Shown here in pieces: positions 1-64,000 of a stretch of 64,000 bases of DNA. The stretch lies in contig NZ_JAQNDM010000002.1 in assembly GCF_028368975.1 (NCBI RefSeq), forward strand, positions 1 through 64,000, in the 5' to 3' direction. The translations under genes and the position numbers were made by a program. The DNA is from Stigmatella ashevillena. Its GTDB lineage: Bacteria; Myxococcota; Myxococcia; Myxococcales; Myxococcaceae. The notes beneath the pieces were generated by a model, which did not search any database, was not told where the DNA came from, and saw nothing but the letters and a program-made list of their open reading frames with translations. Numbering within the stretch: the stretch's first letter is position 1; every line of letters begins with the position of its first letter.

Positions 1-140
1 CCTCGGCCTTCAACGTGGCCGACTACATCGCCTTTCTCTCCAAGGGGGTCATCGTGGAGTTCGGCCCTCCGGAGCAGCTGCGCACCTCGCAGAACGAAGC
101 GGTCAAGGTCTTCCTCCAGACCTGGTTCGGGAAGAACTAG
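1..140 (+). CDS. ABC transporter ATP-binding protein, MlaF-like (C-terminal end only)
   Basis: Only the last 45 codons are in the window, ending in TAG at 138-140; the 5' part lies upstream. The visible residues (ADYIAFLSKGVIVEFGPPEQ and the end VFLQTWFGKN) match the end of an ABC ATPase, where the D-loop/H-loop region is followed by a 'G.I.E.G.PEE' segment. The next gene on the same strand is an MCE/MlaD protein 79 bases downstream. That makes an MlaF-type ATPase of a lipid transport system the best reading. The motor domain itself cannot be checked here. Confidence 0.75.
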   Translation, partial: SAFNVADYIAFLSKGVIVEFGPPEQLRTSQNEAVKVFLQTWFGKN

Positions 141-219
141 GCAGGAGTCGGGAAATGCTGGCGCGCAAGCCCCAAATCGCTAGAGTCCCCGCGGCCGGAA
201 GCTTTTGGAGTCAACCCAG

Positions 220-1743
220 GTGAAGAAGCTCGTCACGCCGTTCCGCGTCGGACTGCTGGTCATCGCTGCCGGAGCGTTCTTCCTGGCGTTCTTCCTGTTC
301 TCGCAGAAGGGCAACCTGAGCGACGACGAGTCCATCGGGGTTTGGGCCTACTTCCGGGACGCCTCGGGTCTGAGCCCCAAGAGCCGGGTGCAGATCGCCG
401 GCATCCCCGTGGGCATCATCAGCAACATCTCCCTGGATGGCACCCGCGCCAAGGTGTTCCTGCGCATCCAGAAGGGGGTGGATATCCGCGAGGACGCTGT
501 CATCACCAAGCGCTCCGAGTCGCTGCTGGGCGACTTCCTGCTGGATCTCAACCCCGGCACCGAGCAGGCGCCCACCCTGGCCAGCGGGGGGCAGATCCGC
601 CGCGTCATCGACTCGCAGGGCATGGAGGCCGTGTTCGAGTCGCTGGGGCAGATCACCGCGGACATCCAGCAGGTGACGGGGGCGCTGCGCGAGGTGCTCG
701 GCGGCGAGCGCGGCACCGGCTCGCTCCAGCGCATCGTGGAGAACACCGTCAAGCTGTCGGACGCCGTGAACGAGATGGTGCGGACCAACGGCGAGCGGCT
801 CAACTCCATCCTCATCAACTTCGAGGGCGTCTCCGCGGATGTGCGGGGGCTGACGCGCGAGAACCAGGCGGAGGTCACCCGCATCGTCAACAACATCGAG
901 TTCATCACCAAGGACGTGCGGGAAGTGCTCGGCAGCGTGAAGAAGATCGTCGGCAGCAACGAGGAGGGGCTCCAGGAGGGCGTGGGCAGTCTGAGGGACT
1001 CGCTGGCCAAGCTGGACCGGACCCTGGGCAACCTCGAGACCATCACCACCACCGTGCGCGAGGGTGAGGGCGTGGTGGGCACGCTGCTCCAGGACCGGCA
1101 GTTGGGGCAGAAGCTCACGGAGACGGTGGAGGATGTCGCGGACTACGCCAGCCGGCTCACCGGCCTGCAGACCGAGGTGGGTGTGCAGAGCGCCTGGTTG
1201 ATGACGCAGGGGCGCTCGAAGAACACCGTCTCGCTGCGGCTCATCCCCAAGCCGGACAAGTACTACCTGCTGGAGATCATCGACGATCCCCGCGGCATGG
1301 TGGAGGTCCAGGTGGTGCAGAACAACCCACCGGATTCTGGCCAACCGGTGACCCAGACGCAGAAAATCACCAAGGAGACCTTCAAGATCTCCGCCCAGCT
1401 GGCCAAGCGCTACTACTTCACCACGCTGCGCTTCGGCCTCATCGAGTCCACCGGCGGCGTGGGCGCGGACCTGCACTTCCTGAAGGATGCGCTGGAGCTG
1501 AAGTTGGATGCCTTCAACTTCTCCGCCGAGGAGCTGCGCTACCCCCGGCTGCGCGCCACCCTGCGCGCCCAGGCGTTCGATCACCTCTTCGTCACCGTGG
1601 GCATGGACGACATCCTCAACGCCCAGCAGCGCGACACGGCCACCAACCGCCTCATCGCTGGCCGGGATGTCTTCTTCGGCGGTGGCCTCTTCTTCACCGA
1701 CGACGATCTCAAGGCGCTCATCACCTCCGTGCCCACGCCGTAG
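220..1743 (+). CDS. MlaD/MCE-domain lipid transport protein with long C-terminal extension
   Basis: Protein of 507 aa. An N-terminal membrane anchor (about residues 9-29, VGLLVIAAGAFFLAFFLF) is followed by one MCE domain (about 40-115: SGLSPKSRVQIAGIPVGII, then TKRSESLLGDFLLDLNPG). Next comes a long helical/coiled-coil stretch (about 130-320) and a C-terminal region of alternating hydrophobic strands ending in DVFFGGGLFFTDDDLKALI. Known MCE proteins bind lipids and span the periplasm with partner MlaE/MlaF in the inner membrane. GTG at 220 is chosen over TTG at 205 because GGAG at 207-210 sits 9 bases upstream and the protein then begins VKKLVTPFR. It is much longer than E. coli MlaD (about 180 aa). 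It probably shares a transcript with the ATPase gene upstream. Confidence 0.85.
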   Translation: MKKLVTPFRVGLLVIAAGAFFLAFFLFSQKGNLSDDESIGVWAYFRDASGLSPKSRVQIAGIPVGIISNISLDGTRAKVFLRIQKGVDIREDAVITKRSESLLGDFLLDLNPGTEQAPTLASGGQIRRVIDSQGMEAVFESLGQITADIQQVTGALREVLGGERGTGSLQRIVENTVKLSDAVNEMVRTNGERLNSILINFEGVSADVRGLTRENQAEVTRIVNNIEFITKDVREVLGSVKKIVGSNEEGLQEGVGSLRDSLAKLDRTLGNLETITTTVREGEGVVGTLLQDRQLGQKLTETVEDVADYASRLTGLQTEVGVQSAWLMTQGRSKNTVSLRLIPKPDKYYLLEIIDDPRGMVEVQVVQNNPPDSGQPVTQTQKITKETFKISAQLAKRYYFTTLRFGLIESTGGVGADLHFLKDALELKLDAFNFSAEELRYPRLRATLRAQAFDHLFVTVGMDDILNAQQRDTATNRLIAGRDVFFGGGLFFTDDDLKALITSVPTP

Positions 1744-1853
1744 GCGAGCCGCTTGACCGCAGGCCCCCGAACGTCGTACCCCGTCGTGGCACGGGGGCTT
1801 GCCCTGAGCGCCGTGCCGAGAGTCTTCAAACCCAGGCACTCCCAGGAAGCACC

Positions 1854-2780
1854 ATGTCTCTGCTCGTCGTCGGCTCGGTGGCGTTGGATTCGGTGGAAAC
1901 CCCCTTTGGCATCAAAGAGGAGGTTCTCGGCGGTTCCGCCACGTTCTTCTCGACTGCCGCCTCCTTCTTCAATCCGGTGCAGCTGGTGGCCGTGGTCGGT
2001 GAGGACTTTCCAGAAGCCCATGTGCAGTTTCTCCAGTCCCGGGGCGTGAACCTGGAGGGGCTGGTCCGGGAGAAGGGGCGCACCTTCCGCTGGAAGGGCA
2101 AGTACGGCTGGCAGCTCAACGAAGCCCAGACGCTGGACACCCAGCTCAACGTCTTCCAGAGCTTCTCCCCGAAGCTGCCCGAGGCCTACCGCAACACCCC
2201 ATACGTGTTCCTGGGCAACATCCACCCCCAATTGCAGAGCCAGGTGCTGGACCAGGTGAAGTCGCCCCGGCTGGTGGCCGCCGACACCATGAACCTGTGG
2301 ATCCAGAACACCCGCGCGGAGCTGCTCGAGACGCTCAAGCGCGTGAACCTGCTCTTCGTGAACGATGGCGAGGCGCGCCAGCTCACCGGTGAGCACAATG
2401 TGGTGAAGGCCGCCCGGGCCATTCTCGCCCTGGGCCCCTCCACCGTCGTCATCAAGCGCGGCGAGTATGGCGCGCTCCTCTTCGAGAAGGACCACGTCTT
2501 CGCCTGCCCGGCCTTCCCGCTGGAGGATGTGTTTGATCCCACCGGCGCGGGGGACACCTTCGCGGGCGGCTTCATGGGCACGCTGGCCACCGCGGGCCAG
2601 ATCGACCGCGACGTGCTGTGCCGCGCCATGGTGATGGGCAGCGTCATGGCCTCCTTCACCGTGGAACGCTTCAGCCTGGACCGTCTGCGCGAATTGAAGA
2701 CCCCTGAACTTTACGGCCGCTTCAATGAGTTCAAGCGCCTGACCCACTTCGAAGAGCTCCCCCTGAAGGCGCGCCAGTAG
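1854..2780 (+). CDS. PfkB-family carbohydrate/nucleoside kinase
   Basis: Protein of 308 aa starting at ATG 1854. It begins with a Rossmann-like strand (SLLVVGSVALDSVETP) and a substrate-binding GGSATFFS stretch (about 25-32). Near residue 227 it carries the PfkB signature 2, DPTGAGDTFAGGFMG, whose Asp is the catalytic base and whose GAGD forms the anion hole. The length is typical of ribokinase/adenosine kinase-like proteins. The family phosphorylates sugars or nucleosides using ATP, and the substrate cannot be assigned. It follows mlaD with a 110-base gap and precedes a probable promoter for the PilZ gene. Confidence 0.85.
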   Translation: MSLLVVGSVALDSVETPFGIKEEVLGGSATFFSTAASFFNPVQLVAVVGEDFPEAHVQFLQSRGVNLEGLVREKGRTFRWKGKYGWQLNEAQTLDTQLNVFQSFSPKLPEAYRNTPYVFLGNIHPQLQSQVLDQVKSPRLVAADTMNLWIQNTRAELLETLKRVNLLFVNDGEARQLTGEHNVVKAARAILALGPSTVVIKRGEYGALLFEKDHVFACPAFPLEDVFDPTGAGDTFAGGFMGTLATAGQIDRDVLCRAMVMGSVMASFTVERFSLDRLRELKTPELYGRFNEFKRLTHFEELPLKARQ

Positions 2781-2805
2781 ACTGGGAAAACCAGGATTTT
2801 CTGAC

Positions 2806-2834
2806 TTGACCGGGGGGAAGGTGGGCTTTATTGT
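2806..2834 (+). promoter_or_regulatory. Candidate sigma-70-type promoter upstream of the PilZ gene
   Basis: TTGACC (2806-2811) and TATTGT (2829-2834) are separated by 17 bases, which fits a housekeeping promoter. The site lies in the gap between the kinase and the PilZ gene, about 75 bases upstream of the ATG at 2913. It was found by eye only. Confidence 0.4.
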
Positions 2835-2912
2835 GCGTTCCTGCTGTTATTTTCCAGGCTCTTGGAACAGACTGAACGCACTGGGGGGTCTACCGTGGAG
2901 GAGTGTGGGGAG

Positions 2913-3254
2913 ATGGAGAACCGAAAGTACACCCGGGTCGCCTCGCGAATGCGATGCTGGTGCAAGGCGGACGAGGTCACGCTCTACTCACGGGTGGGCA
3001 ACGTGAGCGAGGGCGGCCTGTTCATGCGCACCAGCACCCCGTTGCAGACGGGCGCGCGCGCGGCTGTCCGCCTGGGCAGTGGGGAAAAGGGCGAGACGGA
3101 GTTCCAGGCGATGGCCAAGGTCGTCTGGGCACGCCAGAATGGCCAATCCCGGCCGCCCGGCATGGGATTGCAGTTTGACGCGTTGGATGACGCAGCGCGG
3201 GAGCAGCTCAGACGGATTATCTCCTACGACATGGCGGCCAGCGCCGGGGCTTGA
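2913..3254 (+). CDS. PilZ-domain protein (probable c-di-GMP receptor)
   Basis: Protein of 113 aa, essentially a stand-alone PilZ domain. The N-terminal RKYTRVASR supplies the RxxxR switch motif (about residues 4-12), and GNVSEGGLFMRT (about 29-40) supplies the (D/N)xSxxG motif; both bind cyclic di-GMP in the family. ATG 2913 is preferred to the upstream TTG at 2862 because a GGAGGAG sequence lies just upstream and the PilZ motif then starts immediately. The spacing and sequence resemble the stand-alone PilZ proteins common in myxobacteria. A diguanylate cyclase gene lies about 15 kb away (18507-19475). Confidence 0.85.
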   Translation: MENRKYTRVASRMRCWCKADEVTLYSRVGNVSEGGLFMRTSTPLQTGARAAVRLGSGEKGETEFQAMAKVVWARQNGQSRPPGMGLQFDALDDAAREQLRRIISYDMAASAGA

Positions 3255-3287
3255 GGGCCCGGACGTGGTTCTCCATCGAGGCCTTGC

Positions 3288-4019
3288 ATGCGGATCGCGG
3301 TCATCTCCGACATTCACTCCAACATCGAGGCGCTCACGGAGGTGTTGCGGACCGCGGATCACCACAAGGTGGACCGGGTCGTCTCGCTCGGGGACATTGT
3401 CGGCTACGGCGCGTCGCCCAACGAGTGCTGTGAGCTGGTGCGCTCGGTGACGGAGGTGACGTTGCTGGGCAACCACGATGCGGCGGTGGCGGGCCGCATG
3501 GACTACTCGTACTACTACGACGCCGCCCGGCACGCCCTGGACTGGTCCGCCAACGTGCTCCAGGAGGCCAACCACTCGTGGCTGCGGAGCCTGCCGTACA
3601 CCTACCGGATCGGCGAGGTGGGCTTCAGCCATGGCTCTCCCGTGGAGCCCAAGGCGTATGAGTACATCTTCGCGCTGGAGCAGGCGCGGGAGCTGACGCC
3701 GTTCGTGTCGGAGCTGCCCGAGGTTACCTTCATCGGCCACAGCCACCTGTGCAAGGCGTTCGCCATTGGCAACGGCGAGGTGAATGACGTGGTGGCCCAG
3801 AAGTTCGGCATCCGGCGGGGCTACAAGTACATCATCTCGGTGGGCAGCGTGGGGCAGCCGCGGGACTACGACAACCGGGCCTGCTTCGTCATCTGCGACA
3901 CGGACGCTCGCACGGTGGAGTACCTGCGCGTGGAGTACGACATCGAGACGGCCGCGCAGAAGATTTTCGATGCGGATCTCGCGCTGAACTTCGGCAAGCG
4001 GCTCTTCCTGGGCGTCTAA
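3288..4019 (+). CDS. Calcineurin-like metallophosphoesterase
   Basis: Protein of 243 aa with the complete metal-ligand series of the calcineurin-like phosphoesterase family: SDIHSN (D-x-H) at about 7-12, GDIVGYG at about 35-41, GNHD at about 63-66, a GFSHGSP segment, and GHSHLCKAF at about 149. YfcE-like proteins of this size are dinuclear-metal phosphodiesterases or phosphatases. The ATG at 3288 begins directly with the first beta strand (MRIAVISDIHS). It lies 33 bases after the PilZ gene and may be co-transcribed with it. The substrate is unknown. Confidence 0.85.
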   Translation: MRIAVISDIHSNIEALTEVLRTADHHKVDRVVSLGDIVGYGASPNECCELVRSVTEVTLLGNHDAAVAGRMDYSYYYDAARHALDWSANVLQEANHSWLRSLPYTYRIGEVGFSHGSPVEPKAYEYIFALEQARELTPFVSELPEVTFIGHSHLCKAFAIGNGEVNDVVAQKFGIRRGYKYIISVGSVGQPRDYDNRACFVICDTDARTVEYLRVEYDIETAAQKIFDADLALNFGKRLFLGV

Positions 4020-4040
4020 ACTGGCATATAACCGCCCCCC

Positions 4041-4760
4041 GTGCGGACCCCCAGCCTGACGTCCCTGAACCGGCCCCTGAGGGGCCTTGTGTCCATCCTG
4101 TTGCTCGTGCTGGCGCCCGTGGCGTGCCGCCGCGAGGCCGCGGCCCCCTCGGCCGAGTACGAGCAAGCCCACCAGCGCTTCAGCAAGCTCTACGGGCAGC
4201 TGCTCGACCGGGCCTTCCTCGATCCCCAGATGGCGGACATCGAAGCCCTGCTCGAGCGGGTGCCCCCGGAGAGCCTGGATGCGCAGTCGGCGCGCGAGCT
4301 GCTCCAGCGCATCCGCCAGGGGCGGGAGCGGATGGAGGCCACCCAGCAGGAGACGCAGGAGGCTGTCGACTCGGCGCGCGAGTTCCAGGACCTGCCCTCG
4401 TCCCCCCGGACCGAGGAGCCTCCGCCCCCGCCGCCTCCCGTCGCCCAGGAGCCCGTGGATGCGGGCCCCCCGGATGCGGGCGCCACGGCCGGTCCGGTGG
4501 AGGGCTCTTCGGCGTCGGAGCTGTCGTCCGGCTACCAGGGCTGCTTCCGGCGAGGCGATCAGATCAACGTCACCGGCCGGGGCATGCGGGAGTCGTGGGA
4601 GATGGCGGATCGCTTCTCTTGCAGGCAGGCATACCCCCGGTTCGCCAATCAGTTGGTGCTCGTCGAAGACGGCCGTGTGCTCTCGGTGTTAGCCAAGAGC
4701 CTGACGCGCCTCGTTCCCACGGCGCCCGATGGCGGGCCCGGGCCTGACGCGGGCCCGTGA
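4041..4760 (+). CDS. Hypothetical lipoprotein-like protein with Asp-Ala-Gly-rich linker
   Basis: Protein of 239 aa starting at GTG 4041, 21 bases after the phosphoesterase. A hydrophobic segment (LVSILLLVLAPVAC) ends in Cys29 and resembles a lipoprotein signal, but the -3 residue is Pro, so lipidation is uncertain. Residues about 35-125 are helical and charged (AEYEQAHQRF to SAREFQDL). A Pro/Asp-Ala-Gly linker follows (PPPPPPPVAQEPVDAGPPDA), and the second half has a small Cys-containing region (SGYQGCFRRGDQ, DRFSCRQAYPRF). I do not recognise the family. Such DAG-rich linkers are common in myxobacterial exported proteins. Confidence 0.65.
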   Translation: MRTPSLTSLNRPLRGLVSILLLVLAPVACRREAAAPSAEYEQAHQRFSKLYGQLLDRAFLDPQMADIEALLERVPPESLDAQSARELLQRIRQGRERMEATQQETQEAVDSAREFQDLPSSPRTEEPPPPPPPVAQEPVDAGPPDAGATAGPVEGSSASELSSGYQGCFRRGDQINVTGRGMRESWEMADRFSCRQAYPRFANQLVLVEDGRVLSVLAKSLTRLVPTAPDGGPGPDAGP

Positions 4761-4815
4761 ATCCGTGGCCGTCCGCCGGGACGGCCCCCCGAACCTTCGA
4801 GACTTCTTCATTCCC

Positions 4816-5658
4816 ATGAACGAACAGAACTTCATGAAGTTGATGCAGCTTTTGCCCAAGTCCGCCCTCTCCTCGGCGGTGGGGCTGGCCACGCGGCTGC
4901 CCGCGCCGGCTCCAGTGCACCGGGCGGCGATGAAGGCCTTTGCCCGGGCGTACAACGTGGACATGGCCGAGGCGGAGCACTCGTTCGAGCGCTATTCCAC
5001 CTTCGCGGAGTTCTTCACCCGGGGCCTCAAGCCGGGCCTGCGTCCAGTGGACGGCGGGGAGAAGGTGGTGGTGTCGCCGGTGGACGGGCGGGTGTCCCAG
5101 GTGGGCTACTCCGAGCACGGGCGGTGCCTCCAGGCCAAGGGCATCGAGTACACGGTGGATGAGCTGCTCGGGGACAAGGCCGCCGCCGCGCCGTTCCATG
5201 GCGGGGCCTGGACGACGCTGTACCTGTCCCCCCGGGATTACCACCGCATCCACGCGCCCCTGGCCGGCACCATCACCGGCTATGCGTACATTCCGGGCGA
5301 GTTCTGGCCGGTCAACCCCGCCTCGGTGAAGAACAAGCAGTCGCTGTTCTGCGTGAACGAGCGGCTCGTCACCTACCTGGACACGGTGGCCGGCAAGTGC
5401 GCCGTGGTGAAGGTGGGCGCCACGTGCGTGTCGCGCATCAAGGCCGCTTATGACGAGGTGCTCACCCACACCGGCCAGCCCGGCAAGGTGCACCGCTATG
5501 GCACCTCCCTCCCGGTGGAGAAGGCCGGGGAGCTGGGCCGCTTCGAGATGGGCTCCACCGTCATCTTGCTGTTCGAGCCCAAGCGCGTGACGTGGGACGA
5601 GAGCCTCCAGCCCGAGACGGTGGTCCGTCTGGGCAAGCGCATCGGGGAGATCGCGTGA
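4816..5658 (+). CDS. psd: Phosphatidylserine decarboxylase
   Basis: Protein of 280 aa. It converts phosphatidylserine to phosphatidylethanolamine at the inner membrane using a pyruvoyl group made by self-cleavage. Family landmarks are in order: FTRGLKPGLRPVD, SPVDGRVSQVG (catalytic Asp), DYHRIHAPLAG (catalytic His) and FEMGSTVILLFEP, where Ser247 is the expected cleavage and pyruvoyl residue. The usual motif is LGST; here it reads MGST. ATG 4816 is chosen over an in-frame start at 4729 because that extension overlaps the upstream gene and has no domain content. The stop overlaps the GTG of hisS. Confidence 0.93.
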   Translation: MNEQNFMKLMQLLPKSALSSAVGLATRLPAPAPVHRAAMKAFARAYNVDMAEAEHSFERYSTFAEFFTRGLKPGLRPVDGGEKVVVSPVDGRVSQVGYSEHGRCLQAKGIEYTVDELLGDKAAAAPFHGGAWTTLYLSPRDYHRIHAPLAGTITGYAYIPGEFWPVNPASVKNKQSLFCVNERLVTYLDTVAGKCAVVKVGATCVSRIKAAYDEVLTHTGQPGKVHRYGTSLPVEKAGELGRFEMGSTVILLFEPKRVTWDESLQPETVVRLGKRIGEIA

Positions 5659-6962
5659 GTCAGAAGCTCAGCGGTGTGAAGGGGATGAACGATCTTCTGC
5701 CCGGCGAGCTGGGCGGGGAGATGGCGCCCATCGAGACGTGGCAGTACGTGGAGCGCACGGTGCGCGAGCTGTTCGCCCGCTTCGGGTACGGAGAAATCCG
5801 CACGCCCATGGTGGAGGACACGGCGCTCTTCGTGCGCAGCGTGGGCGAGGAGACGGACATCGTCGGCAAGGAGATGTACACCTTCGAGGACAAGGCCCAG
5901 CGCAGCCTGTCCCTGCGGCCCGAGGGCACGGCCCCCGCGGCGCGCGCTTACATCGAGCACTCGGTGGCCAACCTGGAGCCGGTGACGCGCTGGTACTACA
6001 TGGGCCCCATGTTCCGCTACGAGCGGATGAAGACGGGCCGCTATCGCCAGTTCTTCCAGATCGGCGCCGAGGCCTACGGCTCGCGCGAGGCGGCGCAGGA
6101 CGTCGAGCTGATGGACATGGTGGTGCAACTGCTGGAGGCCCTGGGGCTCCAGGACATCTCGCTCAACCTCAACTCCCTGGGGGATGAGGCGTGCCGGCCG
6201 GCCTTCCAGCAGAAGCTGGTGGAGCACCTGACGGCGCACCGCGAGGAGCTGTGCGCGGACTGCCAGCGGCGGCTGGAGCACAACCCGATGCGGGTGCTCG
6301 ACTGCAAGAACGAGAAGTGCCAGGCCATTGCCCGCGGCTCCCCGGACATCCTCCAGTTCCTCTGCGAGCCCTGCCAGGCGCACTTCGCGGACGTACGGCG
6401 CAAGCTGGATGCGCTGAAGGTGCGCTACGTCATCAACCCGCGGATGGTGCGTGGGTTGGACTACTACACGCGCACGGCCTTCGAGTTCATTGCCTCACAC
6501 CCGGCGCTGGGAACGGCCAGCACGGTGGGTGGGGGAGGGCGGTACGACAAGCTGGTGAAGAGCCTGGGCGGGCCGGACGTGCCCGCGGTGGGGTTCGGGC
6601 TGGGTTTGGATCGGCTCACGCTGCTGCTGCGCGAGGGCGGGCAGCGCTACAGTGCGCCGCCGGACGTGTTCATCGCCGTGGCGGACGAGGGCTCCCAGGA
6701 CGAGGCATTCACCCTGGTCAGCCGCCTGCGCCGCGAAGGGCTGAAGGTGGAGTTCGACACCCGGGGCGGCAGCCTCAAGAGCCAGATGAAGCGCGCGGAC
6801 AAGACCCGCGCTCGGTTTGCCCTGGTGCTGGGGGAGGCGGAGCGCCAGGCGGGCCGGGCTCAGCTCAAGCCCATGGCGGGAGGAGAGCCCCTCTCCGTGG
6901 CCTTGGCAGAGGTGGCCCAAGCCGTACGGTCCGCCCCACCGGTTCCGTCCTCCCCGGGCTGA
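5655..6962 (+). CDS. hisS: Histidyl-tRNA synthetase
   Basis: Protein of 435 aa, a class II aminoacyl-tRNA synthetase charging tRNA-His. It shows SQKLSGVKGMNDLLPGE at the start (typical for HisS), motif 2 (MGPMFRYERMKTGRYRQFFQ, about 109-128), the HisRS-specific VRGLDYYTRTAFEF (about 263), GGGGRYD (about 294) and an anticodon-binding domain near 340-430. GTG 5655 overlaps the psd stop (GTGA), so the two genes are translationally coupled. An in-frame start at 5592 would lie inside psd. Confidence 0.95.
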   Translation: MSQKLSGVKGMNDLLPGELGGEMAPIETWQYVERTVRELFARFGYGEIRTPMVEDTALFVRSVGEETDIVGKEMYTFEDKAQRSLSLRPEGTAPAARAYIEHSVANLEPVTRWYYMGPMFRYERMKTGRYRQFFQIGAEAYGSREAAQDVELMDMVVQLLEALGLQDISLNLNSLGDEACRPAFQQKLVEHLTAHREELCADCQRRLEHNPMRVLDCKNEKCQAIARGSPDILQFLCEPCQAHFADVRRKLDALKVRYVINPRMVRGLDYYTRTAFEFIASHPALGTASTVGGGGRYDKLVKSLGGPDVPAVGFGLGLDRLTLLLREGGQRYSAPPDVFIAVADEGSQDEAFTLVSRLRREGLKVEFDTRGGSLKSQMKRADKTRARFALVLGEAERQAGRAQLKPMAGGEPLSVALAEVAQAVRSAPPVPSSPG

Positions 6963-7059
6963 CGGGCCCTCGGCGCCGTGGGAGAGGGATGGGGAGGTTC
7001 CTTTTCTCCTCAAACTTCAGGTAGGATGAACGTTCTGTTGCTCCGGGGGGGGACTCAGA

Positions 7060-7926
7060 ATGGTTCAATCGATATATGCGCGCAACAACGTGAGGGTTCT
7101 GGGTTCCCTGGGACCGCCTCTCATTTTCGCCCATGGTTTCGGTTCTGAACAACGCGCATGGCGGCACCAGGTGGCTGCCTTCCGGGACAAATACCAAATC
7201 ATTCTGTTGGATCACGTTGGCTCTGGCCGGTCGGACTTCAATGCCTACAGCGCCGATCGTTACAGCCACATCCGCCGCTATGCGGAAGACCTGTTGGAGA
7301 TCTGCGAAGAGCTGGATGTGATGGATGGCATCCTCGTGGGCCACTCCGTGAGCGGCATGGCGGGCATGCTGGCCGCCATCGCGGAGCCGAAGCGCTTCCG
7401 CCAGCTTGTCTTCGTCAAAGCCTCTCCCCGGTATTTGAATGATGGGGATTACGTGGGGGGCTTCGAGCAGCCGCAGCTCGATGCGCTCTATGCCGCCATG
7501 TCGGCGAACTTCTACAGCTGGGCCATGGGGTTCGCGCCGCTGGCGATGAACACCCCGGACATGCCCGAGCTGTCCAACGAGTTTGCCCGGACGATGTCCT
7601 CCATGCGCCCGGACATCGCGCTGTCCACCGCGCGCGTCATCTTCGAGTCCGATTGCCGTGCGGCGCTTCCGCTGCTGAAGACGCCCACCCTCATCCTTCA
7701 ATCCGGCCAGGACATCGCCGTGGCCGATGAGGTGGGCGTCTACATGGCCCAGCGCATCCCCAACGCGCAGTTGACACGCATTGATGCCCGGGGCCACCTG
7801 CCGCACCTGAGTTCTCCGGGGGTGGTGAATCAGGCCATCAAAGACTTCCTTGAAGGGAAGGCGCCAGGCCTGGAGGCACACGCCGAGGCGGCGTCGGTGG
7901 GGCGCTGGGAGCAGCGGACTGGCTGA
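7060..7926 (+). CDS. RsbQ-like alpha/beta hydrolase
   Basis: Protein of 288 aa, alpha/beta hydrolase fold. The catalytic triad is readable as Ser96 (GHSVSGMAG), Asp218 (QSGQDIAVAD) and His246 (ARGHLPHLS). These positions nearly coincide with Bacillus RsbQ (Ser96/Asp219/His247) and with the plant KAI2/D14 receptors of the same clade. It begins MVQSIYARNNVRVLG, also RsbQ-like. In Bacillus, RsbQ is needed for sensing of energy stress by the phosphatase RsbP; no RsbP is nearby, but a membrane hybrid kinase follows 171 bases downstream. A role as small-molecule receptor or hydrolase for that kinase is inference. Confidence 0.85.
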   Translation: MVQSIYARNNVRVLGSLGPPLIFAHGFGSEQRAWRHQVAAFRDKYQIILLDHVGSGRSDFNAYSADRYSHIRRYAEDLLEICEELDVMDGILVGHSVSGMAGMLAAIAEPKRFRQLVFVKASPRYLNDGDYVGGFEQPQLDALYAAMSANFYSWAMGFAPLAMNTPDMPELSNEFARTMSSMRPDIALSTARVIFESDCRAALPLLKTPTLILQSGQDIAVADEVGVYMAQRIPNAQLTRIDARGHLPHLSSPGVVNQAIKDFLEGKAPGLEAHAEAASVGRWEQRTG

Positions 7927-8002
7927 CAGTTGGTATTTCCTGCGCTCGACAGCCGTCAGCAGGATTGGTTTTCTCAGTTCGCTCGGTATTTAGGATCCCA
8001 AA

Positions 8003-8035
8003 CCCGTGGCATCCCTCAAGTATAGGGACCACGGG
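8003..8035 (+). other. Perfect-arm hairpin between hydrolase and hybrid kinase genes
   Basis: CCCGTGG (8003-8009) and TCCCT (8012-8016), separated by a two-base bulge, pair with AGGGA (8024-8028) and CCACGGG (8029-8035) across a 7-base loop. This gives 12 base pairs. No T-tract follows, so an intrinsic terminator of the hydrolase gene is unlikely in the simple sense. It may be a leader structure of the kinase mRNA or a regulator binding site. Confidence 0.5.
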
Positions 8036-8062
8036 CTCAGTCCTGAGGGGGGGGAACATTTC

Positions 8063-8101
8063 ATGTGGCAACAGCCAGGTGCTGGAGGCCGTGCGCCATG
8101 A
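8063..8101 (+). CDS. Possible 12-codon leader peptide overlapping the kinase start
   Basis: ATG at 8063, about 8 bases after a GAGGGGGGGG purine run (strong Shine-Dalgarno-like), opens the frame MWQQPGAGGRAP. Its TGA (8099-8101) overlaps the ATG of the hybrid kinase (8098) as ATGA. That arrangement would couple kinase translation to the leader. It is very short and could be chance. Confidence 0.3.
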   Translation: MWQQPGAGGRAP

Positions 8102-10035
8102 GCCTCGTCCTGCCGCGTCTCTCGGAACGAGCCCGGCTGTCCTGCGGGGTGATGCTTCTCTTCCTGGCCTGGGCCCTGGTCTTCTTTCTGCTCACGGTCC
8201 TCGATGCAGACACACAGGCGGAGCGCCAGGTGCTGGAGCGCGCCCTAGACATCACCCGTTTGTTGGCCCGCACCACCGCGTCCGCGCTGGCGGAAGGAGA
8301 CGCGGAGGACGGCCGGCGGCACCTCGAGATGCTCTCGTTCGTTCCTGACGCCCACTTCGGCCTGCTGATGCGCGAAGAGGGGACGCCCCTGGCCTCCTGG
8401 AACCCGGAGCGCGCCCCGAAGGATCTCCAGGCCTCTTCCCAGGAAGTGCACCTTCTGGAGCACGAGGCCGTGGTGCGCCTTCCCCTGCACACCCAAGGGG
8501 GGCCGCGGGGGACCTTGCTCGTGGGCTTCAGCCTTGCCGAGCTGCGGCTGGAGCGTCAGCAGAACCGGCAGCATTCCGCCCTTCTGTCTGTCCTCCTTCT
8601 GGGGGTGGGCGTGTGGGTGGTGCTCTTGCTCCGCGCGGGGATGAGCCGGCTCAGTCTGGGGCGGCCCCAGGGGGAGGGCAGACAGGAGGGCCCCGGGGAG
8701 GGCTCGCTCTCGCGCATGCAGGCGCAGTTGGAGGAACAGAAGGCCTTGCTGGCATCCCAGGGGCAGGCTTTGCGCAGCGCCCAGGATCAGCTCATCGTCG
8801 CCGACCGGCGCGTCACCATGGGAACCCTCTCGGCGGGGGTGGCCCATGAGATCAACAACCCGTTGGCCTACATCACCGCCAACATCCAGTTCTCCCTCCA
8901 GGAGATGCAGCGCTTGGTGAAGGAGACCGCCCCCGAGGCCGCGTTTCCGGAGGACTTCGAGGACTGGGAGGAGGTGTTCAGTGCCCTCTCGGAAGCCAAT
9001 GACGGATGCTCGCGCGTGCAGCACATCGTCCTGAGCCTCAAGGCGTTCTCCTGCGGGGACGATGACAAGCGCGTGCCCACGGAGCTGGCGCCGGTGCTCA
9101 CGGCCGCCATGAACATGGCCGGCAATGAGATTCGTCACCGCGCCCGGCTGGTGCATGACTTCCAGGCGGTTCCCCCCGTGGATGGCAACGAGGTCCGGCT
9201 CTCCCAGGTCTTCCTCAACCTGCTCATCAATGCCTCGCATGCCATCGAGCCGGGGCTCATGGAACAGAACGAGATCCGCGTGGCCACCCGGATGGGGGAG
9301 GATGGGCGCGTGCGGGTGAGCATCTCCGACACGGGCAAGGGGATGACGCCGGAGATCCTCGGCCGCCTCTTCACCCCGTTCTTCACCACCAAGCCCGTGG
9401 GGAAGGGGACGGGGCTGGGGCTCTCCGTCTGTCAGGGCATCATCAGCAGCTTGGGCGGAAACATCGAGATCCAGAGCCAGCCGGGCCAGGGCAGCACGTT
9501 CACGGTGGTGCTGCCCGTGTCGACGTCGGTCTTGGGGGAGGATCCGGAGGCCGCGGCGCCCCTGCCCAAGGTGAAGCGCTCGCGCATCCTGGTGGTGGAC
9601 GACGAGCTGCGCGTCGGGAGCGCGCTGCGCAGGGCGCTGGGCAGAGACCACGACGTGCTCGTGGTGCAGGGGGCGCGCGAGGCTTTGTCCCAATTGGGCC
9701 AAGGGGCCCGCTTCGAGGTGATTCTGTGCGATGTGATGATGCCGGAGATGAACGGCATGGAGTTCTTCGCCGAGATGGAGCGGGCCTGCCCCGCGCAGAC
9801 GGGGGCCATCCTCTTCCTGACCGGTGGGGCCTTCACGGAGGCGACCCGCTCCTTCCTCGATCAAAATCAGGCGAGGGTTCTGCGCAAGCCCATCGACATG
9901 GATGTCCTGCGCGAGGAGTTGCGCGTGCGGATTGAAGGCCAGACCCCGGCGCCCCTCCTGCCCGTCAAGGGCAACGCTTCTTCCAAGAGGGCGTGTCTGG
10001 TGTCCGCCTGCGAGGTTTCCGAGCAGTCCGCATAG
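8098..10035 (+). CDS. Membrane hybrid sensor histidine kinase with C-terminal receiver
   Basis: Protein of 645 aa. The first membrane segment is at about 15-37 (CGVMLLFLAWALVFFLL), followed by a periplasmic sensor region of about 120 aa without a recognised domain, and a second membrane segment at about 162-185 (ALLSVLLLGVGVWVVLLL). HisKA contains the H-box GVAHEINNP, with His250 the phosphoacceptor. HATPase_c follows (NLLINASHAI, ISDTGKGM, GTGLGLSV). A receiver occupies about 498-620, with Asp545 in CDVMMPEMNG and a Lys in LRKPID. ATG 8098 is preferred to GTG 8065 because GGAGG lies 9 bases upstream. The RsbQ-like gene upstream is a candidate input partner. Confidence 0.9.
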   Translation: MSLVLPRLSERARLSCGVMLLFLAWALVFFLLTVLDADTQAERQVLERALDITRLLARTTASALAEGDAEDGRRHLEMLSFVPDAHFGLLMREEGTPLASWNPERAPKDLQASSQEVHLLEHEAVVRLPLHTQGGPRGTLLVGFSLAELRLERQQNRQHSALLSVLLLGVGVWVVLLLRAGMSRLSLGRPQGEGRQEGPGEGSLSRMQAQLEEQKALLASQGQALRSAQDQLIVADRRVTMGTLSAGVAHEINNPLAYITANIQFSLQEMQRLVKETAPEAAFPEDFEDWEEVFSALSEANDGCSRVQHIVLSLKAFSCGDDDKRVPTELAPVLTAAMNMAGNEIRHRARLVHDFQAVPPVDGNEVRLSQVFLNLLINASHAIEPGLMEQNEIRVATRMGEDGRVRVSISDTGKGMTPEILGRLFTPFFTTKPVGKGTGLGLSVCQGIISSLGGNIEIQSQPGQGSTFTVVLPVSTSVLGEDPEAAAPLPKVKRSRILVVDDELRVGSALRRALGRDHDVLVVQGAREALSQLGQGARFEVILCDVMMPEMNGMEFFAEMERACPAQTGAILFLTGGAFTEATRSFLDQNQARVLRKPIDMDVLREELRVRIEGQTPAPLLPVKGNASSKRACLVSACEVSEQSA

Positions 10036-10068
10036 ACAGATGCGCCGGGTTGACGTTCAGATGCCCCC

Positions 10069-11385
10069 ATGCAGACCGCTTCGTCTGGCGAGCCCGCGCC
10101 TCGCCCCCTCAACCGCCAGGATGCCCGCACACTCGCCCTGGCGGCACTGGGGGGCGCGCTGGAGTTCTACGACTTCATCATCTTCGTCTTCTTCACCGCG
10201 GTGATCGGCCAGTTGTTCTTCCCTCCCAGCACCCCGGAGTGGCTGCGTCAGCTTCAGGCGTTCGGGCTGTTCGCGGCCGGCTACCTGGCGCGCCCCCTGG
10301 GAGGGATCGTGATGGCCCACTTCGGGGACCGCACGGGCCGCAAGCGCATGTTCTCGCTGAGCGTGTTCCTGATGGCGGTGCCCACGTTGTTGATCGGCCT
10401 GCTGCCGACCTACGCCACGGCGGGCTACGCGGCGCCCCTGGTGCTGCTGCTGCTGCGCATCCTTCAGGGCGCCGCGGTGGGAGGAGAGGTGCCGGGGGCC
10501 TGGGTGTTCGTCGCTGAGCACGTGCCGGAGCGCCGCGTCGGTTTTGCCTGCGGCACGCTCACCGCTGGGCTCACGTTTGGCATCCTGCTGGGCTCGCTGA
10601 TGGCCACGGCGATCAACACGATCTACAGCCCCGAGGAGGTGCTGGCCATCGGTTGGCGCTGGCCCTTCCTGATAGGAGGTATTTTCGGGTTCTTCTCCGT
10701 CTTCTTGCGCCGCTGGTTGGCCGAGACGCCGGTGTTCGAGGAGATGCGCCAGCGCAAAGCCCTGGTCCAGGAGCTGCCCCTCAAGGTCGTGCTGCGCGGC
10801 CATGGCACCGCGGTGGCCGTGTCGATGCTGGTCACCTGGGTGCTGACCGCCGCCATCGTGGTGGTGGTGCTGATGACGCCCACGCTGATGCAGAGGAGCT
10901 TCGGCATTCCCCCCGCCCAGGCGCTGGCGGCCAACAGCCTGGCCACGGTGAGCCTCACGCTGGGGTGCATTGGCTTCGGTCTGGCCACGGATCGCTTCGG
11001 CGTGGGGTGGATGATGGGGATTGGCAGTCTCTTGCTGCTCGCGGCGACGTACCTGCTCTACCTCGGCGTGAGGACTGCGCCCGAGCACCTGGCCGTGCTG
11101 TATGCCGTGGCGGGCGGGTGCGTGGGCGTGGTCGGCGTGGTGCCCACCGTCATGGTGCGCGCCTTTCCCGCCGCGGTGCGCTTCTCCGGGCTCTCGTTCT
11201 CGTACAACGTGGCCTATGCCCTGTTCGGAGGGCTGACGCCGCTGGTGGTGACGTTGCTCGCGAAGGGCACGCCCCTGGCGCCCGCGCATTATGTGGCGGT
11301 CGTCTGTGGCGTGGGGCTCGCGGTGGCGACCTACTTGCTGAGGGCAGGCCGTTCGCGCTTGGCGAGGGCGAACTCCCTGGGGTGA
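10069..11385 (+). CDS. MFS transporter, metabolite:H+ symporter (MHS, ProP-like) type
   Basis: Protein of 438 aa with about 12 membrane segments. The MHS subfamily pattern is visible: ALGGALEFYDFIIF in the first helix, AGYLARPLGGIVMAHFGDRTGRK as the loop 2-3 signature, and LRILQGAAVGGEVPGA in helix 4. These proteins usually import organic acids, osmolytes or amino acid derivatives with protons. The start is ATG 10069, 33 bases after the kinase stop, so co-transcription with the kinase is possible. It converges with the next transporter gene. Substrate unknown. Confidence 0.85.
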   Translation: MQTASSGEPAPRPLNRQDARTLALAALGGALEFYDFIIFVFFTAVIGQLFFPPSTPEWLRQLQAFGLFAAGYLARPLGGIVMAHFGDRTGRKRMFSLSVFLMAVPTLLIGLLPTYATAGYAAPLVLLLLRILQGAAVGGEVPGAWVFVAEHVPERRVGFACGTLTAGLTFGILLGSLMATAINTIYSPEEVLAIGWRWPFLIGGIFGFFSVFLRRWLAETPVFEEMRQRKALVQELPLKVVLRGHGTAVAVSMLVTWVLTAAIVVVVLMTPTLMQRSFGIPPAQALAANSLATVSLTLGCIGFGLATDRFGVGWMMGIGSLLLLAATYLLYLGVRTAPEHLAVLYAVAGGCVGVVGVVPTVMVRAFPAAVRFSGLSFSYNVAYALFGGLTPLVVTLLAKGTPLAPAHYVAVVCGVGLAVATYLLRAGRSRLARANSLG

Positions 11386-11406
11386 GGCGCCGTTCGTCCG
11401 GGCTCC

Positions 11407-12840
11407 CTATCCCTTCGTGCGGCCGCTGATGCTGGCCCCCGCGCCCGGTGGCAGGCGCTGGTAGATCGGACCGGCCAGCGCTGACACCAGCCCCACGGCG
11501 ATGAAGGGCAGGATGAAGCGCTCGGGCGTCAGCGGCTCATCGGTCTGTCCACGCGCCACGTGCAACATCAGACCGCCGAAGCTGATGCCCAGGCTCAGGC
11601 CCACCTGCTGGAGCACCACCGACAGGGTGGAGGCATTGCTGACGGCGGACGGGGGCACTTCCGCGTACGCCACGGTGTTGATGGACGTGAACTGCATGGA
11701 CCGCATGAAGCCGGCGATCGCCAGCAACACGATGATGAGGGGGATCGGCGTCGCGTGGCGGAAGGCCCCCGGCGCCGCGGTCAGCACCGCGGTGGCGAGG
11801 TTGGAGACGATGAGCGTGTTCCGGAAGCCAAACCGTTTGATCACCGAGGGCGCCACGGACTTGCAGGCCAGGGCGCCCACGCTCGTCCCGATGGTCACGA
11901 GCCCCGCCTCGAGGGGGCTCCACCCCAACGCCACCTGGAACAGCAGCGGTAGGAGAAACGGCGTCGCGCCCAGCCCCAGCCGCAGCAGGGTGCCTCCCAG
12001 GAGGCTGGCCCGGAAGGTGAGGAAGCGCAGCAGGCGGAGGTTCAACACGGGCCGCTCGGTCTTCCGGGCGTGCACGATGTAGAGCCCCGTGGCCACCAGC
12101 GCGATGATCGCCATGGCGGCCTGCGCGAGCGGGGGGATGAGGCCGATGCCCGCCGTCTCGGCCAACCCCATCCAGGAGGTGATGGCGACAGCCACCAGGA
12201 GAAACCCCTGGGCATCGAAGGGCCCGGGATCCGGCTGATGCAAGGGCGGCACGAGGCGCAGCACCGCCACCATGCCCAGCAACCCCACCGGAACGTTGAT
12301 GAAGAAGATCCACGGCCAGTCCGCGACCTCCAGGATGAGGCCCGCCAGGGGAGGGCCCACGAGGGGACCGATGAGCGCGGGCATGGTGAACCAGCTCATC
12401 GCCGAGACGAGCCGCTCGCGCGGCGCCACGCCCACGACGATCAGCCGCCCCACGGGCGTCATCATCGCCCCGCCCACGCCCTGGAGGGTGCGGAAGAGGA
12501 CCAGTTGGATCAGCGACTGGGAGAAGCCGCAGAGGACCGAGCCCACCAGGAAGACGCCCATGGCGATCATGAACACGCGCCGGGGCCCATACTTGTCGGC
12601 GGCCCAGCCGCTCGCCGGGGCAATCACGGCCAGCGCCAGGATGTAGGACGTCAGCGCCAGCTTCAGGTGGACCGGATCCGTGTGGAACGCGGTGGCCAGC
12701 GTGGGCAGGGCCGTGGACAGGGCCGTGGAGTCGATGAACTCCATGAACAGCGCGCTGGCCACGGCCACTGAGGCCAGCTGGGGGCCGCGCCCCGAGGGAG
12801 CGACGGGGGAGGGGCGGGAGTCGGCAGAGGCCTCGGACAC
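11407..12840 (-). CDS. MFS drug efflux transporter, DHA2 (EmrB/QacA) type
   Basis: Protein of 477 aa, predicted 14 membrane segments as in the DHA2 family. ALFMEFIDSTALSTALPT in helix 1 and the loop GWAADKYGPRRVFMIAM are typical of EmrB/QacA. LFRTLQGVGGAMMTPVGRL and GPLVGPPLAGLI correspond to the drug-efflux motif C region. It is expected to export hydrophobic compounds using the proton gradient. It is encoded convergently with the MHS gene (21-base gap), and no TetR or LysR regulator sits next to it. The start at 12840 is an ordinary choice and could shift by a few codons. Confidence 0.85.
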   Translation of the reverse strand: MSEASADSRPSPVAPSGRGPQLASVAVASALFMEFIDSTALSTALPTLATAFHTDPVHLKLALTSYILALAVIAPASGWAADKYGPRRVFMIAMGVFLVGSVLCGFSQSLIQLVLFRTLQGVGGAMMTPVGRLIVVGVAPRERLVSAMSWFTMPALIGPLVGPPLAGLILEVADWPWIFFINVPVGLLGMVAVLRLVPPLHQPDPGPFDAQGFLLVAVAITSWMGLAETAGIGLIPPLAQAAMAIIALVATGLYIVHARKTERPVLNLRLLRFLTFRASLLGGTLLRLGLGATPFLLPLLFQVALGWSPLEAGLVTIGTSVGALACKSVAPSVIKRFGFRNTLIVSNLATAVLTAAPGAFRHATPIPLIIVLLAIAGFMRSMQFTSINTVAYAEVPPSAVSNASTLSVVLQQVGLSLGISFGGLMLHVARGQTDEPLTPERFILPFIAVGLVSALAGPIYQRLPPGAGASISGRTKG

Positions 12841-12893
12841 GCGGGCCTTTATGCTCCCGCCCCCGGACAGCTGTCACGCGGGGGCTCTTCTGT

Positions 12894-15656
12894 TTAGGGC
12901 GCCCAGGGCGAGACTACATTCCAGCTAACATCCGCGTTGTAGGAGGCGTTGCCGTTCCAGCCGCCGCCGCTTCCATCGGCGATCCACACCTCGGCCGAGT
13001 AGTGGCGCAGGTGGCGCCCCGGGTAGTTGATGGGCTCGAACGAGACGCCGATCCCGGCGAGCCCGGGCTGAGCACAGAAGGTGGCATCCTGGTCGAAGAG
13101 CGCCGAGCCATCCCGGGCGTTCTTCCGGACGCGATCGCTGGCGTGGCGCAGGTAGTGGCCGGGGAAGTTCCGGGACTCGAACGAGTAGCAGCTCGCGTCG
13201 GCCAGGCCGATCACGGTCTTGTAGGTCGCGTCCTGCTTGAGCGTCGCGCTGCTGTTGCCGTCCACCACCTCGGTGTAGGCCAGATCCGCGGAGTGGCGCA
13301 GGTAGCGGTTGGTGAAGCCCGGCGTCGTCACCTGGAGCGAGGCGTAGGCGTTCACCGTCAGGTCCACGCCGCTCTTCCACCAAGGAGAGGCCAGGGCCCA
13401 CGTGGCGTCTTGCCGGAAGCCCACGGTGTCCGCGAACGCGTCGACCCAGAGCTCGGCGCTCCGGTGGCGGAGGTAGAAGCCGGGCTTGTTCTTGGACTCC
13501 AGGGAGACGTTGCCCGAGCCATCGAGCGCCGCGCGGCCGCAGAAGGTGGCGTCCTGCGCGAAGGTGGCCGAGCCATCGTTCGCGTCCCGGCGGATGCGGA
13601 AGTTGAAGTGCCGCAGGTACTGGCCGGGGAAGTTGCGAGACTCGAAGGAGTAGCAGGCGGCATCCCCCAGGCCCGCGACGATCTTGAAGGTCGCGTCCTT
13701 CTTGAGGGTGCCCTCGCTCGCGGCGTTGATGGACGCGGTGGTGCCCAGCGCGTCGATGTGGCGCATGTAGCGGTCGGTCAGGCCCGGGGTCGCTACCTGG
13801 AACGAGCGGAATTGGTTGAGCGGCAGCGGGCCCTGGTTGTTGAGCTGCCGGGAGGCGGCGATCAGGCTGTCGTGGGCCGCGCGGACCTGCGCCACGTTCG
13901 GCTTCATGATGACCCGGTCATAGGTCAGCATGCCGTTGATCTCGTTCTCCACGTCGGTGATTTCCGTGTAGACCGCCGCGCTCAGGCCTGGGTTGGTCAT
14001 CAGGGACTGGCTGCGCTGCATGAGCCCCACGTAGCGGCTGGTCAGCGCCGCCGCATCGCTCATCATCTCGTAGCCGAAGCCGTTGCCGGGGCTCCACTCG
14101 TGCCCGGTCACCCGGAGGCCCAGGCCGCCGAACTCGCCCAGCACTGCGGCCCGCGTGGCCGAGGGCACCGGAGAGGCCGGTCCCACGTAGGTGTGCCAAT
14201 CGGCCACGTCGCCGTTGCCACCGTCCACCGCGCCACAGCAGTTGATGCCGCTCATGTTGTCGACGAGTCGGCTGGGATCCCAGCCCTTCACCAGGTTCGC
14301 CAGCCGGGCCTGATCGTACTGGCCCCAGCCCTCGTTCAGGACGACCCACAGGATGATCGATGGAGAGCTGCGGTGCTCGTCCACCATCTCGCGCATTTCC
14401 AGTTCGAACTGCGTCTTCGCCGCCGCCGTCGAGGGAGGCCGCTCCATGGAGGGCATGTCCTGCCAGACGAGGATGCCCAGCTTGTCGGCCCAGTAGAACC
14501 AGCGCTGGGGCTCGACCTTGATGTGCTTGCGGATGAGGTTGTAGCCCAGGTCCTTGTGTTTCTGGATGTCGAACTTGAGCGCCTCATCCGTGGGCGCGGT
14601 GTAGATGCCGTCCGGCCAGTAGCCTTGGTCCAGCGTGCCGATCTGGAAGACGAACTGGCCATTGAGCACCGGCCGCAGCGCGCCGCCCACGAGCTTCAGG
14701 CCGACGGACCGCATGCCGAAGTAGCTGGTGACCTGATCCACCGTGCTCGTCCCGCTCTTGAGCGCCACGCGCAAGTCATAGAGGAAGGGGCTCTCGGGGG
14801 ACCAGAGCTTGGGGTTGGGCACCGGAAGGCGCAGCTCGCTGCCCACGCTGCCGGTGATTTGGCCCACCTGGGTGCTGCCATTGAACGCGGCCACCTCGAC
14901 GGTTTGGCCCGCGATGCCCGCGCCCTGCACCGTCACCTTCAGCGCCTGCCCGGCCACGTCCGGCGTCATGTCCAGCCGAGTGATGCGCGCCGCGGGGGTC
15001 GGCTCCAGCCAGACCGTCTGCCAGATGCCCGAGGCCGCCGTGTACCAGATGCCGCCCGGGGCCAGGCGCTGCTTGCCGATCGGCTGGTTGCCATCGCTGG
15101 TGGGATCGTACACGCCGACGATCAGCTCGTTGGTGCCTCCGTTGAGGTTGCCGGTGATGTCGAAGCTGAAGCTGTCAAACCCGCCTTGGTGGACGCCGAC
15201 CCGCTGGCCGTTGACGTAGACCGTGGCCTCCCAGTCGACCGCGCCGAAGTTGAGCTGAACCCTCCGGCCACTCCAGCCCGAGGGCACTGTGAAGGTGCGG
15301 CGGTACCACATGCGCTCCTGGTGGCGCTGGATGCCCGAGAGGGCCGACTCGATGGGGAAGGGCACCAGCACGCTCTCGGACAGCGTCTGGTTGAAGGGGG
15401 GCGTCTGGCCCGCGGAGGCGTTGGCGAACTGCCACTCGCCGTTGAGGTTCTGCCAGTCGCTGCGCACCATTTGAGGGCGCGGGTACTCGGGCAGCGCGTT
15501 GCTGGGGGAGACCTGGGCGGTCCACGGCGTGGACAGCGGGGGCGTTTTGCGAATCCAGGCCGCCTCCGCGTTCACGGGCGGGAGCAGTCCGCACAGCAGG
15601 GGGAGCAACAACAGGGCGCTTCGGCCGCGTCTGGGGGATGTCTGGGAAGGGTGCAT
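12894..15656 (-). CDS. Secreted GH2-family glycoside hydrolase with two C-terminal AbfB domains
   Basis: Protein of 920 aa. A Sec signal peptide (RSALLLLPLLCGLLPPVNAEA, cleavage about residue 32) is followed by a GH2 sugar-binding jelly roll (WYRRTFTVP, VDWEATVYVNG), an immunoglobulin-like domain and the TIM barrel. The likely acid/base is Glu442 (WVVLNEGWGQ) and the nucleophile Glu508 (AVLGEFGGLG). Two AbfB-like (CBM42, arabinofuranose-binding) modules end the protein. The start at 15656 has AAGGAG 5 bases upstream. GH2 includes beta-galactosidases, glucuronidases and arabinosidases; the AbfB modules suggest plant or arabinan-type substrates. It is monocistronic and divergent from miaA. Confidence 0.88.
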   Translation of the reverse strand: MHPSQTSPRRGRSALLLLPLLCGLLPPVNAEAAWIRKTPPLSTPWTAQVSPSNALPEYPRPQMVRSDWQNLNGEWQFANASAGQTPPFNQTLSESVLVPFPIESALSGIQRHQERMWYRRTFTVPSGWSGRRVQLNFGAVDWEATVYVNGQRVGVHQGGFDSFSFDITGNLNGGTNELIVGVYDPTSDGNQPIGKQRLAPGGIWYTAASGIWQTVWLEPTPAARITRLDMTPDVAGQALKVTVQGAGIAGQTVEVAAFNGSTQVGQITGSVGSELRLPVPNPKLWSPESPFLYDLRVALKSGTSTVDQVTSYFGMRSVGLKLVGGALRPVLNGQFVFQIGTLDQGYWPDGIYTAPTDEALKFDIQKHKDLGYNLIRKHIKVEPQRWFYWADKLGILVWQDMPSMERPPSTAAAKTQFELEMREMVDEHRSSPSIILWVVLNEGWGQYDQARLANLVKGWDPSRLVDNMSGINCCGAVDGGNGDVADWHTYVGPASPVPSATRAAVLGEFGGLGLRVTGHEWSPGNGFGYEMMSDAAALTSRYVGLMQRSQSLMTNPGLSAAVYTEITDVENEINGMLTYDRVIMKPNVAQVRAAHDSLIAASRQLNNQGPLPLNQFRSFQVATPGLTDRYMRHIDALGTTASINAASEGTLKKDATFKIVAGLGDAACYSFESRNFPGQYLRHFNFRIRRDANDGSATFAQDATFCGRAALDGSGNVSLESKNKPGFYLRHRSAELWVDAFADTVGFRQDATWALASPWWKSGVDLTVNAYASLQVTTPGFTNRYLRHSADLAYTEVVDGNSSATLKQDATYKTVIGLADASCYSFESRNFPGHYLRHASDRVRKNARDGSALFDQDATFCAQPGLAGIGVSFEPINYPGRHLRHYSAEVWIADGSGGGWNGNASYNADVSWNVVSPWAP
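12897..13812 (-). repeat. Tandem duplicated AbfB module within the GH2 gene
   Basis: Two copies of about 145 residues encode near-identical motifs: first copy 13378-13812, second copy 12897-13350. Shared landmarks are TPG(L/F)T(D/N)RY(M/L)RH, TLK(K/Q)DAT(F/Y)K, CYSFESRNFPG, (F/V)R(I)RR/RKNARDGSA and QDATFC. The pattern of three sub-blocks per copy fits the beta-trefoil fold of AbfB. Confidence 0.8.
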
Positions 15657-15814
15657 GGCTTCTCCTTGAAATGCGGGCAAGGAGCATTCACCAGTTGATG
15701 GAGATTAGTCATGAATTTCATGAATTGCTGCGCTGCGCCAAGAGGGACGTGCGCGGCTGGCGACGGGAGGGGGAGGGTGGTAGGCCTTCTGTTCACCTTG
15801 GAGCCCCTCCTCCC

Positions 15815-16708
15815 GTGAAGCCCCTGCTCACCGTGATCGCGGGCCCGACGGCCTCGGGCAAGACGGCGCTGGCCGTGGAGCTGGCCCACCGCGCAGGCGG
15901 AGAGATCGTCAGCGCGGACTCGCAGCAGGTGTACCGCTTCTTCGACATCGGGACGGCCAAGCCTTCTCTAGAGGAGCGGGCCGCCGTGCCGCATCATCTG
16001 ATCTCGGTGGTGGAGCCCCCGGAGACGTTTTCGGCGGCGGAGTACCAGCGGCACGCGGACGCGGCCATCGCGGAGATTTCCGCGCGGGGTCGGCCGGTGT
16101 TTCTCGTGGGAGGCACGGGCCTGTACCTGCGCATCCTCCTGCATGGGGTGGTGGAGGCGCCCGGGGCGGACCCTGCGCTCCGGGCCTCCCTGGAAGCCCT
16201 GGCCGTCGCCGAGGGCCGCGAGGCCGTTCACCGGCAACTGGCCCAGGTGGATCCCGAGACGGCCGCGAAGCTGCCCGCGAACGATCTGGTCCGGATCATC
16301 CGCGCGCTGGAGATCCACGCTCGGACAGGGATTCCCGCCTCGGTCTGGCGCCGGGAGCACGCGTTCGCGCCGGACCGGTACCCGTTCCGTCTCTTTGTCC
16401 TGGACCCTCCGAGAGAGGCGCTCTACCGGGCCATCAACGCGCGCACCGAGGCCATGTTCGCCCGGGGGCTCGTCGAGGAGACCCGGGAACTGCTGGCCCG
16501 GGGCTACGCGGAGACCGCACCCATGCGGAGCGTGGGGTACGTGCAGGCCCGCGCCGTGGCCGAAGGGCGGATGAGCCGGGAGGAAGCCATCCAGGACACG
16601 GCGCAGGAGACGCGCCGGTATGCCAAGCGGCAGCTCACCTGGTTCCGGAAGGAACCCGGCGCGGTGCACGTGTCCCCTCCGTATGACGTGGCGCTCTGGG
16701 AGCGCTGA
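15815..16708 (+). CDS. miaA: tRNA dimethylallyltransferase
   Basis: Protein of 297 aa that prenylates A37 of tRNAs reading UNN codons. The P-loop GPTASGKTALAVELA is at about 8-22, followed by SADSQQVYRFFDIGTAKPS and FLVGGTGLYLRILLHG, all diagnostic of MiaA; the C-terminal RRYAKRQLTWFRKE is also characteristic. GTG 15815 is chosen over an upstream in-frame start at 15638 because the protein then begins at the family N-terminus (KPLLTVIAGPTASG) and GGAG lies 11 bases upstream. It is divergent from the GH2 gene and convergent with the FAD/receiver gene. Confidence 0.93.
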   Translation: MKPLLTVIAGPTASGKTALAVELAHRAGGEIVSADSQQVYRFFDIGTAKPSLEERAAVPHHLISVVEPPETFSAAEYQRHADAAIAEISARGRPVFLVGGTGLYLRILLHGVVEAPGADPALRASLEALAVAEGREAVHRQLAQVDPETAAKLPANDLVRIIRALEIHARTGIPASVWRREHAFAPDRYPFRLFVLDPPREALYRAINARTEAMFARGLVEETRELLARGYAETAPMRSVGYVQARAVAEGRMSREEAIQDTAQETRRYAKRQLTWFRKEPGAVHVSPPYDVALWER

Positions 16709-16710
16709 GC

Positions 16711-16733
16711 CCTGAGGCCCCGTCAGCCTCAGG
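16711..16733 (+). terminator. Hairpin between convergent genes, probable bidirectional terminator
   Basis: CCTGAGGC (16711-16718) and GCCTCAGG (16726-16733) form an 8-bp stem with a 7-base loop immediately after the miaA stop. The right arm overlaps the stop codon of the convergent FAD/receiver gene (16729-16731). No clear T-run follows, so the terminator role is provisional. Confidence 0.4.
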
Positions 16734-18459
16734 AGGCGTAGCGATCCGACTCGAGGTCCAACGGTCCCACCGCCGGGCGCAAGGGCGCGGAACGAGGAGC
16801 CTCCGGGGTTTCGCCCAGCAGGGCCTGCATCAGCCGCTGGGGCTCCACGGGCTTCGGCAAGAAGGCCTCCGCTCCCGCGTCGAGGGCACCCTGCTGCACG
16901 TGAGGCCGGTTCAGGCCGCTCATGACGATGACCCGCGTGTTCCGCGTCAACGGGTGCTTCTTGAGCCCCTCGCACAGCCGCAACCCATCCACCCAGTGCA
17001 GCACCACATCCAAGAGGATGGCCGTGGGAGGGCGGCGGGCCACGGCGCAGAACAGTGCCAGCTCGTCCGCGAAGGCCACCACCGTGGCGCCCGTGGACTC
17101 CAGGAGCTGGGTCATCGCCTCGCGGGCATCCGCGTCATCATCCACCACATAATAGAGGTCCGGCTCCAGCGTGGGCATGGCCGTCGGTACGGGCTCCACC
17201 GTGGTTCGCAGCCACGAGCCCACCACCTCGCGCATGCCCGCCCAGCGCGCGGAGGCCAGCAGCGCCAGCGGGGTGGGCGAAGCCAGTCCGAGCACGCCAC
17301 CGCTGTAGACGCCCCCCACGGCCCCTCGCTTCCGAGCGGCCAGGAACGCCTCGGGTGCCCGGCGTCCCGCCCGCCGCAGCCAGGCGATGGAGCGGGCTCC
17401 GGCCGCCGAGTCCTCCAGCATCTCCGAGAGCCCGTGGCGGATGTACCGGCGCTCCAGCGAGGCGGGAGACAGTCCACCATCGAGGAGACCCACCGCCGCG
17501 CGGCTGCACGTTGCCAGCGTCTCGGACAGGCCTATCTGCAAGGGGTGTCCGAGCGCCGCCGCGCCCACGGCGATCTGCCCTGGCGCCACCAGCGTGCGGC
17601 CAGGCCCGAAGGGCAGGCGCGTCGTCTCCAGGCAGGACAGCTCGAAGCCCTCCTCCAGCAGACCGTCGCGTGCCGCCATCATCAGGGCCTGGCACAGATC
17701 CGCCGGAGTCACCGCGGGGCCGAACGCGAGCACGTAGACCGAGTGGGCGCTGGGCAGGAGGAACAGGCCATCAATGGTGGGCAGGGGGGAGATCCACAGC
17801 CTCGCCAGCGGGGCCAAGGTCAACCGGGAGGCGCTCTGCCGCACGCGGGCGTGGACGGCGGCCACCGAAGGGGCGGGCTGGAACCCCGGGAAGAAGTTCT
17901 CACCGAGCGAGGTGCCTGCCCCGGCGGCCAGCGCCACCGCGTGGAACCGCTCGCCGCTGCCCTGGGCGCGCACCACCAGCGAGCCGCTGCCGCGCACCGC
18001 GGCGGGGGCATCCGGCGAAGGGGGCTGGTTCTCCACACGGTCGACGCGGCGAGAGATGAACTGGGCCCCTTGCGCCGTCGCGGCGGTGGAGAGCGCTTCG
18101 CGCACCACCGCCATGCCTCCGGGCCCATGGGGCCAGCTGTCCACCACCCACAGGCCGCCCGGAGGCGCTGGCAGCAGCTCGCGCCGGCCCTGGGAGAGCA
18201 CCTCCACGCCTCGAAGCTCGTGCACGCGCCAGTCCAGGGGAACGCGGCACCCCAGCGCCGCCAGACGGGAGCGGCACTCGGGGGTCAGCACCACGGGCGG
18301 GGGCACGCTGTCCGGCTCACCCTGCGAGTAGACGCGCACATCCAGCGAGATGCCGCGCGCCCGGCCATTGAACAGAAGCGATGCGGCCAGTCCCGCGCCC
18401 GCGATGCCCCCGCCCACGACAGCCACCCTCGAACCGCTGACCAGCCTGTCTGCGCTCAT
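16729..18459 (-). CDS. FAD-dependent oxidoreductase fused to a C-terminal response-regulator receiver
   Basis: Protein of 576 aa in one uninterrupted frame. Residues about 8-430 form an FAD/NAD(P)-binding Rossmann protein: VAVVGGGIAGAGLAASLL is the dinucleotide-binding GxGxxG, and a second region (PGQIAVGAAALGHPLQIGLSE) resembles the 'GD' FAD-contact motif of monooxygenase/geranylgeranyl-reductase-like flavoproteins, although the Asp is not obvious. Residues about 435-550 form a receiver: VVDDDAD acidic pocket, Asp484 phosphoacceptor in LLDVVLH, Ser in VIVMSGL and Lys in FLPKPVE. It lies 47 bases downstream of a receiver-GGDEF gene on the same strand, probably in one operon. The combination is unusual; the flavin substrate is unknown. 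Confidence 0.8.
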   Translation of the reverse strand: MSADRLVSGSRVAVVGGGIAGAGLAASLLFNGRARGISLDVRVYSQGEPDSVPPPVVLTPECRSRLAALGCRVPLDWRVHELRGVEVLSQGRRELLPAPPGGLWVVDSWPHGPGGMAVVREALSTAATAQGAQFISRRVDRVENQPPSPDAPAAVRGSGSLVVRAQGSGERFHAVALAAGAGTSLGENFFPGFQPAPSVAAVHARVRQSASRLTLAPLARLWISPLPTIDGLFLLPSAHSVYVLAFGPAVTPADLCQALMMAARDGLLEEGFELSCLETTRLPFGPGRTLVAPGQIAVGAAALGHPLQIGLSETLATCSRAAVGLLDGGLSPASLERRYIRHGLSEMLEDSAAGARSIAWLRRAGRRAPEAFLAARKRGAVGGVYSGGVLGLASPTPLALLASARWAGMREVVGSWLRTTVEPVPTAMPTLEPDLYYVVDDDADAREAMTQLLESTGATVVAFADELALFCAVARRPPTAILLDVVLHWVDGLRLCEGLKKHPLTRNTRVIVMSGLNRPHVQQGALDAGAEAFLPKPVEPQRLMQALLGETPEAPRSAPLRPAVGPLDLESDRYAS

Positions 18460-18506
18460 CCCCGCCCTCGCTCGCCCTGTGGCCCACTGCCGCCTCGTGA
18501 AGTGCT

Positions 18507-19475
18507 TCAGTGCCGCTGGGCCACCGGGGGAGGGTGGGGGTCCGCGGCGGTGGCACTGTGCACCACCACCCGGTCCCGGCCCTCGCGCTTGGCCACATAA
18601 AGTGCCGCGTCCGCCGCCTTCATCAACGCGTCCGTGTTCTCGCGCGGCGCCTCCGGCGAATGATCCGCGATGCCCACGCTCACGCTCAGCCCGAAGGGGG
18701 CCGGCCGACCGTCGCTGCGCTGGACGATGACGTTGCGCAGCCCGGCCCGGATGCGCTCGGCGAAGGCCGCCGCCTCGATCGCCGTCTGGTGGGGCAGCAG
18801 CGCCACGAATTCGTCCCCGCCGAAGCGCGCCGCGAAGTCCGACTCGCGCAGGTTGTTCTTCAGGTGCGTGGAGAGCGCCAGGATGGCGCGGTTGCCCACA
18901 TCGTGGCCCATCCCATCATTGATGGCCTTGAGGTGATCCAGGTCGATGACGACCACGGACAGAGGGTACTGGTAGCGCTGCGCGCGCCGGAACTCCTCCT
19001 CCATGCGCAGCGTCAGCGAGCGGAAGTTCGCCAGGCCGGTGAGCCCATCGGTCTGGGCCAGCACCCGGAGCCGGTGCTGCTGCTCGCTCTGGCGCAGGGC
19101 CCGGTCGATGCGCGCCAGCAACTCCCGGGCGCTGGCTGGCTTGTGAATGAAGTCCACGGCTCCCATTTCCAGGCACCGCTCCAGTGTGGCCTCGTCGGCG
19201 TCTCCCGTAAGGAAGATGACCGGCACACAGTCGGTGCGCACGTCGCCCTGGAGGGTCTCCAGCACCGCCAGCCCATCCCCGCTGGGCAGGAAGCGATCCA
19301 GGAGGATGAGATCCGGGCAGTGCTCACGTGCCAGCTCCACGCCCACGTCCGCGTCGCTCGCGGTCAGCACCGCGAAGCGCGCCACCAGCAAATCTGAGAG
19401 GCTTTCCTGCACACCCTCGTCGTCCTCGATGATGAGGACAAGGGGCTGCTCACTGCCCCGGCCGCGCCGTTCCAT
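18507..19475 (-). CDS. Response regulator with GGDEF diguanylate cyclase output
   Basis: Protein of 322 aa. The receiver is at about 10-125: LVLIIEDDEG acidic pocket, Asp60 in LILLDRFLPSGDG, Thr in FLTGD and Lys in FIHKP. A GGDEF domain follows (about 150-300) with TDGLTGLANFR, the intact active site RFGGDEFVALLP, and an RxxD allosteric I-site (RESD) exactly five residues before GGDEF. It should therefore be an active, product-inhibited cyclic di-GMP synthase controlled by phosphorylation. No cognate kinase is adjacent. It precedes the FAD/receiver fusion in the same direction. The PilZ protein at 2913-3254 could be one reader of its product. Confidence 0.92.
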   Translation of the reverse strand: MERRGRGSEQPLVLIIEDDEGVQESLSDLLVARFAVLTASDADVGVELAREHCPDLILLDRFLPSGDGLAVLETLQGDVRTDCVPVIFLTGDADEATLERCLEMGAVDFIHKPASARELLARIDRALRQSEQQHRLRVLAQTDGLTGLANFRSLTLRMEEEFRRAQRYQYPLSVVVIDLDHLKAINDGMGHDVGNRAILALSTHLKNNLRESDFAARFGGDEFVALLPHQTAIEAAAFAERIRAGLRNVIVQRSDGRPAPFGLSVSVGIADHSPEAPRENTDALMKAADAALYVAKREGRDRVVVHSATAADPHPPPVAQRH

Positions 19476-19873
19476 TCAACGCTCCGCTGCGCATGCCTGC
19501 CTTGTGGCAGGCCGAAGATCTCGAGCGCTACGCCCTGTGGAGTGCTCTCGCCGCCCTGGCGCCCCACGCGCCCCCGCCGCCACCCTGTCCACCCGCACCC
19601 GTCGACCTCCGCAACCTTCACCCGAGACCCCCGGCTGCCAAGCCCGTCTGTCTCTTTGCCCCGATCTTTCGTGACCGGCGGCTTGATGAACGGAGAATGG
19701 AGCAAGCTGCGTGCCCCCGATAAAATCCCAGGGGTTGGAGTCATTTCGGGGAGTTGCGCGACCCGAACCACGCCAGGGTCTTACCCTGGCTGGAAGAGGT
19801 TCCAGCGCATGAAGTCGTGAGCCGGTAGGAATTCCCGTATTGGGGCCAACGGATCACCACCTCCCGTCCACTA
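19476..19873. other. Intergenic region with an 8-bp perfect hairpin
   Basis: No convincing gene was seen in these 398 bases. GCCAGGGT (19772-19779) and ACCCTGGC (19783-19790) form a tight hairpin with a 3-base loop but no T-run on either strand. The stretch probably holds the upstream region of the diguanylate cyclase gene and the 3' region of the TPR gene on the same strand. Confidence 0.4.
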
Positions 19874-20620
19874 CTAACGTCGAGTAGTGAACTGAACCCG
19901 CCGTCCACCGCCTCCGCCGAGCGTCGGCATGGGGGGCGTCTCCAGGCCGAACTGCCACCAGGTGGGCTCGTAGGGCTTCATCTTGAGACGCTTGTCATTC
20001 TGGAGCTGGGTGAGGCTGGACTTGAGCTTCTCGTCGGAGGGGTTGGTCTCCACACCCCGGGCGAGCACCCGCAGGGCCTTGTCCTTCTCCTTGATCTGCA
20101 GGAGACACCAGGCGTAGGCCGCCCACATGAGGGACTCTTTCTTACCGGCCTTCACGGCGGCCTCGAAAGCGGACTCCATGGCGGAGTAGTCCTTGCGCTG
20201 GTAGTGCAGGGCGCCCTCCATGGCCTTGGCCATGTAGTTGCGCGCGCTGGCCTGGGCGAAGTGCTTCCGGGCGCCTTCCAGGTCCTTGGCCATGTACTTG
20301 AGCATGCCGATCTGGGCGTGCAGCTCCGGGCCGACCATGATCTGCCACTTCTCGTAGACGAGCCCCTGCTCCAGGGTTTTCACGGCCCGCTCCACGCGTT
20401 GGAGGGCCTCCTTCTGGGTTGCGGGCTGCCCCTGGAACTCCTTTTGAACAGATTCCATGAGGGCCTGGATGCGCTGGGCCACCCGGCGTGCCAGGAGGAT
20501 GAAGGTACCAATGAAGGCCAGGACGCCTGGGACGAGGCCGGCCCAGAGGGGAAACCCGGCCAATTTAACGCCCAGTGCGATCGCGATGCCGACGCCCAGG
20601 GAAATAAGGAGGTTGTACAT
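19874..20620 (-). CDS. Membrane-anchored TPR-like hypothetical protein
   Basis: Protein of 248 aa. Two close hydrophobic helices (about 3-24 and 26-44: ISLGVGIAIALGVKLAGFP, LWAGLVPGVLAFIGTFILL) anchor it in the inner membrane. The remainder is helical with TPR-like repeats (LHAQIGMLKYMAKDLEGARK, AMEGALHYQRKDYSAMESAF, AAYAWCLLQIKEKDKALRVL). The C-terminus is Gly-rich (TLGGGGGRRVQF). It is likely a conserved myxobacterial scaffold or assembly protein; I do not recognise a named family. It is divergent from the tRNA-Leu gene. Confidence 0.7.
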   Translation of the reverse strand: MYNLLISLGVGIAIALGVKLAGFPLWAGLVPGVLAFIGTFILLARRVAQRIQALMESVQKEFQGQPATQKEALQRVERAVKTLEQGLVYEKWQIMVGPELHAQIGMLKYMAKDLEGARKHFAQASARNYMAKAMEGALHYQRKDYSAMESAFEAAVKAGKKESLMWAAYAWCLLQIKEKDKALRVLARGVETNPSDEKLKSSLTQLQNDKRLKMKPYEPTWWQFGLETPPMPTLGGGGGRRVQFTTRR

Positions 20621-20716
20621 GCGCGGTCCCTCTAGTCATTTGGCTGTGGCACCGCAATCTCCGGATGCAAGAGAACATCGGGCGAGGTATACGTCTGCGC
20701 CAGTCGACGTCGAAGA

Positions 20717-20802
20717 GGCCCTCTGTCGAAATTGGTAGACGAGGCGGACTCAAAATCCGCTGCGGCTGACCCCGCGTCCCGGTTCGAGTCCGGGGAGGGC
20801 CA
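20717..20802 (+). tRNA. tRNA-Leu (anticodon CAA)
   Basis: Cloverleaf read by eye: acceptor GGCCCTC/GAGGGCC, D-arm TCGAAATTGGTAGACGA, anticodon stem GCGGA/TCCGC with loop CTCAAAA (anticodon CAA), a long class II variable arm, and T-arm CCCGG TTCGAGT CCGGG. The discriminator is A at 20802 and CCA is not encoded. The long variable arm and A discriminator fit leucine, reading UUG codons. Confidence 0.95.
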
Positions 20803-20889
20803 TTCACCTACCCAGTCACATGTGTCATGCAGCCACCGGGGCGGGTTTGGGATGAACAGCCTCCGGCGTGCCTGGCGAGAGGTGCTCCC

Positions 20890-21561
20890 ATGAAGGTGCT
20901 GCTGGTCGAGGATGACCCGAGCTTGCGCGAAGGGATGGGCGAGCTGCTGTCCGAGCTGGCCGAGGTGCGCATGGTGGGGCAGGTGGCGGAAGCCCTGGCG
21001 GCCCTGAACGAGGAGCGCTTCGAGCTGGTGCTGACGGATCTGCACATCTCGGGCAATGCGCAGGGGGGCCGCGCCATCGTGGAGGCCGCTCGGCAGCGGC
21101 TTCAGCCGGTGGCCATCGTCAGCGCGGCGGCCGCCGAGGAGATGACGAAGCTGCTGCGCCCCTTCCAAGCGGACGCGATATTGAGCAAGCCCTTTCAGCT
21201 CGAGGACATCCTGGTGCTCGTCGAGCGCTTCCTGGCCCTGCGCAGCCAGGCGGAGCAGCTGGCGAAGGAGCCCCCTCCGGCCGGATCGGCTTGGGCCGAG
21301 GCGTCTCCGGGCGTTCAGGTGGCGCCCGCCCAACCGGCGCAGGCCCCGGAGGGACCCACCTGGGTCCGGATGCAGGCGGGAGCCAGCCACTCCTGGGCGC
21401 CTCGCCTGGGCGGCGAGGGGATCCTGCTCATCGATGGAGACGTCGAGGCGGGGGGATCGCGCCGGCCGGCCCCTCATTACTTCTTCCTGTCTGCTGGGGA
21501 GCCCTGTGAGGTGCGCACGGGGGCAGGGTGTCTGGCGGTCTCGCTGGCGTTGAGCCGGTGA
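20890..21561 (+). CDS. Response regulator with short C-terminal domain of unknown fold
   Basis: Protein of 223 aa. The receiver occupies about 1-118: MKVLLVEDDPSLREGMGELL, Asp50 phosphoacceptor in LVLTDLHISG, and Lys in ILSKPFQLED. A Pro/Ala-rich linker leads to a C-terminal segment (about 160-223: MQAGASHSWAPRLGGEGILL, FFLSAGEPCEVRTGAGCLAV) that reads like beta strands, possibly cupin-like. No DNA-binding output is apparent. ATG 20890 gives the standard receiver N-terminus; an earlier start at 20827 would overlap the tRNA flank. It lies 20 bases before the RNA methyltransferase gene and is probably co-transcribed with it. Confidence 0.8.
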   Translation: MKVLLVEDDPSLREGMGELLSELAEVRMVGQVAEALAALNEERFELVLTDLHISGNAQGGRAIVEAARQRLQPVAIVSAAAAEEMTKLLRPFQADAILSKPFQLEDILVLVERFLALRSQAEQLAKEPPPAGSAWAEASPGVQVAPAQPAQAPEGPTWVRMQAGASHSWAPRLGGEGILLIDGDVEAGGSRRPAPHYFFLSAGEPCEVRTGAGCLAVSLALSR

Positions 21562-21580
21562 GGACGGAGACGGTTCGGAC

Positions 21581-22951
21581 GTGAGCATGCTCTGGCCTAC
21601 ACCTTTGGATCCGGTCCTGCTGGGCCGTCCCTCACGCCGCGCCGCCACGGCCGCCATCGAGGCGCACGTCGCAGTGCTTCGCGGGGAACCGCTCAAGGCC
21701 TCTCTCGCCACGGCGCTGCGCGAAGCGGAAGGACTGGGGGGACAGGAGCGCCGCTTCGCGGCCCTGGCGGTCCGGGAGCTCTCGCGCCACCAACGCCTGC
21801 TGGATGCCGCCGCCCGGGCGCTCGGACACCCGCCTGGAAAGGTGGGGCTGACCGAGGATCAAGCCCTGGTCCGGTACGCCCTCTGGCGGCGGATCTTCTG
21901 TGGAGAGGGGTGGGCCCGTATCGGCCCCGAGGTGCGGCTGCCCGGTCCCGTGCGGCCCCGCACCATTAAAGACGATCTTCTGGCGGGCGTGGTGGAGACG
22001 CCCCTGCCGGACGTGCCGCTGCCCGAGTCGGCCACCGAGCGCCTCGCGATGCGCTACTCGTTCCCCACCTGGCTGGTGGAGCGGCTGGCCTCTCTGCATG
22101 CGCCGCCCGTCTTGGAGGGGTTACTCGCCGCGCTCGACGAGGAGCCGTCGCTGCACTTCCGGGTGCGCCCCTCGGGGACGCGGGACGAGGTGCTCGCGCG
22201 GCTGACGGAGGAGGGCGTGGCGGCCGAGGCGGTGGCGCTGGCCCCGGACGCGGTGCGCATCACGGACAGCAGCCACCGCGTCTTCGAGACGCGGGCCATG
22301 AAGACAGGGCGCCTCCAGGTCCAGGACGTGGGCAGCCAGCTCATCGCCGAGGTGTGCCGTCCTCCGGGCGGAACGCTGGAGGGCCGGACGGTGGCGGACG
22401 TGTGCGCGGGGGCCGGGGGCAAGACGCTGGCGCTGGCGGACATGGTGGGGAGCACGGGGCGGGTGCTGGCCGGGGATCGCTCGCGGCGGCGGCTGGCGCA
22501 GGCCCGGGAGCGGGTGCGGGAGCTGTCCGTGCGCAACGTGGCCTTTCCCCACCCCTTGCCGCTGAGCGAGGTGGACGTGTTGCTGGTGGACGCGCCGTGC
22601 AGCGGGACGGGCTCGCTGGGGCGCGAGCCGGATCAGAAGTGGAAGCTCACCGCGAAGGCCATCTCCGAGTTCCAGGCCACCCAGTTGGCGTTGCTGGAGG
22701 AAGTGGGGCGAGAGGCGCGGCCCGGAGCGCTCATCGTCTACGCGACGTGCTCGCTGCTGCCCGAGGAGAACGATGAGGTGGTGAAGGGCTTCCTGGCGAA
22801 GGCGCCGGGCTTCACCCTGGAGCCGGTGGCGCCGGTGCTGGGCGCGGAGCGGGCCGCGGCGCTGTGTGACGGCCCCTTCCTGCGGCCCATTCCGCCCCGG
22901 GTGCCCGGGGGCGGCTTCTTCGCCGCGCGCCTGCGCAAGTCCGAGGGTTGA
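21581..22951 (+). CDS. RsmB/NOP-family RNA m5C methyltransferase
   Basis: Protein of 456 aa. The N-terminal part (about 15-150) resembles the NusB-like RNA-binding region of RsmB. The catalytic domain has the SAM-binding motif VADVCAGAGGKTLALAD (about 272-288), motif IV DAPCSGTGSLGREPDQKW, and motif VI YATCSLLPEEN. The Cys in TCSLL is the nucleophile and the Cys in APCSG assists release of product. RsmB methylates C967 of 16S rRNA in E. coli, and this is the most likely role, though other NOP-family targets are possible. GTG 21581 and ATG 21587 are both usable starts. Confidence 0.88.
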   Translation: MSMLWPTPLDPVLLGRPSRRAATAAIEAHVAVLRGEPLKASLATALREAEGLGGQERRFAALAVRELSRHQRLLDAAARALGHPPGKVGLTEDQALVRYALWRRIFCGEGWARIGPEVRLPGPVRPRTIKDDLLAGVVETPLPDVPLPESATERLAMRYSFPTWLVERLASLHAPPVLEGLLAALDEEPSLHFRVRPSGTRDEVLARLTEEGVAAEAVALAPDAVRITDSSHRVFETRAMKTGRLQVQDVGSQLIAEVCRPPGGTLEGRTVADVCAGAGGKTLALADMVGSTGRVLAGDRSRRRLAQARERVRELSVRNVAFPHPLPLSEVDVLLVDAPCSGTGSLGREPDQKWKLTAKAISEFQATQLALLEEVGREARPGALIVYATCSLLPEENDEVVKGFLAKAPGFTLEPVAPVLGAERAAALCDGPFLRPIPPRVPGGGFFAARLRKSEG

Positions 22952-23008
22952 CAGTCCCCAAGGGCCCACGCTACGCACGCTCCTCCGTCCTTCCGGAGGT
23001 GGTGTGTC

Positions 23009-23404
23009 TTGGCGGAAGTGAAGCAGACCGAGCTGATGAAGCAGATCCAGGAAGCCTTCCGGGTCGCGCAGTCCCAGCTGTCCCACCTCCGGGAAGAGGT
23101 CACCCGGACCTCGGAGCTGGCGCGGCTCAACTCCCAGGGCAACTTCCTTCAAATGGAGAAGGACAAGGTGCTGCGCGAGCTGGGCGAGGCGGTGTGGCGG
23201 CAGGTGCAGAAGGGCAAGCTGGAGCTGCCTGCCTCGCTCGCTCCCGCCGTGAAGGCCGTGCAGGCAGCCGAGCAGAAGGCCCAGGCGCACGCCCAGGATG
23301 TCACCGACATCCTCCAGGAAGGAGAGGCGGCGGCCGCGCGGTTGAAGGGAAAAAACGACACGAAGGCGCAAACTTCTCTAGCGCCCAAGCCGAAACGGAA
23401 GTAG
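23009..23404 (+). CDS. Conserved small coiled-coil hypothetical protein
   Basis: Protein of 131 aa starting at TTG 23009, supported by GGAGGTG at 22995-23001. It is almost entirely helical and charged (KQTELMKQIQEAFRVAQSQL; EAAAARLKGKND), with a basic tail. No domain was recognised. It ends 55 bases before tRNA-Ala and may share its transcript. The start is moderately certain because the SD match is strong. Confidence 0.65.
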   Translation: MAEVKQTELMKQIQEAFRVAQSQLSHLREEVTRTSELARLNSQGNFLQMEKDKVLRELGEAVWRQVQKGKLELPASLAPAVKAVQAAEQKAQAHAQDVTDILQEGEAAAARLKGKNDTKAQTSLAPKPKRK

Positions 23405-23459
23405 AAGTGCGCCGCTTTCGACGTCAACGCCTCCCAGGGCGAAGGCGGCAAGGGAATAC

Positions 23460-23532
<73 letters not shown>

Positions 23533-23539
23533 CAAAAGA

Positions 23540-23578
23540 AGCCCTCCGAGGGAAGTTCCTCGGGGGGCTTTTTCTTTT
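23540..23578 (+). terminator. Rho-independent terminator after tRNA-Ala
   Basis: AGCCCTCCGAGG (23540-23551) pairs with CCTCGGGGGGCT (23558-23569) around a 6-base loop and is followed by TTTTTCTTTT. Both a strong stem and a U-tract are present. Confidence 0.9.
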
Positions 23579-23613
23579 CCCGGCCCTTCGCGAACCTCTC
23601 TGCGAACGCAACA

Positions 23614-23644
23614 ACGGCCGGGCCCCCGAGGGAGCACCGGCCGT
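23614..23644 (-). terminator. Hairpin downstream of the aldolase gene
   Basis: ACGGCCGG (23614-23621) pairs with CCGGCCGT (23637-23644) around a 15-base loop, about 30 bases after the aldolase stop on the minus strand. The T-content after it is weak, so the terminator role is provisional. Confidence 0.45.
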
Positions 23645-23673
23645 CCGGAACCGCGGGCGTTCGGGCTTGAGCC

Positions 23674-24594
23674 CTACTTGCCGCTGAAGATGCCCATCAC
23701 GTCCTTGAGCAGCTTGACGGACTCGTCATGCGGACGCTGGAAGGCGTTGCGGCCCATGATGGATCCGAAGCCGCCGCCCTGGTGGATCTGCTTGATGTCC
23801 TCCAGCAGCTCCGGCGTGCTCTTGGACTCGCCGCCCGAGAAGATGACGATGCGCTTGCCGTTGAAGGACGAGCGCACCACCTCGCGCACGCGATCGGCCA
23901 GCGTCTTGGTGGCGATGCCAGCCTTCTCGAAGGCCTTCTTGGCCTCGGGCTGCTCGATGAAGTCCGTGGGGGGCTTCACCTTGATGATGTGGGCGCCGAG
24001 CTGGGCGCTGATGTGCGCGGCGTACGCGATCACGTCAATGCCCGTCTCACCCTCCTTGGAGATGGCGCCGCGCGCGTAGGCCCAGAGCACGGTGGGCAGG
24101 CCGTAGGACTTGGCCTCGGCGATGATGTCGCGCAAGTCCTGGTACTGCTCGTTGCGCGCCCCGGAGCCCGGGTAGATGGTGTAGCCCACGGCGCTGCAGC
24201 CCAGCCGCACGGCGTCCTTCACGGAGGACGTCACCGCGGACATGGGGTTGGGCACCTTGGCCAGGGTGTCCGAGTTGTTCACCTTGAGGATGAGGGGAAT
24301 TTCACCGGCGAGCTTGCCGGCGACGGCCTCCAGGAAGCCGAGCGGCGCCGCGTAGGCGCTGCACCCCGTCTCGATGGCGAGCTGAGCGTGGTAGTCGGGA
24401 TCATACCCGGCCACGTTGGGCCCGAAGGAGCGCGCCGGACCGTGCTCGAAGCCCTGATCCACGGGAAGGATGACCAGCTTGCCGGTGCCGGCGAGCGCGC
24501 CCGTGTTCAGCAGGCGGGCCAGGTTGGTGAGGGTGCCCGGGTTGTCGGACGGGTACCACGAGAGGATCTGCTTGACGCGATCGGTGTAGGCCAT
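23674..24594 (-). CDS. Class I fructose-bisphosphate aldolase (DhnA/FbaB family)
   Basis: Protein of 306 aa of the archaeal-type/DhnA class I aldolase family. It splits fructose 1,6-bisphosphate in glycolysis, or the reverse in gluconeogenesis, through a Schiff-base lysine. Landmarks are LVILPVDQGFEHGPARSF, YPGSGARNEQYQDL, AYARGAISKEGE, AHIIKVKPPTDF (expected Schiff-base Lys) and IVIFSGGESKST. ATG 24594 has GAGGAG just upstream; a much longer open frame continues upstream but overlaps the opposite-strand TolC gene and has no similarity. It appears monocistronic. Confidence 0.93.
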   Translation of the reverse strand: MAYTDRVKQILSWYPSDNPGTLTNLARLLNTGALAGTGKLVILPVDQGFEHGPARSFGPNVAGYDPDYHAQLAIETGCSAYAAPLGFLEAVAGKLAGEIPLILKVNNSDTLAKVPNPMSAVTSSVKDAVRLGCSAVGYTIYPGSGARNEQYQDLRDIIAEAKSYGLPTVLWAYARGAISKEGETGIDVIAYAAHISAQLGAHIIKVKPPTDFIEQPEAKKAFEKAGIATKTLADRVREVVRSSFNGKRIVIFSGGESKSTPELLEDIKQIHQGGGFGSIMGRNAFQRPHDESVKLLKDVMGIFSGK

Positions 24595-24825
24595 GTGGCT
24601 CCTCGGTCTCGGGCCGGGGCTTGCGAGGCCCTGGCCGGTCGAAAAACGGCGCGGATTGTGCTTCCCCGTAACCCACTGCGCCAAGGAGATCTCGCGAAAA
24701 GTGTCGTGATGACCCCAGGAAGGGCGGAAGGCCTGTGAAAGAAGCGGTGACGCCGCCCTTGTGAAGGGAGATGCTGCGCCGCCGCGATTCTTGGCAGCAG
24801 CGAGGCTCGCGAACGAGGCCATCCG

Positions 24826-26391
24826 GTGAAACAGACAGCTCTGGCACATCTCGTGGGAGTGGGATTGGCGCTTTCCGCCGGTTCGGCGAAGGCGCAGGGA
24901 GGACCCGCGGTCTCCCCGGGAGCTTCCGCGCCCGTCCCCGGCACCTCTGCCCCTGTACCCGGGCAGCCCAGCGGTCCGGCGGCGCCGGGCCCGGCCACGC
25001 CTTTGACGGACGTGCCCGCGAGGGCTCCCGAGGGGACGCAGCTCCCAGGCGTGCCTGCGGGCCCGGAACAACCGCTTCCTCCGGGCACGCCGATCACCCT
25101 GGCGGTGCTGGTGGCGCGGGCGCGCCAGCAGGACGCGCGCGTGGAAGAGTCCGAGGCGGAGCTGCGGCGGTTGCAGGCCCTCCAGCGGCAGGCCCACTGG
25201 GCGTGGTTTCCGAAGTTCGAGACGGTGCTGGGCTTCGGAGGCCCCATCCCCGAGGCGCGCAACGACGGGCTGGGAGGCCCTCCGACGACGGAGGCCACCT
25301 TGGAGGGGGACTTCAACTTCGGAGAGCTGGGCGTGACGTTCCGCGCGGAGGTCAACGCCCTGTTGCCGCTGTTCACCTTCGGCAAGCTCTCGGCGCTGGA
25401 GAAGGCAGGGGACCAGGGGCCCATCATCGGCCGGGCGCTTCGGGATCGGGCCCGCGCCGAGGCGGGCTTCCAGGCGGCACAAGCCTTCTATGGATACCAG
25501 CTGGCGCGCTCGGGACTGGCCCAGCTCGATGAGACCGAGAAACGCCTGGATGACGCGGCCAAGCGGATCAACGCCTTGCTCGAGGAAGAATCCGAGCAGG
25601 TGTCCAAGCTGGACACGTACAAGGTGAACTTCTTCCGGCAACTGGTCGTCTCGCGCCGCAGCGAGGCGCGGCAGGGCAGGGCGTTCGCGCTGGAGGCCAT
25701 CCGGCTGCTGGCGGGAGGCAAGCCAGACGAGCCACTGGAGATCGCCGCGGTGGATCTCCCGCTGGAGGACGAGTTTCAACCTCCCACCTTGGAGGAGGCG
25801 CTGGCGTTGGCCGAGCAGCGCCGCCCCGAACTGGTGGCGGTCCAGGCGGGTGTCACGGCGCGAGAGCAGGAAGTCCTCATCCGCGAGCGCAGCTTCTACC
25901 CAGACCTGGGACTCGTCGGCTTCGCGAAGTTCGCGTACACCACCAACACCACCGTCCAGCGCTCGCCCTTCTCGTACGATCCCTACAACGAGCGCACCGC
26001 GGGCGTCGGCCTCGCCATGCGGGGCACCTTCGACATCCCGGTGAAGAAGGCCCAGTTGGAACAGGCCCGCGCCGAGTTGGACAAGCTCAAGGCCCAGCAG
26101 CGGCTGTTGCAGGCCGGTCTGCGCCTGGAGGTGACCAAGACGCATGGCGAGCTGGTGGCGGCGCTGGAGCGCGCCCGTGCCTCGACCGAGGCCGAGAAGA
26201 ACGCGCGGCGCTGGGCCACCGCCGCCTACGCCGCCTTTGATCTCGGCACCGGGGACACCCGTGAACTGGTGGACGCTTTCAGCGCGCTTGCTCAGGGATC
26301 GGCCGACAAGGCGAAGAGCTGGTTCGACGTCCGCCTGGGAATAGCGGCGTTGGAGCGGGTGACCGCCGCACCGCCCGCCCAGGGTGAATAA
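24826..26391 (+). CDS. TolC-family outer membrane protein
   Basis: Protein of 521 aa with a signal peptide (LVGVGLALSAGSAKA). A Pro/Gly-rich linker covers about residues 24-85 (ASAPVPGTSAPVPGQPSGPA). The paired-helix TolC domain follows (ITLAVLVARARQQDARVEES, FAKFAYTTNTTVQRSPFSYD, GTFDIPVKKAQLEQARAELD). TolC proteins form outer-membrane channels for efflux or secretion. GTG 24826 is the start. It is followed after 57 bases by an MlaC-type gene, which links it by context to lipid transport; no inner-membrane pump is adjacent. The Pro-rich N-terminal insert is longer than usual. Confidence 0.85.
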   Translation: MKQTALAHLVGVGLALSAGSAKAQGGPAVSPGASAPVPGTSAPVPGQPSGPAAPGPATPLTDVPARAPEGTQLPGVPAGPEQPLPPGTPITLAVLVARARQQDARVEESEAELRRLQALQRQAHWAWFPKFETVLGFGGPIPEARNDGLGGPPTTEATLEGDFNFGELGVTFRAEVNALLPLFTFGKLSALEKAGDQGPIIGRALRDRARAEAGFQAAQAFYGYQLARSGLAQLDETEKRLDDAAKRINALLEEESEQVSKLDTYKVNFFRQLVVSRRSEARQGRAFALEAIRLLAGGKPDEPLEIAAVDLPLEDEFQPPTLEEALALAEQRRPELVAVQAGVTAREQEVLIRERSFYPDLGLVGFAKFAYTTNTTVQRSPFSYDPYNERTAGVGLAMRGTFDIPVKKAQLEQARAELDKLKAQQRLLQAGLRLEVTKTHGELVAALERARASTEAEKNARRWATAAYAAFDLGTGDTRELVDAFSALAQGSADKAKSWFDVRLGIAALERVTAAPPAQGE

Positions 26392-26448
26392 CCTCCTGCC
26401 TCACCCTGTCGTCACACCGACATCGATCTTCTTCCGGAGCTCAAAACG

Positions 26449-27105
26449 ATGATTGCTTCCCTTCTTACCGCCACGCTGCTTGCCGCCGCGCCGGGACCGC
26501 TGGATGTGGTCAAGTCCGGCAACGCGGATGTTCAGAAGGCCGCCTCGGCACCCGGAGCCACCGTCGAGCAGTTGGCTACTGTCGTCGAGAAGTTCGTCGA
26601 CTTCGAGGAACTCTCGAAGCGCGCCCTCGGCAAGAACTGGGACACGCTCAACGCCGCGCAGCGCAAGGACTTCACGGACACCATGAAGGGCCTGCTGCGG
26701 GCCTCCTACGCCCAGAAGGCCATCGGTCAGGCCCAAGCGGACGTGAAGTACGGCAAGGAGACCATTCAGGGCAATGAGGCGACGGTCGACACCACCCTGG
26801 CGGTACAGAAGGACCAGGTTCCGGTCGGCTACAAGCTCTACCAGGTGGCGGGCAAGGGAGGCTGGCGCATCTACGACGTCATCACCGATGACGTGTCCCT
26901 GATGGAGACCTACCAGGGCCAGTTCCGGAAGATCCTCTCCACCAAGGGCTTCGACGGCTTGCTCTCCACCTTGAAGGCCAAGCGGGCTCAGCTGGAGAAG
27001 TCGTCGGCCAGCACAGCGGCACCCGCCGCGGGCGGAGCGGGTACCAAGGCCCAGGCCACCAGCACCCGTCAGCCGACGCCGGAGGCCAAGGTTCAGAAGC
27101 AGTAG
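26449..27105 (+). CDS. MlaC/Ttg2D-family periplasmic phospholipid-binding protein
   Basis: Protein of 218 aa. A short signal sequence (MIASLLTATLLAAAPG) precedes the MlaC fold: FVDFEELSKRALGKNWDTLN, RKDFTDTMKGLLRASYAQ, VGYKLYQVAGKGGWRIYDVI and SLMETYQGQFRKIL. MlaC shuttles phospholipids between the MlaFEDB complex and the outer membrane. A low-complexity Ala/Thr tail (about 180-218) is unlike E. coli MlaC. It is co-oriented with the TolC gene, 57 bases after it. The mlaF/mlaD genes are about 25 kb upstream rather than in the same operon. Confidence 0.88.
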   Translation: MIASLLTATLLAAAPGPLDVVKSGNADVQKAASAPGATVEQLATVVEKFVDFEELSKRALGKNWDTLNAAQRKDFTDTMKGLLRASYAQKAIGQAQADVKYGKETIQGNEATVDTTLAVQKDQVPVGYKLYQVAGKGGWRIYDVITDDVSLMETYQGQFRKILSTKGFDGLLSTLKAKRAQLEKSSASTAAPAAGGAGTKAQATSTRQPTPEAKVQKQ

Positions 27106-27135
27106 CGGCGGCTCACGCCGGAGCGCCCTGCGGCC

Positions 27136-28122
27136 TCACTTCGAGGCGGCCAGGGCGCTTTGCAGTCCCTGGGCGAGCGGGATGAGGGGAGTGAAGCCCA
27201 GCTCCTTCGTCGCCCGCTCCGTGGAGCAGGTCCACGCCGCGCACCGCATCTCGCGGACCTTGTCGCGGCTGAGCATGGGAATCGTTCCGCGCACGCGCGC
27301 GGCCAGCTCCGAGCCCAGGCCCACCACGTAGCTGATCGCCTCGGGCACCGGCAGCACCGTGGGCGGCGACCGCCCCAGGGCCTCCGCGAGCGTCACGCAG
27401 AAGTCTTCCCACCGGTACTCGGAGCCATCCGACACCATGTAGACGCCCGCCTCGGGGGCGTCCTTGCGCAGCGTCTGGCCCCGATCGGCCGCGGCGAGCA
27501 GCACCGTGCAGAGATCATCCACGTGGATGAGCGAGTAGTGCTTGGGGCCAAAGCCGCTCTTGAGCACCAGCCCCAGCCGCGCCATGGGCAGCAGGGCGGG
27601 GAGGAACTCCTGATCCCCCGGCCCGTAGACGATGGGCGGACGGACGATGACCGAGGGGACCCGGTCCGAGAACTCGCGCACCGCGTTCTCTCCTCCCAGC
27701 TTGCTGCGGCCATAGCGGGACACGGGCGCGGGGGTCTCCTCCTCCCTCCGGGGCTGGCCCGGGACGGAGGGGCCCGCGGCCGCCAGCGAAGAGCAGAAGA
27801 TGAACCGGGGAGGCTTGGGCAGCGCCGCCAGGGCCTGGGCCAGCCGCCGGGTGCCCTCGGCATTGCCCTGGAAGTAACCTTCCTCGTTCCGGGCCTTGGT
27901 GACGCCCGCCAGGTGGAGCACGCAGTCCACGCCGGCCACGGCCTCGGTGAGCCCCTGGCCCGTGAGCAGATCGCCCTCGGCGAAGCGGACGCCCAGGGCC
28001 TCCAGGGGCCCGCGCTTGGACGTGCTGCGCACGAGCACGGTCAGCGTATCGCCGCGCTCGATGATGCGGCGGGCGAGCCGCTGGCCAATGAATCCGGTAC
28101 CACCCGTGAGGAGAAAGTGCAC
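27136..28122 (-). CDS. Extended SDR (NAD-dependent epimerase/dehydratase), likely ceramide reductase CerR
   Basis: Protein of 328 aa with the Rossmann motif LTGGTGFIGQRLARR (about 4-18) and the catalytic YGRSK (Tyr/Lys); an FIFCSSLAAAG segment provides the serine. The gene lies 11 bases after an acyltransferase gene and is third in an operon after serine palmitoyltransferase. In Caulobacter the bacterial ceramide pathway uses an SDR of this kind (CerR) to reduce the keto group of 3-ketoceramide. That role here rests on synteny; the fold itself only shows an SDR, and other sugar or lipid ketoreductions remain possible. Confidence 0.75.
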   Translation of the reverse strand: MHFLLTGGTGFIGQRLARRIIERGDTLTVLVRSTSKRGPLEALGVRFAEGDLLTGQGLTEAVAGVDCVLHLAGVTKARNEEGYFQGNAEGTRRLAQALAALPKPPRFIFCSSLAAAGPSVPGQPRREEETPAPVSRYGRSKLGGENAVREFSDRVPSVIVRPPIVYGPGDQEFLPALLPMARLGLVLKSGFGPKHYSLIHVDDLCTVLLAAADRGQTLRKDAPEAGVYMVSDGSEYRWEDFCVTLAEALGRSPPTVLPVPEAISYVVGLGSELAARVRGTIPMLSRDKVREMRCAAWTCSTERATKELGFTPLIPLAQGLQSALAASK

Positions 28123-28133
28123 TGAAGGGCCTT

Positions 28134-29312
28134 TCAGAGCGGACGCTGGTAGATGCGATGGGTTTTGGAACGCTGGCCGCCCATGGACTCGATCGCCCGG
28201 TTCACCAGGTGATTGTCCTCGAGCGTCCAGGAGATCTCTCCACCCTCGTAGCCGAGGCGGCGCGCGGTCCGGAGCGTGTCCAGGTACAGGATGGCGTCAA
28301 TCCCGCGCCGACGGTAGCCCTCCTTGATGCCCAGGGTGATGAGCCGCAACCGGCGGATCTTCCGCAGCGCCAGGAACATCTTCACCAGCCCCACCGGGAA
28401 GCCGAAGGTGGTGAGCCGGCCCCCGGCGGCCTTGATGGCCTCGTTGGCATCCGGCAGCGTGATGGAGAAGGCGACAGGCTCGCCCTTCACCTCGGCGATG
28501 AGCACCAGCTCCGGCCGGACGATCTGCTTCATCTCCCGAGCCAGGTGATCGAACTCCCGCTCCGTCATGGGAACGAAGCCCCAGTTATCCTCCCAGGCCG
28601 AGTTGTAGATGGCCTTGAGGCGGGCGACCTCCTCGTTGAGGTGCTTCAGGTTCGCGGGGCGCACGGTGATGCCCTCGCGCTGGCGGATCTTCTCCGCGAT
28701 GCGGACCACCTTCTCGGGCGGCTCGGCCGAGGAGGACAGCTCGAATGACCAGAGATCCTTGGCCTTGGTGAACCCGCAGGCCTCGATGAGCGCGGCGTAG
28801 TAGGGCGGGTTGTACGTCGTCATGATCGCGGGCGGCGAGCCAAAGCCCTCCACCTGCAGGCCCAGCTCCTGGTTGCCGGAGAAGTTCATCGGCCCGAGCA
28901 GCGTGGTGAATCCGTGGGCCTTCAGCCACTGAGAGGCCGCGTCGAACAGGCCTCGGGCCACCCCGGCGTCATTCACGCACTCGAACAGGCCGAAGAACCC
29001 GTGGTTGGTGCCCTGGAATTGGTTGAAGCGCGGATCCTTCACCGCCGCGATGCGGCCCACCACGTCCTTGCCCCGCCGCGCGAGGAACAGCGCCACCTCG
29101 CCGAACTCGAGGAAGGGGTTCTTGCGTGGATCCAGGAAGTCCCGGCGCTCCATCTCCAACGGGGGCACCCAGTTCGAGTCCCCTCGATAGATGGCGTAGG
29201 GCATGCGGATGAAGGCCGTCTTGTCCGCGCTGCTCTGCACGGGACTCACCGTCACATCGGCGGGGAGCGGGGGCAGGGCAGGGGAGACCACCGGTTCGGC
29301 GGGCAGGGCCAT
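28134..29312 (-). CDS. GNAT-fold acyltransferase, likely bacterial ceramide synthase (bCerS)
   Basis: Protein of 392 aa of the GNAT-fold family. Landmarks are FIRMPYAIYRGDSNWVPPLE (about 35-54), TTLLGPMNFSGNQELGLQVE, IMTTYNPPYYAALIEACGF, GIKEGYRRRGIDAILYLDTL (the CoA-binding-like RRRG loop) and YEGGEISWTLEDNHLVNRAI near the end. Caulobacter bCerS belongs to this family and N-acylates 3-ketosphinganine. It lies 6 bases downstream of the SPT gene and 11 bases upstream of the SDR gene, so the three are almost certainly co-transcribed. The acyl donor cannot be read from sequence. Confidence 0.78.
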   Translation of the reverse strand: MALPAEPVVSPALPPLPADVTVSPVQSSADKTAFIRMPYAIYRGDSNWVPPLEMERRDFLDPRKNPFLEFGEVALFLARRGKDVVGRIAAVKDPRFNQFQGTNHGFFGLFECVNDAGVARGLFDAASQWLKAHGFTTLLGPMNFSGNQELGLQVEGFGSPPAIMTTYNPPYYAALIEACGFTKAKDLWSFELSSSAEPPEKVVRIAEKIRQREGITVRPANLKHLNEEVARLKAIYNSAWEDNWGFVPMTEREFDHLAREMKQIVRPELVLIAEVKGEPVAFSITLPDANEAIKAAGGRLTTFGFPVGLVKMFLALRKIRRLRLITLGIKEGYRRRGIDAILYLDTLRTARRLGYEGGEISWTLEDNHLVNRAIESMGGQRSKTHRIYQRPL

Positions 29313-29318
29313 GGGCGC

Positions 29319-30872
29319 CTAGTTCCTTTCCACCGGGGTGCCGTTGTGGTCGTGCCCATTCTTCATGAAGAAGTGGGCGCCCTTCTCGAGCAGCAGCCCG
29401 GGCAGCTCCCCGCGCTTCTTCCACAGGCGCCGGGAGGCACCGCCCAGCTTGCGCAGATCCTCCGGTTGGAAGTTGGCGGCCCGCCACGTCAGGTGCTCCA
29501 CCGCGTCGAAGAGCTTGCCGGCCACCTCGCGCGAGGACATGCGCGAGAGCTGATCCAGCGAGAAGCCGTTCGGGTTCACCAGGTGTCCCGCCGAGCCGGC
29601 CGCCCACTTCTCCGAGGCCTTGTTGGCGCGCACGCCCGTGCCGGGCCGGGCGATCTGCACCGGCTCATACGCCGTGGGCCGTGTCTCGGGGATGACGTCC
29701 AGGCGTCGGCCGATCTTCTCGAACGTGTCCAGCACCTGGTCCAGCTGCGCGTCGGTGTGCGTGGCCATGTAGCTGGTGCGGATGAGCGCGTGGCCCGCCT
29801 CCACCGCCGGAGGAATGACGGGGTTGGCGAACACGCCCGCCTCGTGCAGCGCCTTCCAGAAGCGGAAACACTTCACCTGGTCGCCGATTTGCACCGGCAC
29901 CACCGGGGTGACGGACACGCCCGTGTCGAACCCCATGGCGCGGAAGCCGTTGTGCATCTTCTCCGCGATGTCGAGCAGCCGCGCGCGGCGCTCCGGCTCC
30001 GCCTCGATGATCTCCAGCGCCTTGAGCGCCGAGGCGACGGAGGCAGGCGTCATGGACGCCGAGAAGATGACCGAGCGCGCCTTGTGGCGCATGTAGTTGA
30101 TGACCTCGAAGGGGCCCGCGAGCACGCCGCCCAGCGAGGCGAAGCTCTTGGAGAACGTGCCCATCACCAGGTCCGTCTCCGCCTCCAGGCCGAAGTACTC
30201 GGACACGCCGCGCCCGTGCTCGCCCAGCACGCCCATGGAGTGCGCATCGTCCGTCATCAGCCGCGCGTTGTAGCGCTTGGCCAGCTCCACCAGCCGGGGG
30301 AGGTTGCACAGATCTCCCTCCATGGAGAACACCCCGTCGGTGATGATGATCTTCCCGGCGTTCGGCTCGGCGGCGGCGAGCAACTGCTCCAGGTGATCCA
30401 GATCATTGTGGCGGAACTTGCGCTCGGTGGCGAAGCCCAGCCGGATGCCGTCCACCAGGGAGGCGTGGTTCTGCCGGTCGCTGAAGACGATGTCGTGCCG
30501 GCCGAGGATGGAGGAGAGCGCCAGGTTCGTCTGGAAGCCCGTCGAGATGACGAGCGCTGACTCGCGGTTGAGGAACTTGGCCAGCCGGGCCTCAAGCTCC
30601 TCGTGGAGCGCCAGGGTGCCATTGAGCAGGCGGGAGCCCGAGCACGTGGTGCCGAACTTCTCCACCGCGTGGATGGCGGCTTCCTTCACCCGCGGATCCG
30701 CGGACAGGCCCAGGTAGTTGTTCGAGCCCACCATGATGACGCGGCGGCCTTCGATCTCCACCTCCGTGGCGCCGTGCGAGGCCTCGATGGAACGGAAGTA
30801 GGGGTAGATGCCCGCGGCCTTCGCGATGCGGTAGTCCTTCCAACTGCGGCACTTGTCGAAGACGTCGCTCAT
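29319..30872 (-). CDS. Serine palmitoyltransferase (AONS/SPT family) with C-terminal extension
   Basis: Protein of 517 aa. It is a PLP enzyme that condenses serine with an acyl thioester to 3-ketosphinganine, the first step of sphingolipid synthesis. Seen are VIMVGSNNYLGLSADPRV, FGTTCSGSRLLNGTLALHEE, DDAHSMGVLGEHGRGVSEYF, and GTFSKSFASLGG with Lys242 as the PLP lysine. The last 110 or so residues (from about 405, NKASEKWAAGSAGHLVNP) lie beyond the usual SPT end. ATG 30872 has AAGGA 9 bases upstream; a long in-frame extension upstream is non-homologous. It is the first gene of the ceramide operon. KBL or BioF identities are less likely given the partners. Confidence 0.87.
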   Translation of the reverse strand: MSDVFDKCRSWKDYRIAKAAGIYPYFRSIEASHGATEVEIEGRRVIMVGSNNYLGLSADPRVKEAAIHAVEKFGTTCSGSRLLNGTLALHEELEARLAKFLNRESALVISTGFQTNLALSSILGRHDIVFSDRQNHASLVDGIRLGFATERKFRHNDLDHLEQLLAAAEPNAGKIIITDGVFSMEGDLCNLPRLVELAKRYNARLMTDDAHSMGVLGEHGRGVSEYFGLEAETDLVMGTFSKSFASLGGVLAGPFEVINYMRHKARSVIFSASMTPASVASALKALEIIEAEPERRARLLDIAEKMHNGFRAMGFDTGVSVTPVVPVQIGDQVKCFRFWKALHEAGVFANPVIPPAVEAGHALIRTSYMATHTDAQLDQVLDTFEKIGRRLDVIPETRPTAYEPVQIARPGTGVRANKASEKWAAGSAGHLVNPNGFSLDQLSRMSSREVAGKLFDAVEHLTWRAANFQPEDLRKLGGASRRLWKKRGELPGLLLEKGAHFFMKNGHDHNGTPVERN

Positions 30873-31332
30873 GGTGATTGGTCCTTCTGTCTGCGTCGGG
30901 GGATCCGGGTGCGGTCTGGAGTGGCGATTTCTGCGCGGCGCGGTCTCCAGCCTGCTGCACCGTGGTTGGTGCTGCGTGCAACCTCCTCGGGGCGACGCGG
31001 AGCCGTGAATAAAGAGGGATTCCGGCAGTGTCAAGGCACCAACTTTCAACGCCATGGCAATGCTGTCAGGGGGGCCTCGCGGAAAAGTCGTTCGGCACTC
31101 GCACGAGTTCGCCGTTGCCCGTACTTCCACGGACTTGGCGCCCTGATCCTCGGCGCTGGGGACGCTGCCGCATCGAAAGAAAGAGGGGGGGGGACCGACT
31201 GTTGCGTGGCGGGCAATTGTGTGGAGGGTGCATCGGGCCACCTGACACGGGTGTCGCGGTGGATGGGACGCTATGGTGTGCGAACGACGTGCCGGCCGCT
31301 TGCTCCTCCCTCCGGCCGTCTGGGAGTCCTCG
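30873..31332. other. Divergent intergenic region upstream of spt and an aminotransferase
   Basis: No convincing gene was seen in about 460 bases. It must hold the promoter of the ceramide operon (minus strand) and that of the aminotransferase (plus strand). I did not find a clear -35/-10 pair or an operator palindrome by eye. Confidence 0.4.
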
Positions 31333-32544
31333 ATGAGCCGCTCACACCTCGCCAGCCGTGTCTCCGGTTTTGGCACCACCGTCTTCTCCGAGTTCAGCGC
31401 GCTCGCCGTGAAGCACGGCGCGGTGAACCTGGGCCAGGGCTTCCCGGACTTCGATGGTCCGGAGGAAGTCAAGGAGGCGGCGTGGCGAGCCATCCGGGAG
31501 GGCACCAACCAGTACGCGCCGAGCATGGGGGCCCGGGAGCTGCGCGTGGCCATCGCCGAGCATGCGGCGCGCTTCTATGGCCAGCAGGTGGATCCTGACA
31601 CCATGGTGACCGTCACGAGCGGGGCCACCGAAGCCCTGCTCGACGCCATCCTGGGGCTGGTGGATCCCGGCGATGAGGTGATCGTCTTCGAGCCCTTCTA
31701 CGACTCCTATGTGGCGAACATCGCCTTCGTGGGGGCCACGCCGCGCTACGTGCCGCTGCGGCCCCCCGACGCGCAGCACCCCACGTGGTGGCTCGACTGG
31801 GCGGAGCTGGAGGCGGCCTTCAGCCCCCGGACGCGGCTGCTCATCCTCAACACCCCGCACAATCCCACCGGCAAGGTGTTCACCCGCGAGGAGCTGGAGC
31901 GCCTGGGCACCCTGTGCGAGCGGCACGGGGTGAAGGTGCTCTCGGATGAGGTGTATGAACACATCGTGTTCGCCCCCGCGCGGCACGTGCGCCCCTCCAC
32001 GCTGCCCGTGCTGGCGGACCGGACCGTCACGGTGAGCAGCATGGGCAAGACGTTCAGCCTGACGGGGTGGAAGATCGGCTGGATCATCGCCCCACCGCCG
32101 CTGCGTGACGCAGTGCAGCGTGCCCACCAGTTCGTCACCTTCGCCACGGCGGCCCCGTTCCAGAGCGCCACGGCGGCGGCGCTGCGGATGCCGGACGGGT
32201 ACTTCCAGGAGCTGGCCGTGCGCTACCTGGCGAGGCGCGAGAAGCTGCTGCATGGCTTGCGCGAGGCGGGGCTTCCCGCGCAGGCCCCCGAGGGCAGCTA
32301 CTTCATCCTCGCGGACATCTCGCGGCAGGGCTTCCCGGACGATGTGGCCTTCTGCCGCCATTTGGTGACGCAGGGCGGGGTGGCGGCCATTCCCCCGAGC
32401 GTCTTCTATTCGCCGGAGCACCGGTACCTGGGGCAAGGCTTCGCGCGCTTCGCATTCTGCAAGACGGATGGGGTGCTGGAGGAAGGGGCGCGGCGCTTGA
32501 AGCAAGGGCTCTCGGCGGCGGCGTCCTCTTCCAGCCGCCCGTGA
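31333..32544 (+). CDS. PLP aminotransferase class I/II (kynurenine/methionine aminotransferase-like)
   Basis: Protein of 403 aa. Fold type I PLP aminotransferase: VNLGQGFPDFDGPEEVKEAA, VTSGATEALLDAILGLV, ILNTPHNPTGKVFTREEL, LSDEVYEHIVF and Lys239 in SSMGKTFSLTGWKIGW. The N-terminal LGQGFPDF and the central NTPHNPTGK are typical of the YbdL/kynurenine aminotransferase I branch. ATG 31333 is preferred over the upstream start at 31273. The stop overlaps the start of the following methyltransferase. Amino acid substrate not assignable. Confidence 0.85.
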   Translation: MSRSHLASRVSGFGTTVFSEFSALAVKHGAVNLGQGFPDFDGPEEVKEAAWRAIREGTNQYAPSMGARELRVAIAEHAARFYGQQVDPDTMVTVTSGATEALLDAILGLVDPGDEVIVFEPFYDSYVANIAFVGATPRYVPLRPPDAQHPTWWLDWAELEAAFSPRTRLLILNTPHNPTGKVFTREELERLGTLCERHGVKVLSDEVYEHIVFAPARHVRPSTLPVLADRTVTVSSMGKTFSLTGWKIGWIIAPPPLRDAVQRAHQFVTFATAAPFQSATAAALRMPDGYFQELAVRYLARREKLLHGLREAGLPAQAPEGSYFILADISRQGFPDDVAFCRHLVTQGGVAAIPPSVFYSPEHRYLGQGFARFAFCKTDGVLEEGARRLKQGLSAAASSSSRP

Positions 32545-33269
32545 GCTTCTTTGGGGAGCTGTACGTTCGCAGCACGCTGCCCTTTCTCTCCGCCGAGATC
32601 ACGGCGCGCGAGGTGGCTTACCTGGAGCGCTGCTTCACGGACCTGGCGCTCGCTGGCCCGGTGGTGGATCTGGGCTGTGGCCACGGACGGCATGCCGCGC
32701 CGCTCAACACCTCGGGGGTGCTGGCGGGCCGGGTGGTGGGGCTGGAGCTGGACGCCTACTCCCTGGCGCACCGGCTCCCAGGCTTTCCGGTGGTGGAGGG
32801 GGACTTGCGGGCCTTGCCCTTCCCGAGTGCCTCGTGGGCGGGGGCATATGCCTGGTACTCGACGCTCTTTGCCTTTTCGGACGCGGAGCATCGCGTCATT
32901 CTCCGGGAAGTCGCTCGGTGCCTCCAACCGGGCGCCGTGCTCGTCTTCCAGACGGTGCCATACGAGCGGCTCCTGGAACAGCCCAGCGCGTCATTCCAGC
33001 GGGTGCTCCCGGATGGGAGCCGGTTGGAGGAGGAGAGCCACTTCGAGCCCGCCACCGGGAGGGATCACGGCCGCCGACGGTTGATCACCCCGGAGGGCCG
33101 TGTCCTTTCGGGGGAGTATGCCATTCGGTACCATCCGCTGCCGGAGCTGGTCCAACGGATGGAAGAGGCGGGCCTGCGGGTGAAATGGGTGCATGGCGGG
33201 CTGGAGGGCGAGCCTCTGACCTCCGCCTCCACGGACCTCATCATGGGAGCCGAGCTGCGTCATGGCTGA
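32541..33269 (+). CDS. SAM-dependent methyltransferase (type 11)
   Basis: Protein of 242 aa with the class I methyltransferase motif VVDLGCGHGRHAAPL (about 41-55), an acidic residue after strand 2 (GLELDAYSLA), and motif II VVEGDLRALPFPSASWAGAY. GTG 32541 overlaps the aminotransferase stop by four bases, so the two are translationally coupled. The methyl acceptor is unknown. Its 3' end overlaps by 8 bases the start of a small degenerate frame described next. Confidence 0.8.
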   Translation: MSFFGELYVRSTLPFLSAEITAREVAYLERCFTDLALAGPVVDLGCGHGRHAAPLNTSGVLAGRVVGLELDAYSLAHRLPGFPVVEGDLRALPFPSASWAGAYAWYSTLFAFSDAEHRVILREVARCLQPGAVLVFQTVPYERLLEQPSASFQRVLPDGSRLEEESHFEPATGRDHGRRRLITPEGRVLSGEYAIRYHPLPELVQRMEEAGLRVKWVHGGLEGEPLTSASTDLIMGAELRHG

Positions 33270-33396
33270 GGGACGCGGGAAGATCGCCACCCAGGCCTTG
33301 CGCGATGCGGGAATGAAGGTCATCTACACAAGAGGGACAGACCGGAGGCCTTCGCGTTTTTGGTGGCGGGATCATCCCGGACGGCGGCATACCTAA
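33262..33396 (+). pseudogene. Remnant of a cobalamin (B12)-binding domain gene
   Basis: A 44-codon frame whose first half (GRGKIATQALRDAGMKVIYT) closely resembles the start of the methylmalonyl-CoA mutase-type B12-binding domain (consensus DRGAKVIAxALRDAGxEVIYTG). After the VIYT strand the sequence diverges (RGTDRRPSRFWW) and stops at 33394-33396. The remainder of the domain, including the Gly/Ser-Leu motifs, is absent. It lies between the methyltransferase and HMG-CoA lyase genes. It is probably a truncated relic rather than an expressed protein. Confidence 0.5.
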
Positions 33397-33459
33397 GCGG
33401 AAGGGGTTGGGAGTGATGAGACTCCTCACCGCCGGAAGCTCGACGCAGGACATCGTCCA

Positions 33460-34437
33460 GTGGACTCGAACGAACATCCCAGAGCGCGTGTAGGAGGCTG
33501 GCTCGGAGGCCTGCCGCAGCGGGTTGACGTGTACGAGGTCGGCCCCCGGGACGGCTTGCAGAACGAGTTGCGCACCCTGCCGACGCGGGACAAGGCGCGC
33601 CTGGTGGAGGCGCTGGTCGCGGCGGGCGAGAAGCGAATTGAAGTGACCTCGTTCGTGTCCCCGAAGTGGATTCCCCAGTTGGCGGACGCCGAGGAACTGC
33701 TTCGCTTGGTGGGGCGCAAGCCGGGGGTGGTGTTCTCGGCGCTGGTGCCAAACCTCAAGGGTTTGCAGCGGGCGAGGGAGGCGGGCCTGCAAGAGGCGGC
33801 CGTCTTCATCTCGGCATCCGAGGCCCACTCCAAGAAGAACATCAACAAGAGCATCGCCGAGGCGCTGGAGGCCTCGCGCGAGGTGGCCACGGCTGCGGCC
33901 CAGATGGGGATGCGCGTGCGGGGTTACCTGTCCACGGTGTGGGGCTGCCCCTACGAGGGGCATGTGCCGGTGGAGCGGGTGGTGGACATCTGCCGCCAGC
34001 TCGTGGACATGGGGCTCTACCAACTGAGCCTGGGGGACACGATCGGGGTGGGGACGCCGCGGCAGACGGAGGAGATCCTCTCGGCGCTGCTGAAGTACAT
34101 CCCGCTGGAGAAACTGGCGCTGCACCTGCATGACACGCGAGGCACGGCGCTGGCGAACGCGCTGGTGGGGCTGTCGGCGGGAGTCACCACCTTCGATGCC
34201 AGCATCGGCGGGCTGGGGGGATGCCCCTACGCGCCGGGTGCCGCGGGGAACCTCGCCACGGAGGATGCGGTCTTCATGTTCCAGGGCATGGGCGTGGAGA
34301 CGGGCATCAACATGGATCGGCTTGTCGAGGCAGGAGAGCTGGCACAGGAACTGATCGGCCGGAAACTGGCCGGCAAGTTCCTCCAGGCGGCGCTGGGCGA
34401 GCGGGAGAAGAAGGCTTCGCGCCGCGCTCAGAAGTAG
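33460..34437 (+). CDS. Hydroxymethylglutaryl-CoA lyase
   Basis: Protein of 325 aa. It cleaves HMG-CoA to acetyl-CoA and acetoacetate in leucine degradation. Diagnostic motifs are VYEVGPRDGLQNE (about 24-36), VTSFVSPKWIPQLADAEELL, SLGDTIGVGTP, HLHDTRGTALANAL (metal-ligand HxH region) and FDASIGGLGGCPYAPGAAGN, whose Cys belongs to the HMG-CoA lyase signature. GTG 33460 is taken as start; the first ~20 residues are poorly conserved and the true start may be later. Upstream is a B12-domain remnant that may once have been part of the same acyl-CoA operon. Confidence 0.92.
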   Translation: MDSNEHPRARVGGWLGGLPQRVDVYEVGPRDGLQNELRTLPTRDKARLVEALVAAGEKRIEVTSFVSPKWIPQLADAEELLRLVGRKPGVVFSALVPNLKGLQRAREAGLQEAAVFISASEAHSKKNINKSIAEALEASREVATAAAQMGMRVRGYLSTVWGCPYEGHVPVERVVDICRQLVDMGLYQLSLGDTIGVGTPRQTEEILSALLKYIPLEKLALHLHDTRGTALANALVGLSAGVTTFDASIGGLGGCPYAPGAAGNLATEDAVFMFQGMGVETGINMDRLVEAGELAQELIGRKLAGKFLQAALGEREKKASRRAQK

Positions 34438-34502
34438 CCCGAGAAGCCAGGGGCGGCTGTCTATGTGTTGCCGGGCAATCCTGTGCTTTGTAATTGAGTC
34501 CA

Positions 34503-35273
34503 ATGGCTCTTTCTTCTCCTCGTGTCATCGTCCTGGGGGCTGCGGGACGGCTCGGGCGCGAGTTCGTGCGCGTGGGAATGCGTTTGGGTTACACGGTGAC
34601 CGCGGTGGCCCGGGACAAAGGGAAGCTCCAGGCAGCGCTGGGGGTGCCGGAGTCGTCGTCCCTCACCTTTGCCGAGGCGGATGCGCGAGATGTGAGCGCG
34701 CTGGCGTCCCTCATGAAGGGGATGTCCGCTGTCGTGAACGCCGCTGGGCACGCGGGGGATGCGGAGGCCTTCGTCGACATCGGCCGCACGGTGGTTCAAG
34801 CGACGGAGCAAGCGCTGGGGCCCGAGGGACGGCTTTGGTTCGTGGGCGGTCTTGGCGTGCTGCGCATCCCGCACACGGATCGGCTGGGGATCGATCTCGC
34901 CGGGATGCCGGCGATGTACCAGACCCACCGCCGCAATCACGAGACGCTGCGTGCCTCGGCGCTCGACTGGTCGATGCTGTGCCCTGGCCCCTTGGTGGAC
35001 GTGGCCGAAGGGCCTTCGCTGGAGGAACTGCGCATCACCACCGAGGTCATGCCTTTCGACGTCGATGTGCGCGATGGACCTGACGACTCGTTGCTTTTTT
35101 CACGCCTGCGCGAGCGTTTTCCCGAGAGCACCATTCCCTATGCGACAGCAGCCGAGGTCGCCATGCGCCATCTCGAGAGGGGAGGCCCGTTCAGCCGCCA
35201 GCGCGTGGGCATCGCCCTTCCCGTGGGACGCACCGCCGAGAAGAAGGGGTGGAAGATCGGCGAACGTGGGTAG
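34503..35273 (+). CDS. NAD(P)-binding NmrA-like short-chain dehydrogenase
   Basis: Protein of 256 aa. N-terminal Rossmann motif VIVLGAAGRLGREFVRVG (about 8-25), then ADARDVSALASLMKGMSAVVNAAGHAG and a C-terminal region typical of atypical SDR/NmrA proteins. The usual SDR catalytic Tyr-xxx-Lys is not obvious, so it may be a redox sensor or an NAD(P)-dependent isomerase. ATG 34503 is chosen (a TTG at 34494 is also in frame). It is the last ordinary gene before the accessory island. Confidence 0.7.
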   Translation: MALSSPRVIVLGAAGRLGREFVRVGMRLGYTVTAVARDKGKLQAALGVPESSSLTFAEADARDVSALASLMKGMSAVVNAAGHAGDAEAFVDIGRTVVQATEQALGPEGRLWFVGGLGVLRIPHTDRLGIDLAGMPAMYQTHRRNHETLRASALDWSMLCPGPLVDVAEGPSLEELRITTEVMPFDVDVRDGPDDSLLFSRLRERFPESTIPYATAAEVAMRHLERGGPFSRQRVGIALPVGRTAEKKGWKIGERG

Positions 35274-35288
35274 GGACTGAAGTGTCCG

Positions 35289-37157
35289 TTACACGAGGCG
35301 AGTGCCAGCGAATTTCCGATTCAACACGTAGCGGTTGCGCACCTGAGGAAGCTTGCTCAGAAAATCCGCTTTTTCTAAGCGATTGAAGGCTGTTCTGACT
35401 CTTCGATAGAAAGAATCGAAGGCCTTGATGTCATGCGCACTCCCCCCCTCGTCGTACCAAAGCGAGAAACTGGCCTGTTTGGCGCTGACGGACCGGCTCT
35501 TCGAGTAGCTCTCGAATCGATGGACAATACCGAGAATCTTTTTGTCGAACGGATCGAGGGAATCAATGCCTCCGCCCAAAAGTCTCCTGAGTTCCGGGAG
35601 AGAGTCCAATTGGGCGAGGACGCGATCCGCCACGTAAATGGGGTACTCAGGGCTGCTGCGTTCGTGCTCCACGATGAGACCGCTTTGTTTGAGCGTGCGT
35701 AGCTCGGTGGAGTGGTTGTTGTCGTGCGTCAACAAAATCGTATAGCAAACATCCGCATTGGCCCATTCGGATTTGAGGATGTAGGCGAGCACGGATTTCT
35801 GCGGTTCGGTCAGAGCGTTTCCTTGCAGACGCTCTTCGATGTGCGCATCGAAAGATTGGAAGAGCCGCTCCATCCGCTCATCCACCAAGCGGCCTGCGCA
35901 GAGGTACAGTGCGACTTCCTCGGATTTGAACCGGTAATAGGGCAGATCAATCTTGTTCTCGAGGCAGAGATTGACGAGCGTCGCCATTCCGATGCCGCGC
36001 CCCTCCCATTTTCGATAGACGCGCAAGACATCCGCGAGCTTGGGATTGCGCGGTTTGGCTTCGGGCAACAGGCGGCGAAGAGGTATCGAAAGGTGGGGGG
36101 CTTCGATGCGCATCTGCTTGCGGAATGAGCCCGGATTCCGGATCTCAATATGCACGCCAGGCTTGATGGCCAAAATCACGTGACGGTCGATCGAGTAGTC
36201 ACGGTGAGCGAGCGCGTTGTTCACAGTCTCGCGAAGCAACTCTTCCGGATATTGGGCCCGTGCCGAGCCCCCCTGCTCGATGCTGACGCCGACTTGGATG
36301 TTGCGGAGGATGTAGGCGAGGCTGGCCTCCATCAAGGGCAACACATTGTCTGAGAGATCTTGCTTGTCGCGGGCAATCTCTTGCGGCACGTCTACATATC
36401 CATGGACTTGGCAGCGGAATCCAAGCAAGTCCACCGGGTGACGTCCGCACACCAAAGCGCCCAGGATGGAGATGCGGTCGTTCTTGAGGAAGTACTTTCG
36501 CTCAAGAAATGGCCGTGCTGCCGCCAGATCGGGCTTGATGGTTTCAACCTTGCCTTGGCGATTGAGGTGTTGGATGTACTCGTTGAGTTTGTCTACATCG
36601 AGATCGTCGATGGTGGCGTTCAGGACGGGCTGGAGTTCCCGGGCATGCACCGCCTCTTCTTTGAATTCTTCCTGCCGTTCGATCTCTTCTGGAGAGAGCT
36701 TCTGATCGCCCGTCAAGACGCGCTTGTAGGCTTCGTTCTTGTAGAAAACGAACTTTCGGTCTGAAGCCAGCTCATCCACCAAGAGAATCGCGACCTTGCC
36801 GTCGAGGAAATCGCGTACCTCGGGTGCTGGAAAGCACTCGCTGAGGTTGAGGGGATTTCCGTCCCGATCGGTGAACCGGGTCGAGAACTCTTTCACGTTG
36901 GGTTCGGCATGGGGCTTCCATCCCGTGAAGACGTACTTTCGTGCCGCCCCTTTTCCCTCTTCCTTGACGCCGAGAATGACAATCCCGCCGCGGGTGTTGA
37001 GGAAAGCGTTGATGCTCTTGTGCTGCTCGGCCCACGCCACGCCATCCGCACTGACCGGTTTGATCTCGAGCGTGTCCGTCTCCAGTTCCTCGAAGCGGCC
37101 TTGCTGGATCAGCTCTGCCAGCTTGGTGAGCGTCTTGTCTACTAAGGGGATTCTCAT
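35289..37157 (-). CDS. AlbA_2/divergent-AAA-family DNA-binding ATPase-like protein
   Basis: Protein of 622 aa. The N-terminal half (about 15-150) carries the AlbA_2 (Schlafen/divergent AAA-4) pattern: TLEIKPVSADGVAWAEQHKS, INAFLNTRGGIVILGVKEEG. A central segment (EELLRETVNNALAHRDYSID, IRNPGSFRKQ) fits the GHKL-like HATPase_c_4 region of this family. The C-terminal part (TEPQKSVLAYILKSEWANAD to the end) looks like winged-helix DNA-binding sequence. ATG 37157 has AGGA just upstream. Its codon usage is visibly less GC-rich than its neighbours, which suggests horizontal transfer. Such proteins are seen near mobile elements and defence loci; the function here is unknown. Confidence 0.75.
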   Translation of the reverse strand: MRIPLVDKTLTKLAELIQQGRFEELETDTLEIKPVSADGVAWAEQHKSINAFLNTRGGIVILGVKEEGKGAARKYVFTGWKPHAEPNVKEFSTRFTDRDGNPLNLSECFPAPEVRDFLDGKVAILLVDELASDRKFVFYKNEAYKRVLTGDQKLSPEEIERQEEFKEEAVHARELQPVLNATIDDLDVDKLNEYIQHLNRQGKVETIKPDLAAARPFLERKYFLKNDRISILGALVCGRHPVDLLGFRCQVHGYVDVPQEIARDKQDLSDNVLPLMEASLAYILRNIQVGVSIEQGGSARAQYPEELLRETVNNALAHRDYSIDRHVILAIKPGVHIEIRNPGSFRKQMRIEAPHLSIPLRRLLPEAKPRNPKLADVLRVYRKWEGRGIGMATLVNLCLENKIDLPYYRFKSEEVALYLCAGRLVDERMERLFQSFDAHIEERLQGNALTEPQKSVLAYILKSEWANADVCYTILLTHDNNHSTELRTLKQSGLIVEHERSSPEYPIYVADRVLAQLDSLPELRRLLGGGIDSLDPFDKKILGIVHRFESYSKSRSVSAKQASFSLWYDEGGSAHDIKAFDSFYRRVRTAFNRLEKADFLSKLPQVRNRYVLNRKFAGTRLV

Positions 37158-37691
37158 CGTTTCCTGCGAGGTGGCACCGTCCTCCGGCGGGCATCCTAGC
37201 AACATTCACTCTTCGAGCATGGATCGAAGAGGGGCGGCCTCAGTCGCTATTGTGAGGTGCTAACCATTTGGAATCATTGGGGAATTAGGCATGGGTGCGA
37301 CTGAGGCAGGGGGCTTTACCGGGGTTGGACTACTAACGGAGAAGTGGAGGACACGCCTACGCAAGTTCCCGTCGGAGCGGAGGGCTGCCTGAGACTCCAC
37401 GGCGAAGGGCCGTTCCTGCTGCGACCCATGATTCACTCGCGGGCAAGAATGCGGCCTTTGTTATCCACTGCATTCCGTGCGGCTCTTTCCCCGAGTATCG
37501 CGGATTGGGGGGGCGTCCAGCATCCTTCATTCAAGGCGCCTGTGGGTGAGTGGCGCACAAGTTTGGTCGGGCACCTGAGACGTCATTCCTCTCCGGAGAT
37601 GGGGCTCCCCCATCTTTACCCACTATCGGACTGGACTTGACGCACCCATGACGCAGCGGCTGAGTTTTGGGTAGGCACTGCGGGACGCCCC
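37158..37691. other. Intergenic region of mixed composition in the island
   Basis: About 530 bases with no recognised gene. A 10-base inverted pair (CATGGGTGCG at 37290-37299 and CGCACCCATG at 37641-37650) flanks part of it; it might be a transposon-end remnant or chance. A 98-codon open frame (37344-37640) has no recognisable features. Confidence 0.35.
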
Positions 37692-38300
37692 TCACCCTGG
37701 CCCTTTCACCGCCGGAGAGCGGGCCGAGGTGCGCTCCTGCCACCCTCCGCCGAGCGCCCGGTAGAGGGAGGCAACGTTTGGCCAACTGGGAGACCTGCGC
37801 GTCGATGAGTTGCTGCTGGGCCGTGTAGAGGTCCCGCTGCGCGGTGAGCTGCGTCACATCCCGCTCGTTGCCCGCGCGGTAGCGCAGCTCCGCGAGCCGG
37901 TAGCGCTCCTCCTCGGCGGCCACCCGCTTGCCCTGCGCCTCCAGTTGCTTCTCCAGCGCTTCGTCGCGCGCCACCAGCGCGTCAGCCACCTCGCGAAAGG
38001 CTGCCTGGATGGCGCGCTCGTACTTGGCAACCTCGATGGACTTGCTGATTTCCGCCACGTCCAGGCTCGCCTTAAACGGCCCTCCGCGGAAGATGGGCAG
38101 GTTGATGCGCGGCACGAAGTTCCAGGTGAACGAGGCGGGGTTGATGCGCTGGCCCAGGCCCACGCTGGACAAGCCGCCCGCCCCGCTGAGAGTGATGCTG
38201 GGGAAGAAGGCCGCCCGCGCGGCGCCGATGGAGGCGTTCGCCGCCTTGAGCTGGTACTCGGCGGCGAGGATGTCCGGCCGGCGCTGAGCAACGCGGCGCC
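37692..38300 (-). pseudogene. RND efflux outer-membrane factor (NodT/OprM type), truncated and frameshifted
   Basis: The C-terminal half of an OMF is present: RRPDILAAEYQLKAANASIG, INPASFTWNFVPRINLPIFR, GNERDVTQLTAQRDLYTAQQ. The 5' half is missing; the frame starts abruptly near 38300 without a credible start. Near 37780, GCCAAACGTTGCC carries one extra A. Removing it restores the expected ending (NVASLYRALGGGWQERTS), which terminates at 37692. Both lesions indicate a dead gene. The adjacent MarR gene reads in the opposite direction. Confidence 0.8.
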
Positions 38301-38378
38301 CATCGCCCTTCACTGCCCCCGAGCGGTCCGCTCGACGGATCGCTCATTCGGGCTTGATTTCTGGAGCCTCCCTAATTA

Positions 38379-38392
38379 TCTAGCGTACTAGA
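38379..38392 (+). promoter_or_regulatory. Palindromic MarR-type operator
   Basis: TCTAG-CGTA-CTAGA is an interrupted palindrome 20 bases upstream of the GTG of the MarR gene. The position and symmetry fit an autoregulatory operator of the MarR/HTH family, probably covering the promoter of the MarR and F420-reductase-like genes. Confidence 0.5.
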
Positions 38393-38411
38393 CAGTAGCG
38401 CGATAGGGAAC

Positions 38412-38840
38412 GTGATATTGGAACCGAAAACCATCAGCACGCAGTTGCCCTTCGCGCTCTATGGCGCGGCCAACCGGATGGTGCGGCTGCACAAGCCGTT
38501 CCTTGAACCGTTGGGCCTGACATTCCCCCAGTACCTCGTGATTCTCGCGCTGCAGGAGGGTGCGCCTCTTCCCGTCGGCGAACTCGGTGCCCGCCTGGGC
38601 ATGGACACGGGCACGATCACGCCGTTGGTCAAGCGGCTTGAGACGGCAGGTTTCGTCACACGCAACCGCGACCCTGCCGACGAGCGCAGGGTACTGGTGG
38701 ACCTGACACCCCGTGGCCGCGCCCTCGACGCCAAACTCCGGAGCATCCCAGGGAAAATCAAGACGGCATGCCAGTTGACCGACCGGGGCATGGAAGACCT
38801 TCGTCGCACGCTCGAAGCGCTAGCGCACCCGGCGACCTAA
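38412..38840 (+). CDS. MarR-family transcriptional regulator
   Basis: Protein of 142 aa. Winged-helix MarR pattern: LTFPQYLVILALQEGAPLPV, the recognition helix region ELGARLGMDTGTITPLVKRL, and the wing NRDPADERRVLVDLTPRGRA (the DxRxxxVxLT motif). No Cys is in the N-terminal position used by OhrR, so ligand- rather than oxidant-sensing is likelier. GTG 38412 is the start. It precedes an NADPH-binding oxidoreductase gene by 32 bases and probably represses it and itself through the palindrome at 38379-38392. Confidence 0.85.
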   Translation: MILEPKTISTQLPFALYGAANRMVRLHKPFLEPLGLTFPQYLVILALQEGAPLPVGELGARLGMDTGTITPLVKRLETAGFVTRNRDPADERRVLVDLTPRGRALDAKLRSIPGKIKTACQLTDRGMEDLRRTLEALAHPAT

Positions 38841-38872
38841 TAACCCTCGCAGGACAACCAGGAGAGCTTCCA

Positions 38873-39619
38873 ATGAAGATCGGCATTTTGGGCGTTGGTT
38901 ACATCGGGAAGATTTTGGTCCAGAAGTTGAGTGTGGCCGGACATGACGTGAAGGTGGCCAACTCCCGGGGCCCGGAGACGATCGGGGCCGACGTGCTGGC
39001 TTTCGGCGGACGCGCGGTCTCGGTGGCGGATGCCTTGGCGGACGTCGACGCGGTGATCATCTCCATCCCCCTGAACCGGATTCCTCAGATCGCGCCGCTG
39101 ATCGCCAAGGTGTCGGCCGATAAGGCCGTCATTGATACCTCAAACTACTATCCTGGGCGCGACGGCAGGATTGACGCCATCGAAGCGGGTCAGGTCGAGA
39201 GCCTGTGGGTGGCCGAACAGTTGGGTCGTCCGTTCGCGAAGGCCTGGAACGCCATCGGCTCCGACTCCTTCGCGAGGAAGGGAAAGCCCGCGGGGAGCCC
39301 GGACCGCATCGCCATCCCCGTTGCGGCCGATCGCGAGACGGATCGAAAGGTAGCACTGGCACTCGTCGAGGCCACCGGGTTCGACGCCTTCGATGCGGGG
39401 ACGCTTGCGGAGTCCTGGCGGCAGCAGCCTGGCGCGCCCGGCTACTGCACGGACCTCACCCGCGAGGAGATGCCAGCCGCGCTGGCGACAGCCGAGAAGG
39501 CGCGATTGCCCAAGCGACGCGACCTGGCGGTTGCGGCCATCATGGAAAGGCTCGGAGACGGCACGAAGAACCCGGATGCGGACTTCGCCGTCCGACTGGG
39601 TCGTGCGTTGTTCATGTGA
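38873..39619 (+). CDS. NADPH-dependent F420 reductase-like oxidoreductase
   Basis: Protein of 248 aa. The Rossmann motif GILGVGYIGKILVQKLSVAG (residues about 3-22) is followed by VKVANSRGPETI and VIISIPLNRIPQIAPLIA, as in the coenzyme F420-dependent NADP oxidoreductase family. The rest includes VAEQLGRPFAKAWNAIGSDS and a C-terminal helical region (TREEMPAALATAEKARLPKR). ATG 38873 is chosen; upstream in-frame sequence overlaps the MarR gene. In bacteria without F420 these proteins usually act as NADP-dependent dehydrogenases of unknown substrate. Likely partner gene of the MarR regulator. Confidence 0.78.
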   Translation: MKIGILGVGYIGKILVQKLSVAGHDVKVANSRGPETIGADVLAFGGRAVSVADALADVDAVIISIPLNRIPQIAPLIAKVSADKAVIDTSNYYPGRDGRIDAIEAGQVESLWVAEQLGRPFAKAWNAIGSDSFARKGKPAGSPDRIAIPVAADRETDRKVALALVEATGFDAFDAGTLAESWRQQPGAPGYCTDLTREEMPAALATAEKARLPKRRDLAVAAIMERLGDGTKNPDADFAVRLGRALFM

Positions 39620-39976
39620 GTCCTTGCGATCCTCGACGTTCCTTCGTCGACGACAGGTCAAGATCACACCCTACGCCAGCGAGGATAAGCGTGCGTGGAC
39701 GCCAATAGGTCGCTTATGCGAACTCGGTTTGAGAGTGGACAGCCGGCGCCTCAAGTTTATTGACGGAGCAAGGACTGGCGTCTTATGACAGCGCGCATCG
39801 CTGGGCGTATCAGCCTGCGATCGGGGTAATACAGATAGCAAGCGTCGTGCGGGACGGAATATTCCGTGAGCACGTCGACCCATCGGCCGCTCTCTAAAAG
39901 TCAGAGGCAGCAGATGGCGCTCCAACCACTTCGATTCACTTTGTCGCTACAGCGAAATAGACAGGAGACTTAGTTC
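39620..39976. other. Intergenic region in the island, no recognised gene
   Basis: About 357 bases of mixed composition. A 6-bp stem TCGACG/CGTCGA (39633-39650) lies just after the oxidoreductase stop and may terminate it. Short open frames show no recognised protein. Confidence 0.35.
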
Positions 39977-41002
39977 ATGAAGAACGCCGCTACTTCTCGC
40001 GTCCTGATTGTCGGGGCCGGATCCGTAGGCTTGATCGTTGGCTACCATCTGTCGCTCGCCAAGGCGGACGTGACATTTCTGGTCCGTCCTGGCCGCGTCG
40101 AGCGCCTCAGCCGACCGCAGACGCTCTATTGCTACGACGACAACAGCCTTAAGCACTATGAAGGCTATTCGGTGATCTCGGATCATGCCGACATCGCCGA
40201 AGGTCGGTTCGATTATATCCTCATCACGCTCGACGGTGCTTCGTTGCAGAACGAGGACGGCGTCGCGCTGACCAAGGCGATCGGCAAGGCCGTGGAAGGC
40301 ACCGAGACCAAGGTGATCCAGGGCAGCATGTTCGTCGATTCACGGCGCTGGTTCCAGAGCGTGTCCGGGCTGCGGGACGACCAGTTCACCACCGGCTATT
40401 TCAGCTTCCTCTCCTACCCGCCCAGCGCCGTCACGCTCCCGCTCCATGGGCCGACCGATCCCGAGCTGCTGGCCAAGGCCGATCAGGCTTACTACGATAA
40501 CCAGGCGGCCATGATGCTCGATGACAGCGGCCCGGCCGTCGCGGAAGGTTTCGCCGAACTGTACAACGCAAGCGGCGTATCGAAGGTCGCGATCGTGCCG
40601 GCCGCGGGCATCGCCATCCTCGCCAATGCCATCTTCGCCATGTTCGCGGGGTGCGATCTGCTCGGCTGGCCGAAGTTCTCCGATATCGACCCGACCGACG
40701 AGACCTGGCGACTGGCGATCGCGGCCATGAAGGAAATCCAGACGCTGTCGATGCATGGCGAGGCTGGACGCCAGGCTGCCGAGGCCACGACCGAAGCGAG
40801 TGTGCTCGAAGAGAATGTGGCCATGGAGAAGCAGATGCTGCCGCTCGATCTGCAGGAGTTCAACCGCTTCCATCACGGCGGCAAGGTCAACAAGCAGGAT
40901 CGTGCCCTCCTCACGGCCTCCTTGGCTGCCGGCCGTGCCGAGGGCAAGGAGATGCCCGCCCTGACCGAGCTGCTTCGCCACTATTCGAGCGAGATCCCGT
41001 GA
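39977..41002 (+). CDS. Ketopantoate reductase (ApbA/PanE)-family dehydrogenase
   Basis: Protein of 341 aa. An N-terminal GxGxxG (VLIVGAGSVGLIVGYHLSLA, about 9-28) and LVRPGRVERL are followed by a C-terminal ApbA-like helical domain with EFNRFHHGGKVNKQDRALLT. The family includes 2-dehydropantoate 2-reductase, but the usual Lys/Glu catalytic set is not clear enough for PanE itself. Its codon usage resembles that of proteobacteria (frequent atc, gcc, cgatc) rather than its neighbours, consistent with transfer. It is immediately followed by a transposase remnant. Confidence 0.75.
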   Translation: MKNAATSRVLIVGAGSVGLIVGYHLSLAKADVTFLVRPGRVERLSRPQTLYCYDDNSLKHYEGYSVISDHADIAEGRFDYILITLDGASLQNEDGVALTKAIGKAVEGTETKVIQGSMFVDSRRWFQSVSGLRDDQFTTGYFSFLSYPPSAVTLPLHGPTDPELLAKADQAYYDNQAAMMLDDSGPAVAEGFAELYNASGVSKVAIVPAAGIAILANAIFAMFAGCDLLGWPKFSDIDPTDETWRLAIAAMKEIQTLSMHGEAGRQAAEATTEASVLEENVAMEKQMLPLDLQEFNRFHHGGKVNKQDRALLTASLAAGRAEGKEMPALTELLRHYSSEIP

Positions 41003-41003
41003 C

Positions 41004-41150
41004 AGGCAGGGGCTGGAGCGGCTGTGCCGCTATGGGGCACGTGGCGCGCTGGCGCTGGAGCGCCTGGCGCGAATGGAGGACGGCCGCATCGCCTACCGCA
41101 TGAAGCGCCCGCTGCCGGACGGCACCACGCACCTGCTCTTCACCGGGCTG
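41004..41150 (+). pseudogene. Fragment of an IS91-family (Y2) transposase
   Basis: In frame from 41004, the sequence RQGLERLCRYGARGALALER then MEDGRIAYRMKRPLPDGTTH and LLFTGL matches the C-terminal region of IS91/IS801-type transposases (consensus ...LERLxxxxDGRxxYxxKxPxxDGTTHxxxxP/GxEL). The similarity stops near 41150 (after LLFTGL). No start, catalytic Tyr region or terminal signals are seen, so only a relic remains. Confidence 0.75.
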
Positions 41151-41227
41151 CTAGCCTATTGGGAGTACCGAGGCTTGCGACGTAACCTCAACGTTCCGAA
41201 CCGCCGGATTCGGAGTGCGGACAGGAA

Positions 41228-41429
41228 GTGCGGCCCAAGTCGGGAGGGCTCCCCCTGGCCGCTGTTGCCGCCGTGGTGGGGCACCACTCCGCGAACACGA
41301 CGAAACGCTTTTACGAAAACGTGAAGGTGCCTCCTGATGATCAAAATCCCGATCAAGTTGGAGCACCCCGACGATCCGGCCCTGTTGCCCATGCGGCGTG
41401 CTGTGCTCAGGCTTGCAGAATTAGCCTGA
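41228..41429 (+). pseudogene. Frameshifted C-terminus of a tyrosine recombinase
   Basis: GGLPLAAVAAVVGHHSANTT and KRFYENVKVPP give the final conserved block of a site-specific tyrosine recombinase (GHxSxxTTxxY), including the catalytic Tyr in RFYEN. The frame then breaks at CCTCCTGATGATC: one extra base shifts it. Dropping that base joins it to MIKIPIKLEHPDDPALLPMR and a stop at 41427-41429, a plausible original C-terminus. No upstream integrase domain was found. The remnant abuts the lipoprotein gene on the opposite strand. Confidence 0.65.
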
Positions 41430-41679
41430 GTACCGCTTTATCGAGATTGACTCCAGGTGGCCGGTAGTCATCCATCGCCACTTTGAGTGCAGCCATCATG
41501 GGGCCAGTGAGCCGCATTCCTTGCTCCATCGAGTCAGGAAACCTGATGGTAGCGGCTTCCTGGGCGGGTGCATATTCGGCTTTTGGGTGTCTGTAATAAC
41601 CAAAGTGGCTACACGAGGTTGCGAGGCCGACACACCAGAGCATCGTGGCGAGAAAGGGTTTCTTCGAAGTTGTCTTCAT
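41407..41679 (-). CDS. Small putative lipoprotein, shortened at its C-terminus
   Basis: Protein of 90 aa. A lipoprotein-type signal (KKPFLATMLWCVGLATSC) with Cys22 as possible lipid anchor is followed by TIRFPDSMEQGMRLTGPMMA and ALKVAMDDYRPPGVNLDKA, then a sudden end LRLILQA. The last residues overlap the recombinase remnant on the other strand, so the original 3' end has probably been replaced by mobile DNA. It is encoded 61 bases downstream of the kinase gene. Function unknown. Confidence 0.5.
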   Translation of the reverse strand: MKTTSKKPFLATMLWCVGLATSCSHFGYYRHPKAEYAPAQEAATIRFPDSMEQGMRLTGPMMAALKVAMDDYRPPGVNLDKAVLRLILQA

Positions 41680-41739
41680 CAAGGCAGCCAATCCATTCCG
41701 TCCGGCGTACCCGTACATGCTGAATGGCATATAATAGCG

Positions 41740-43080
41740 TCACGGTGTCTCTGAAGTGGGAGGGCGAGGAAGCTCCAGGAGGGGCCAGTAGCACGCCTTT
41801 TTCCACTCAACGGACTGGTCTCCGCACGGTGGAGAGGTGTTTCCAGAAAGCCCCCAACATCCCCCATTTACCTCGATGGCAGGAGGCTTACATGGAGGAC
41901 GGCGCTGCCCAGGAAAGGGCTTCTTGGGCAGATCGCGGCCGAATTGGTGTTGCATGGGCTCGAACGACGTGCTGTTCGCGGAGGAGTCGAGCACCGTGTC
42001 TGCGAGGCCGACCGCTCCTCCTTGCTGCTGCTGAACCTTGAGAAGAGATGTTTCTGGCCAGAGACGAAGTTCCGCATACCAGATACCGAGAATCAACCCT
42101 ACTCCCAATGCCGCTGACAGCACTGGCCAGCCTGATGGGCACGAGCGCGGAGCAGGGGACTGAGGCTTGTTGATGAAAGGGGGGCGAGCAGGTGGTGGCA
42201 GGAGGGGCCGGTCCACCCGGGACCGCGATGTTTGCGCAGCCCGTTCGAGCGCCGAGGCGATGTCTGTCGCAGTGCCCCTGTGAGAGGGCTCGTAGGAGAG
42301 CATCCGGCGGATGAGTGAGGCCAGTTCCGGAGAGAGGTTCTTCCAGACGGGCGGCGGCCTCCACGCAGGTGCAACGAGCCGGAAGCCGCCCTCCGTCTTT
42401 TCTCGATCAATGGCGGGAGGATACCTGCCGGTGACGAGCCGATAGGCGGTCACGCCCAGGGCATACACGTCATCGGCAGGTTGGGCGAGGTAGCGGGCCG
42501 TGGGCTGGCGGTGGTGCTCCCACTGGAAGCGCAGGGACTCGGGGCTGTAGTACTGCGCCGTGCCTGGAGGGGGCAGGTGGCGCGTGAGGGTGGGGGCATC
42601 CCGGTAGTGGCTCGATCCGAAGTCCACGAGGACCGCGTGGCCGTCAGGCCGGACGCGGATGTTGTCCCCCTTCACGTCACGGTGAACCCCTCCCACGGCA
42701 TGTGTGGCCTCCAGCGCACGGGCGATCTGCGCCAGCACCTTCAGCATCTGACGCGAGGTCAAGGAGCGCCCTGAGGCCCAGGCGTACAAGGAGACGCCTT
42801 CCACCCATTCCATGACGAGGTAGGGGAAGGAGGGGCCGCCGGGGAGCGTCCACCTGCCCCGGTCCTTCAGTCTGGGAACATGGGGGTGGCGGATGCGAGA
42901 GAGCAGCTCTGCCTCTCGTTCGAAGCGCGGATCGTCCGGGTGGAGCGCCAGCTTCAAGGCGAAGGGGCCGAGGTGCGGCTGCTCCGCATGCTCGACGCGA
43001 TGAACGATGCCGTAAGAGCCATGGCCGCAGGTGGCCAGGACACGCCAGTCGCCGATCTGTGACGTCCCCGCGTCAGCCAC
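41740..43080 (-). CDS. Ser/Thr protein kinase with C-terminal transmembrane helix
   Basis: Protein of 446 aa. Kinase domain about 10-290: CGHGSYGIVHRVEH (Gly-loop), Lys43 in FALKLAL, Asp135 in HRDVKGDNIRV, DFGSSHYRDAP and GTAQYYSPESL. A helix near 350-370 (WPVLSAALGVGLILGIWYAE) spans the membrane, followed by an extracytoplasmic Cys-containing tail (RRPPCKPPAIEVNGGCWGLS). This Hanks-type architecture is common in myxobacteria. GTG 43080 overlaps the end of the GFA gene by 8 bases, suggesting coupling; an upstream extension would lie inside that gene. Confidence 0.87.
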   Translation of the reverse strand: MADAGTSQIGDWRVLATCGHGSYGIVHRVEHAEQPHLGPFALKLALHPDDPRFEREAELLSRIRHPHVPRLKDRGRWTLPGGPSFPYLVMEWVEGVSLYAWASGRSLTSRQMLKVLAQIARALEATHAVGGVHRDVKGDNIRVRPDGHAVLVDFGSSHYRDAPTLTRHLPPPGTAQYYSPESLRFQWEHHRQPTARYLAQPADDVYALGVTAYRLVTGRYPPAIDREKTEGGFRLVAPAWRPPPVWKNLSPELASLIRRMLSYEPSHRGTATDIASALERAAQTSRSRVDRPLLPPPARPPFINKPQSPAPRSCPSGWPVLSAALGVGLILGIWYAELRLWPETSLLKVQQQQGGAVGLADTVLDSSANSTSFEPMQHQFGRDLPKKPFPGQRRPPCKPPAIEVNGGCWGLSGNTSPPCGDQSVEWKKACYWPLLELPRPPTSETP

Positions 43081-43492
43081 CTGGCCAGGGGTTCTTGTCG
43101 AACCGCACCGCATGCGGGTCGATGAGGTGCCAAGGCTGAGCCGAGCTGACCCAGATGCTCCCGCCGAGCACGAACCGGCTCGGGTCATCGAGGCTTCCTG
43201 CCTTGATGCTGAAGACCTCCGGGTACGCCGCGTTCTCCGCGAAGAGTGGCGTTCCGCAGTCCCCGCAGAAGTGACGCGCCACGCGCGCGCCCGAGTTCGC
43301 CGCACTCCAGTAGACGCGAGGGGTGCCCTGCGTGAGGGTCACGCCGGCTCTCGGCAGGCTGATCGCGTAGGCAGGTCCCCCGCCGGAGGCATACTGGCAA
43401 TCACGGCAGTAACACGCACCGGCCGCCACGGGATCTGAGTTCACCTCGAAGCGGATCGCTCCGCACTGACATCCTCCCTTGAATGCGTTCAT
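43073..43492 (-). CDS. GFA/CENP-V-family zinc-binding protein
   Basis: Protein of 139 aa with the glutathione-dependent formaldehyde-activating enzyme (GFA) fold: GGCQCGAIRF (first Cys pair), ACYCRDCQYASG and HFCGDCGTPLF provide the zinc ligands. The family binds zinc and sometimes glutathione adducts; the catalytic role is debated. It lies directly upstream of a Ser/Thr kinase gene with an 8-base overlap. Its start at 43492 is supported by the family N-terminus. Confidence 0.85.
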   Translation of the reverse strand: MNAFKGGCQCGAIRFEVNSDPVAAGACYCRDCQYASGGGPAYAISLPRAGVTLTQGTPRVYWSAANSGARVARHFCGDCGTPLFAENAAYPEVFSIKAGSLDDPSRFVLGGSIWVSSAQPWHLIDPHAVRFDKNPWPGG

Positions 43493-43571
43493 GAGGGCTC
43501 CCCCGGCTTTCTTGGTGGTCTCCTGGAAGGGCGCGCCAGTGTACGCCCGCTCTTGCTTCTGTCGCGAGGCG

Positions 43572-44150
43572 TCAGTCGATAAAGGTGGGCGGCGTGGTCT
43601 GAGTCAGGGCGGGGGCTGGTTTGTCACTGGACATGGCCAAGAGCCCCTTGAAACATTTAATAGCAAGAAGCCAGTTTTTCGGGTTCTTCATGTCGAGTCC
43701 GCCGATGAGCTGCTTGAGCATGCTGAGGCTGTCGAAGTAGACGCGCTCGCAGACGAGCGTCTCCGTTTCGTCGAAGATGAAGTACGCCGTCATTCGCACC
43801 CGGAACCGGTTACCGGTCGGTGGAATCTTGCCCAGTGGGCCGAGGTGGGTGCCCATCAACCAGAACTCGACGATGACAGCGTCGTCGCTGTGTCGCAGGG
43901 CGATGATCTCGTGATTCTGGTCCGGGAACGCGAGGCGGGTGTTGAGGTAGTACTTGCGCACGTCGCTGTCACCGTCGTGCACCGTCATGGTGGCGACCAG
44001 CTCGTAGTGCGGGTGCGGGAAGGTCGACAGGACGTCATCCCAGTTCTGCTTCACCTCGTCGTGGAAGTGGGCCAACACCAATTTCTGACGTGCCTTGCGT
44101 CGTTGCTCAGTCAGCATGCGTGCCTCTGCTTGGTTTTGGGGATGCCCCAC
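43572..44150 (-). CDS. SnoaL-like/ester-cyclase-fold small protein
   Basis: Protein of 192 aa. The middle (VLSTFPHPHYELVATMTVHD, VRKYYLNTRLAFPDQNHEII, GTHLGPLGKIPPTGNRFRVR, MTAYFIFDETETLVCERVYF) matches the nuclear transport factor 2/SnoaL fold with a ketosteroid isomerase-like cavity. GTG 44150 lies 3 bases after the Rieske stop, so both are probably one unit. The family includes polyketide cyclases and modifying enzymes, but the substrate is not predictable. Confidence 0.7.
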   Translation of the reverse strand: MGHPQNQAEARMLTEQRRKARQKLVLAHFHDEVKQNWDDVLSTFPHPHYELVATMTVHDGDSDVRKYYLNTRLAFPDQNHEIIALRHSDDAVIVEFWLMGTHLGPLGKIPPTGNRFRVRMTAYFIFDETETLVCERVYFDSLSMLKQLIGGLDMKNPKNWLLAIKCFKGLLAMSSDKPAPALTQTTPPTFID

Positions 44151-44153
44151 GTG

Positions 44154-45200
44154 TCAGCCCCCCGCATCTTGGACCAGCGAGAGGGGCGAGACCTTCTCTT
44201 CGGGGGATTGGGCGAAGTAGATGCGCTCGAGCAACTTGCGCTGGTGGATGATCGGCTTGTCGTACTTGCCCAGGCGCATGCCCTTCAGGCTGTACGGCGT
44301 GCCGGCGACAGTCGGGATGAACCGCGCATCATCGCGGATCTCGAACCATGCGAGCGCCCGCTGGGCCTTGCGCACCACCGGCATCAATGGCCGGAAGCGC
44401 GGATCGACGAGCTTCAGGAAAGCGAAGACATGGAAGCGCGTGGTGTGCGGCGTCTCCGGCACCATGAAGATGGCGAAGTGGTGATGGAAGGGGCGGAGTT
44501 CTCCCGAACTCGAACGCCAGTGGATGGAGTAACCCGTGCGGACGGGGTTGAAGTGCGTCACCCAGTCGTTGTGGAAGAAGTCTCCGGGCCGGAGCAGCAG
44601 CGACTGGATGAGCAGGCTGGACCGCTGCGGGGCGCGGTAATGCACCTCCGTCCGGTCGTCGTGGTTCTCCGCGGAGAACTCGATGGCGTCCGTGTTCTGC
44701 GCATCCCACCCCAGGCGCGTATGGACGAACGGCGTGTGCTCGTCCTCGCTGAAGTTGTCGAGCGCCACATGCAGGGGCGCGCGGAAGAGCATGGAAAAGG
44801 AACCCGTGAGCTCGAATCCCTCGGGCGCGAAATCCGGGAAGGCCGACAGCGGCGCGTCATGGGCCGCCAGCCACAGATAGCCGTAGCGTTCGATGAGCTG
44901 GAAGGCGCGGGCGTCACACTTCTTGAGGTCGGGCTGGCTGGGGCTGCGGCCATGGCCCGCGGCATCGAAGTTCCAGCCATGGTACGGACACGCCAGGCGC
45001 CCCTCCTGGGTCACCCTGCCCGCAGAGAGCGGCGCAAAGCGGTGGGGACAGGCATCCGCCAGCGCCGCCGCCTTTCCTGTTCCATCCCGGAACAGGGCAT
45101 AGGCACGCCCTGCAAGCTCTGTCCGCAGCGGCTTTTTCTTCAGAGCGTGGGCTGGCAGGACAGGGTGAAAGAAACGGGTGACATCCGGCATGGCGTCCAT
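44154..45200 (-). CDS. Rieske non-heme iron oxygenase
   Basis: Protein of 348 aa. The [2Fe-2S] Rieske motif is CPHRFAPLSAG...LACPYHGW (C-x-H then C-x2-H, about residues 51-74). The mononuclear iron site is DNFSEDEHTPFVHT, with Asp and two His ligands. Vanillate O-demethylase and related oxygenase alpha subunits have this arrangement. No reductase gene is adjacent, so electrons must come from elsewhere. ATG 45200 is used (an in-frame ATG at 45191 is also possible). It precedes the SnoaL-like gene with a 3-base gap. Confidence 0.88.
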   Translation of the reverse strand: MDAMPDVTRFFHPVLPAHALKKKPLRTELAGRAYALFRDGTGKAAALADACPHRFAPLSAGRVTQEGRLACPYHGWNFDAAGHGRSPSQPDLKKCDARAFQLIERYGYLWLAAHDAPLSAFPDFAPEGFELTGSFSMLFRAPLHVALDNFSEDEHTPFVHTRLGWDAQNTDAIEFSAENHDDRTEVHYRAPQRSSLLIQSLLLRPGDFFHNDWVTHFNPVRTGYSIHWRSSSGELRPFHHHFAIFMVPETPHTTRFHVFAFLKLVDPRFRPLMPVVRKAQRALAWFEIRDDARFIPTVAGTPYSLKGMRLGKYDKPIIHQRKLLERIYFAQSPEEKVSPLSLVQDAGG

Positions 45201-45240
45201 GCCCTCACCATAGTCCTTTGTGCCCGGGAAGGAGACTCCC

Positions 45241-46797
45241 TCAGAGTCCGGCGACCTTGGAGGAGCTCGAGACGGCGTAGGTGAAGTCCAGCGTTTGCTG
45301 AGAGCGGGGCGGCGCGGAGAGCTCGAATCGGGCGATGCCGTCCGGGCTCACCTTCACGGGGGCTGGCTTGGTCTTGTCCTTGAGCAGTTCGATCTCCACG
45401 GCCTCCACTTCCGACACAGGCATTCGCTCCTCGATGGCGATTTGCTCTGGCTGGGAGCCCGTGTTGGAGAGGAACAGCTTCACGAAGTGCGTCCTCACGC
45501 GCCGGCCTGTCAGCCGGTTCGTGTCCTGCTTGGTCTCCACCTGCCGGGCAATCCGCAGGGCATCCTCGCTGCCGAAGCCCAGCTTCACCCGCTCACCCAC
45601 GCCCGCGAAGGCCAACTGCGCCCGGCCCACGTAGCCGCTCGTGCGCACCAGCTCCACCGGGCCCGCCAGCAGGACCGAGGTGCCCTTGTTCTCGAAGCGG
45701 GCCACCCGGTGCACCAAGGGAGAGTGCTCCGGTGTGCCGACCAGCTCCGAGGTGGCTGGCGCGGTGAACTGGAACAGGGGCACCCGGTGGGGCGCACCGT
45801 CCGAAGGCAGGGTGACTCGGTGGGGCGCCTTCAGGGTGAGCGCCTCGCCTCCGTCGTCCAGGCCGGGCATGTCCTCGGCCCGCTTCGCACCGCCGCCCTC
45901 TCCGGTGGTTTGCAGCGCCTCTTCCCGGATCGACACCTCCACCACCTGCTTCTCCTGCTGCGTCTTGTCCCGCAGGGACAGCCGGTCCTCCACCAGGCTC
46001 GGGGGACTGGCGCCCAGGGTGGGGCGAGCCGTCGAGAAGGCCATCTCCACGTTCGTCCAGTCCTCCTCCGTGCGCTGCCACACCACGGCCTCGCACTCCA
46101 GCGTCACGCTCTCGCCCCCTTCCCGCGGGCGCAGCGTGGCCCGGTAGGCCGGACGCCACACGGCGCAGGGCACCAGGTAGGTCACCCCCAGCGTCACCGT
46201 GCCGCCCGTAGGGTGGTTCACCTCCATGCTGGCCGAGGTGAGGAGCTTCGTCTCGGGTTGCTCCCCCTGGGCGTGGGCGCCCTGGGCGGTTGCCAGCTCG
46301 TGACGGACCTGGGCCTCCCGCTTGCGCGCCTGACGAAGGGCCTCCTCCGTCGTGTTCATCTCCGCCCGCACCTGGGCCAGTTGCTGGTGCCACGTGTCCG
46401 GCGAGGCCTTCCCGGCGCCGGCTCCCTCCGAGATGGAGCGGAGCACGTCCTGGCGCGCGGCGTTCGCCACGCCCAGCCTCGCCTCCAGCCGCAGCACGTC
46501 CCCCGCGGCGATCCGCACCGCCTGCTCGAGCGACTCGATGCGGCGCCCGAGCTCCGTGCGGTGCTCGCGCAGGCCCTCCTTGGGTTGCTGCTTCCAGGCA
46601 CGGCTCACGTGGGCGCCGATGAGGGTGCCCCCGGAGAGGGTGATCTGGAGCGACCGGTCCACCGCGAGCGCGGACAGGCCCTCCACGCGCAGCGGGTGCG
46701 CACCCGCGGGGAGGAGCACTTCGCCCCGGCGCTCCACGAGCGCGCGATCTTCCAGGACGGTGACCTTGACGACAGGGAGTGTGACGGGAGTGCTCAC
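45241..46797 (-). CDS. DUF4139/MuiA-like protein
   Basis: Protein of 518 aa. N-terminal beta region (VLEDRALVERRGEVLLPAGA), a coiled-coil section (ELGRRIESLEQAVRIAAGDV, about 75-170), a GVTYLVPCAVWRPAYRATLR segment, and a C-terminal DUF4139 region (THFVKLFLSNTGSQPEQIAI, EERMPVSEVEAVEIELLKDK). The family is annotated as mucoidy inhibitor MuiA-like; its molecular role is not established. No signal peptide is evident. GTG 46797 directly follows the TAA of the larger paralogue (46798-46800), so the two form one unit. Confidence 0.78.
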   Translation of the reverse strand: MSTPVTLPVVKVTVLEDRALVERRGEVLLPAGAHPLRVEGLSALAVDRSLQITLSGGTLIGAHVSRAWKQQPKEGLREHRTELGRRIESLEQAVRIAAGDVLRLEARLGVANAARQDVLRSISEGAGAGKASPDTWHQQLAQVRAEMNTTEEALRQARKREAQVRHELATAQGAHAQGEQPETKLLTSASMEVNHPTGGTVTLGVTYLVPCAVWRPAYRATLRPREGGESVTLECEAVVWQRTEEDWTNVEMAFSTARPTLGASPPSLVEDRLSLRDKTQQEKQVVEVSIREEALQTTGEGGGAKRAEDMPGLDDGGEALTLKAPHRVTLPSDGAPHRVPLFQFTAPATSELVGTPEHSPLVHRVARFENKGTSVLLAGPVELVRTSGYVGRAQLAFAGVGERVKLGFGSEDALRIARQVETKQDTNRLTGRRVRTHFVKLFLSNTGSQPEQIAIEERMPVSEVEAVEIELLKDKTKPAPVKVSPDGIARFELSAPPRSQQTLDFTYAVSSSSKVAGL

Positions 46798-49032
46798 TTA
46801 CGTCCTCCGGTTGCCGCCCTGGAGCATCTTGCTCGAGGGGATCTTGATGGTCCACGACGCGTCCAGCGCCTGCTTCTCACCCGGTTGCAGCGTCACCCGC
46901 CAGGCCCGCTCGCCCTCCACCGGCGTCTCTCCCGGCAGCGGCGTGGGCGCGCGCCAGGCGGGCTTCACCTCGGTCTCCTCCACCTTGATGTCCTTCTCGC
47001 CCGTGGGCACCACGGGGACCCGCTCCCGGAGTTCCACCGTCACGGGCCGGCCCAGGCGGTTGGCCACCTCGAGCGAGACGCGGTGGGTGAGCAGGGTGGC
47101 GCCGCCGAAGACGCCGCCCGAGGCTTCGTCGAAGCGCGTGTTGCGCGACACCTTGATGGACTCCTCCACCCCCAGCCCCAGCCGCTGCGTGGCGCCCGGC
47201 GCCAGCGTGGGCAGGGGGGACGTCATCAGGAACTCGTCCCCGAGCGTCACGTCCACGGGGCCTGCGAGCAGCGCGTGCGGCGTGCGGTTCTCCACCTTCA
47301 CGGAGCGGAACACCTGGGGCTCCAGGGAGGGAACGCAGAGGTACTCGGCGATGAGGCCCACCGGGGCCGAGAACACGGACACGGTGTGCCACGCGCCATC
47401 CGAGGGCACCTCCACCCGGGCCTCCACGTCATAGCGGTAGTCGAAGTGGGGGGTGGATTGGCGCGGAGGCACCGTCCAGACGGGGGGCGTGGGGGTGGGG
47501 CCCGTGTCCAGGGTGTGCCGGTTCACCCGCATCATCAGTGTGCGGATGTCCACCTGGAGGTTCACCGAGGTGAGGGCGATCATCCATTCCTGTGAGGAAG
47601 AAGCAGGAGGGTGCAGCTTGCCGCGGCGCCCCGGCTGGTTCGCGGCGCCGAGCTCCAGCGCGCCGTAGTCCAGCAAGTCTCCGCCGAGTTCGAGCTCCGG
47701 GGAGGCCTCGGCTTCCTCCTTCTGGGGCATGGCTCCGCCGAAGCCGCCCAGGGACTCCTCCTCCGCCATCTCCATCGGGGCGTCATCGTCGAAGTCCTCG
47801 TCCTTCCGGACCATTTCCCGGGGAGCGGCCCGTTTCTTCCGCTCGAGGCTCGGCCCCCCGCCTCCCCGGGGCATGTTTCGCATCGGCGCGGCGCCGGGAG
47901 CCGGGGCGGGGGGAGGCGGCATGGGGACCGAGAAGGAGCCCGTGAGTCTCTGCCGGGAGGCTTTCGATGCCTTCGGCATCGGCTCGGGAGCTGCCATGGA
48001 GGGGACCGCGGCAGAGGGGGCGCCCTCGTCCAGCTCGGGCGGCGCCATGCTGATGGCCGACACGGGCATGGCAGGCTTCGCGGGAGGGGGAGGTGCGGGG
48101 CGCGCGTAACTGCCTGCGGCGTCGTAGCCGGCGAAGAGCTCCTCCAGGCCGGGGGGCGGCTCGCGCCACCCCGAGCGGGCCGGGGGAGGCTGGCGTCGGC
48201 CGATGCGCAGGGCCTTCAGCTCGGGCACGTCCGCGCGCCGGTTCAGCTCGGCCGTGGACAGGGCCAGCTTCACGCCTGTCCAATCCTCGCCCGTGCGCTG
48301 GAACACCGAGGCGCGCATGCGCAGGATTCCACCGTCGAGCGAGCGAGGCATCTTCAGCTCGTACCCGGGCAGCCACTGGGCGCCCTTCACGGCGTATTCC
48401 AGGGCAAGCCGGGCCTCGCCTTCCACCTCGCCCGTCTCCGAGAGCGTGAGGGTGGCGGCCCGGTACAGCACCGCCCGCTGGCCCCGCACCGCGGAGGAGC
48501 TTTCCTGGAGCCTGCGCCGGCGCAGCTCCACCTCCGCCGAGGCGTCCCGTTGCTGCCGTTCGAGATCCAGCTTGCGCGTGTAGAGGGCCGCCAGCTCCTC
48601 GTCGACGAAGGCGCCCAGGGTGAGGACCGCAGTGGGAGAGGCTTCGCGCGGCTCCTCCCCGGTCTTGGGCTTCAGGAACGAAGGCCCGAGCTTTTGCAGC
48701 GAGTCGATCTCTTTTTGGACCCGCTCCGCCTCGGTGGTGACGCGGGCGAGCCCCTCCAAGGCTTCTTCGAGCGCGCGGTGCTCCGCGGGGACATCCAGCT
48801 CGGGAGGCAATTGCACGTCGAAGCTGGGGCGGACGTCCCGGACGGCGAGGCCTGGGGGCCCTTTCAGGATGGAGGCGCGCAGGGAGCCGAGGGTGAGCCC
48901 GAGTGGCAGACCGTGAATGCGCACCTGCGTGGGCAGGCGGCCATTCTCGGGGGAAAGCGTGGCCACGCGGGTACAGAGCGCGCCGTCAGCGTGGACGGTG
49001 ACTGCATCCAGGACGGATGGGACGACGAGCAT
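46798..49032 (-). CDS. Large DUF4139/MuiA-like protein with Pro/acidic insert
   Basis: Protein of 744 aa, a longer paralogue of the following gene: N-terminal beta region with HADGALCTRVATLSPENGRL, coiled-coil (about 90-175, EEALEGLARVTTEAERVQKE), QWLPGYELKMPRSLDGGILR and the C-terminal DUF4139 region (VTLGDEFLMTSPLPTLAPGA, VTVELRERVPVVPTGEKDIK). Between them is a disordered insert (about 295-460) rich in Pro/Met/Asp (PMPPPPAPAPGAAPMRNMPR; DEDFDDDAPMEMAEEESLGG). ATG 49032 is the start. It is first in the two-gene unit. Function unknown. Confidence 0.75.
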   Translation of the reverse strand: MLVVPSVLDAVTVHADGALCTRVATLSPENGRLPTQVRIHGLPLGLTLGSLRASILKGPPGLAVRDVRPSFDVQLPPELDVPAEHRALEEALEGLARVTTEAERVQKEIDSLQKLGPSFLKPKTGEEPREASPTAVLTLGAFVDEELAALYTRKLDLERQQRDASAEVELRRRRLQESSSAVRGQRAVLYRAATLTLSETGEVEGEARLALEYAVKGAQWLPGYELKMPRSLDGGILRMRASVFQRTGEDWTGVKLALSTAELNRRADVPELKALRIGRRQPPPARSGWREPPPGLEELFAGYDAAGSYARPAPPPPAKPAMPVSAISMAPPELDEGAPSAAVPSMAAPEPMPKASKASRQRLTGSFSVPMPPPPAPAPGAAPMRNMPRGGGGPSLERKKRAAPREMVRKDEDFDDDAPMEMAEEESLGGFGGAMPQKEEAEASPELELGGDLLDYGALELGAANQPGRRGKLHPPASSSQEWMIALTSVNLQVDIRTLMMRVNRHTLDTGPTPTPPVWTVPPRQSTPHFDYRYDVEARVEVPSDGAWHTVSVFSAPVGLIAEYLCVPSLEPQVFRSVKVENRTPHALLAGPVDVTLGDEFLMTSPLPTLAPGATQRLGLGVEESIKVSRNTRFDEASGGVFGGATLLTHRVSLEVANRLGRPVTVELRERVPVVPTGEKDIKVEETEVKPAWRAPTPLPGETPVEGERAWRVTLQPGEKQALDASWTIKIPSSKMLQGGNRRT

Positions 49033-49160
49033 GGGGCTCCCCTCCAGTGAGAAATCTCAGAAAGGAGGATGCAATCAGGGAGGCCTGCCCATCCACCATT
49101 AATCGCAGGGGATAGGTGGGGGCTGGATCGGCAAGCGCCAGCTGCCGTACTGTTCAACAC

Positions 49161-49757
49161 GTGACATTCCTTCGTTCCCCTCATTCCAGGACCTTGTGGA
49201 GCCTGTGCTGGCTTGGGCTGGCGCTCCTGCTGGTCTTCCCGGGACCTGCCTCCGCCCAACGTCGTCGGCGCAGCCTGAACAATGACCCGGATCCGATTTG
49301 CGAGAAAAACCGGGGGGGGCCCTGCACGAAGTGGCGCATCGCGGCGCTGGGCTCGGGCGTCGTCTCGACGAAAGATTTGTCCGCCGAAGTGGGCGTCAAG
49401 GCGGGCGTGTCCTGGGTGGTGGGGCCTGGAATGGAGCTGGGCGCGGGCATGCTCATGCTCTCCGATGGTCATTGGGACGAGTGGGACGAAGGCTCCCATC
49501 TGGGCCTCATTGAAGGGGTGTTCCGGATTGCCCCGGTGACCGGCCGCAATGCCCGGATCTTCCTGGAGTTCTCCTTGGGGTTCGCGGCCCGGGAGGAGCC
49601 CGACGTCTCGCTCTTCTCGTTTCCGGCGGGCGGGGTGGCGACGTCCCTGGAGATCTCCGTGCCCAACGTGGGCTTCTTCGTGACGGCGGGACTCTCCTTG
49701 CTGCGGATCGAGCGCATGACCGCGCTGCCCCATGTCGGTGCGGGCGTGGTGTTCTGA
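49161..49757 (+). CDS. Exported outer-membrane-like hypothetical protein
   Basis: Protein of 198 aa from GTG 49161, with a signal peptide (LGLALLLVFPGPASA). The mature part (from RRRRSLNNDPDP) contains two Cys and repeated amphipathic strands (AEVGVKAGVSWVVGPGMELG, ARIFLEFSLGFAAREEPDVS, GFFVTAGLSLLRIERMTALP), ending in VGAGVVF. The C-terminal hydrophobic Phe and alternating strands suggest a small beta-barrel or porin-like protein. It is divergent from the DUF4139 unit; an alternative start is GTG 49116. Confidence 0.6.
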   Translation: MTFLRSPHSRTLWSLCWLGLALLLVFPGPASAQRRRRSLNNDPDPICEKNRGGPCTKWRIAALGSGVVSTKDLSAEVGVKAGVSWVVGPGMELGAGMLMLSDGHWDEWDEGSHLGLIEGVFRIAPVTGRNARIFLEFSLGFAAREEPDVSLFSFPAGGVATSLEISVPNVGFFVTAGLSLLRIERMTALPHVGAGVVF

Positions 49758-49778
49758 GACGCGCACGGAGGGAGAAGC

Positions 49779-50669
49779 TCAGTCAGGCTGTCCCGGCTGC
49801 TCCAGCACCCAATCGATGAACGTGCGTGCCGCCGGCCGCAGCCGCCGGTGCGCGGGATACACCACGTGGTAGCTGAAGCGCGCCGGAGTGCTGGGTCCAG
49901 GCAGCCGCACGAGGCTTCCGTTGGCGAGGTAGGGCGTGGCGATCTGCTGGCGCGCGAGGACGGCGCCCAAGCCATGCACGGACGCCATCAGCGCATCGGT
50001 GGTGTCGCTGAAGCTGAAGCGCTCGTTGATCCGCGCGCCGCGCACGCCCGTGGCACGGAACCAATCCTGCCATCCCTGGTACGAGTGGTCCGAGATCAGC
50101 GGCAGCTTCGCGATGTCAGCCGCTTCGTGAACCTCCTCCAGGCCCGCCAATGAGGGCGAGGCCACCGGAAACAGCGCGTCGTCCATCAGCGGCAGCGCGG
50201 TCAGCCCGGGCCAGTGGCCCAGGCCGTAGCGGATGCCGAGATCAGGACCTCCTTCGTCAAAGCGGGTCAGGGTGGATTCGGTATCGATGTCGAGGCGGAT
50301 GCCCGGATGCGCGGCGGTGAACCGGGGCAGGCGTGGCACCAGCCAGAGATAGGCGAGTGAGTGAAGGGTGGTGATGCGCACCCGGTCCTGCTCCTCGCGC
50401 GCGCCGTGCAGTCCAAGCAGGACGCCGTCAATGTCGGCCATGGCATTGCTGGCGGCATCGGCGAGCCGGCGGCCCTCGATGGTCAGCGACACACCCCGGG
50501 CATGCCGCTGAAACAAGGCGACGCCGAGCTGCGCTTCCAGCTTGCGCACATGGTGGCTCACCGCGCTGGCCGTCAGGTGCAGCTCCTCCGCGGCATGGGC
50601 GAAATTCTGATGGCGGGCGGCGGCTTCAAAGGCCGCCAGGGCCGGAAGCCAGTCCGTGCGCAGGGTCAT
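49779..50669 (-). CDS. LysR-family transcriptional regulator
   Basis: Protein of 296 aa. The N-terminal HTH is clear (LAAFEAAARHQNFAHAAEEL, HLTASAVSHHVRKLEAQLG, LFQRHARGVSLTIEGRRLA, about 8-65), followed by a substrate-binding domain of the GcvA-like type (RFDEGGPDLGIRYGLGHWPG). ATG 50669 gives the normal N-terminus; an upstream extension is unlikely. It is divergent from an EamA transporter gene (137-base gap), its probable target. Confidence 0.88.
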   Translation of the reverse strand: MTLRTDWLPALAAFEAAARHQNFAHAAEELHLTASAVSHHVRKLEAQLGVALFQRHARGVSLTIEGRRLADAASNAMADIDGVLLGLHGAREEQDRVRITTLHSLAYLWLVPRLPRFTAAHPGIRLDIDTESTLTRFDEGGPDLGIRYGLGHWPGLTALPLMDDALFPVASPSLAGLEEVHEAADIAKLPLISDHSYQGWQDWFRATGVRGARINERFSFSDTTDALMASVHGLGAVLARQQIATPYLANGSLVRLPGPSTPARFSYHVVYPAHRRLRPAARTFIDWVLEQPGQPD

Positions 50670-50806
50670 GGCGAGCCTCAAATCACATTTGTGGCTGGCT
50701 GCAAAAGGATGCGCTTGTGGAGAAAAGGGGAGAAGGCCAATAGACAGGAGACACCAGCCAGATTGATGTCGCGGCTCCACCACGCTCTCAAGGCTTCGGC
50801 CACCCC

Positions 50807-51703
50807 ATGAACCCTCCTGCGCTTGCCCGTCCCGTGTCTTCCCCCCTTTCAGGCGCGTGGCTGACGCCGCTCGAGCTGGGTCTGCTGGGCGCCATCTGGG
50901 GGGCCTCCTTCCTCTTCATGCGCATCGCCGCCAAGGACTTCGGCGCGCTGCCCCTGGTCGAGATCCGGCTCGCGCTGGGAGCACTCGTGTTGCTGCCGTT
51001 CCTGTGGAAGGCGCGCAAGGCCTTCACGCCGAAGCTGTGGCCGAAGCTGGCGCTGATCGGCGCGATCAACTCCGCGCTGCCGTTCGCGCTGTTTGCCTGG
51101 GCGGCGCAGAGGGCCCCCGCGGGCATCGCGGCCATCACCAACAGCATGGCGGTGCTGTTCACCGCCCTGGTGGCGTTCATCTTCTACGGCGAGCGCATCG
51201 GTGCGCGGCGCGTGGTGGCATTGGCCGTGGGTTTTGGCGGCGTGGTGGTGCTGGCCAGCGCCAAGGTCGCGGGCGCCAACATCGGCGGAGCGGTGGCGGC
51301 GGGAACGGCGGCTGCGTTTCTGTACGGCATCGGCGTGAACATGCTGAAGCGTCACCTCGCGGGGGTGCCGGCGGGGGCGGTCGCTTCGGCCACCCTGTCC
51401 TGCGCGGCGTTGCTGACGCTGCCCTTCGCGGTGGCGGTGTGGCCCTCCCAGCCCATCCCCACGGAGTCGTGGTTGGCGGCCACGGCGCTCGGCGTGCTCT
51501 GCTCGGGAGTCGCGTACGCCTTGTATTACCGCCTCATCCAGCGCATTGGCGCGGCCCGCGCGGTCACCGTCACCTATCTCGTCCCCCTGTTTGGCGTCAC
51601 CTGGGCTTGGGTCTTGCTGGACGAGCCCCTGACACTCACCCTGGTGAGTGCGGGTGCGTTGATTCTGGGAAGCGTGGCGTTGAGCCAGCAGCGGCCGGCG
51701 TAG
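50807..51703 (+). CDS. EamA/DMT-superfamily permease
   Basis: Protein of 298 aa with ten predicted membrane helices in two EamA repeats: GLLGAIWGASFLFMRIAAKD, VEIRLALGALVLLPFLWKAR, ITNSMAVLFTALVAFIFYGE (first copy), and ALYYRLIQRIGAARAVTVTY, LVPLFGVTWAWVLLDEPLTL (second copy). Members export metabolites or amino acids, and the substrate is unknown. Divergent to the LysR gene. Its 3' end overlaps the end of hemA on the opposite strand by 68 bases. Confidence 0.87.
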   Translation: MNPPALARPVSSPLSGAWLTPLELGLLGAIWGASFLFMRIAAKDFGALPLVEIRLALGALVLLPFLWKARKAFTPKLWPKLALIGAINSALPFALFAWAAQRAPAGIAAITNSMAVLFTALVAFIFYGERIGARRVVALAVGFGGVVVLASAKVAGANIGGAVAAGTAAAFLYGIGVNMLKRHLAGVPAGAVASATLSCAALLTLPFAVAVWPSQPIPTESWLAATALGVLCSGVAYALYYRLIQRIGAARAVTVTYLVPLFGVTWAWVLLDEPLTLTLVSAGALILGSVALSQQRPA

Positions 51704-52985
51704 TCTGTTGCTCCCGGCCTCCCCGGAGCCCGAACAGCCGGGCGGTGGCATCGGCGAGCGCCTGGAAATCGTCATCGTCCACGCTGGTGCGAAGGCTCAG
51801 GGTGGGCTCGTGCAGCAGTTTGTTGACGATCGCGCGTCCCATGGCCTCGATGCTCTGGCGCTGCTTGTGGGTCAGCCCCTCGCCGAGCCCCGCCAGCGTC
51901 CGGTCCGTCTCGGTCTTGGCCAGTTGCTCGGCCCGCTGCCTCAGTTGCGCCAGGACCGGGACGCCCTGCCTCACCGCCCGGTCCCTCAGGAACCGGGAGA
52001 TCTCCTGGCTGATCAACACTTCGGCCTTTCGAGCCTCCGCGGCCCGCGCTGCCTCGTTCTGCCCGGCGAACTGTTGGAGGCCATCCACGTCATAGGCGGT
52101 CACCCCCTCCAGCAGGGCCACGTCTGGGGCGATGTTCCGGGGAACCGACAGGTCCGCGAGGAACAGCGGCCGGCCCTGGCGCTCCCGGCCCACCGCGCGG
52201 ACGCTCTCGCGGGTCAACAGGGGCACGGGCGAGGCGGTGGAGCACACCACCACGTCTGCTTCCGCCAGGAGCGCGTTCAGCGCCTCGAAGGGGTGCGCAC
52301 TGCCGCCCACCTCGGCGGCCAGGGCCTCGGCGCGCGATGGCGTGCGGTTGATGATGAGCAGCCGTCCTGCCTCGGCTTGCCGCAGGTACCGGGCGGCCAA
52401 CCCCCCCATCTCTCCGGCCCCCACCAGCAGCACCGTCTTGTCGGACAGCGTGCCGAAAACCTGGCAGGCCAGCGCGACGACGGCCGGTGCCACAGAGGTG
52501 GCGGCCCGGCCAATGGCCGTCTCGGTGCGCACGCGCTTGGCGCAGGCGAAGGCCGCGGCGCAGACGCGCGTCAGCCCCCCGCGGGCCGCCCCCATCTGGC
52601 GCGCCTGCTCGAAGGCCTTCTTGAGCTGCCCCAGAATCTGCGCTTCCCCCACCACCCGGGAGTCCAGGCTGGAGGCCACGCGGAACAGGTGCTCCAGCGC
52701 TTGGGGCCCTTCGTACTCGTAGAGGTGTTCGAGCACCTCGGGTCCTCCCAGACGGCCCAGGGCTTCTCTCACCCAGGCCCGTGCCAGGGCAGGATCCGGC
52801 GTGGCCACGTACACCTCTACCCGGTTGCACGTGGCCACGGTCATCGCCTCGTGAGGGCCCTGAGAGCCTTGGTGCAACAGCCGCATCTGCTGGACCTCGG
52901 TCATGGAGAGCCGCTCGCGGACCGCCAGGGGGGCCGTCCGGTGAGAGAGCCCAACACACACCCACTCCAGGGCTTGGTGCACCAT
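51636..52985 (-). CDS. hemA: Glutamyl-tRNA reductase
   Basis: Protein of 449 aa that reduces glutamyl-tRNA to glutamate-1-semialdehyde, the first step of C5-pathway heme synthesis. The N-terminus reads VCVGLSHRTAPLAVRERL, with Cys53 in the catalytic TCNRVEV. A NADPH-binding Rossmann motif follows (VLLVGAGEMGGLAARYL, about 181-197), plus INRTPSRAEALA and LADLSVPRNIAPDV. The C-terminal 40 residues are low in conservation and overlap the EamA gene. It lies downstream of DoxX in the same direction, 81 bases apart, and may be read with the DyP operon. Confidence 0.93.
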   Translation of the reverse strand: MVHQALEWVCVGLSHRTAPLAVRERLSMTEVQQMRLLHQGSQGPHEAMTVATCNRVEVYVATPDPALARAWVREALGRLGGPEVLEHLYEYEGPQALEHLFRVASSLDSRVVGEAQILGQLKKAFEQARQMGAARGGLTRVCAAAFACAKRVRTETAIGRAATSVAPAVVALACQVFGTLSDKTVLLVGAGEMGGLAARYLRQAEAGRLLIINRTPSRAEALAAEVGGSAHPFEALNALLAEADVVVCSTASPVPLLTRESVRAVGRERQGRPLFLADLSVPRNIAPDVALLEGVTAYDVDGLQQFAGQNEAARAAEARKAEVLISQEISRFLRDRAVRQGVPVLAQLRQRAEQLAKTETDRTLAGLGEGLTHKQRQSIEAMGRAIVNKLLHEPTLSLRTSVDDDDFQALADATARLFGLRGGREQQTTPAAAGSTPRFPESTHPHSPG

Positions 52986-53066
52986 CTCGGTCTTCCTCCG
53001 ATGCGGCGGGGTTTCCCTCCCGCCGCGAGGATGGAGTCGGGCGGGAGGGGACGTGACAGGGGACTC

Positions 53067-53681
53067 TCAGGAGAGGGGTGAGGCGAACTCTTGAGAGGGC
53101 ACTGGGCGGGGGAGCGGTCTCCACACCAGCAGCAGGGTGATGAGCAGCATGGAGGCTTCCACGGGCAGCCGCCAGGCCTGCTGGGTGACAGCGATGCCCT
53201 CCATCAGCACGGGCTGGCCCATGGCGTTGCGCAACCCCACGGTGATGGTGGCCACCACCATGTCCACCAAGAGGGGCAGGGCCGCCAGGCGTGTGAGGAG
53301 CGCGGGCGCGGGGAGGAAGGCGCTGAGGACCAGCGCCAGGCCGCAGACCATCTCCACCAGGCACACCATATAAGCGTTGAGCAGCGGGAAGGGGACCCCG
53401 ATGGCGGCGAGGTACTGGGCGAAGCCCTCCGGCCCTGTCGGCAGGGAGATGGCCGTGGTGCCCAGCAGGATGCTATCGAAGAACTTCATGTGGCCCAGCG
53501 TGACGAAGACAATGCCTGCCGTGGCACGCAAGGCCATGCGGACGGGTGTATCCGCGGGCTTGAGGAGGCCCTGTCCTGGGACCGAGCGCCGGATCCGGTT
53601 GACCTGCTTTGGGCGGGCCTGGGGAGGGGAGGGCAGGTACGCAGAGGGAGGAGGGACTGCATATCGGGCTCGGTATTTCAC
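53067..53681 (-). CDS. DoxX-like membrane protein
   Basis: Protein of 204 aa. Four membrane segments follow an N-terminal Pro-rich cytoplasmic part (MALRATAGIVFVTLGHMKFF, LLNAYMVCLVEMVCGLALVL, FLPAPALLTRLAALPLLVDM, ASMLLITLLLVWRP). The DoxX family acts with quinone or thiol redox partners. It follows the DyP peroxidase gene with a 15-base gap. GTG 53681 is the start; the first ~45 residues are poorly conserved and an internal start is possible. Confidence 0.72.
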   Translation of the reverse strand: MKYRARYAVPPPSAYLPSPPQARPKQVNRIRRSVPGQGLLKPADTPVRMALRATAGIVFVTLGHMKFFDSILLGTTAISLPTGPEGFAQYLAAIGVPFPLLNAYMVCLVEMVCGLALVLSAFLPAPALLTRLAALPLLVDMVVATITVGLRNAMGQPVLMEGIAVTQQAWRLPVEASMLLITLLLVWRPLPRPVPSQEFASPLS

Positions 53682-53696
53682 TGAGGGATCTTCCTT

Positions 53697-55253
53697 TCAC
53701 ACCGCTGGCGGCTGCAGGTGCGCGAGGAACTCCAGGGACTTCACCCCAGGAAGGAAGAAGTAGCCTCCTCCCTTCATGGTGACGAAGCTCTGGAGGTCCA
53801 TCACGCACCGCCGCAATGGCTTGATAGGAAGGGTGATGCTTCCGCCCTCGTGATTCGAGGCGACTGGATCTCGCTCGTTGAACAGCCGGCCGGCCTTCTC
53901 ATGGTTCATCCAGCTCTGCTGGATGAACTCGAACTGCCGCCCGAGGTTGGCGTTGAGCGCCATGAAGATCAGTCCCCGCCCGGACGAGGCCTTTCCGTCC
54001 TCCTCTCCGGAGGGGCCATAGGCAACGGCCCGGCGGAGGATCCGGTGCCGGCGGTTCATCTTCAGGGACAGGTCTGGATTGGGCGCCAAGGAGTCCCGGG
54101 GGTTGGTGCGCCGCACGTGCGACGTCACCGGGCAGCCCAGGCCTCCCGCATCCTCCCGGACAAAGCCGAACGCATTCGAGGGGGGGTGGGAGCCCAGGTC
54201 GGGGGCTTCGTGCTGATCTGGCTTCAAGGGCGCGCCGTTGGGCCAGCGCCCCATGAGCTTGGCCTTCAGCCACTCCTTCTTTTTCGCATCGTCCTCGGAG
54301 TCGATGGGGGCCAGCGCCTTGTTCTGTTCGAGGAACGCCTCGAATCCTTCGACGTCCTGCTCGAGCTTGCGCAGCGCGAGGTAGGTTCCGTTGAGCCCCA
54401 GGTCCTTGCGGTTCCCGTGCTCCGCGGGGCCGAGCCGGCCGTGGGGATCCTGGCGCGGGGAGACGCTCGGAGAAGGAGGCTTCTCCTGGTACTCGTTCTC
54501 GTGGCCCAGGATGAACTCACCCGCGGCGATGGGACTGTCATAGTCCTCGGAGGGCGGAGGCCTCATGAAGCCTCGAATCACGGGCTGGGAGAGCGAGTCC
54601 CGGAAGCCGAAGTGCTCCCGGAAGAAGATCTGACCGTCCTTCTCTTCCCGAAGGTGGGCGGCATGCTGGCAGGAGAGTTCTCGCAATCCCTGGGCGGCCA
54701 TCCGTTGGCGCTGGTGTGCCAGCACGTTGCGCAGCACGTCCCCATTGCGCGCATACAGCATCACCAGCAGGTGGAGGTCTTCCGGGGGAGGACTGCCGGG
54801 CCGCTTGCCGCCGAAGTCCCAGTGCTCGGGAGCGCTCGGCCCCGTGTCCCCGAGCACATGCGCGCGCTCGGCCATTCCCCTCCGGAACTCGTAGGGGAAG
54901 CTCTGGAGGGCATCCTCGTCCAAGCCGAGTGCCTTCAGCCCGTGCCAGGTGAAGGCGATGTTCAGGCACGCATGCCGCCGCTCACGTTGCTCACGAGGGA
55001 TCTCCTCCGCGGTGGTGAGGTCCCCCTTCAGGATCTCCTGAAGCCATGCCCGGGCTGGCCCCGCGTGCTCGATCTTCAGCAGGAGAAAGGCGGCGGTTGT
55101 CATGTGCCGGTAGCCGTGCACGAGGAGCCCCTGAACGTCGTCCAGCCTCACTGGGGACAGAGGGGAGGTGTGGCTTGAGGGCGGCAAGGTTTGCGGGGCG
55201 CTCGAGGAAAGGAGTCGGCGCACGGCGGACACCCATCTTCCGGGGTGGGACAT
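53697..55253 (-). CDS. DyP-type heme peroxidase with altered GXXDG motif
   Basis: Protein of 518 aa, dye-decolorizing peroxidase family. Signature regions are VRLDDVQGLLVHGYRHM (about 35-51), FFREHFGFRDSLSQPVIRGF and GCPVTSHVRRTNPRDS, whose His is the expected proximal heme ligand. DyP proteins carry GXXDG with a catalytic Asp; here the motif reads GFRDS, so Asp is kept and Gly is replaced by Ser. No signal peptide is seen. The first ~34 residues may be an extension; GTG 55151 is an alternative start. The gene overlaps its upstream neighbour by 263 bases in another frame. Confidence 0.8.
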   Translation of the reverse strand: MSHPGRWVSAVRRLLSSSAPQTLPPSSHTSPLSPVRLDDVQGLLVHGYRHMTTAAFLLLKIEHAGPARAWLQEILKGDLTTAEEIPREQRERRHACLNIAFTWHGLKALGLDEDALQSFPYEFRRGMAERAHVLGDTGPSAPEHWDFGGKRPGSPPPEDLHLLVMLYARNGDVLRNVLAHQRQRMAAQGLRELSCQHAAHLREEKDGQIFFREHFGFRDSLSQPVIRGFMRPPPSEDYDSPIAAGEFILGHENEYQEKPPSPSVSPRQDPHGRLGPAEHGNRKDLGLNGTYLALRKLEQDVEGFEAFLEQNKALAPIDSEDDAKKKEWLKAKLMGRWPNGAPLKPDQHEAPDLGSHPPSNAFGFVREDAGGLGCPVTSHVRRTNPRDSLAPNPDLSLKMNRRHRILRRAVAYGPSGEEDGKASSGRGLIFMALNANLGRQFEFIQQSWMNHEKAGRLFNERDPVASNHEGGSITLPIKPLRRCVMDLQSFVTMKGGGYFFLPGVKSLEFLAHLQPPAV

Positions 55254-56709
55254 GTGGATTGCTCCTGGTCATCGTGGGCTTGAGACGGAGGAACGAAAGG
55301 GCCTGGTCCAAGACCAGCGAGGCGGCTTGCCTCGTCCTCAGGAACTTCTCTGGATACGGAAACCGGCCTTCCTCCAGGAAGGTCTCCAGGGCGTGTGGCT
55401 CCGCGCCGTTCTCCGAGGAGGCCACGCTCTCCTGGGCCAGGGTCCGGCGCAGCGCGAGGAACTCGTGAAGATCCGTCAGGGCCAGGGGGACGGGGGACGC
55501 GTCCCCATGGAGGAAGGCGCTGTAGTGGGCCAGGGTGGGGCACTGCACGCTGCGGATCCATTCCTTGAACGGCTCCACGAAGGGGATGCCCGAGGGAAAG
55601 TTCTTCGAGCCGCCCCAGATGAGCTTCAGGAAGGCGCTCACATCCTCTTGATCGACGAACGAGTCGATGTATGCCTCCCAGCTCTCGTCGTAGGTGACGA
55701 CGAAGAGGAGCTGCCGCTTCGCTCCACGCCGGAAGTGGACCCACCGCGCGAAGTGGATGGCACGGATGTCGTTCATCCCCACCAGGTTGCGCTTCAGCCG
55801 CCAGTTGACGAGCCGCATGATGAGCCGCTGCCGGAGTCTCGCCGCCCGGGTGGGCGGTAGGTCCGTGACGAGGATCATCGAGTTCTGGATGGGGCCTTGC
55901 CGGGCCTCGAATGCCTCTCGCGCGGCATCCGGGGACGTGACGTGTGACTCGTTCCTACGGGGCTTCGAGAGCCGGTTCTTGAGGTGGATGAGCAGGCCCA
56001 AGGGCGGATCGATGGGGAGAAAGGAGAGCGTCGCGGCGGCGGCCTCGAGGCGCGCGGCCGACAGGCCCTGCTCCCACTCCGGGGTGAGGATCGCGCGAAG
56101 GCGTGGGCCGAGGTGCTCTCGCAGCGCGCCATGCACCGAGGCCGCCCCCATCCGTTCCAGGAAGGGGTGTCGGCGCCGGTCATTCAGGTAGTCCTCGGTC
56201 TCCGCTCGGACGCGCGCGAGCTCCCGGATTCCGGGGACGGTGGCGGCCCGGTAAGCGAAGTCGACGTGCCGGCTGTGGCAGGCCACCGCGTGGCGCTGCA
56301 AATACGCTTGGACTTCGCCGGGTGCGTTCAGCCCCCGGGCGGGATAGCCCTCACAATGGCCATAGAGCGCATCGAAGGTCGGGTCGCCCGTGCGCGCCGC
56401 ATGAAGGCTGAGCCGGTCGACGAGCAGCGTGAGCGCGGCGTCCACTTGTTTCTGTCCGTGAAACGTTCCGGGCAGACGGAGGTCCGCGGCGAAGATCAGG
56501 TAGCAGTCTTCGGGGGGGCCTGGTTGTTGGCCGTCCCAGGGCGCGCCCGCGCTGATGCCCCAGTGGGCGAAGTAGAGTTCCTCGATGTCTTGAAAGAGGT
56601 GGGGCTCGCGCGCCTGGAAGGCGCGATCGAGCCCCTGGAGGAAGGCCATCAGGCTTCCGATGGCTTCAGGATGGATTTTCGTGATGACGGTCAATGAGCC
56701 GTGGCGCAT
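54991..56709 (-). CDS. Unknown protein with internal duplication, partner of the DyP peroxidase
   Basis: Protein of 572 aa. The two halves (about 5-195 and 265-455) look like copies: SLTVITKIHPEAI, ELYFAHWGISAG, CYLIFAADLRLPG and GHCEGYPARGLNAPGEVQAY against SMILVTDLPPTRA, AIHFARWVHFRRG, QLLFVVTYDESWE and WGGSKNFPSGIPFVEPFKEW. Each copy looks like a dimeric alpha/beta-barrel (DyP/chlorite dismutase-related) unit; this is inference. ATG 56709 overlaps the receiver gene end by 19 bases. The last ~88 codons continue inside the DyP gene in another frame (PSEAGRRSGAPRARLPAHDN) and look out-of-frame, so a stop was probably lost or the true end is near 55253. Confidence 0.6.
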   Translation of the reverse strand: MRHGSLTVITKIHPEAIGSLMAFLQGLDRAFQAREPHLFQDIEELYFAHWGISAGAPWDGQQPGPPEDCYLIFAADLRLPGTFHGQKQVDAALTLLVDRLSLHAARTGDPTFDALYGHCEGYPARGLNAPGEVQAYLQRHAVACHSRHVDFAYRAATVPGIRELARVRAETEDYLNDRRRHPFLERMGAASVHGALREHLGPRLRAILTPEWEQGLSAARLEAAAATLSFLPIDPPLGLLIHLKNRLSKPRRNESHVTSPDAAREAFEARQGPIQNSMILVTDLPPTRAARLRQRLIMRLVNWRLKRNLVGMNDIRAIHFARWVHFRRGAKRQLLFVVTYDESWEAYIDSFVDQEDVSAFLKLIWGGSKNFPSGIPFVEPFKEWIRSVQCPTLAHYSAFLHGDASPVPLALTDLHEFLALRRTLAQESVASSENGAEPHALETFLEEGRFPYPEKFLRTRQAASLVLDQALSFLRLKPTMTRSNPHVPPRKMGVRRAPTPFLERPANLAALKPHLPSVPSEAGRRSGAPRARLPAHDNRRLSPAEDRARGASPGMASGDPEGGPHHRGGDPS

Positions 56710-57143
56710 GCCGCTTCTCCCAGGCCGAAGAGCAGGGTGGTGTGTGCGAGGCGCGAGGCGCGAAGGGCCGCCTCCGGCCGCACGGATTTCCGCACGTGGG
56801 TGCTGGCGAGCACCTTGCTCACCAGGTTTCCGAATTCCTCCAGCGTGCAGCTTTTGGAGACGAACTGGGTGCCTGGCGCATGGGGGTTGCCCGAGGAGCT
56901 GTGGAGGATGATGGGGAGCTCCTGAAGGTGCGCATCTCCGTGGAGCTGGTGGCACAACTCCAGCCCATCCATGCGCGGCATCATCCAATCCGTGACCACC
57001 AGATCGAGCGCCTTTTGCCGGGCGATGGACAGGGCCTCTTGCCCATCGTGAGCGATCAGGACGCGGTGGTTCATCTGCTCCAGCACCTCCGTGAAGAGGT
57101 CGAGCAGGTCTTGTTCGTCATCGACTAAGAGAATCGTGCTCAT
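56691..57143 (-). CDS. Single-domain response regulator (receiver)
   Basis: Protein of 150 aa. STILLVDDEQDLLDLFTEVL at the start, phosphoacceptor Asp52 in VVTDWMMPRMDGLE, Ser in LHSSSGNP and Lys in FVSKSCTLEE complete the receiver. The last ~30 residues (HVRKSVRPEAALRASRLAHT) are not an output domain. ATG 57143 gives the family N-terminus; a longer frame upstream is not coding-like. The end overlaps the next gene by 19 bases, so it is probably first in the DyP operon. Confidence 0.8.
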   Translation of the reverse strand: MSTILLVDDEQDLLDLFTEVLEQMNHRVLIAHDGQEALSIARQKALDLVVTDWMMPRMDGLELCHQLHGDAHLQELPIILHSSSGNPHAPGTQFVSKSCTLEEFGNLVSKVLASTHVRKSVRPEAALRASRLAHTTLLFGLGEAACATAH

Positions 57144-57381
57144 GACGTTGCCCGCTTTCTTCTTCCAGTTCTTCCACCCAGAAGGAGTGTGGTGGGCCCT
57201 CGTGTGATGTGCGCAAGACCAAGGGCTCGCGAGCGGACAAGCGCTCCGATGCAGCTCTCTGCCCTGGAAGGCTGTCTCAGGGGCCTGGTTGCCTGACACC
57301 TGTCCTGAAGGTGGACAGCCCTTAGTTTCTTCCCAGGCGCCACGCCGGATGGTCTGTCAGTGCACACCAGAGGGCGAAGAG

Positions 57382-60300
57382 ATGCGTCAAGACAGCATGG
57401 AACCAGATGGGGCCTCAGAGGAGGAACTGGACGACGCCTTCCTGAAGAACGTGGCTCAGGTCTCCATCGCCCTGCGGACGCCCATGCACGGAGAGTCCCT
57501 GGGCGGGCAGGAGGGTCACCGGTTCGAGATCCTCGAGCAGTTGGGCGGAGGCTCGATGGGCTTGGTCTTTCGCGCCCGGGACCAGGAACTTCAGCGCGTG
57601 GTCGCCCTCAAGTTCTTGCACCTTCGCGACGGAGCGCTCGAAGCGCCGATGAGTGCTTTGCTCCGGCAGGAGGCAAAGGCCATCGCGCAGCTCGATCACG
57701 AGAACATCGTGCGCATCTTCGATGTGGCCGAGTGGAGCGGCGAGCCCTGGGAGTCCAAGGTCCCTTTCCTCATCATGGAGTGTTTGGATGGCGCGCCCCT
57801 CTCGGCGATCGTGTCGAGGGAGCTGCCGCCCCTGCGCCGCTGCATCGAGATTCTGCGAGGCGTGGCCGCGGGCCTGGCCCACGCGCACGAGCACCACATC
57901 ATTCACCGGGATCTCAAGCCGGGTAACGTCTTCATCACCCGGAATGGGCAGGTGAAGCTGCTGGACTTCGGGTTGGCCTACCTGACGGACGCCATCTTCC
58001 CAGCAGCCCCCCACCTGCCGGCCGCAGGGACCCCCGCCTACATGGCCCCAGAGCAGTGGCTGGGACAGGAGCAGGACGCACGAACGGACATCTGGGCCGC
58101 GGGCATCATGCTCTTCGAGCTGCTGACCGGCGAGCTGCCCTGTCCCGAGATGAGCCTCGTGGGGCTGCGGGAGTGGGCGCTGTCACCCGCGCCCGTTCCG
58201 TCGATCCGGGAGCGGCGCCCGGAGTTGCCCGAGGACGTGGACCAACTCCTGGCCGCCATGTTGACCAAGGCCCCCGCGCAGCGGCTCGCCAGCGCGGCCG
58301 AGCTGGAAGAGCGCCTGCGTCACATTGAATCGGCGCTGACGCCCTGGAGCGGTGAGACGGCCAGCCTGGGACCTCAGCGTCGGCAGGTGACGCTGGTGGC
58401 CTGTTGGCTGGCGGATCTCGCGGGCCTCGCGGAACATCTGGATGCCGAGGACTTCGGGGAGCTGGAGGGGGCCTTCCACCAAGCCTGCTCGGAGGTGCTC
58501 GTTCAGCATGGCGGCTCCATCACCACGTGCATGGGAGACGAAGTGCTCGCCTGCTTTGGGTACCCCCAAGCCCGCGAGGATGACTCGGAGAAAGCGGCCC
58601 GCGCGGGACTTCACCTGGCCACGCACTTGGGAGCCGCCATTCAGCAGAAGCTGCCGTACTTGCCCCGCCGGAAGCTGACCGTGAAGGTGGGGCTTCACAC
58701 GGACACCGTGGTGCTGGACAACCTTCCCACCGGGCTCCAGAGCCGGACCGCCGCGCTCCAGGGCGAGGCGCCGAAGATTGCTTTCTGGTTGGCCCGGCAG
58801 GCCGCCCCCGAAACCGTGTGTCTCAGTCACACCGCTTGGCATCTCGTGAAGGCTGCCTTCCGGACGGAGCCCCTGGGCGTCCATTCCTTCCAGGGGCTGT
58901 CCGGAGAGATGAAGGGCGCGCTCTACCGTCTGGTGAGGGAGAAGCGCATCGCGAGCCGCTTCGAGAGGGCCCACGAGGCAGGAGGGCTCACGCCCCTGGT
59001 GGGCCGGGAGGCGGAGCTCCAGCGGTTGTGGGGTTACTGGGAGGAGGCCCAGCGAGGCACGGGGGCGTTCGTGCTGGTGCAAGGAGAGGCGGGGATTGGC
59101 AAGTCGCGCCTCCTTCAAGAAGTGCGCGAGCGGATCTCCCCAGAAGGCGCCAGCCGCCTGCATGTGCAGTGCTGGGCTCAGTTCAGCAGCAGCGCCCTGC
59201 GTCCCATCATCGAGTTGTTGCTGTCCGTGCTGAAGCTCGATCTGGAGGGGAATCCGCAATCGAATCTGCGCAAGCTGCAAGGCCGCATGGGCGCGGTGGG
59301 CCTTCCCGCCGAGCACGTGCGGATGTTGGCCGCCTTCCTCTCGCTGCCTGTGGCCGAGCTCCCCCCCCACCTGCGCGTCACCCCGGAGCGTCAGAAGGAG
59401 AAGACCTTCGAGGCCCTGGTGACGTTGCTGTTGCGGATGGCCGAAGACCGTCCTGTCTTCGTCGTGGTCGAGGATCTTCACTGGGCGGACCCTTCGACCT
59501 TGGAGTTGCTCGGGGCCCTGTTGGGCTACATCGGGAAAGCCCGGCTCTGTGTCTTGCTGAGCACCCGTCCGGACTTCAAACCCACTTGGGCTGGGAACCC
59601 CCAGGTCCACCCGGTCCTCTTGGAGCGGCTCTCACCCCAGTTGACCGCGAAGCTGATCCGGCACTCGGCCAGCGGGAAGCTGCTGGCGGACGACACGGTG
59701 GAGCAGCTCGTGGCGAAGACGGACGGGGTGCCCCTGTTTGCCGAAGAGATGACGCGCATGGTGGTGGAGCATGCCCCGGTGGGGACCGCCGCCAGCCATT
59801 CCTCCACCATCCCCATCACCTTGAGTGGGCTCTTGCTGGCCCGCCTGGACATGCTTCCCCGGCAACAGAAGATGCTGGCCCAGTTGTGCGCCGTGGTGGG
59901 CCGCGGGTTCAGCCATTCGCTGCTCACCGCGCTCTCCGGTCGGACCCAGGCCAACCTCCAGAAGGATCTCACCGGGCTGCTGCAAGCGGGCCTGCTCCAG
60001 CAGGAGGAGGTGGCCAACGAAACCCGGTACCAGTTTCGCCATGCGCTCATCCAGGATGCGGCCTACCACTCCTTGTTGCGCCGCACGCGGCGGGAGTACC
60101 ACCGGCGCATCGCGCAAACGTTGGCCATCCAGGCCCCCGAGCTCGCCGGAACACAACCCGAGTTGCTTGCGCACCACTACACGGAGGCCGGCGAGAACGA
60201 GCAGGCCATCCGCCTCTGGACGAAGGCCGGGGAGCAGGCCAGCCTGCGCTCGGCCAACGTGGAGGCCATTCGCCACCTGAGCCAGGCGCTCCAGTTGCTC

Positions 60301-61413
60301 GGGACGCTGCCCGATACCCGTGCACGCTCCGAGCAGGAGTTGCAGCTGCGGGTCGCCTTGGGCATGCCCTTGATGCAGCTGCGCAGCCTCCGGTCCCGTG
60401 AGGTTGAGCAGACCTATTCCCGGGTCATGGAGTTGCTGCCCCAGGTGGAGGATGCACTGCCGCGCCTGCACGTCTCGACCTGGGGGACTTACGCCTATGC
60501 CTTCATGCGGGCGAAATTCCATGTGGCGCAGCAGTTGGCGGAGCTGACCGTGAGACAGGGAGAGCGCCAGCACAGCCGGGAGCTGCTCGCCCTGGGACAC
60601 CGGATGATCGCCACCAACCATTTCACGTGGGGAAACATGTCCACGGCCCTGGAGCACGTCGAGTTCGCGTTGGAGTCCTCGGATTTCGCGATCGACCAGC
60701 ATCGGGAGTTGGCTGTGAATCAGTGGGTCAACCCGCGGGTGGCCGCGCTGGCCTATGGCTCTGTCGTCCTGTCTGTCGTCGGCCGGGATGCCCTGGCCCG
60801 GCGGTATGGCGACGAGGCGGTGGCATTGGCGGAGAAGATTGGCCATCCCCACACCCTGGCGTTTGGATTGACCTATGTGGCGCTGGGCTGCCAACTGCGC
60901 AAGGAGCCCGAGTGTGCCCGGCAGTGGGTGGAGCGGTGCATCGCGGTCTCCTCGGAGCACCACTTCCGGCTGTGGTTGGGCTGGTCCGTGTTCATCAAGA
61001 GCTGGCTGCTGTCCGAGCAGGGCCGGGTGCAGGAGGGGCTTGCGCTCATGCAGGCCAATCTCGCGAGGTGGCGCAACGCGGGCATCCGGGCAGGCATGCC
61101 GCTGTTCCTGGGCATGTTCGCGGAGTACCACTTGAAGCTGGGCCAGTTCCCACAAGGGTTGGCGGCGGTCACCCATGCGCTGGGGTGGGCGGAGACGTTG
61201 GAGGAGCGCTCGTATGAAGCGGAGCTGCGCCGCCTCGAGGGCGAGCTGCACCGGGCGCTCGGTCACGAGTCAATGGCCAGAGAATCGTTTCTGCAGGCTC
61301 GGGCCGTGGCCCAGCTGCAGGGCTCTGCGGGCTTCGGCAGACGGGCGGAGGAGAGCTTGAAGCGTCAGTCCCATGAGCTGGGGTGGGATCGAGGCCACGC
61401 CAGCCCCCATTGA
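57382..61413 (+). CDS. Ser/Thr kinase - nucleotide cyclase-like - AAA ATPase - TPR signalling protein
   Basis: Protein of 1343 aa. Hanks kinase (about 45-310): GGGSMGLVFRARDQ, Lys77 in VVALKFLHL, Asp177 in HRDLKPGNVFI, LDFGLAY and GTPAYMAPEQW. A class III cyclase-like domain follows (about 330-520: VTLVACWLADLAG, GGSITTCMGDEVLACFGYPQ); metal Asps seem kept but catalytic residues are uncertain. Next is a STAND-like ATPase (about 550-830): VGREAELQRL, Lys574 in GEAGIGKS, Walker B VVVEDLHWADPS. A C-terminal TPR-rich region (about 870-1340) ends it. ATG 57382 has a GAGGGCG sequence 8 bases upstream. It is divergent from the receiver gene and is followed by an ECF sigma gene. Confidence 0.85.
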   Translation: MRQDSMEPDGASEEELDDAFLKNVAQVSIALRTPMHGESLGGQEGHRFEILEQLGGGSMGLVFRARDQELQRVVALKFLHLRDGALEAPMSALLRQEAKAIAQLDHENIVRIFDVAEWSGEPWESKVPFLIMECLDGAPLSAIVSRELPPLRRCIEILRGVAAGLAHAHEHHIIHRDLKPGNVFITRNGQVKLLDFGLAYLTDAIFPAAPHLPAAGTPAYMAPEQWLGQEQDARTDIWAAGIMLFELLTGELPCPEMSLVGLREWALSPAPVPSIRERRPELPEDVDQLLAAMLTKAPAQRLASAAELEERLRHIESALTPWSGETASLGPQRRQVTLVACWLADLAGLAEHLDAEDFGELEGAFHQACSEVLVQHGGSITTCMGDEVLACFGYPQAREDDSEKAARAGLHLATHLGAAIQQKLPYLPRRKLTVKVGLHTDTVVLDNLPTGLQSRTAALQGEAPKIAFWLARQAAPETVCLSHTAWHLVKAAFRTEPLGVHSFQGLSGEMKGALYRLVREKRIASRFERAHEAGGLTPLVGREAELQRLWGYWEEAQRGTGAFVLVQGEAGIGKSRLLQEVRERISPEGASRLHVQCWAQFSSSALRPIIELLLSVLKLDLEGNPQSNLRKLQGRMGAVGLPAEHVRMLAAFLSLPVAELPPHLRVTPERQKEKTFEALVTLLLRMAEDRPVFVVVEDLHWADPSTLELLGALLGYIGKARLCVLLSTRPDFKPTWAGNPQVHPVLLERLSPQLTAKLIRHSASGKLLADDTVEQLVAKTDGVPLFAEEMTRMVVEHAPVGTAASHSSTIPITLSGLLLARLDMLPRQQKMLAQLCAVVGRGFSHSLLTALSGRTQANLQKDLTGLLQAGLLQQEEVANETRYQFRHALIQDAAYHSLLRRTRREYHRRIAQTLAIQAPELAGTQPELLAHHYTEAGENEQAIRLWTKAGEQASLRSANVEAIRHLSQALQLLGTLPDTRARSEQELQLRVALGMPLMQLRSLRSREVEQTYSRVMELLPQVEDALPRLHVSTWGTYAYAFMRAKFHVAQQLAELTVRQGERQHSRELLALGHRMIATNHFTWGNMSTALEHVEFALESSDFAIDQHRELAVNQWVNPRVAALAYGSVVLSVVGRDALARRYGDEAVALAEKIGHPHTLAFGLTYVALGCQLRKEPECARQWVERCIAVSSEHHFRLWLGWSVFIKSWLLSEQGRVQEGLALMQANLARWRNAGIRAGMPLFLGMFAEYHLKLGQFPQGLAAVTHALGWAETLEERSYEAELRRLEGELHRALGHESMARESFLQARAVAQLQGSAGFGRRAEESLKRQSHELGWDRGHASPH

Positions 61414-61484
61414 GTCCCGCGTCACAAAAGCGGGCAGGCCACTCCATGCAGATGGACGCGGCCGCGGACATGCGGGGAGCACCA

Positions 61485-62147
61485 ATGGCGATCGATCGGG
61501 AGAGGCTGGAGCGGGACATCCGGGAGTTGTGTCTGCGCAAGGACATGGGCAGGGCGGTGGAACGGGCGCTCCAGGGCTACGGCATGGAGATCATGCGGCT
61601 GATCGCCTCCGTGTTGCACAACCCGGAACAGGCCAAGGATGCGTTCAGCCTTTTCTGTGAAAGTCTTCTCAAGGGCTTGCCGGGGTTCCGGTGGGAGAGC
61701 TCCTTTCGGACCTGGGCCTACCGCCTCGCGCGCAATGCCTGCTATCAGCTCATGCACACGCCCGCCGCGCGTGAAACGCCCGTCACCTCCTCGGCCTTTC
61801 CCGAGCAGCCGCAGTGGCACCGCTCCGACACGCGCCCCTGGCAGCGAACTTCGGTGAAGGAGCGCTTCCGGGCGCTGCGTGACAGCCTGGAGCCCGAGGA
61901 GCGGATGCTCCTGATGTTGCGTGTCGACCAGCGGCTTTCGTGGACCGAGGTGGCTCGCATCATGTGGGATCTGGACGAGCCCCCCACGGAGGCGGCGTTG
62001 GGGCGCAAGGCCACGGCCCTGCGTCAGCACTTCCAGCGCGTCAAGACCCACCTGCGCACCATGGCCATCGAGCAGGGCCTCATCGAGCAGGAGGAGGTAC
62101 CGTCTTCCGAGACGCCCTCGGTGGAGGAGGAAGGCCCTTCTCCTTGA
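61485..62147 (+). CDS. ECF-like RNA polymerase sigma factor
   Basis: Protein of 220 aa. A sigma-2 region (IMRLIASVLHNPEQAKDAFS, ESSFRTWAYRLARNACYQLM, about 33-90) and sigma-4 (SLEPEERMLLMLRVDQRLSW, TEVARIMWDLDEPPTEAALG, about 125-175) are readable, with no anti-sigma gene beside it. ATG 61485 is favoured by a GGGGAG sequence 6-7 bases upstream; ATG 61446 is a second choice. It is 71 bases downstream of the kinase-cyclase-ATPase gene in the same direction, which suggests control by phosphorylation rather than by an anti-sigma factor. It converges with the SDR gene (1-base gap). Confidence 0.78.
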   Translation: MAIDRERLERDIRELCLRKDMGRAVERALQGYGMEIMRLIASVLHNPEQAKDAFSLFCESLLKGLPGFRWESSFRTWAYRLARNACYQLMHTPAARETPVTSSAFPEQPQWHRSDTRPWQRTSVKERFRALRDSLEPEERMLLMLRVDQRLSWTEVARIMWDLDEPPTEAALGRKATALRQHFQRVKTHLRTMAIEQGLIEQEEVPSSETPSVEEEGPSP

Positions 62148-62148
62148 G

Positions 62149-62952
62149 TCAGCGCTTGTCGGTGCTCGGGGGGAGGAGCACGGGTGCCTTTGGTTTCGCG
62201 ATGCGGGCCACGATCTTCGCGACGAATGCGCGGCTGAAGAGGCGGGCGGTGAGCATCAAGAGCTGATTGGCGAAGCCATGCATGGCCGAGGGGCGGCCGG
62301 CGATGAATGCGGCGAGGCCGGTTCTCACCACGTCTTCAGGCCGCGCTTTCGTCCCGGGTGGGGTGAGGCCGCCCGCGCGCTGGAAAAAAGGCGTATCGGT
62401 CGCGCCGGGAGACAAGCAGAGCACGCGGAGGCCCTTCGCTTGGTACTCCGCCCAGAGCGCTTCGCTGAAGGAGAGGACGAAGGCCTTCGTCGCCCCATAC
62501 ACGCTCATATAAGGAGTCGGTTGGTACGCGGCCACCGAGGCCAGTTGGATGACGCCTCCCTGGCGCCGCTCGAGCATGGGGAGAAAGAGGTACGTCAGCT
62601 CGACGAGCGCTCCGACGTTGAGGTCGATCTCTTCGCGCTGCCCTGCCAAGGGGAGGGTGCCGAAGTCGCCGTGGAGGCCGAACCCGGCGTTGTTGATGAG
62701 GACGTCGACGTCGATTGCCTGGGCAGTGACCGCCTCGAAGAGGCGCTGTGCCGCGCCTGGAGCCGCGAGATCGGCGGTGATGACGTGCGCCTTGCCCAGT
62801 TCCGTGGCGAGCGCCTGGAGCTTGGCTTCGCTGCGGGCAACCAGGACCAACGTGGCCCCGAGCCTGGACAGCTGCCGGGCGAACTCCGCGCCGAGCCCCA
62901 TGGAAGCACCGGTGATCAGCACTGTCTTGCCTGCGAAATCGAAACGGTTCAT
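62149..62952 (-). CDS. Short-chain dehydrogenase/reductase
   Basis: Protein of 267 aa, classical SDR: TVLITGASMGLGAEFARQL (about 10-28), DVLINNAGFGLHGDF, SVAAYQPTPYMSVYGATKAF (catalytic Ser, Tyr-x3-Lys) and PGATDTPFF. The C-terminal part (residues about 215-267) has an extra hydrophobic/basic tail (LLMLTARLFSRAFVAKIVAR) that may attach to membranes. Acts on an unknown alcohol or ketone with NAD(P). It lies tail to tail with the sigma gene. Confidence 0.87.
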   Translation of the reverse strand: MNRFDFAGKTVLITGASMGLGAEFARQLSRLGATLVLVARSEAKLQALATELGKAHVITADLAAPGAAQRLFEAVTAQAIDVDVLINNAGFGLHGDFGTLPLAGQREEIDLNVGALVELTYLFLPMLERRQGGVIQLASVAAYQPTPYMSVYGATKAFVLSFSEALWAEYQAKGLRVLCLSPGATDTPFFQRAGGLTPPGTKARPEDVVRTGLAAFIAGRPSAMHGFANQLLMLTARLFSRAFVAKIVARIAKPKAPVLLPPSTDKR

Positions 62953-62992
62953 GGCTCAAGAATGAGCGCCAGGGCCCAGCGCGACATGGAAA

Positions 62993-64000
62993 TCAGATCC
63001 GGGAGAGCGCTTCGGTCAGCTCGTTCCGGTGCGTGGTGTAGAGCTCTCTCCACTGGAAGCCTTCGGGCAGATCGCCGCCTTTGCCGACGAAGAGGTACAC
63101 GAACAGGTCCAGCAGGAGCCGCTGGGCCGGTGTGGCGCAGTAGCGTTGCAGGGGGTGGGGCTCTCGCTCTTCCGCCGGTAGAATCTCCCGCGCCGCGCGA
63201 TCCAGCGCCTCCGCGGTGCGGCGGACCGCCGAGGGGGCGGCGAGCTTCGGCCGATCCACAATCACGGTGGCGAGGGATGCAGGCAATACCCGCCGGGCCA
63301 CCTCGCGCAGGAGCGCCTTGCGCACCCGTCCCCGGATGCGCTGCTCCCAGGGCAGGGCGAACGCCACATCGCGGACGCTCCGGTCCAGGTAGGGGACCCG
63401 GACCTCCAGGCCGCTCGCCATGGAGCCTCCATCCCAGACGCGCAGGTGGGCATCCGTGAGCTGGCCTTCCAGGAAGAAGCGATACACGGCCTCTCGCGCC
63501 GCCGCGGGGTCCGGGGAGGCCATGGCGTGAAGGGAGGCCTTGGCGACCGCGCACTCGTCCTGGGGAATCTCCCCGGTCCGGATCATCCGGTTGTAGCCCT
63601 CCATGCAGGACTTCAACCAGGGGCCCGGCAGGGAATGAATCACGTAGCCCGCGAAGAGCTCATCCGCGCCATCCCCACAGAGCACGGCCTTGACGTGGTT
63701 TCGGATCCGCGGGGCGGCGGTCTCGACGATCGTCGGCTCGCCGGGGCCTTCCAGGGAGCAGAGGGAGCGCGGAAGGGACTCCAGCAGCGTGTCCGGCTCG
63801 AAGCTGTACTCATGGTGTTGCGTGCCCAAGGCCTCGGACAGCCGCCGGCTCACGGCGAGATCCGGAAGGGAGGGATCATCGGCCAGCGAGAAGGTGTGGA
63901 TCTCCCGGGTCCCCCCTTGGGCCAGCAGCGCGGCCAGCAGGGAGCTGTCCACCCCGCCGGAGAGGAAGATGCCCACGGGATGGTCGGCCACCCACTGGCC
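62993..64000 (-). CDS. Asparagine synthase (AsnB-type), 5' end beyond window
   Basis: The last 335 codons are visible; the start lies past 64000. The ATP pyrophosphatase (PP-loop) motif VGIFLSGGVDSSLLAALLAQ and FSLADDPSLPDLAVSRRLSE, EYSFEPDTLLESLPRSLCSL and VLCGDGADELFAGYV match the synthetase domain of glutamine-dependent asparagine synthases. The glutaminase half is expected upstream and cannot be checked. Such genes are also used in modification of capsules, lipopeptides or lasso peptides, so plain asparagine synthesis is not certain. Confidence 0.85.
   Translation of the reverse strand, partial: GQWVADHPVGIFLSGGVDSSLLAALLAQGGTREIHTFSLADDPSLPDLAVSRRLSEALGTQHHEYSFEPDTLLESLPRSLCSLEGPGEPTIVETAAPRIRNHVKAVLCGDGADELFAGYVIHSLPGPWLKSCMEGYNRMIRTGEIPQDECAVAKASLHAMASPDPAAAREAVYRFFLEGQLTDAHLRVWDGGSMASGLEVRVPYLDRSVRDVAFALPWEQRIRGRVRKALLREVARRVLPASLATVIVDRPKLAAPSAVRRTAEALDRAAREILPAEEREPHPLQRYCATPAQRLLLDLFVYLFVGKGGDLPEGFQWRELYTTHRNELTEALSRI

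Follow-up and report, generated by a model that had tools for sequence, protein, structure and literature searches.

What does the protein encoded beside a diguanylate cyclase gene in Stigmatella ashevillena do? In the first 64,000 nucleotides of contig NZ_JAQNDM010000002.1 (the window), a receiver-GGDEF gene is followed on the same strand by a gene whose product joins a flavoprotein-like N-terminal domain to a C-terminal response-regulator receiver (Table 1). A preliminary description, made from the DNA sequence, took the N-terminal part for a complete FAD-binding oxidoreductase, and suggested that the pair may couple a redox or flavin signal to cyclic di-GMP or to phosphotransfer.

Table 1. 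Features of the locus, in positions of the window.
Feature	Positions	Strand	Basis or remark
Convergent IPP transferase (MiaA-like) gene	15836..16708 (stretch searched)	+	Neighbour in families f1 and f2; outside the system
Fusion gene, 576 aa, matches M. xanthus MXAN_3734: N-terminal GGR/PHBH-fold domain and C-terminal receiver	16729..18459	-	
C-terminal receiver, residues 437-548	16816..17151	-	Pfam and family alignment
Asp484 codon, predicted phosphoacceptor	17008..17010	-	Invariant in 24/24 aligned members
N-terminal flavoprotein-like domain, residues 1-418	17206..18459	-	AlphaFold2 model; residues 8-410 aligned to 3oz2
Position of the "GD" FAD motif, residues 299-300, GA in the window	17560..17565	-	Alignment and paralogue control
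Rossmann GxGxxG, residues 16-21, kept	18397..18414	-	24-member alignment
47-bp gap separating the two genes	18460..18506	.	27-56 bp in 40/40 relatives measured
Receiver-GGDEF protein, 322 aa, DmxB-like: D60, R210ESD, G219GDEF	18507..19475	-	
TPR protein upstream of dmxB	19874..20620	-	Also beside dmxB in three genomes without the fusion

The pair matches the dmxB/MXAN_3734 locus of Myxococcus xanthus, as judged from residue numbering, architecture, and gene order, on which the orthology rests. Pfam finds Response_reg (E = 2.7e-22) and GGDEF (E = 2.2e-40) in the upstream protein, which had been described, correctly, as a receiver-diguanylate cyclase with intact GGDEF and I-site motifs, encoded 47 bases away. 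The M. xanthus DmxB (MXAN_3735) has 319 amino acids, with D60, R210ESD, and G219GDEF (available text of PMC4877007), and these residue numbers are identical in the window protein. MXAN_3734 is given as a protein of 577 amino acids whose C-terminal receiver is its only known domain, and the two genes form a two-gene operon by RNA-seq (both from the available text of PMC8844925); in the window too, the receiver-GGDEF gene is followed by a gene for a protein of about this length (576 amino acids) with a C-terminal receiver. What we add is a fold and an altered flavin site for the N-terminal part, which is not named in the available text of the literature that mentions MXAN_3734. We found no further paper that joins Stigmatella aurantiaca and DmxB. 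According to the available text of PMC4877007, DmxB makes the rise in c-di-GMP that is needed for fruiting-body formation in M. xanthus; DmxB with D60N is functional, so its receiver need not be phosphorylated; and deletion of MXAN_3734 left development unaffected in the conditions tested.

The fusion is a single ORF (16729-18459, minus strand) whose product begins MSADRLVSGSRVAVVGGGIAGAGL, which confirms that one protein joins the N-terminal domain to a receiver. A sequencing error is ruled out as its origin: full-length matches without internal stops occur in many genomes, and the fusion is not confined to this one. Pfam's Response_reg matches residues 438-547 (E = 1e-19). The N-terminal part scored 23 bits against Pfam's DAO, under the cut-off of 27.9, and its best NCBIfam match had E = 0.018; no enzyme family from Pfam or NCBIfam matched it over its own cut-off. 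Among the 150 of 231 first-look candidates from the same genome (10.95 Mb) that were scored, there was no second full-length copy, and the other 80 matches listed from this genome all start at fusion residue 378 or later, which is the receiver part.

To assign a fold to the N-terminal domain, we used AlphaFold2 with the window protein and 16 relatives (17 sequences) as input. The best model had a pLDDT of 80.5 and a pTM of 0.67 (the other four models: 65-73). By Foldseek and VIA-align, model residues 8-410 have the geranylgeranyl-reductase (GGR)/PHBH flavoprotein fold. Against PDB 3oz2, the geranylgeranyl reductase-like Ta0516, the model had Z = 29.3 with 352 aligned residues, an rmsd of 3.4, and 15% identity; further matches with Z of 25-28 were flavin halogenases (about 26-28), an EtfABCX flavoprotein, and GGR (25-26). 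The fold assignment comes solely from the model, because a phmmer search of the PDB with the N-terminal 437 residues gave nothing up to E = 10. As modelled, the N-terminal 418 residues or so have the overall GGR/PHBH fold, and the predicted fold is complete. The domain resembles 3oz2 in its whole-domain fold and in GxGxxG, but the fusion family lacks a conserved Asp in the GD motif and a conserved acidic residue after beta-2, and it has a receiver attached.

These two positions matter for whether the domain is an enzyme. In GGR/PHBH-fold enzymes, the Asp of the GD motif contacts the FAD ribityl, and the acidic residue after beta-2 is another canonical FAD-contacting position. We aligned 24 of the at least 79 known members of the fusion family (G012, G036, G045, and G047 were omitted, being cut or of unclear start; 40 further loci served for synteny only). 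The glycines of GxGxxG are kept (G16 and G18 in 24/24, G21 in 23/24, and all three in 23/24). The Asp of the GD motif is present in just one member (L058); two members, which are the two rows from family f9, have Glu instead (GE for GD), and the remaining 21 have neither. Of the 24, 10 have the acidic residue after beta-2. In the window, the two positions are Ala and Ser. As a control, we took 10 loci from the same genome that match the GGR model TIGR02032 with E ≤ 1e-10 (none is over that model's own cut-off), and all 10 have GDA(A/S) as well as the acidic residue. Both features are also present in all four relatives found outside the Myxococcota (two from Acidobacteria and two from Chloroflexi).

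The relaxation of two canonical FAD contacts in this family makes it unlikely that the N-terminal domain is an ordinary FAD enzyme. Because GxGxxG is retained and the f9 proteins have GE, the domain may still bind FAD or another dinucleotide. Going by these residues, a phosphorylatable, degenerate flavoprotein-like partner seems likelier than a complete flavin oxidoreductase. To call this part a complete FAD-binding oxidoreductase was thus an overstatement, given the sub-threshold DAO score and the absent GD Asp, even though the predicted fold is complete; with these FAD contacts relaxed, the redox or flavin signal is likewise unsupported.

The relatives from outside the Myxococcota (L080, L081, L084, and L089) are proteins of about 870 amino acids whose GD-bearing N-terminal half contains CxxC (GCNMCAG or GCKGCAG). 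We scanned the second half of two of them: it is GG-reductase-like in L080 and NDH2-like in L084.

The receiver, on the other hand, is intact, and it is better conserved than the N-terminal domain: its identity to the window protein is the higher of the two in all 23 comparisons. D440-D442, D484, S514, and K536 are present in the window, as had been noted for Asp484, Ser, and Lys. Across the alignment, Asp441, Asp442, Asp484, and Lys536 are kept in 24/24; 23 members have Asp at position 440 and one has Glu, and 23 have Ser at position 514 and one has Thr. All 24 members therefore have the acidic pair, the phosphoacceptor Asp, the Ser/Thr, and the Lys of a response regulator, and the concern that relatives might not conserve the acidic pocket can be set aside. 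The best match of the family profile to a solved structure is PleD, at E = 3.7e-31 over two stretches, a score that is raised because both receivers of PleD add to it. PleD is a receiver-GGDEF protein like the product of the fusion's partner gene, but it carries receivers and GGDEF in one chain, whereas here the extra receiver is in a separate protein.

How widespread is the fusion, and does it stay with dmxB? A search of 195 Myxococcota genomes with the N-terminal 437 residues gave matches in 77 (E ≤ 1e-6), all from one order (families f1, f2, f3, f6, and f9). Two more genomes (G045 and G051) miss this cut-off yet carry the fusion according to other searches, for 79 in all. In at least nine named records from Myxococcus, Pyxidicoccus, Corallococcus, Archangium, and Hyalangium, the fusion is present at full or nearly full length, with identities of 73-82%, and one relative of the window protein is 96% identical. 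L076 (BNCN01000013.1), which is titled Comamonas sp. KCTC 72670, also carries a DmxB-like gene and a fusion of 77% identity; the record name is probably wrong.

We examined the neighbourhoods of the fusion in 68 of the 79 genomes (the window, 20 loci, 7 genomes, and 40 further loci). In 65 of these, the gene immediately upstream is DmxB-like and has the same orientation: the window, 18 of the 20, 5 of the 7, all 40 further loci, and G045, where a contig end holds dmxB together with the beginning of the fusion. The exceptions are G036, G043, and G048, all from family f3, which have no DmxB-like gene at E ≤ 1e-40 (these genomes are 89-96% complete). In G036, the fusion comes after the counterpart of the TPR gene that precedes dmxB in the window, and nothing DmxB-like is matched in between. 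Nine ORFs near the fusion in family f3 gave no signalling domain; they match SMC, RecA, RtcB, TPR, or TerB, or nothing. Conversely, dmxB is found without the fusion in G038 and G044 (f5) and in G046 (f7), where the TPR-dmxB order is kept, and one of the DmxB-like genes of G051, a second copy, has no fusion next to it. In L062-L064, the dmxB-fusion pair is kept, and no other gene from the window's neighbourhood was found next to it. A tree of 19 DmxB-like proteins, whose deep forks are weakly placed, has three changes in the fusion/dmxB association (2-4 in bootstrap trees).

Because of the synteny in 65 of 68 genomes, and because each gene occurs alone in some families, we consider the pair to be strongly linked but not obligate. 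The preliminary description had derived a link between the two genes from their adjacency and had called for a tabulation of neighbours among homologues. With the fusion in many genomes, this conserved order, and the M. xanthus operon (PMC8844925, available text), the link is stronger than was supposed; its proposed coupling to a redox or flavin signal is the part that is unsupported.

We propose, with about even confidence, that this is a dmxB operon whose second gene encodes a non-redox, phosphorylation-controlled, co-expressed signalling partner that has lost its FAD contacts. A GGR/PHBH flavoprotein fold would have lost the canonical FAD contacts and would be followed by a phosphorylatable receiver; an unlinked kinase would phosphorylate Asp484; this would modify ligand or protein binding by the N-terminal domain; and the altered binding would conditionally tune DmxB or the same developmental pathway. 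We infer the loss of redox function, the phosphorylation, the ligand, the target, and the action on the DmxB pathway. Tight coupling is weakened by the lack of a developmental effect when MXAN_3734 is deleted and by the occurrence of each gene alone (three f3 genomes have the fusion but no dmxB, and three from f5 and f7 have dmxB but no fusion). A more specific version, which we offer as a speculation and consider unlikely, is that a GGR-type pseudo-flavoenzyme lost its FAD chemistry and acquired a receiver, and that several families of one myxobacterial order retained it next to the developmental diguanylate cyclase, where it would be a phosphorylation-controlled sensor of a metabolite (such as an isoprenoid, a quinone, or a nucleotide) that tunes DmxB or its dimerisation in trans via a PleD-like receiver.

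Three other explanations should be weighed against a non-redox signalling partner. The protein might be a working GGR/PHBH-fold flavoenzyme, either a reductase or a monooxygenase, that is gated by its phosphorylated receiver in the manner of response regulators with enzymatic outputs. The complete predicted fold, the retained GxGxxG, and the presence of the domain in 77 of the 195 genomes of the phylum would fit, but the GD Asp is missing from 23 of 24 members and the acidic residue after beta-2 from 14 of 24, while the paralogues keep both in 10/10, and no enzyme family matches the N-terminal part over its cut-off. We think that this is unlikely. Alternatively, as the preliminary description had it, the protein might sense flavin or redox state and feed this to DmxB, thereby setting c-di-GMP. 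Such a sensor would be consistent with the operon and the synteny, and c-di-GMP enzymes do sense flavin, though via PAS, LOV, or BLUF domains (PMC8846402, available text). However, the FAD site is altered, three genomes from two families keep dmxB but have no fusion, and DmxB is essential for development while MXAN_3734 can be deleted without a developmental phenotype (PMC4877007, available text), which makes a flavin or redox sensor quite improbable in our view.

That same deletion result would be expected if the fusion were a passenger that is co-transcribed with dmxB and acts in an unrelated pathway. The families in which each gene is found without the other, and the nine ORFs around the fusion in family f3 that gave no signalling domain, also point this way. 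The short gap and shared orientation in 65 of 68 genomes speak against a passenger, as does the pair's persistence in L062-L064 where the other neighbours of the window were not found, and we hold it to be rather unlikely. The fusion bears on how DmxB is regulated: the known controls are transcription and feedback at the I-site, and a conserved, co-transcribed response regulator is a concrete candidate for a tuner. A flavoprotein fold with changed flavin residues also points to specific assays, namely of flavin content, of nucleotide or lipid ligands, of binding to DmxB, and of D484.

Thioredoxin reductase belongs to another flavoprotein family, and receivers have been joined to it as well. 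Response regulators with a receiver and a thioredoxin reductase were already described, in Mycobacterium-like form, in the available text of PMC5847659, and they share with our protein the joining of a receiver to a flavin-enzyme fold in one chain. An oxidoreductase output on a receiver is thus not without precedent, and the claim of rarity was partly right. No title among the literature matches listed concerns a GGR/PHBH-receiver protein, and FAD, flavin, and oxidoreductase are absent from the text of PMC4558063. Receiver-enzyme fusions are known, as is the DmxB/MXAN_3734 pair; what is new is the GGR/PHBH fold with altered flavin residues ahead of a C-terminal receiver, that is, the fold and the changed flavin site of the MXAN_3734-type N-terminal domain.

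We also looked at the leader of dmxB. An inverted repeat, CCTGCC...GGCAGG, lies at 19495-19512, shortly upstream of the dmxB start, and is present in 8 of 12 aligned upstream regions including the window's. We do not claim a structured RNA element at this repeat, as the 81-nt fold (z = -0.64) is no stronger than those of shuffled sequences. Nor do we claim an operator for MrpC: we scanned 12 upstream regions of 430 bp (the window and 11 relatives) with a palindrome of 10 specified bases, and the best site upstream of the window's dmxB has 4 mismatches in these.

Among the other neighbours, the gene at 12894-15680 encodes a GH2-type glycosidase of 928 amino acids with C-terminal AbfB matches, and it is present in 2 of 20 neighbourhoods. 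A receiver protein with no other Pfam domain is encoded at 20827-21561, on the opposite strand, and is present in 13 of 20 neighbourhoods at 51-82% identity. A gene for a receiver-sigma54 activator is convergent and follows dmxB in f5 and f7 (L112-L114), and it lies beyond the fusion in f6 (L061 and L065). In L112-L114 and L061, dmxB has the TPR gene as a neighbour.
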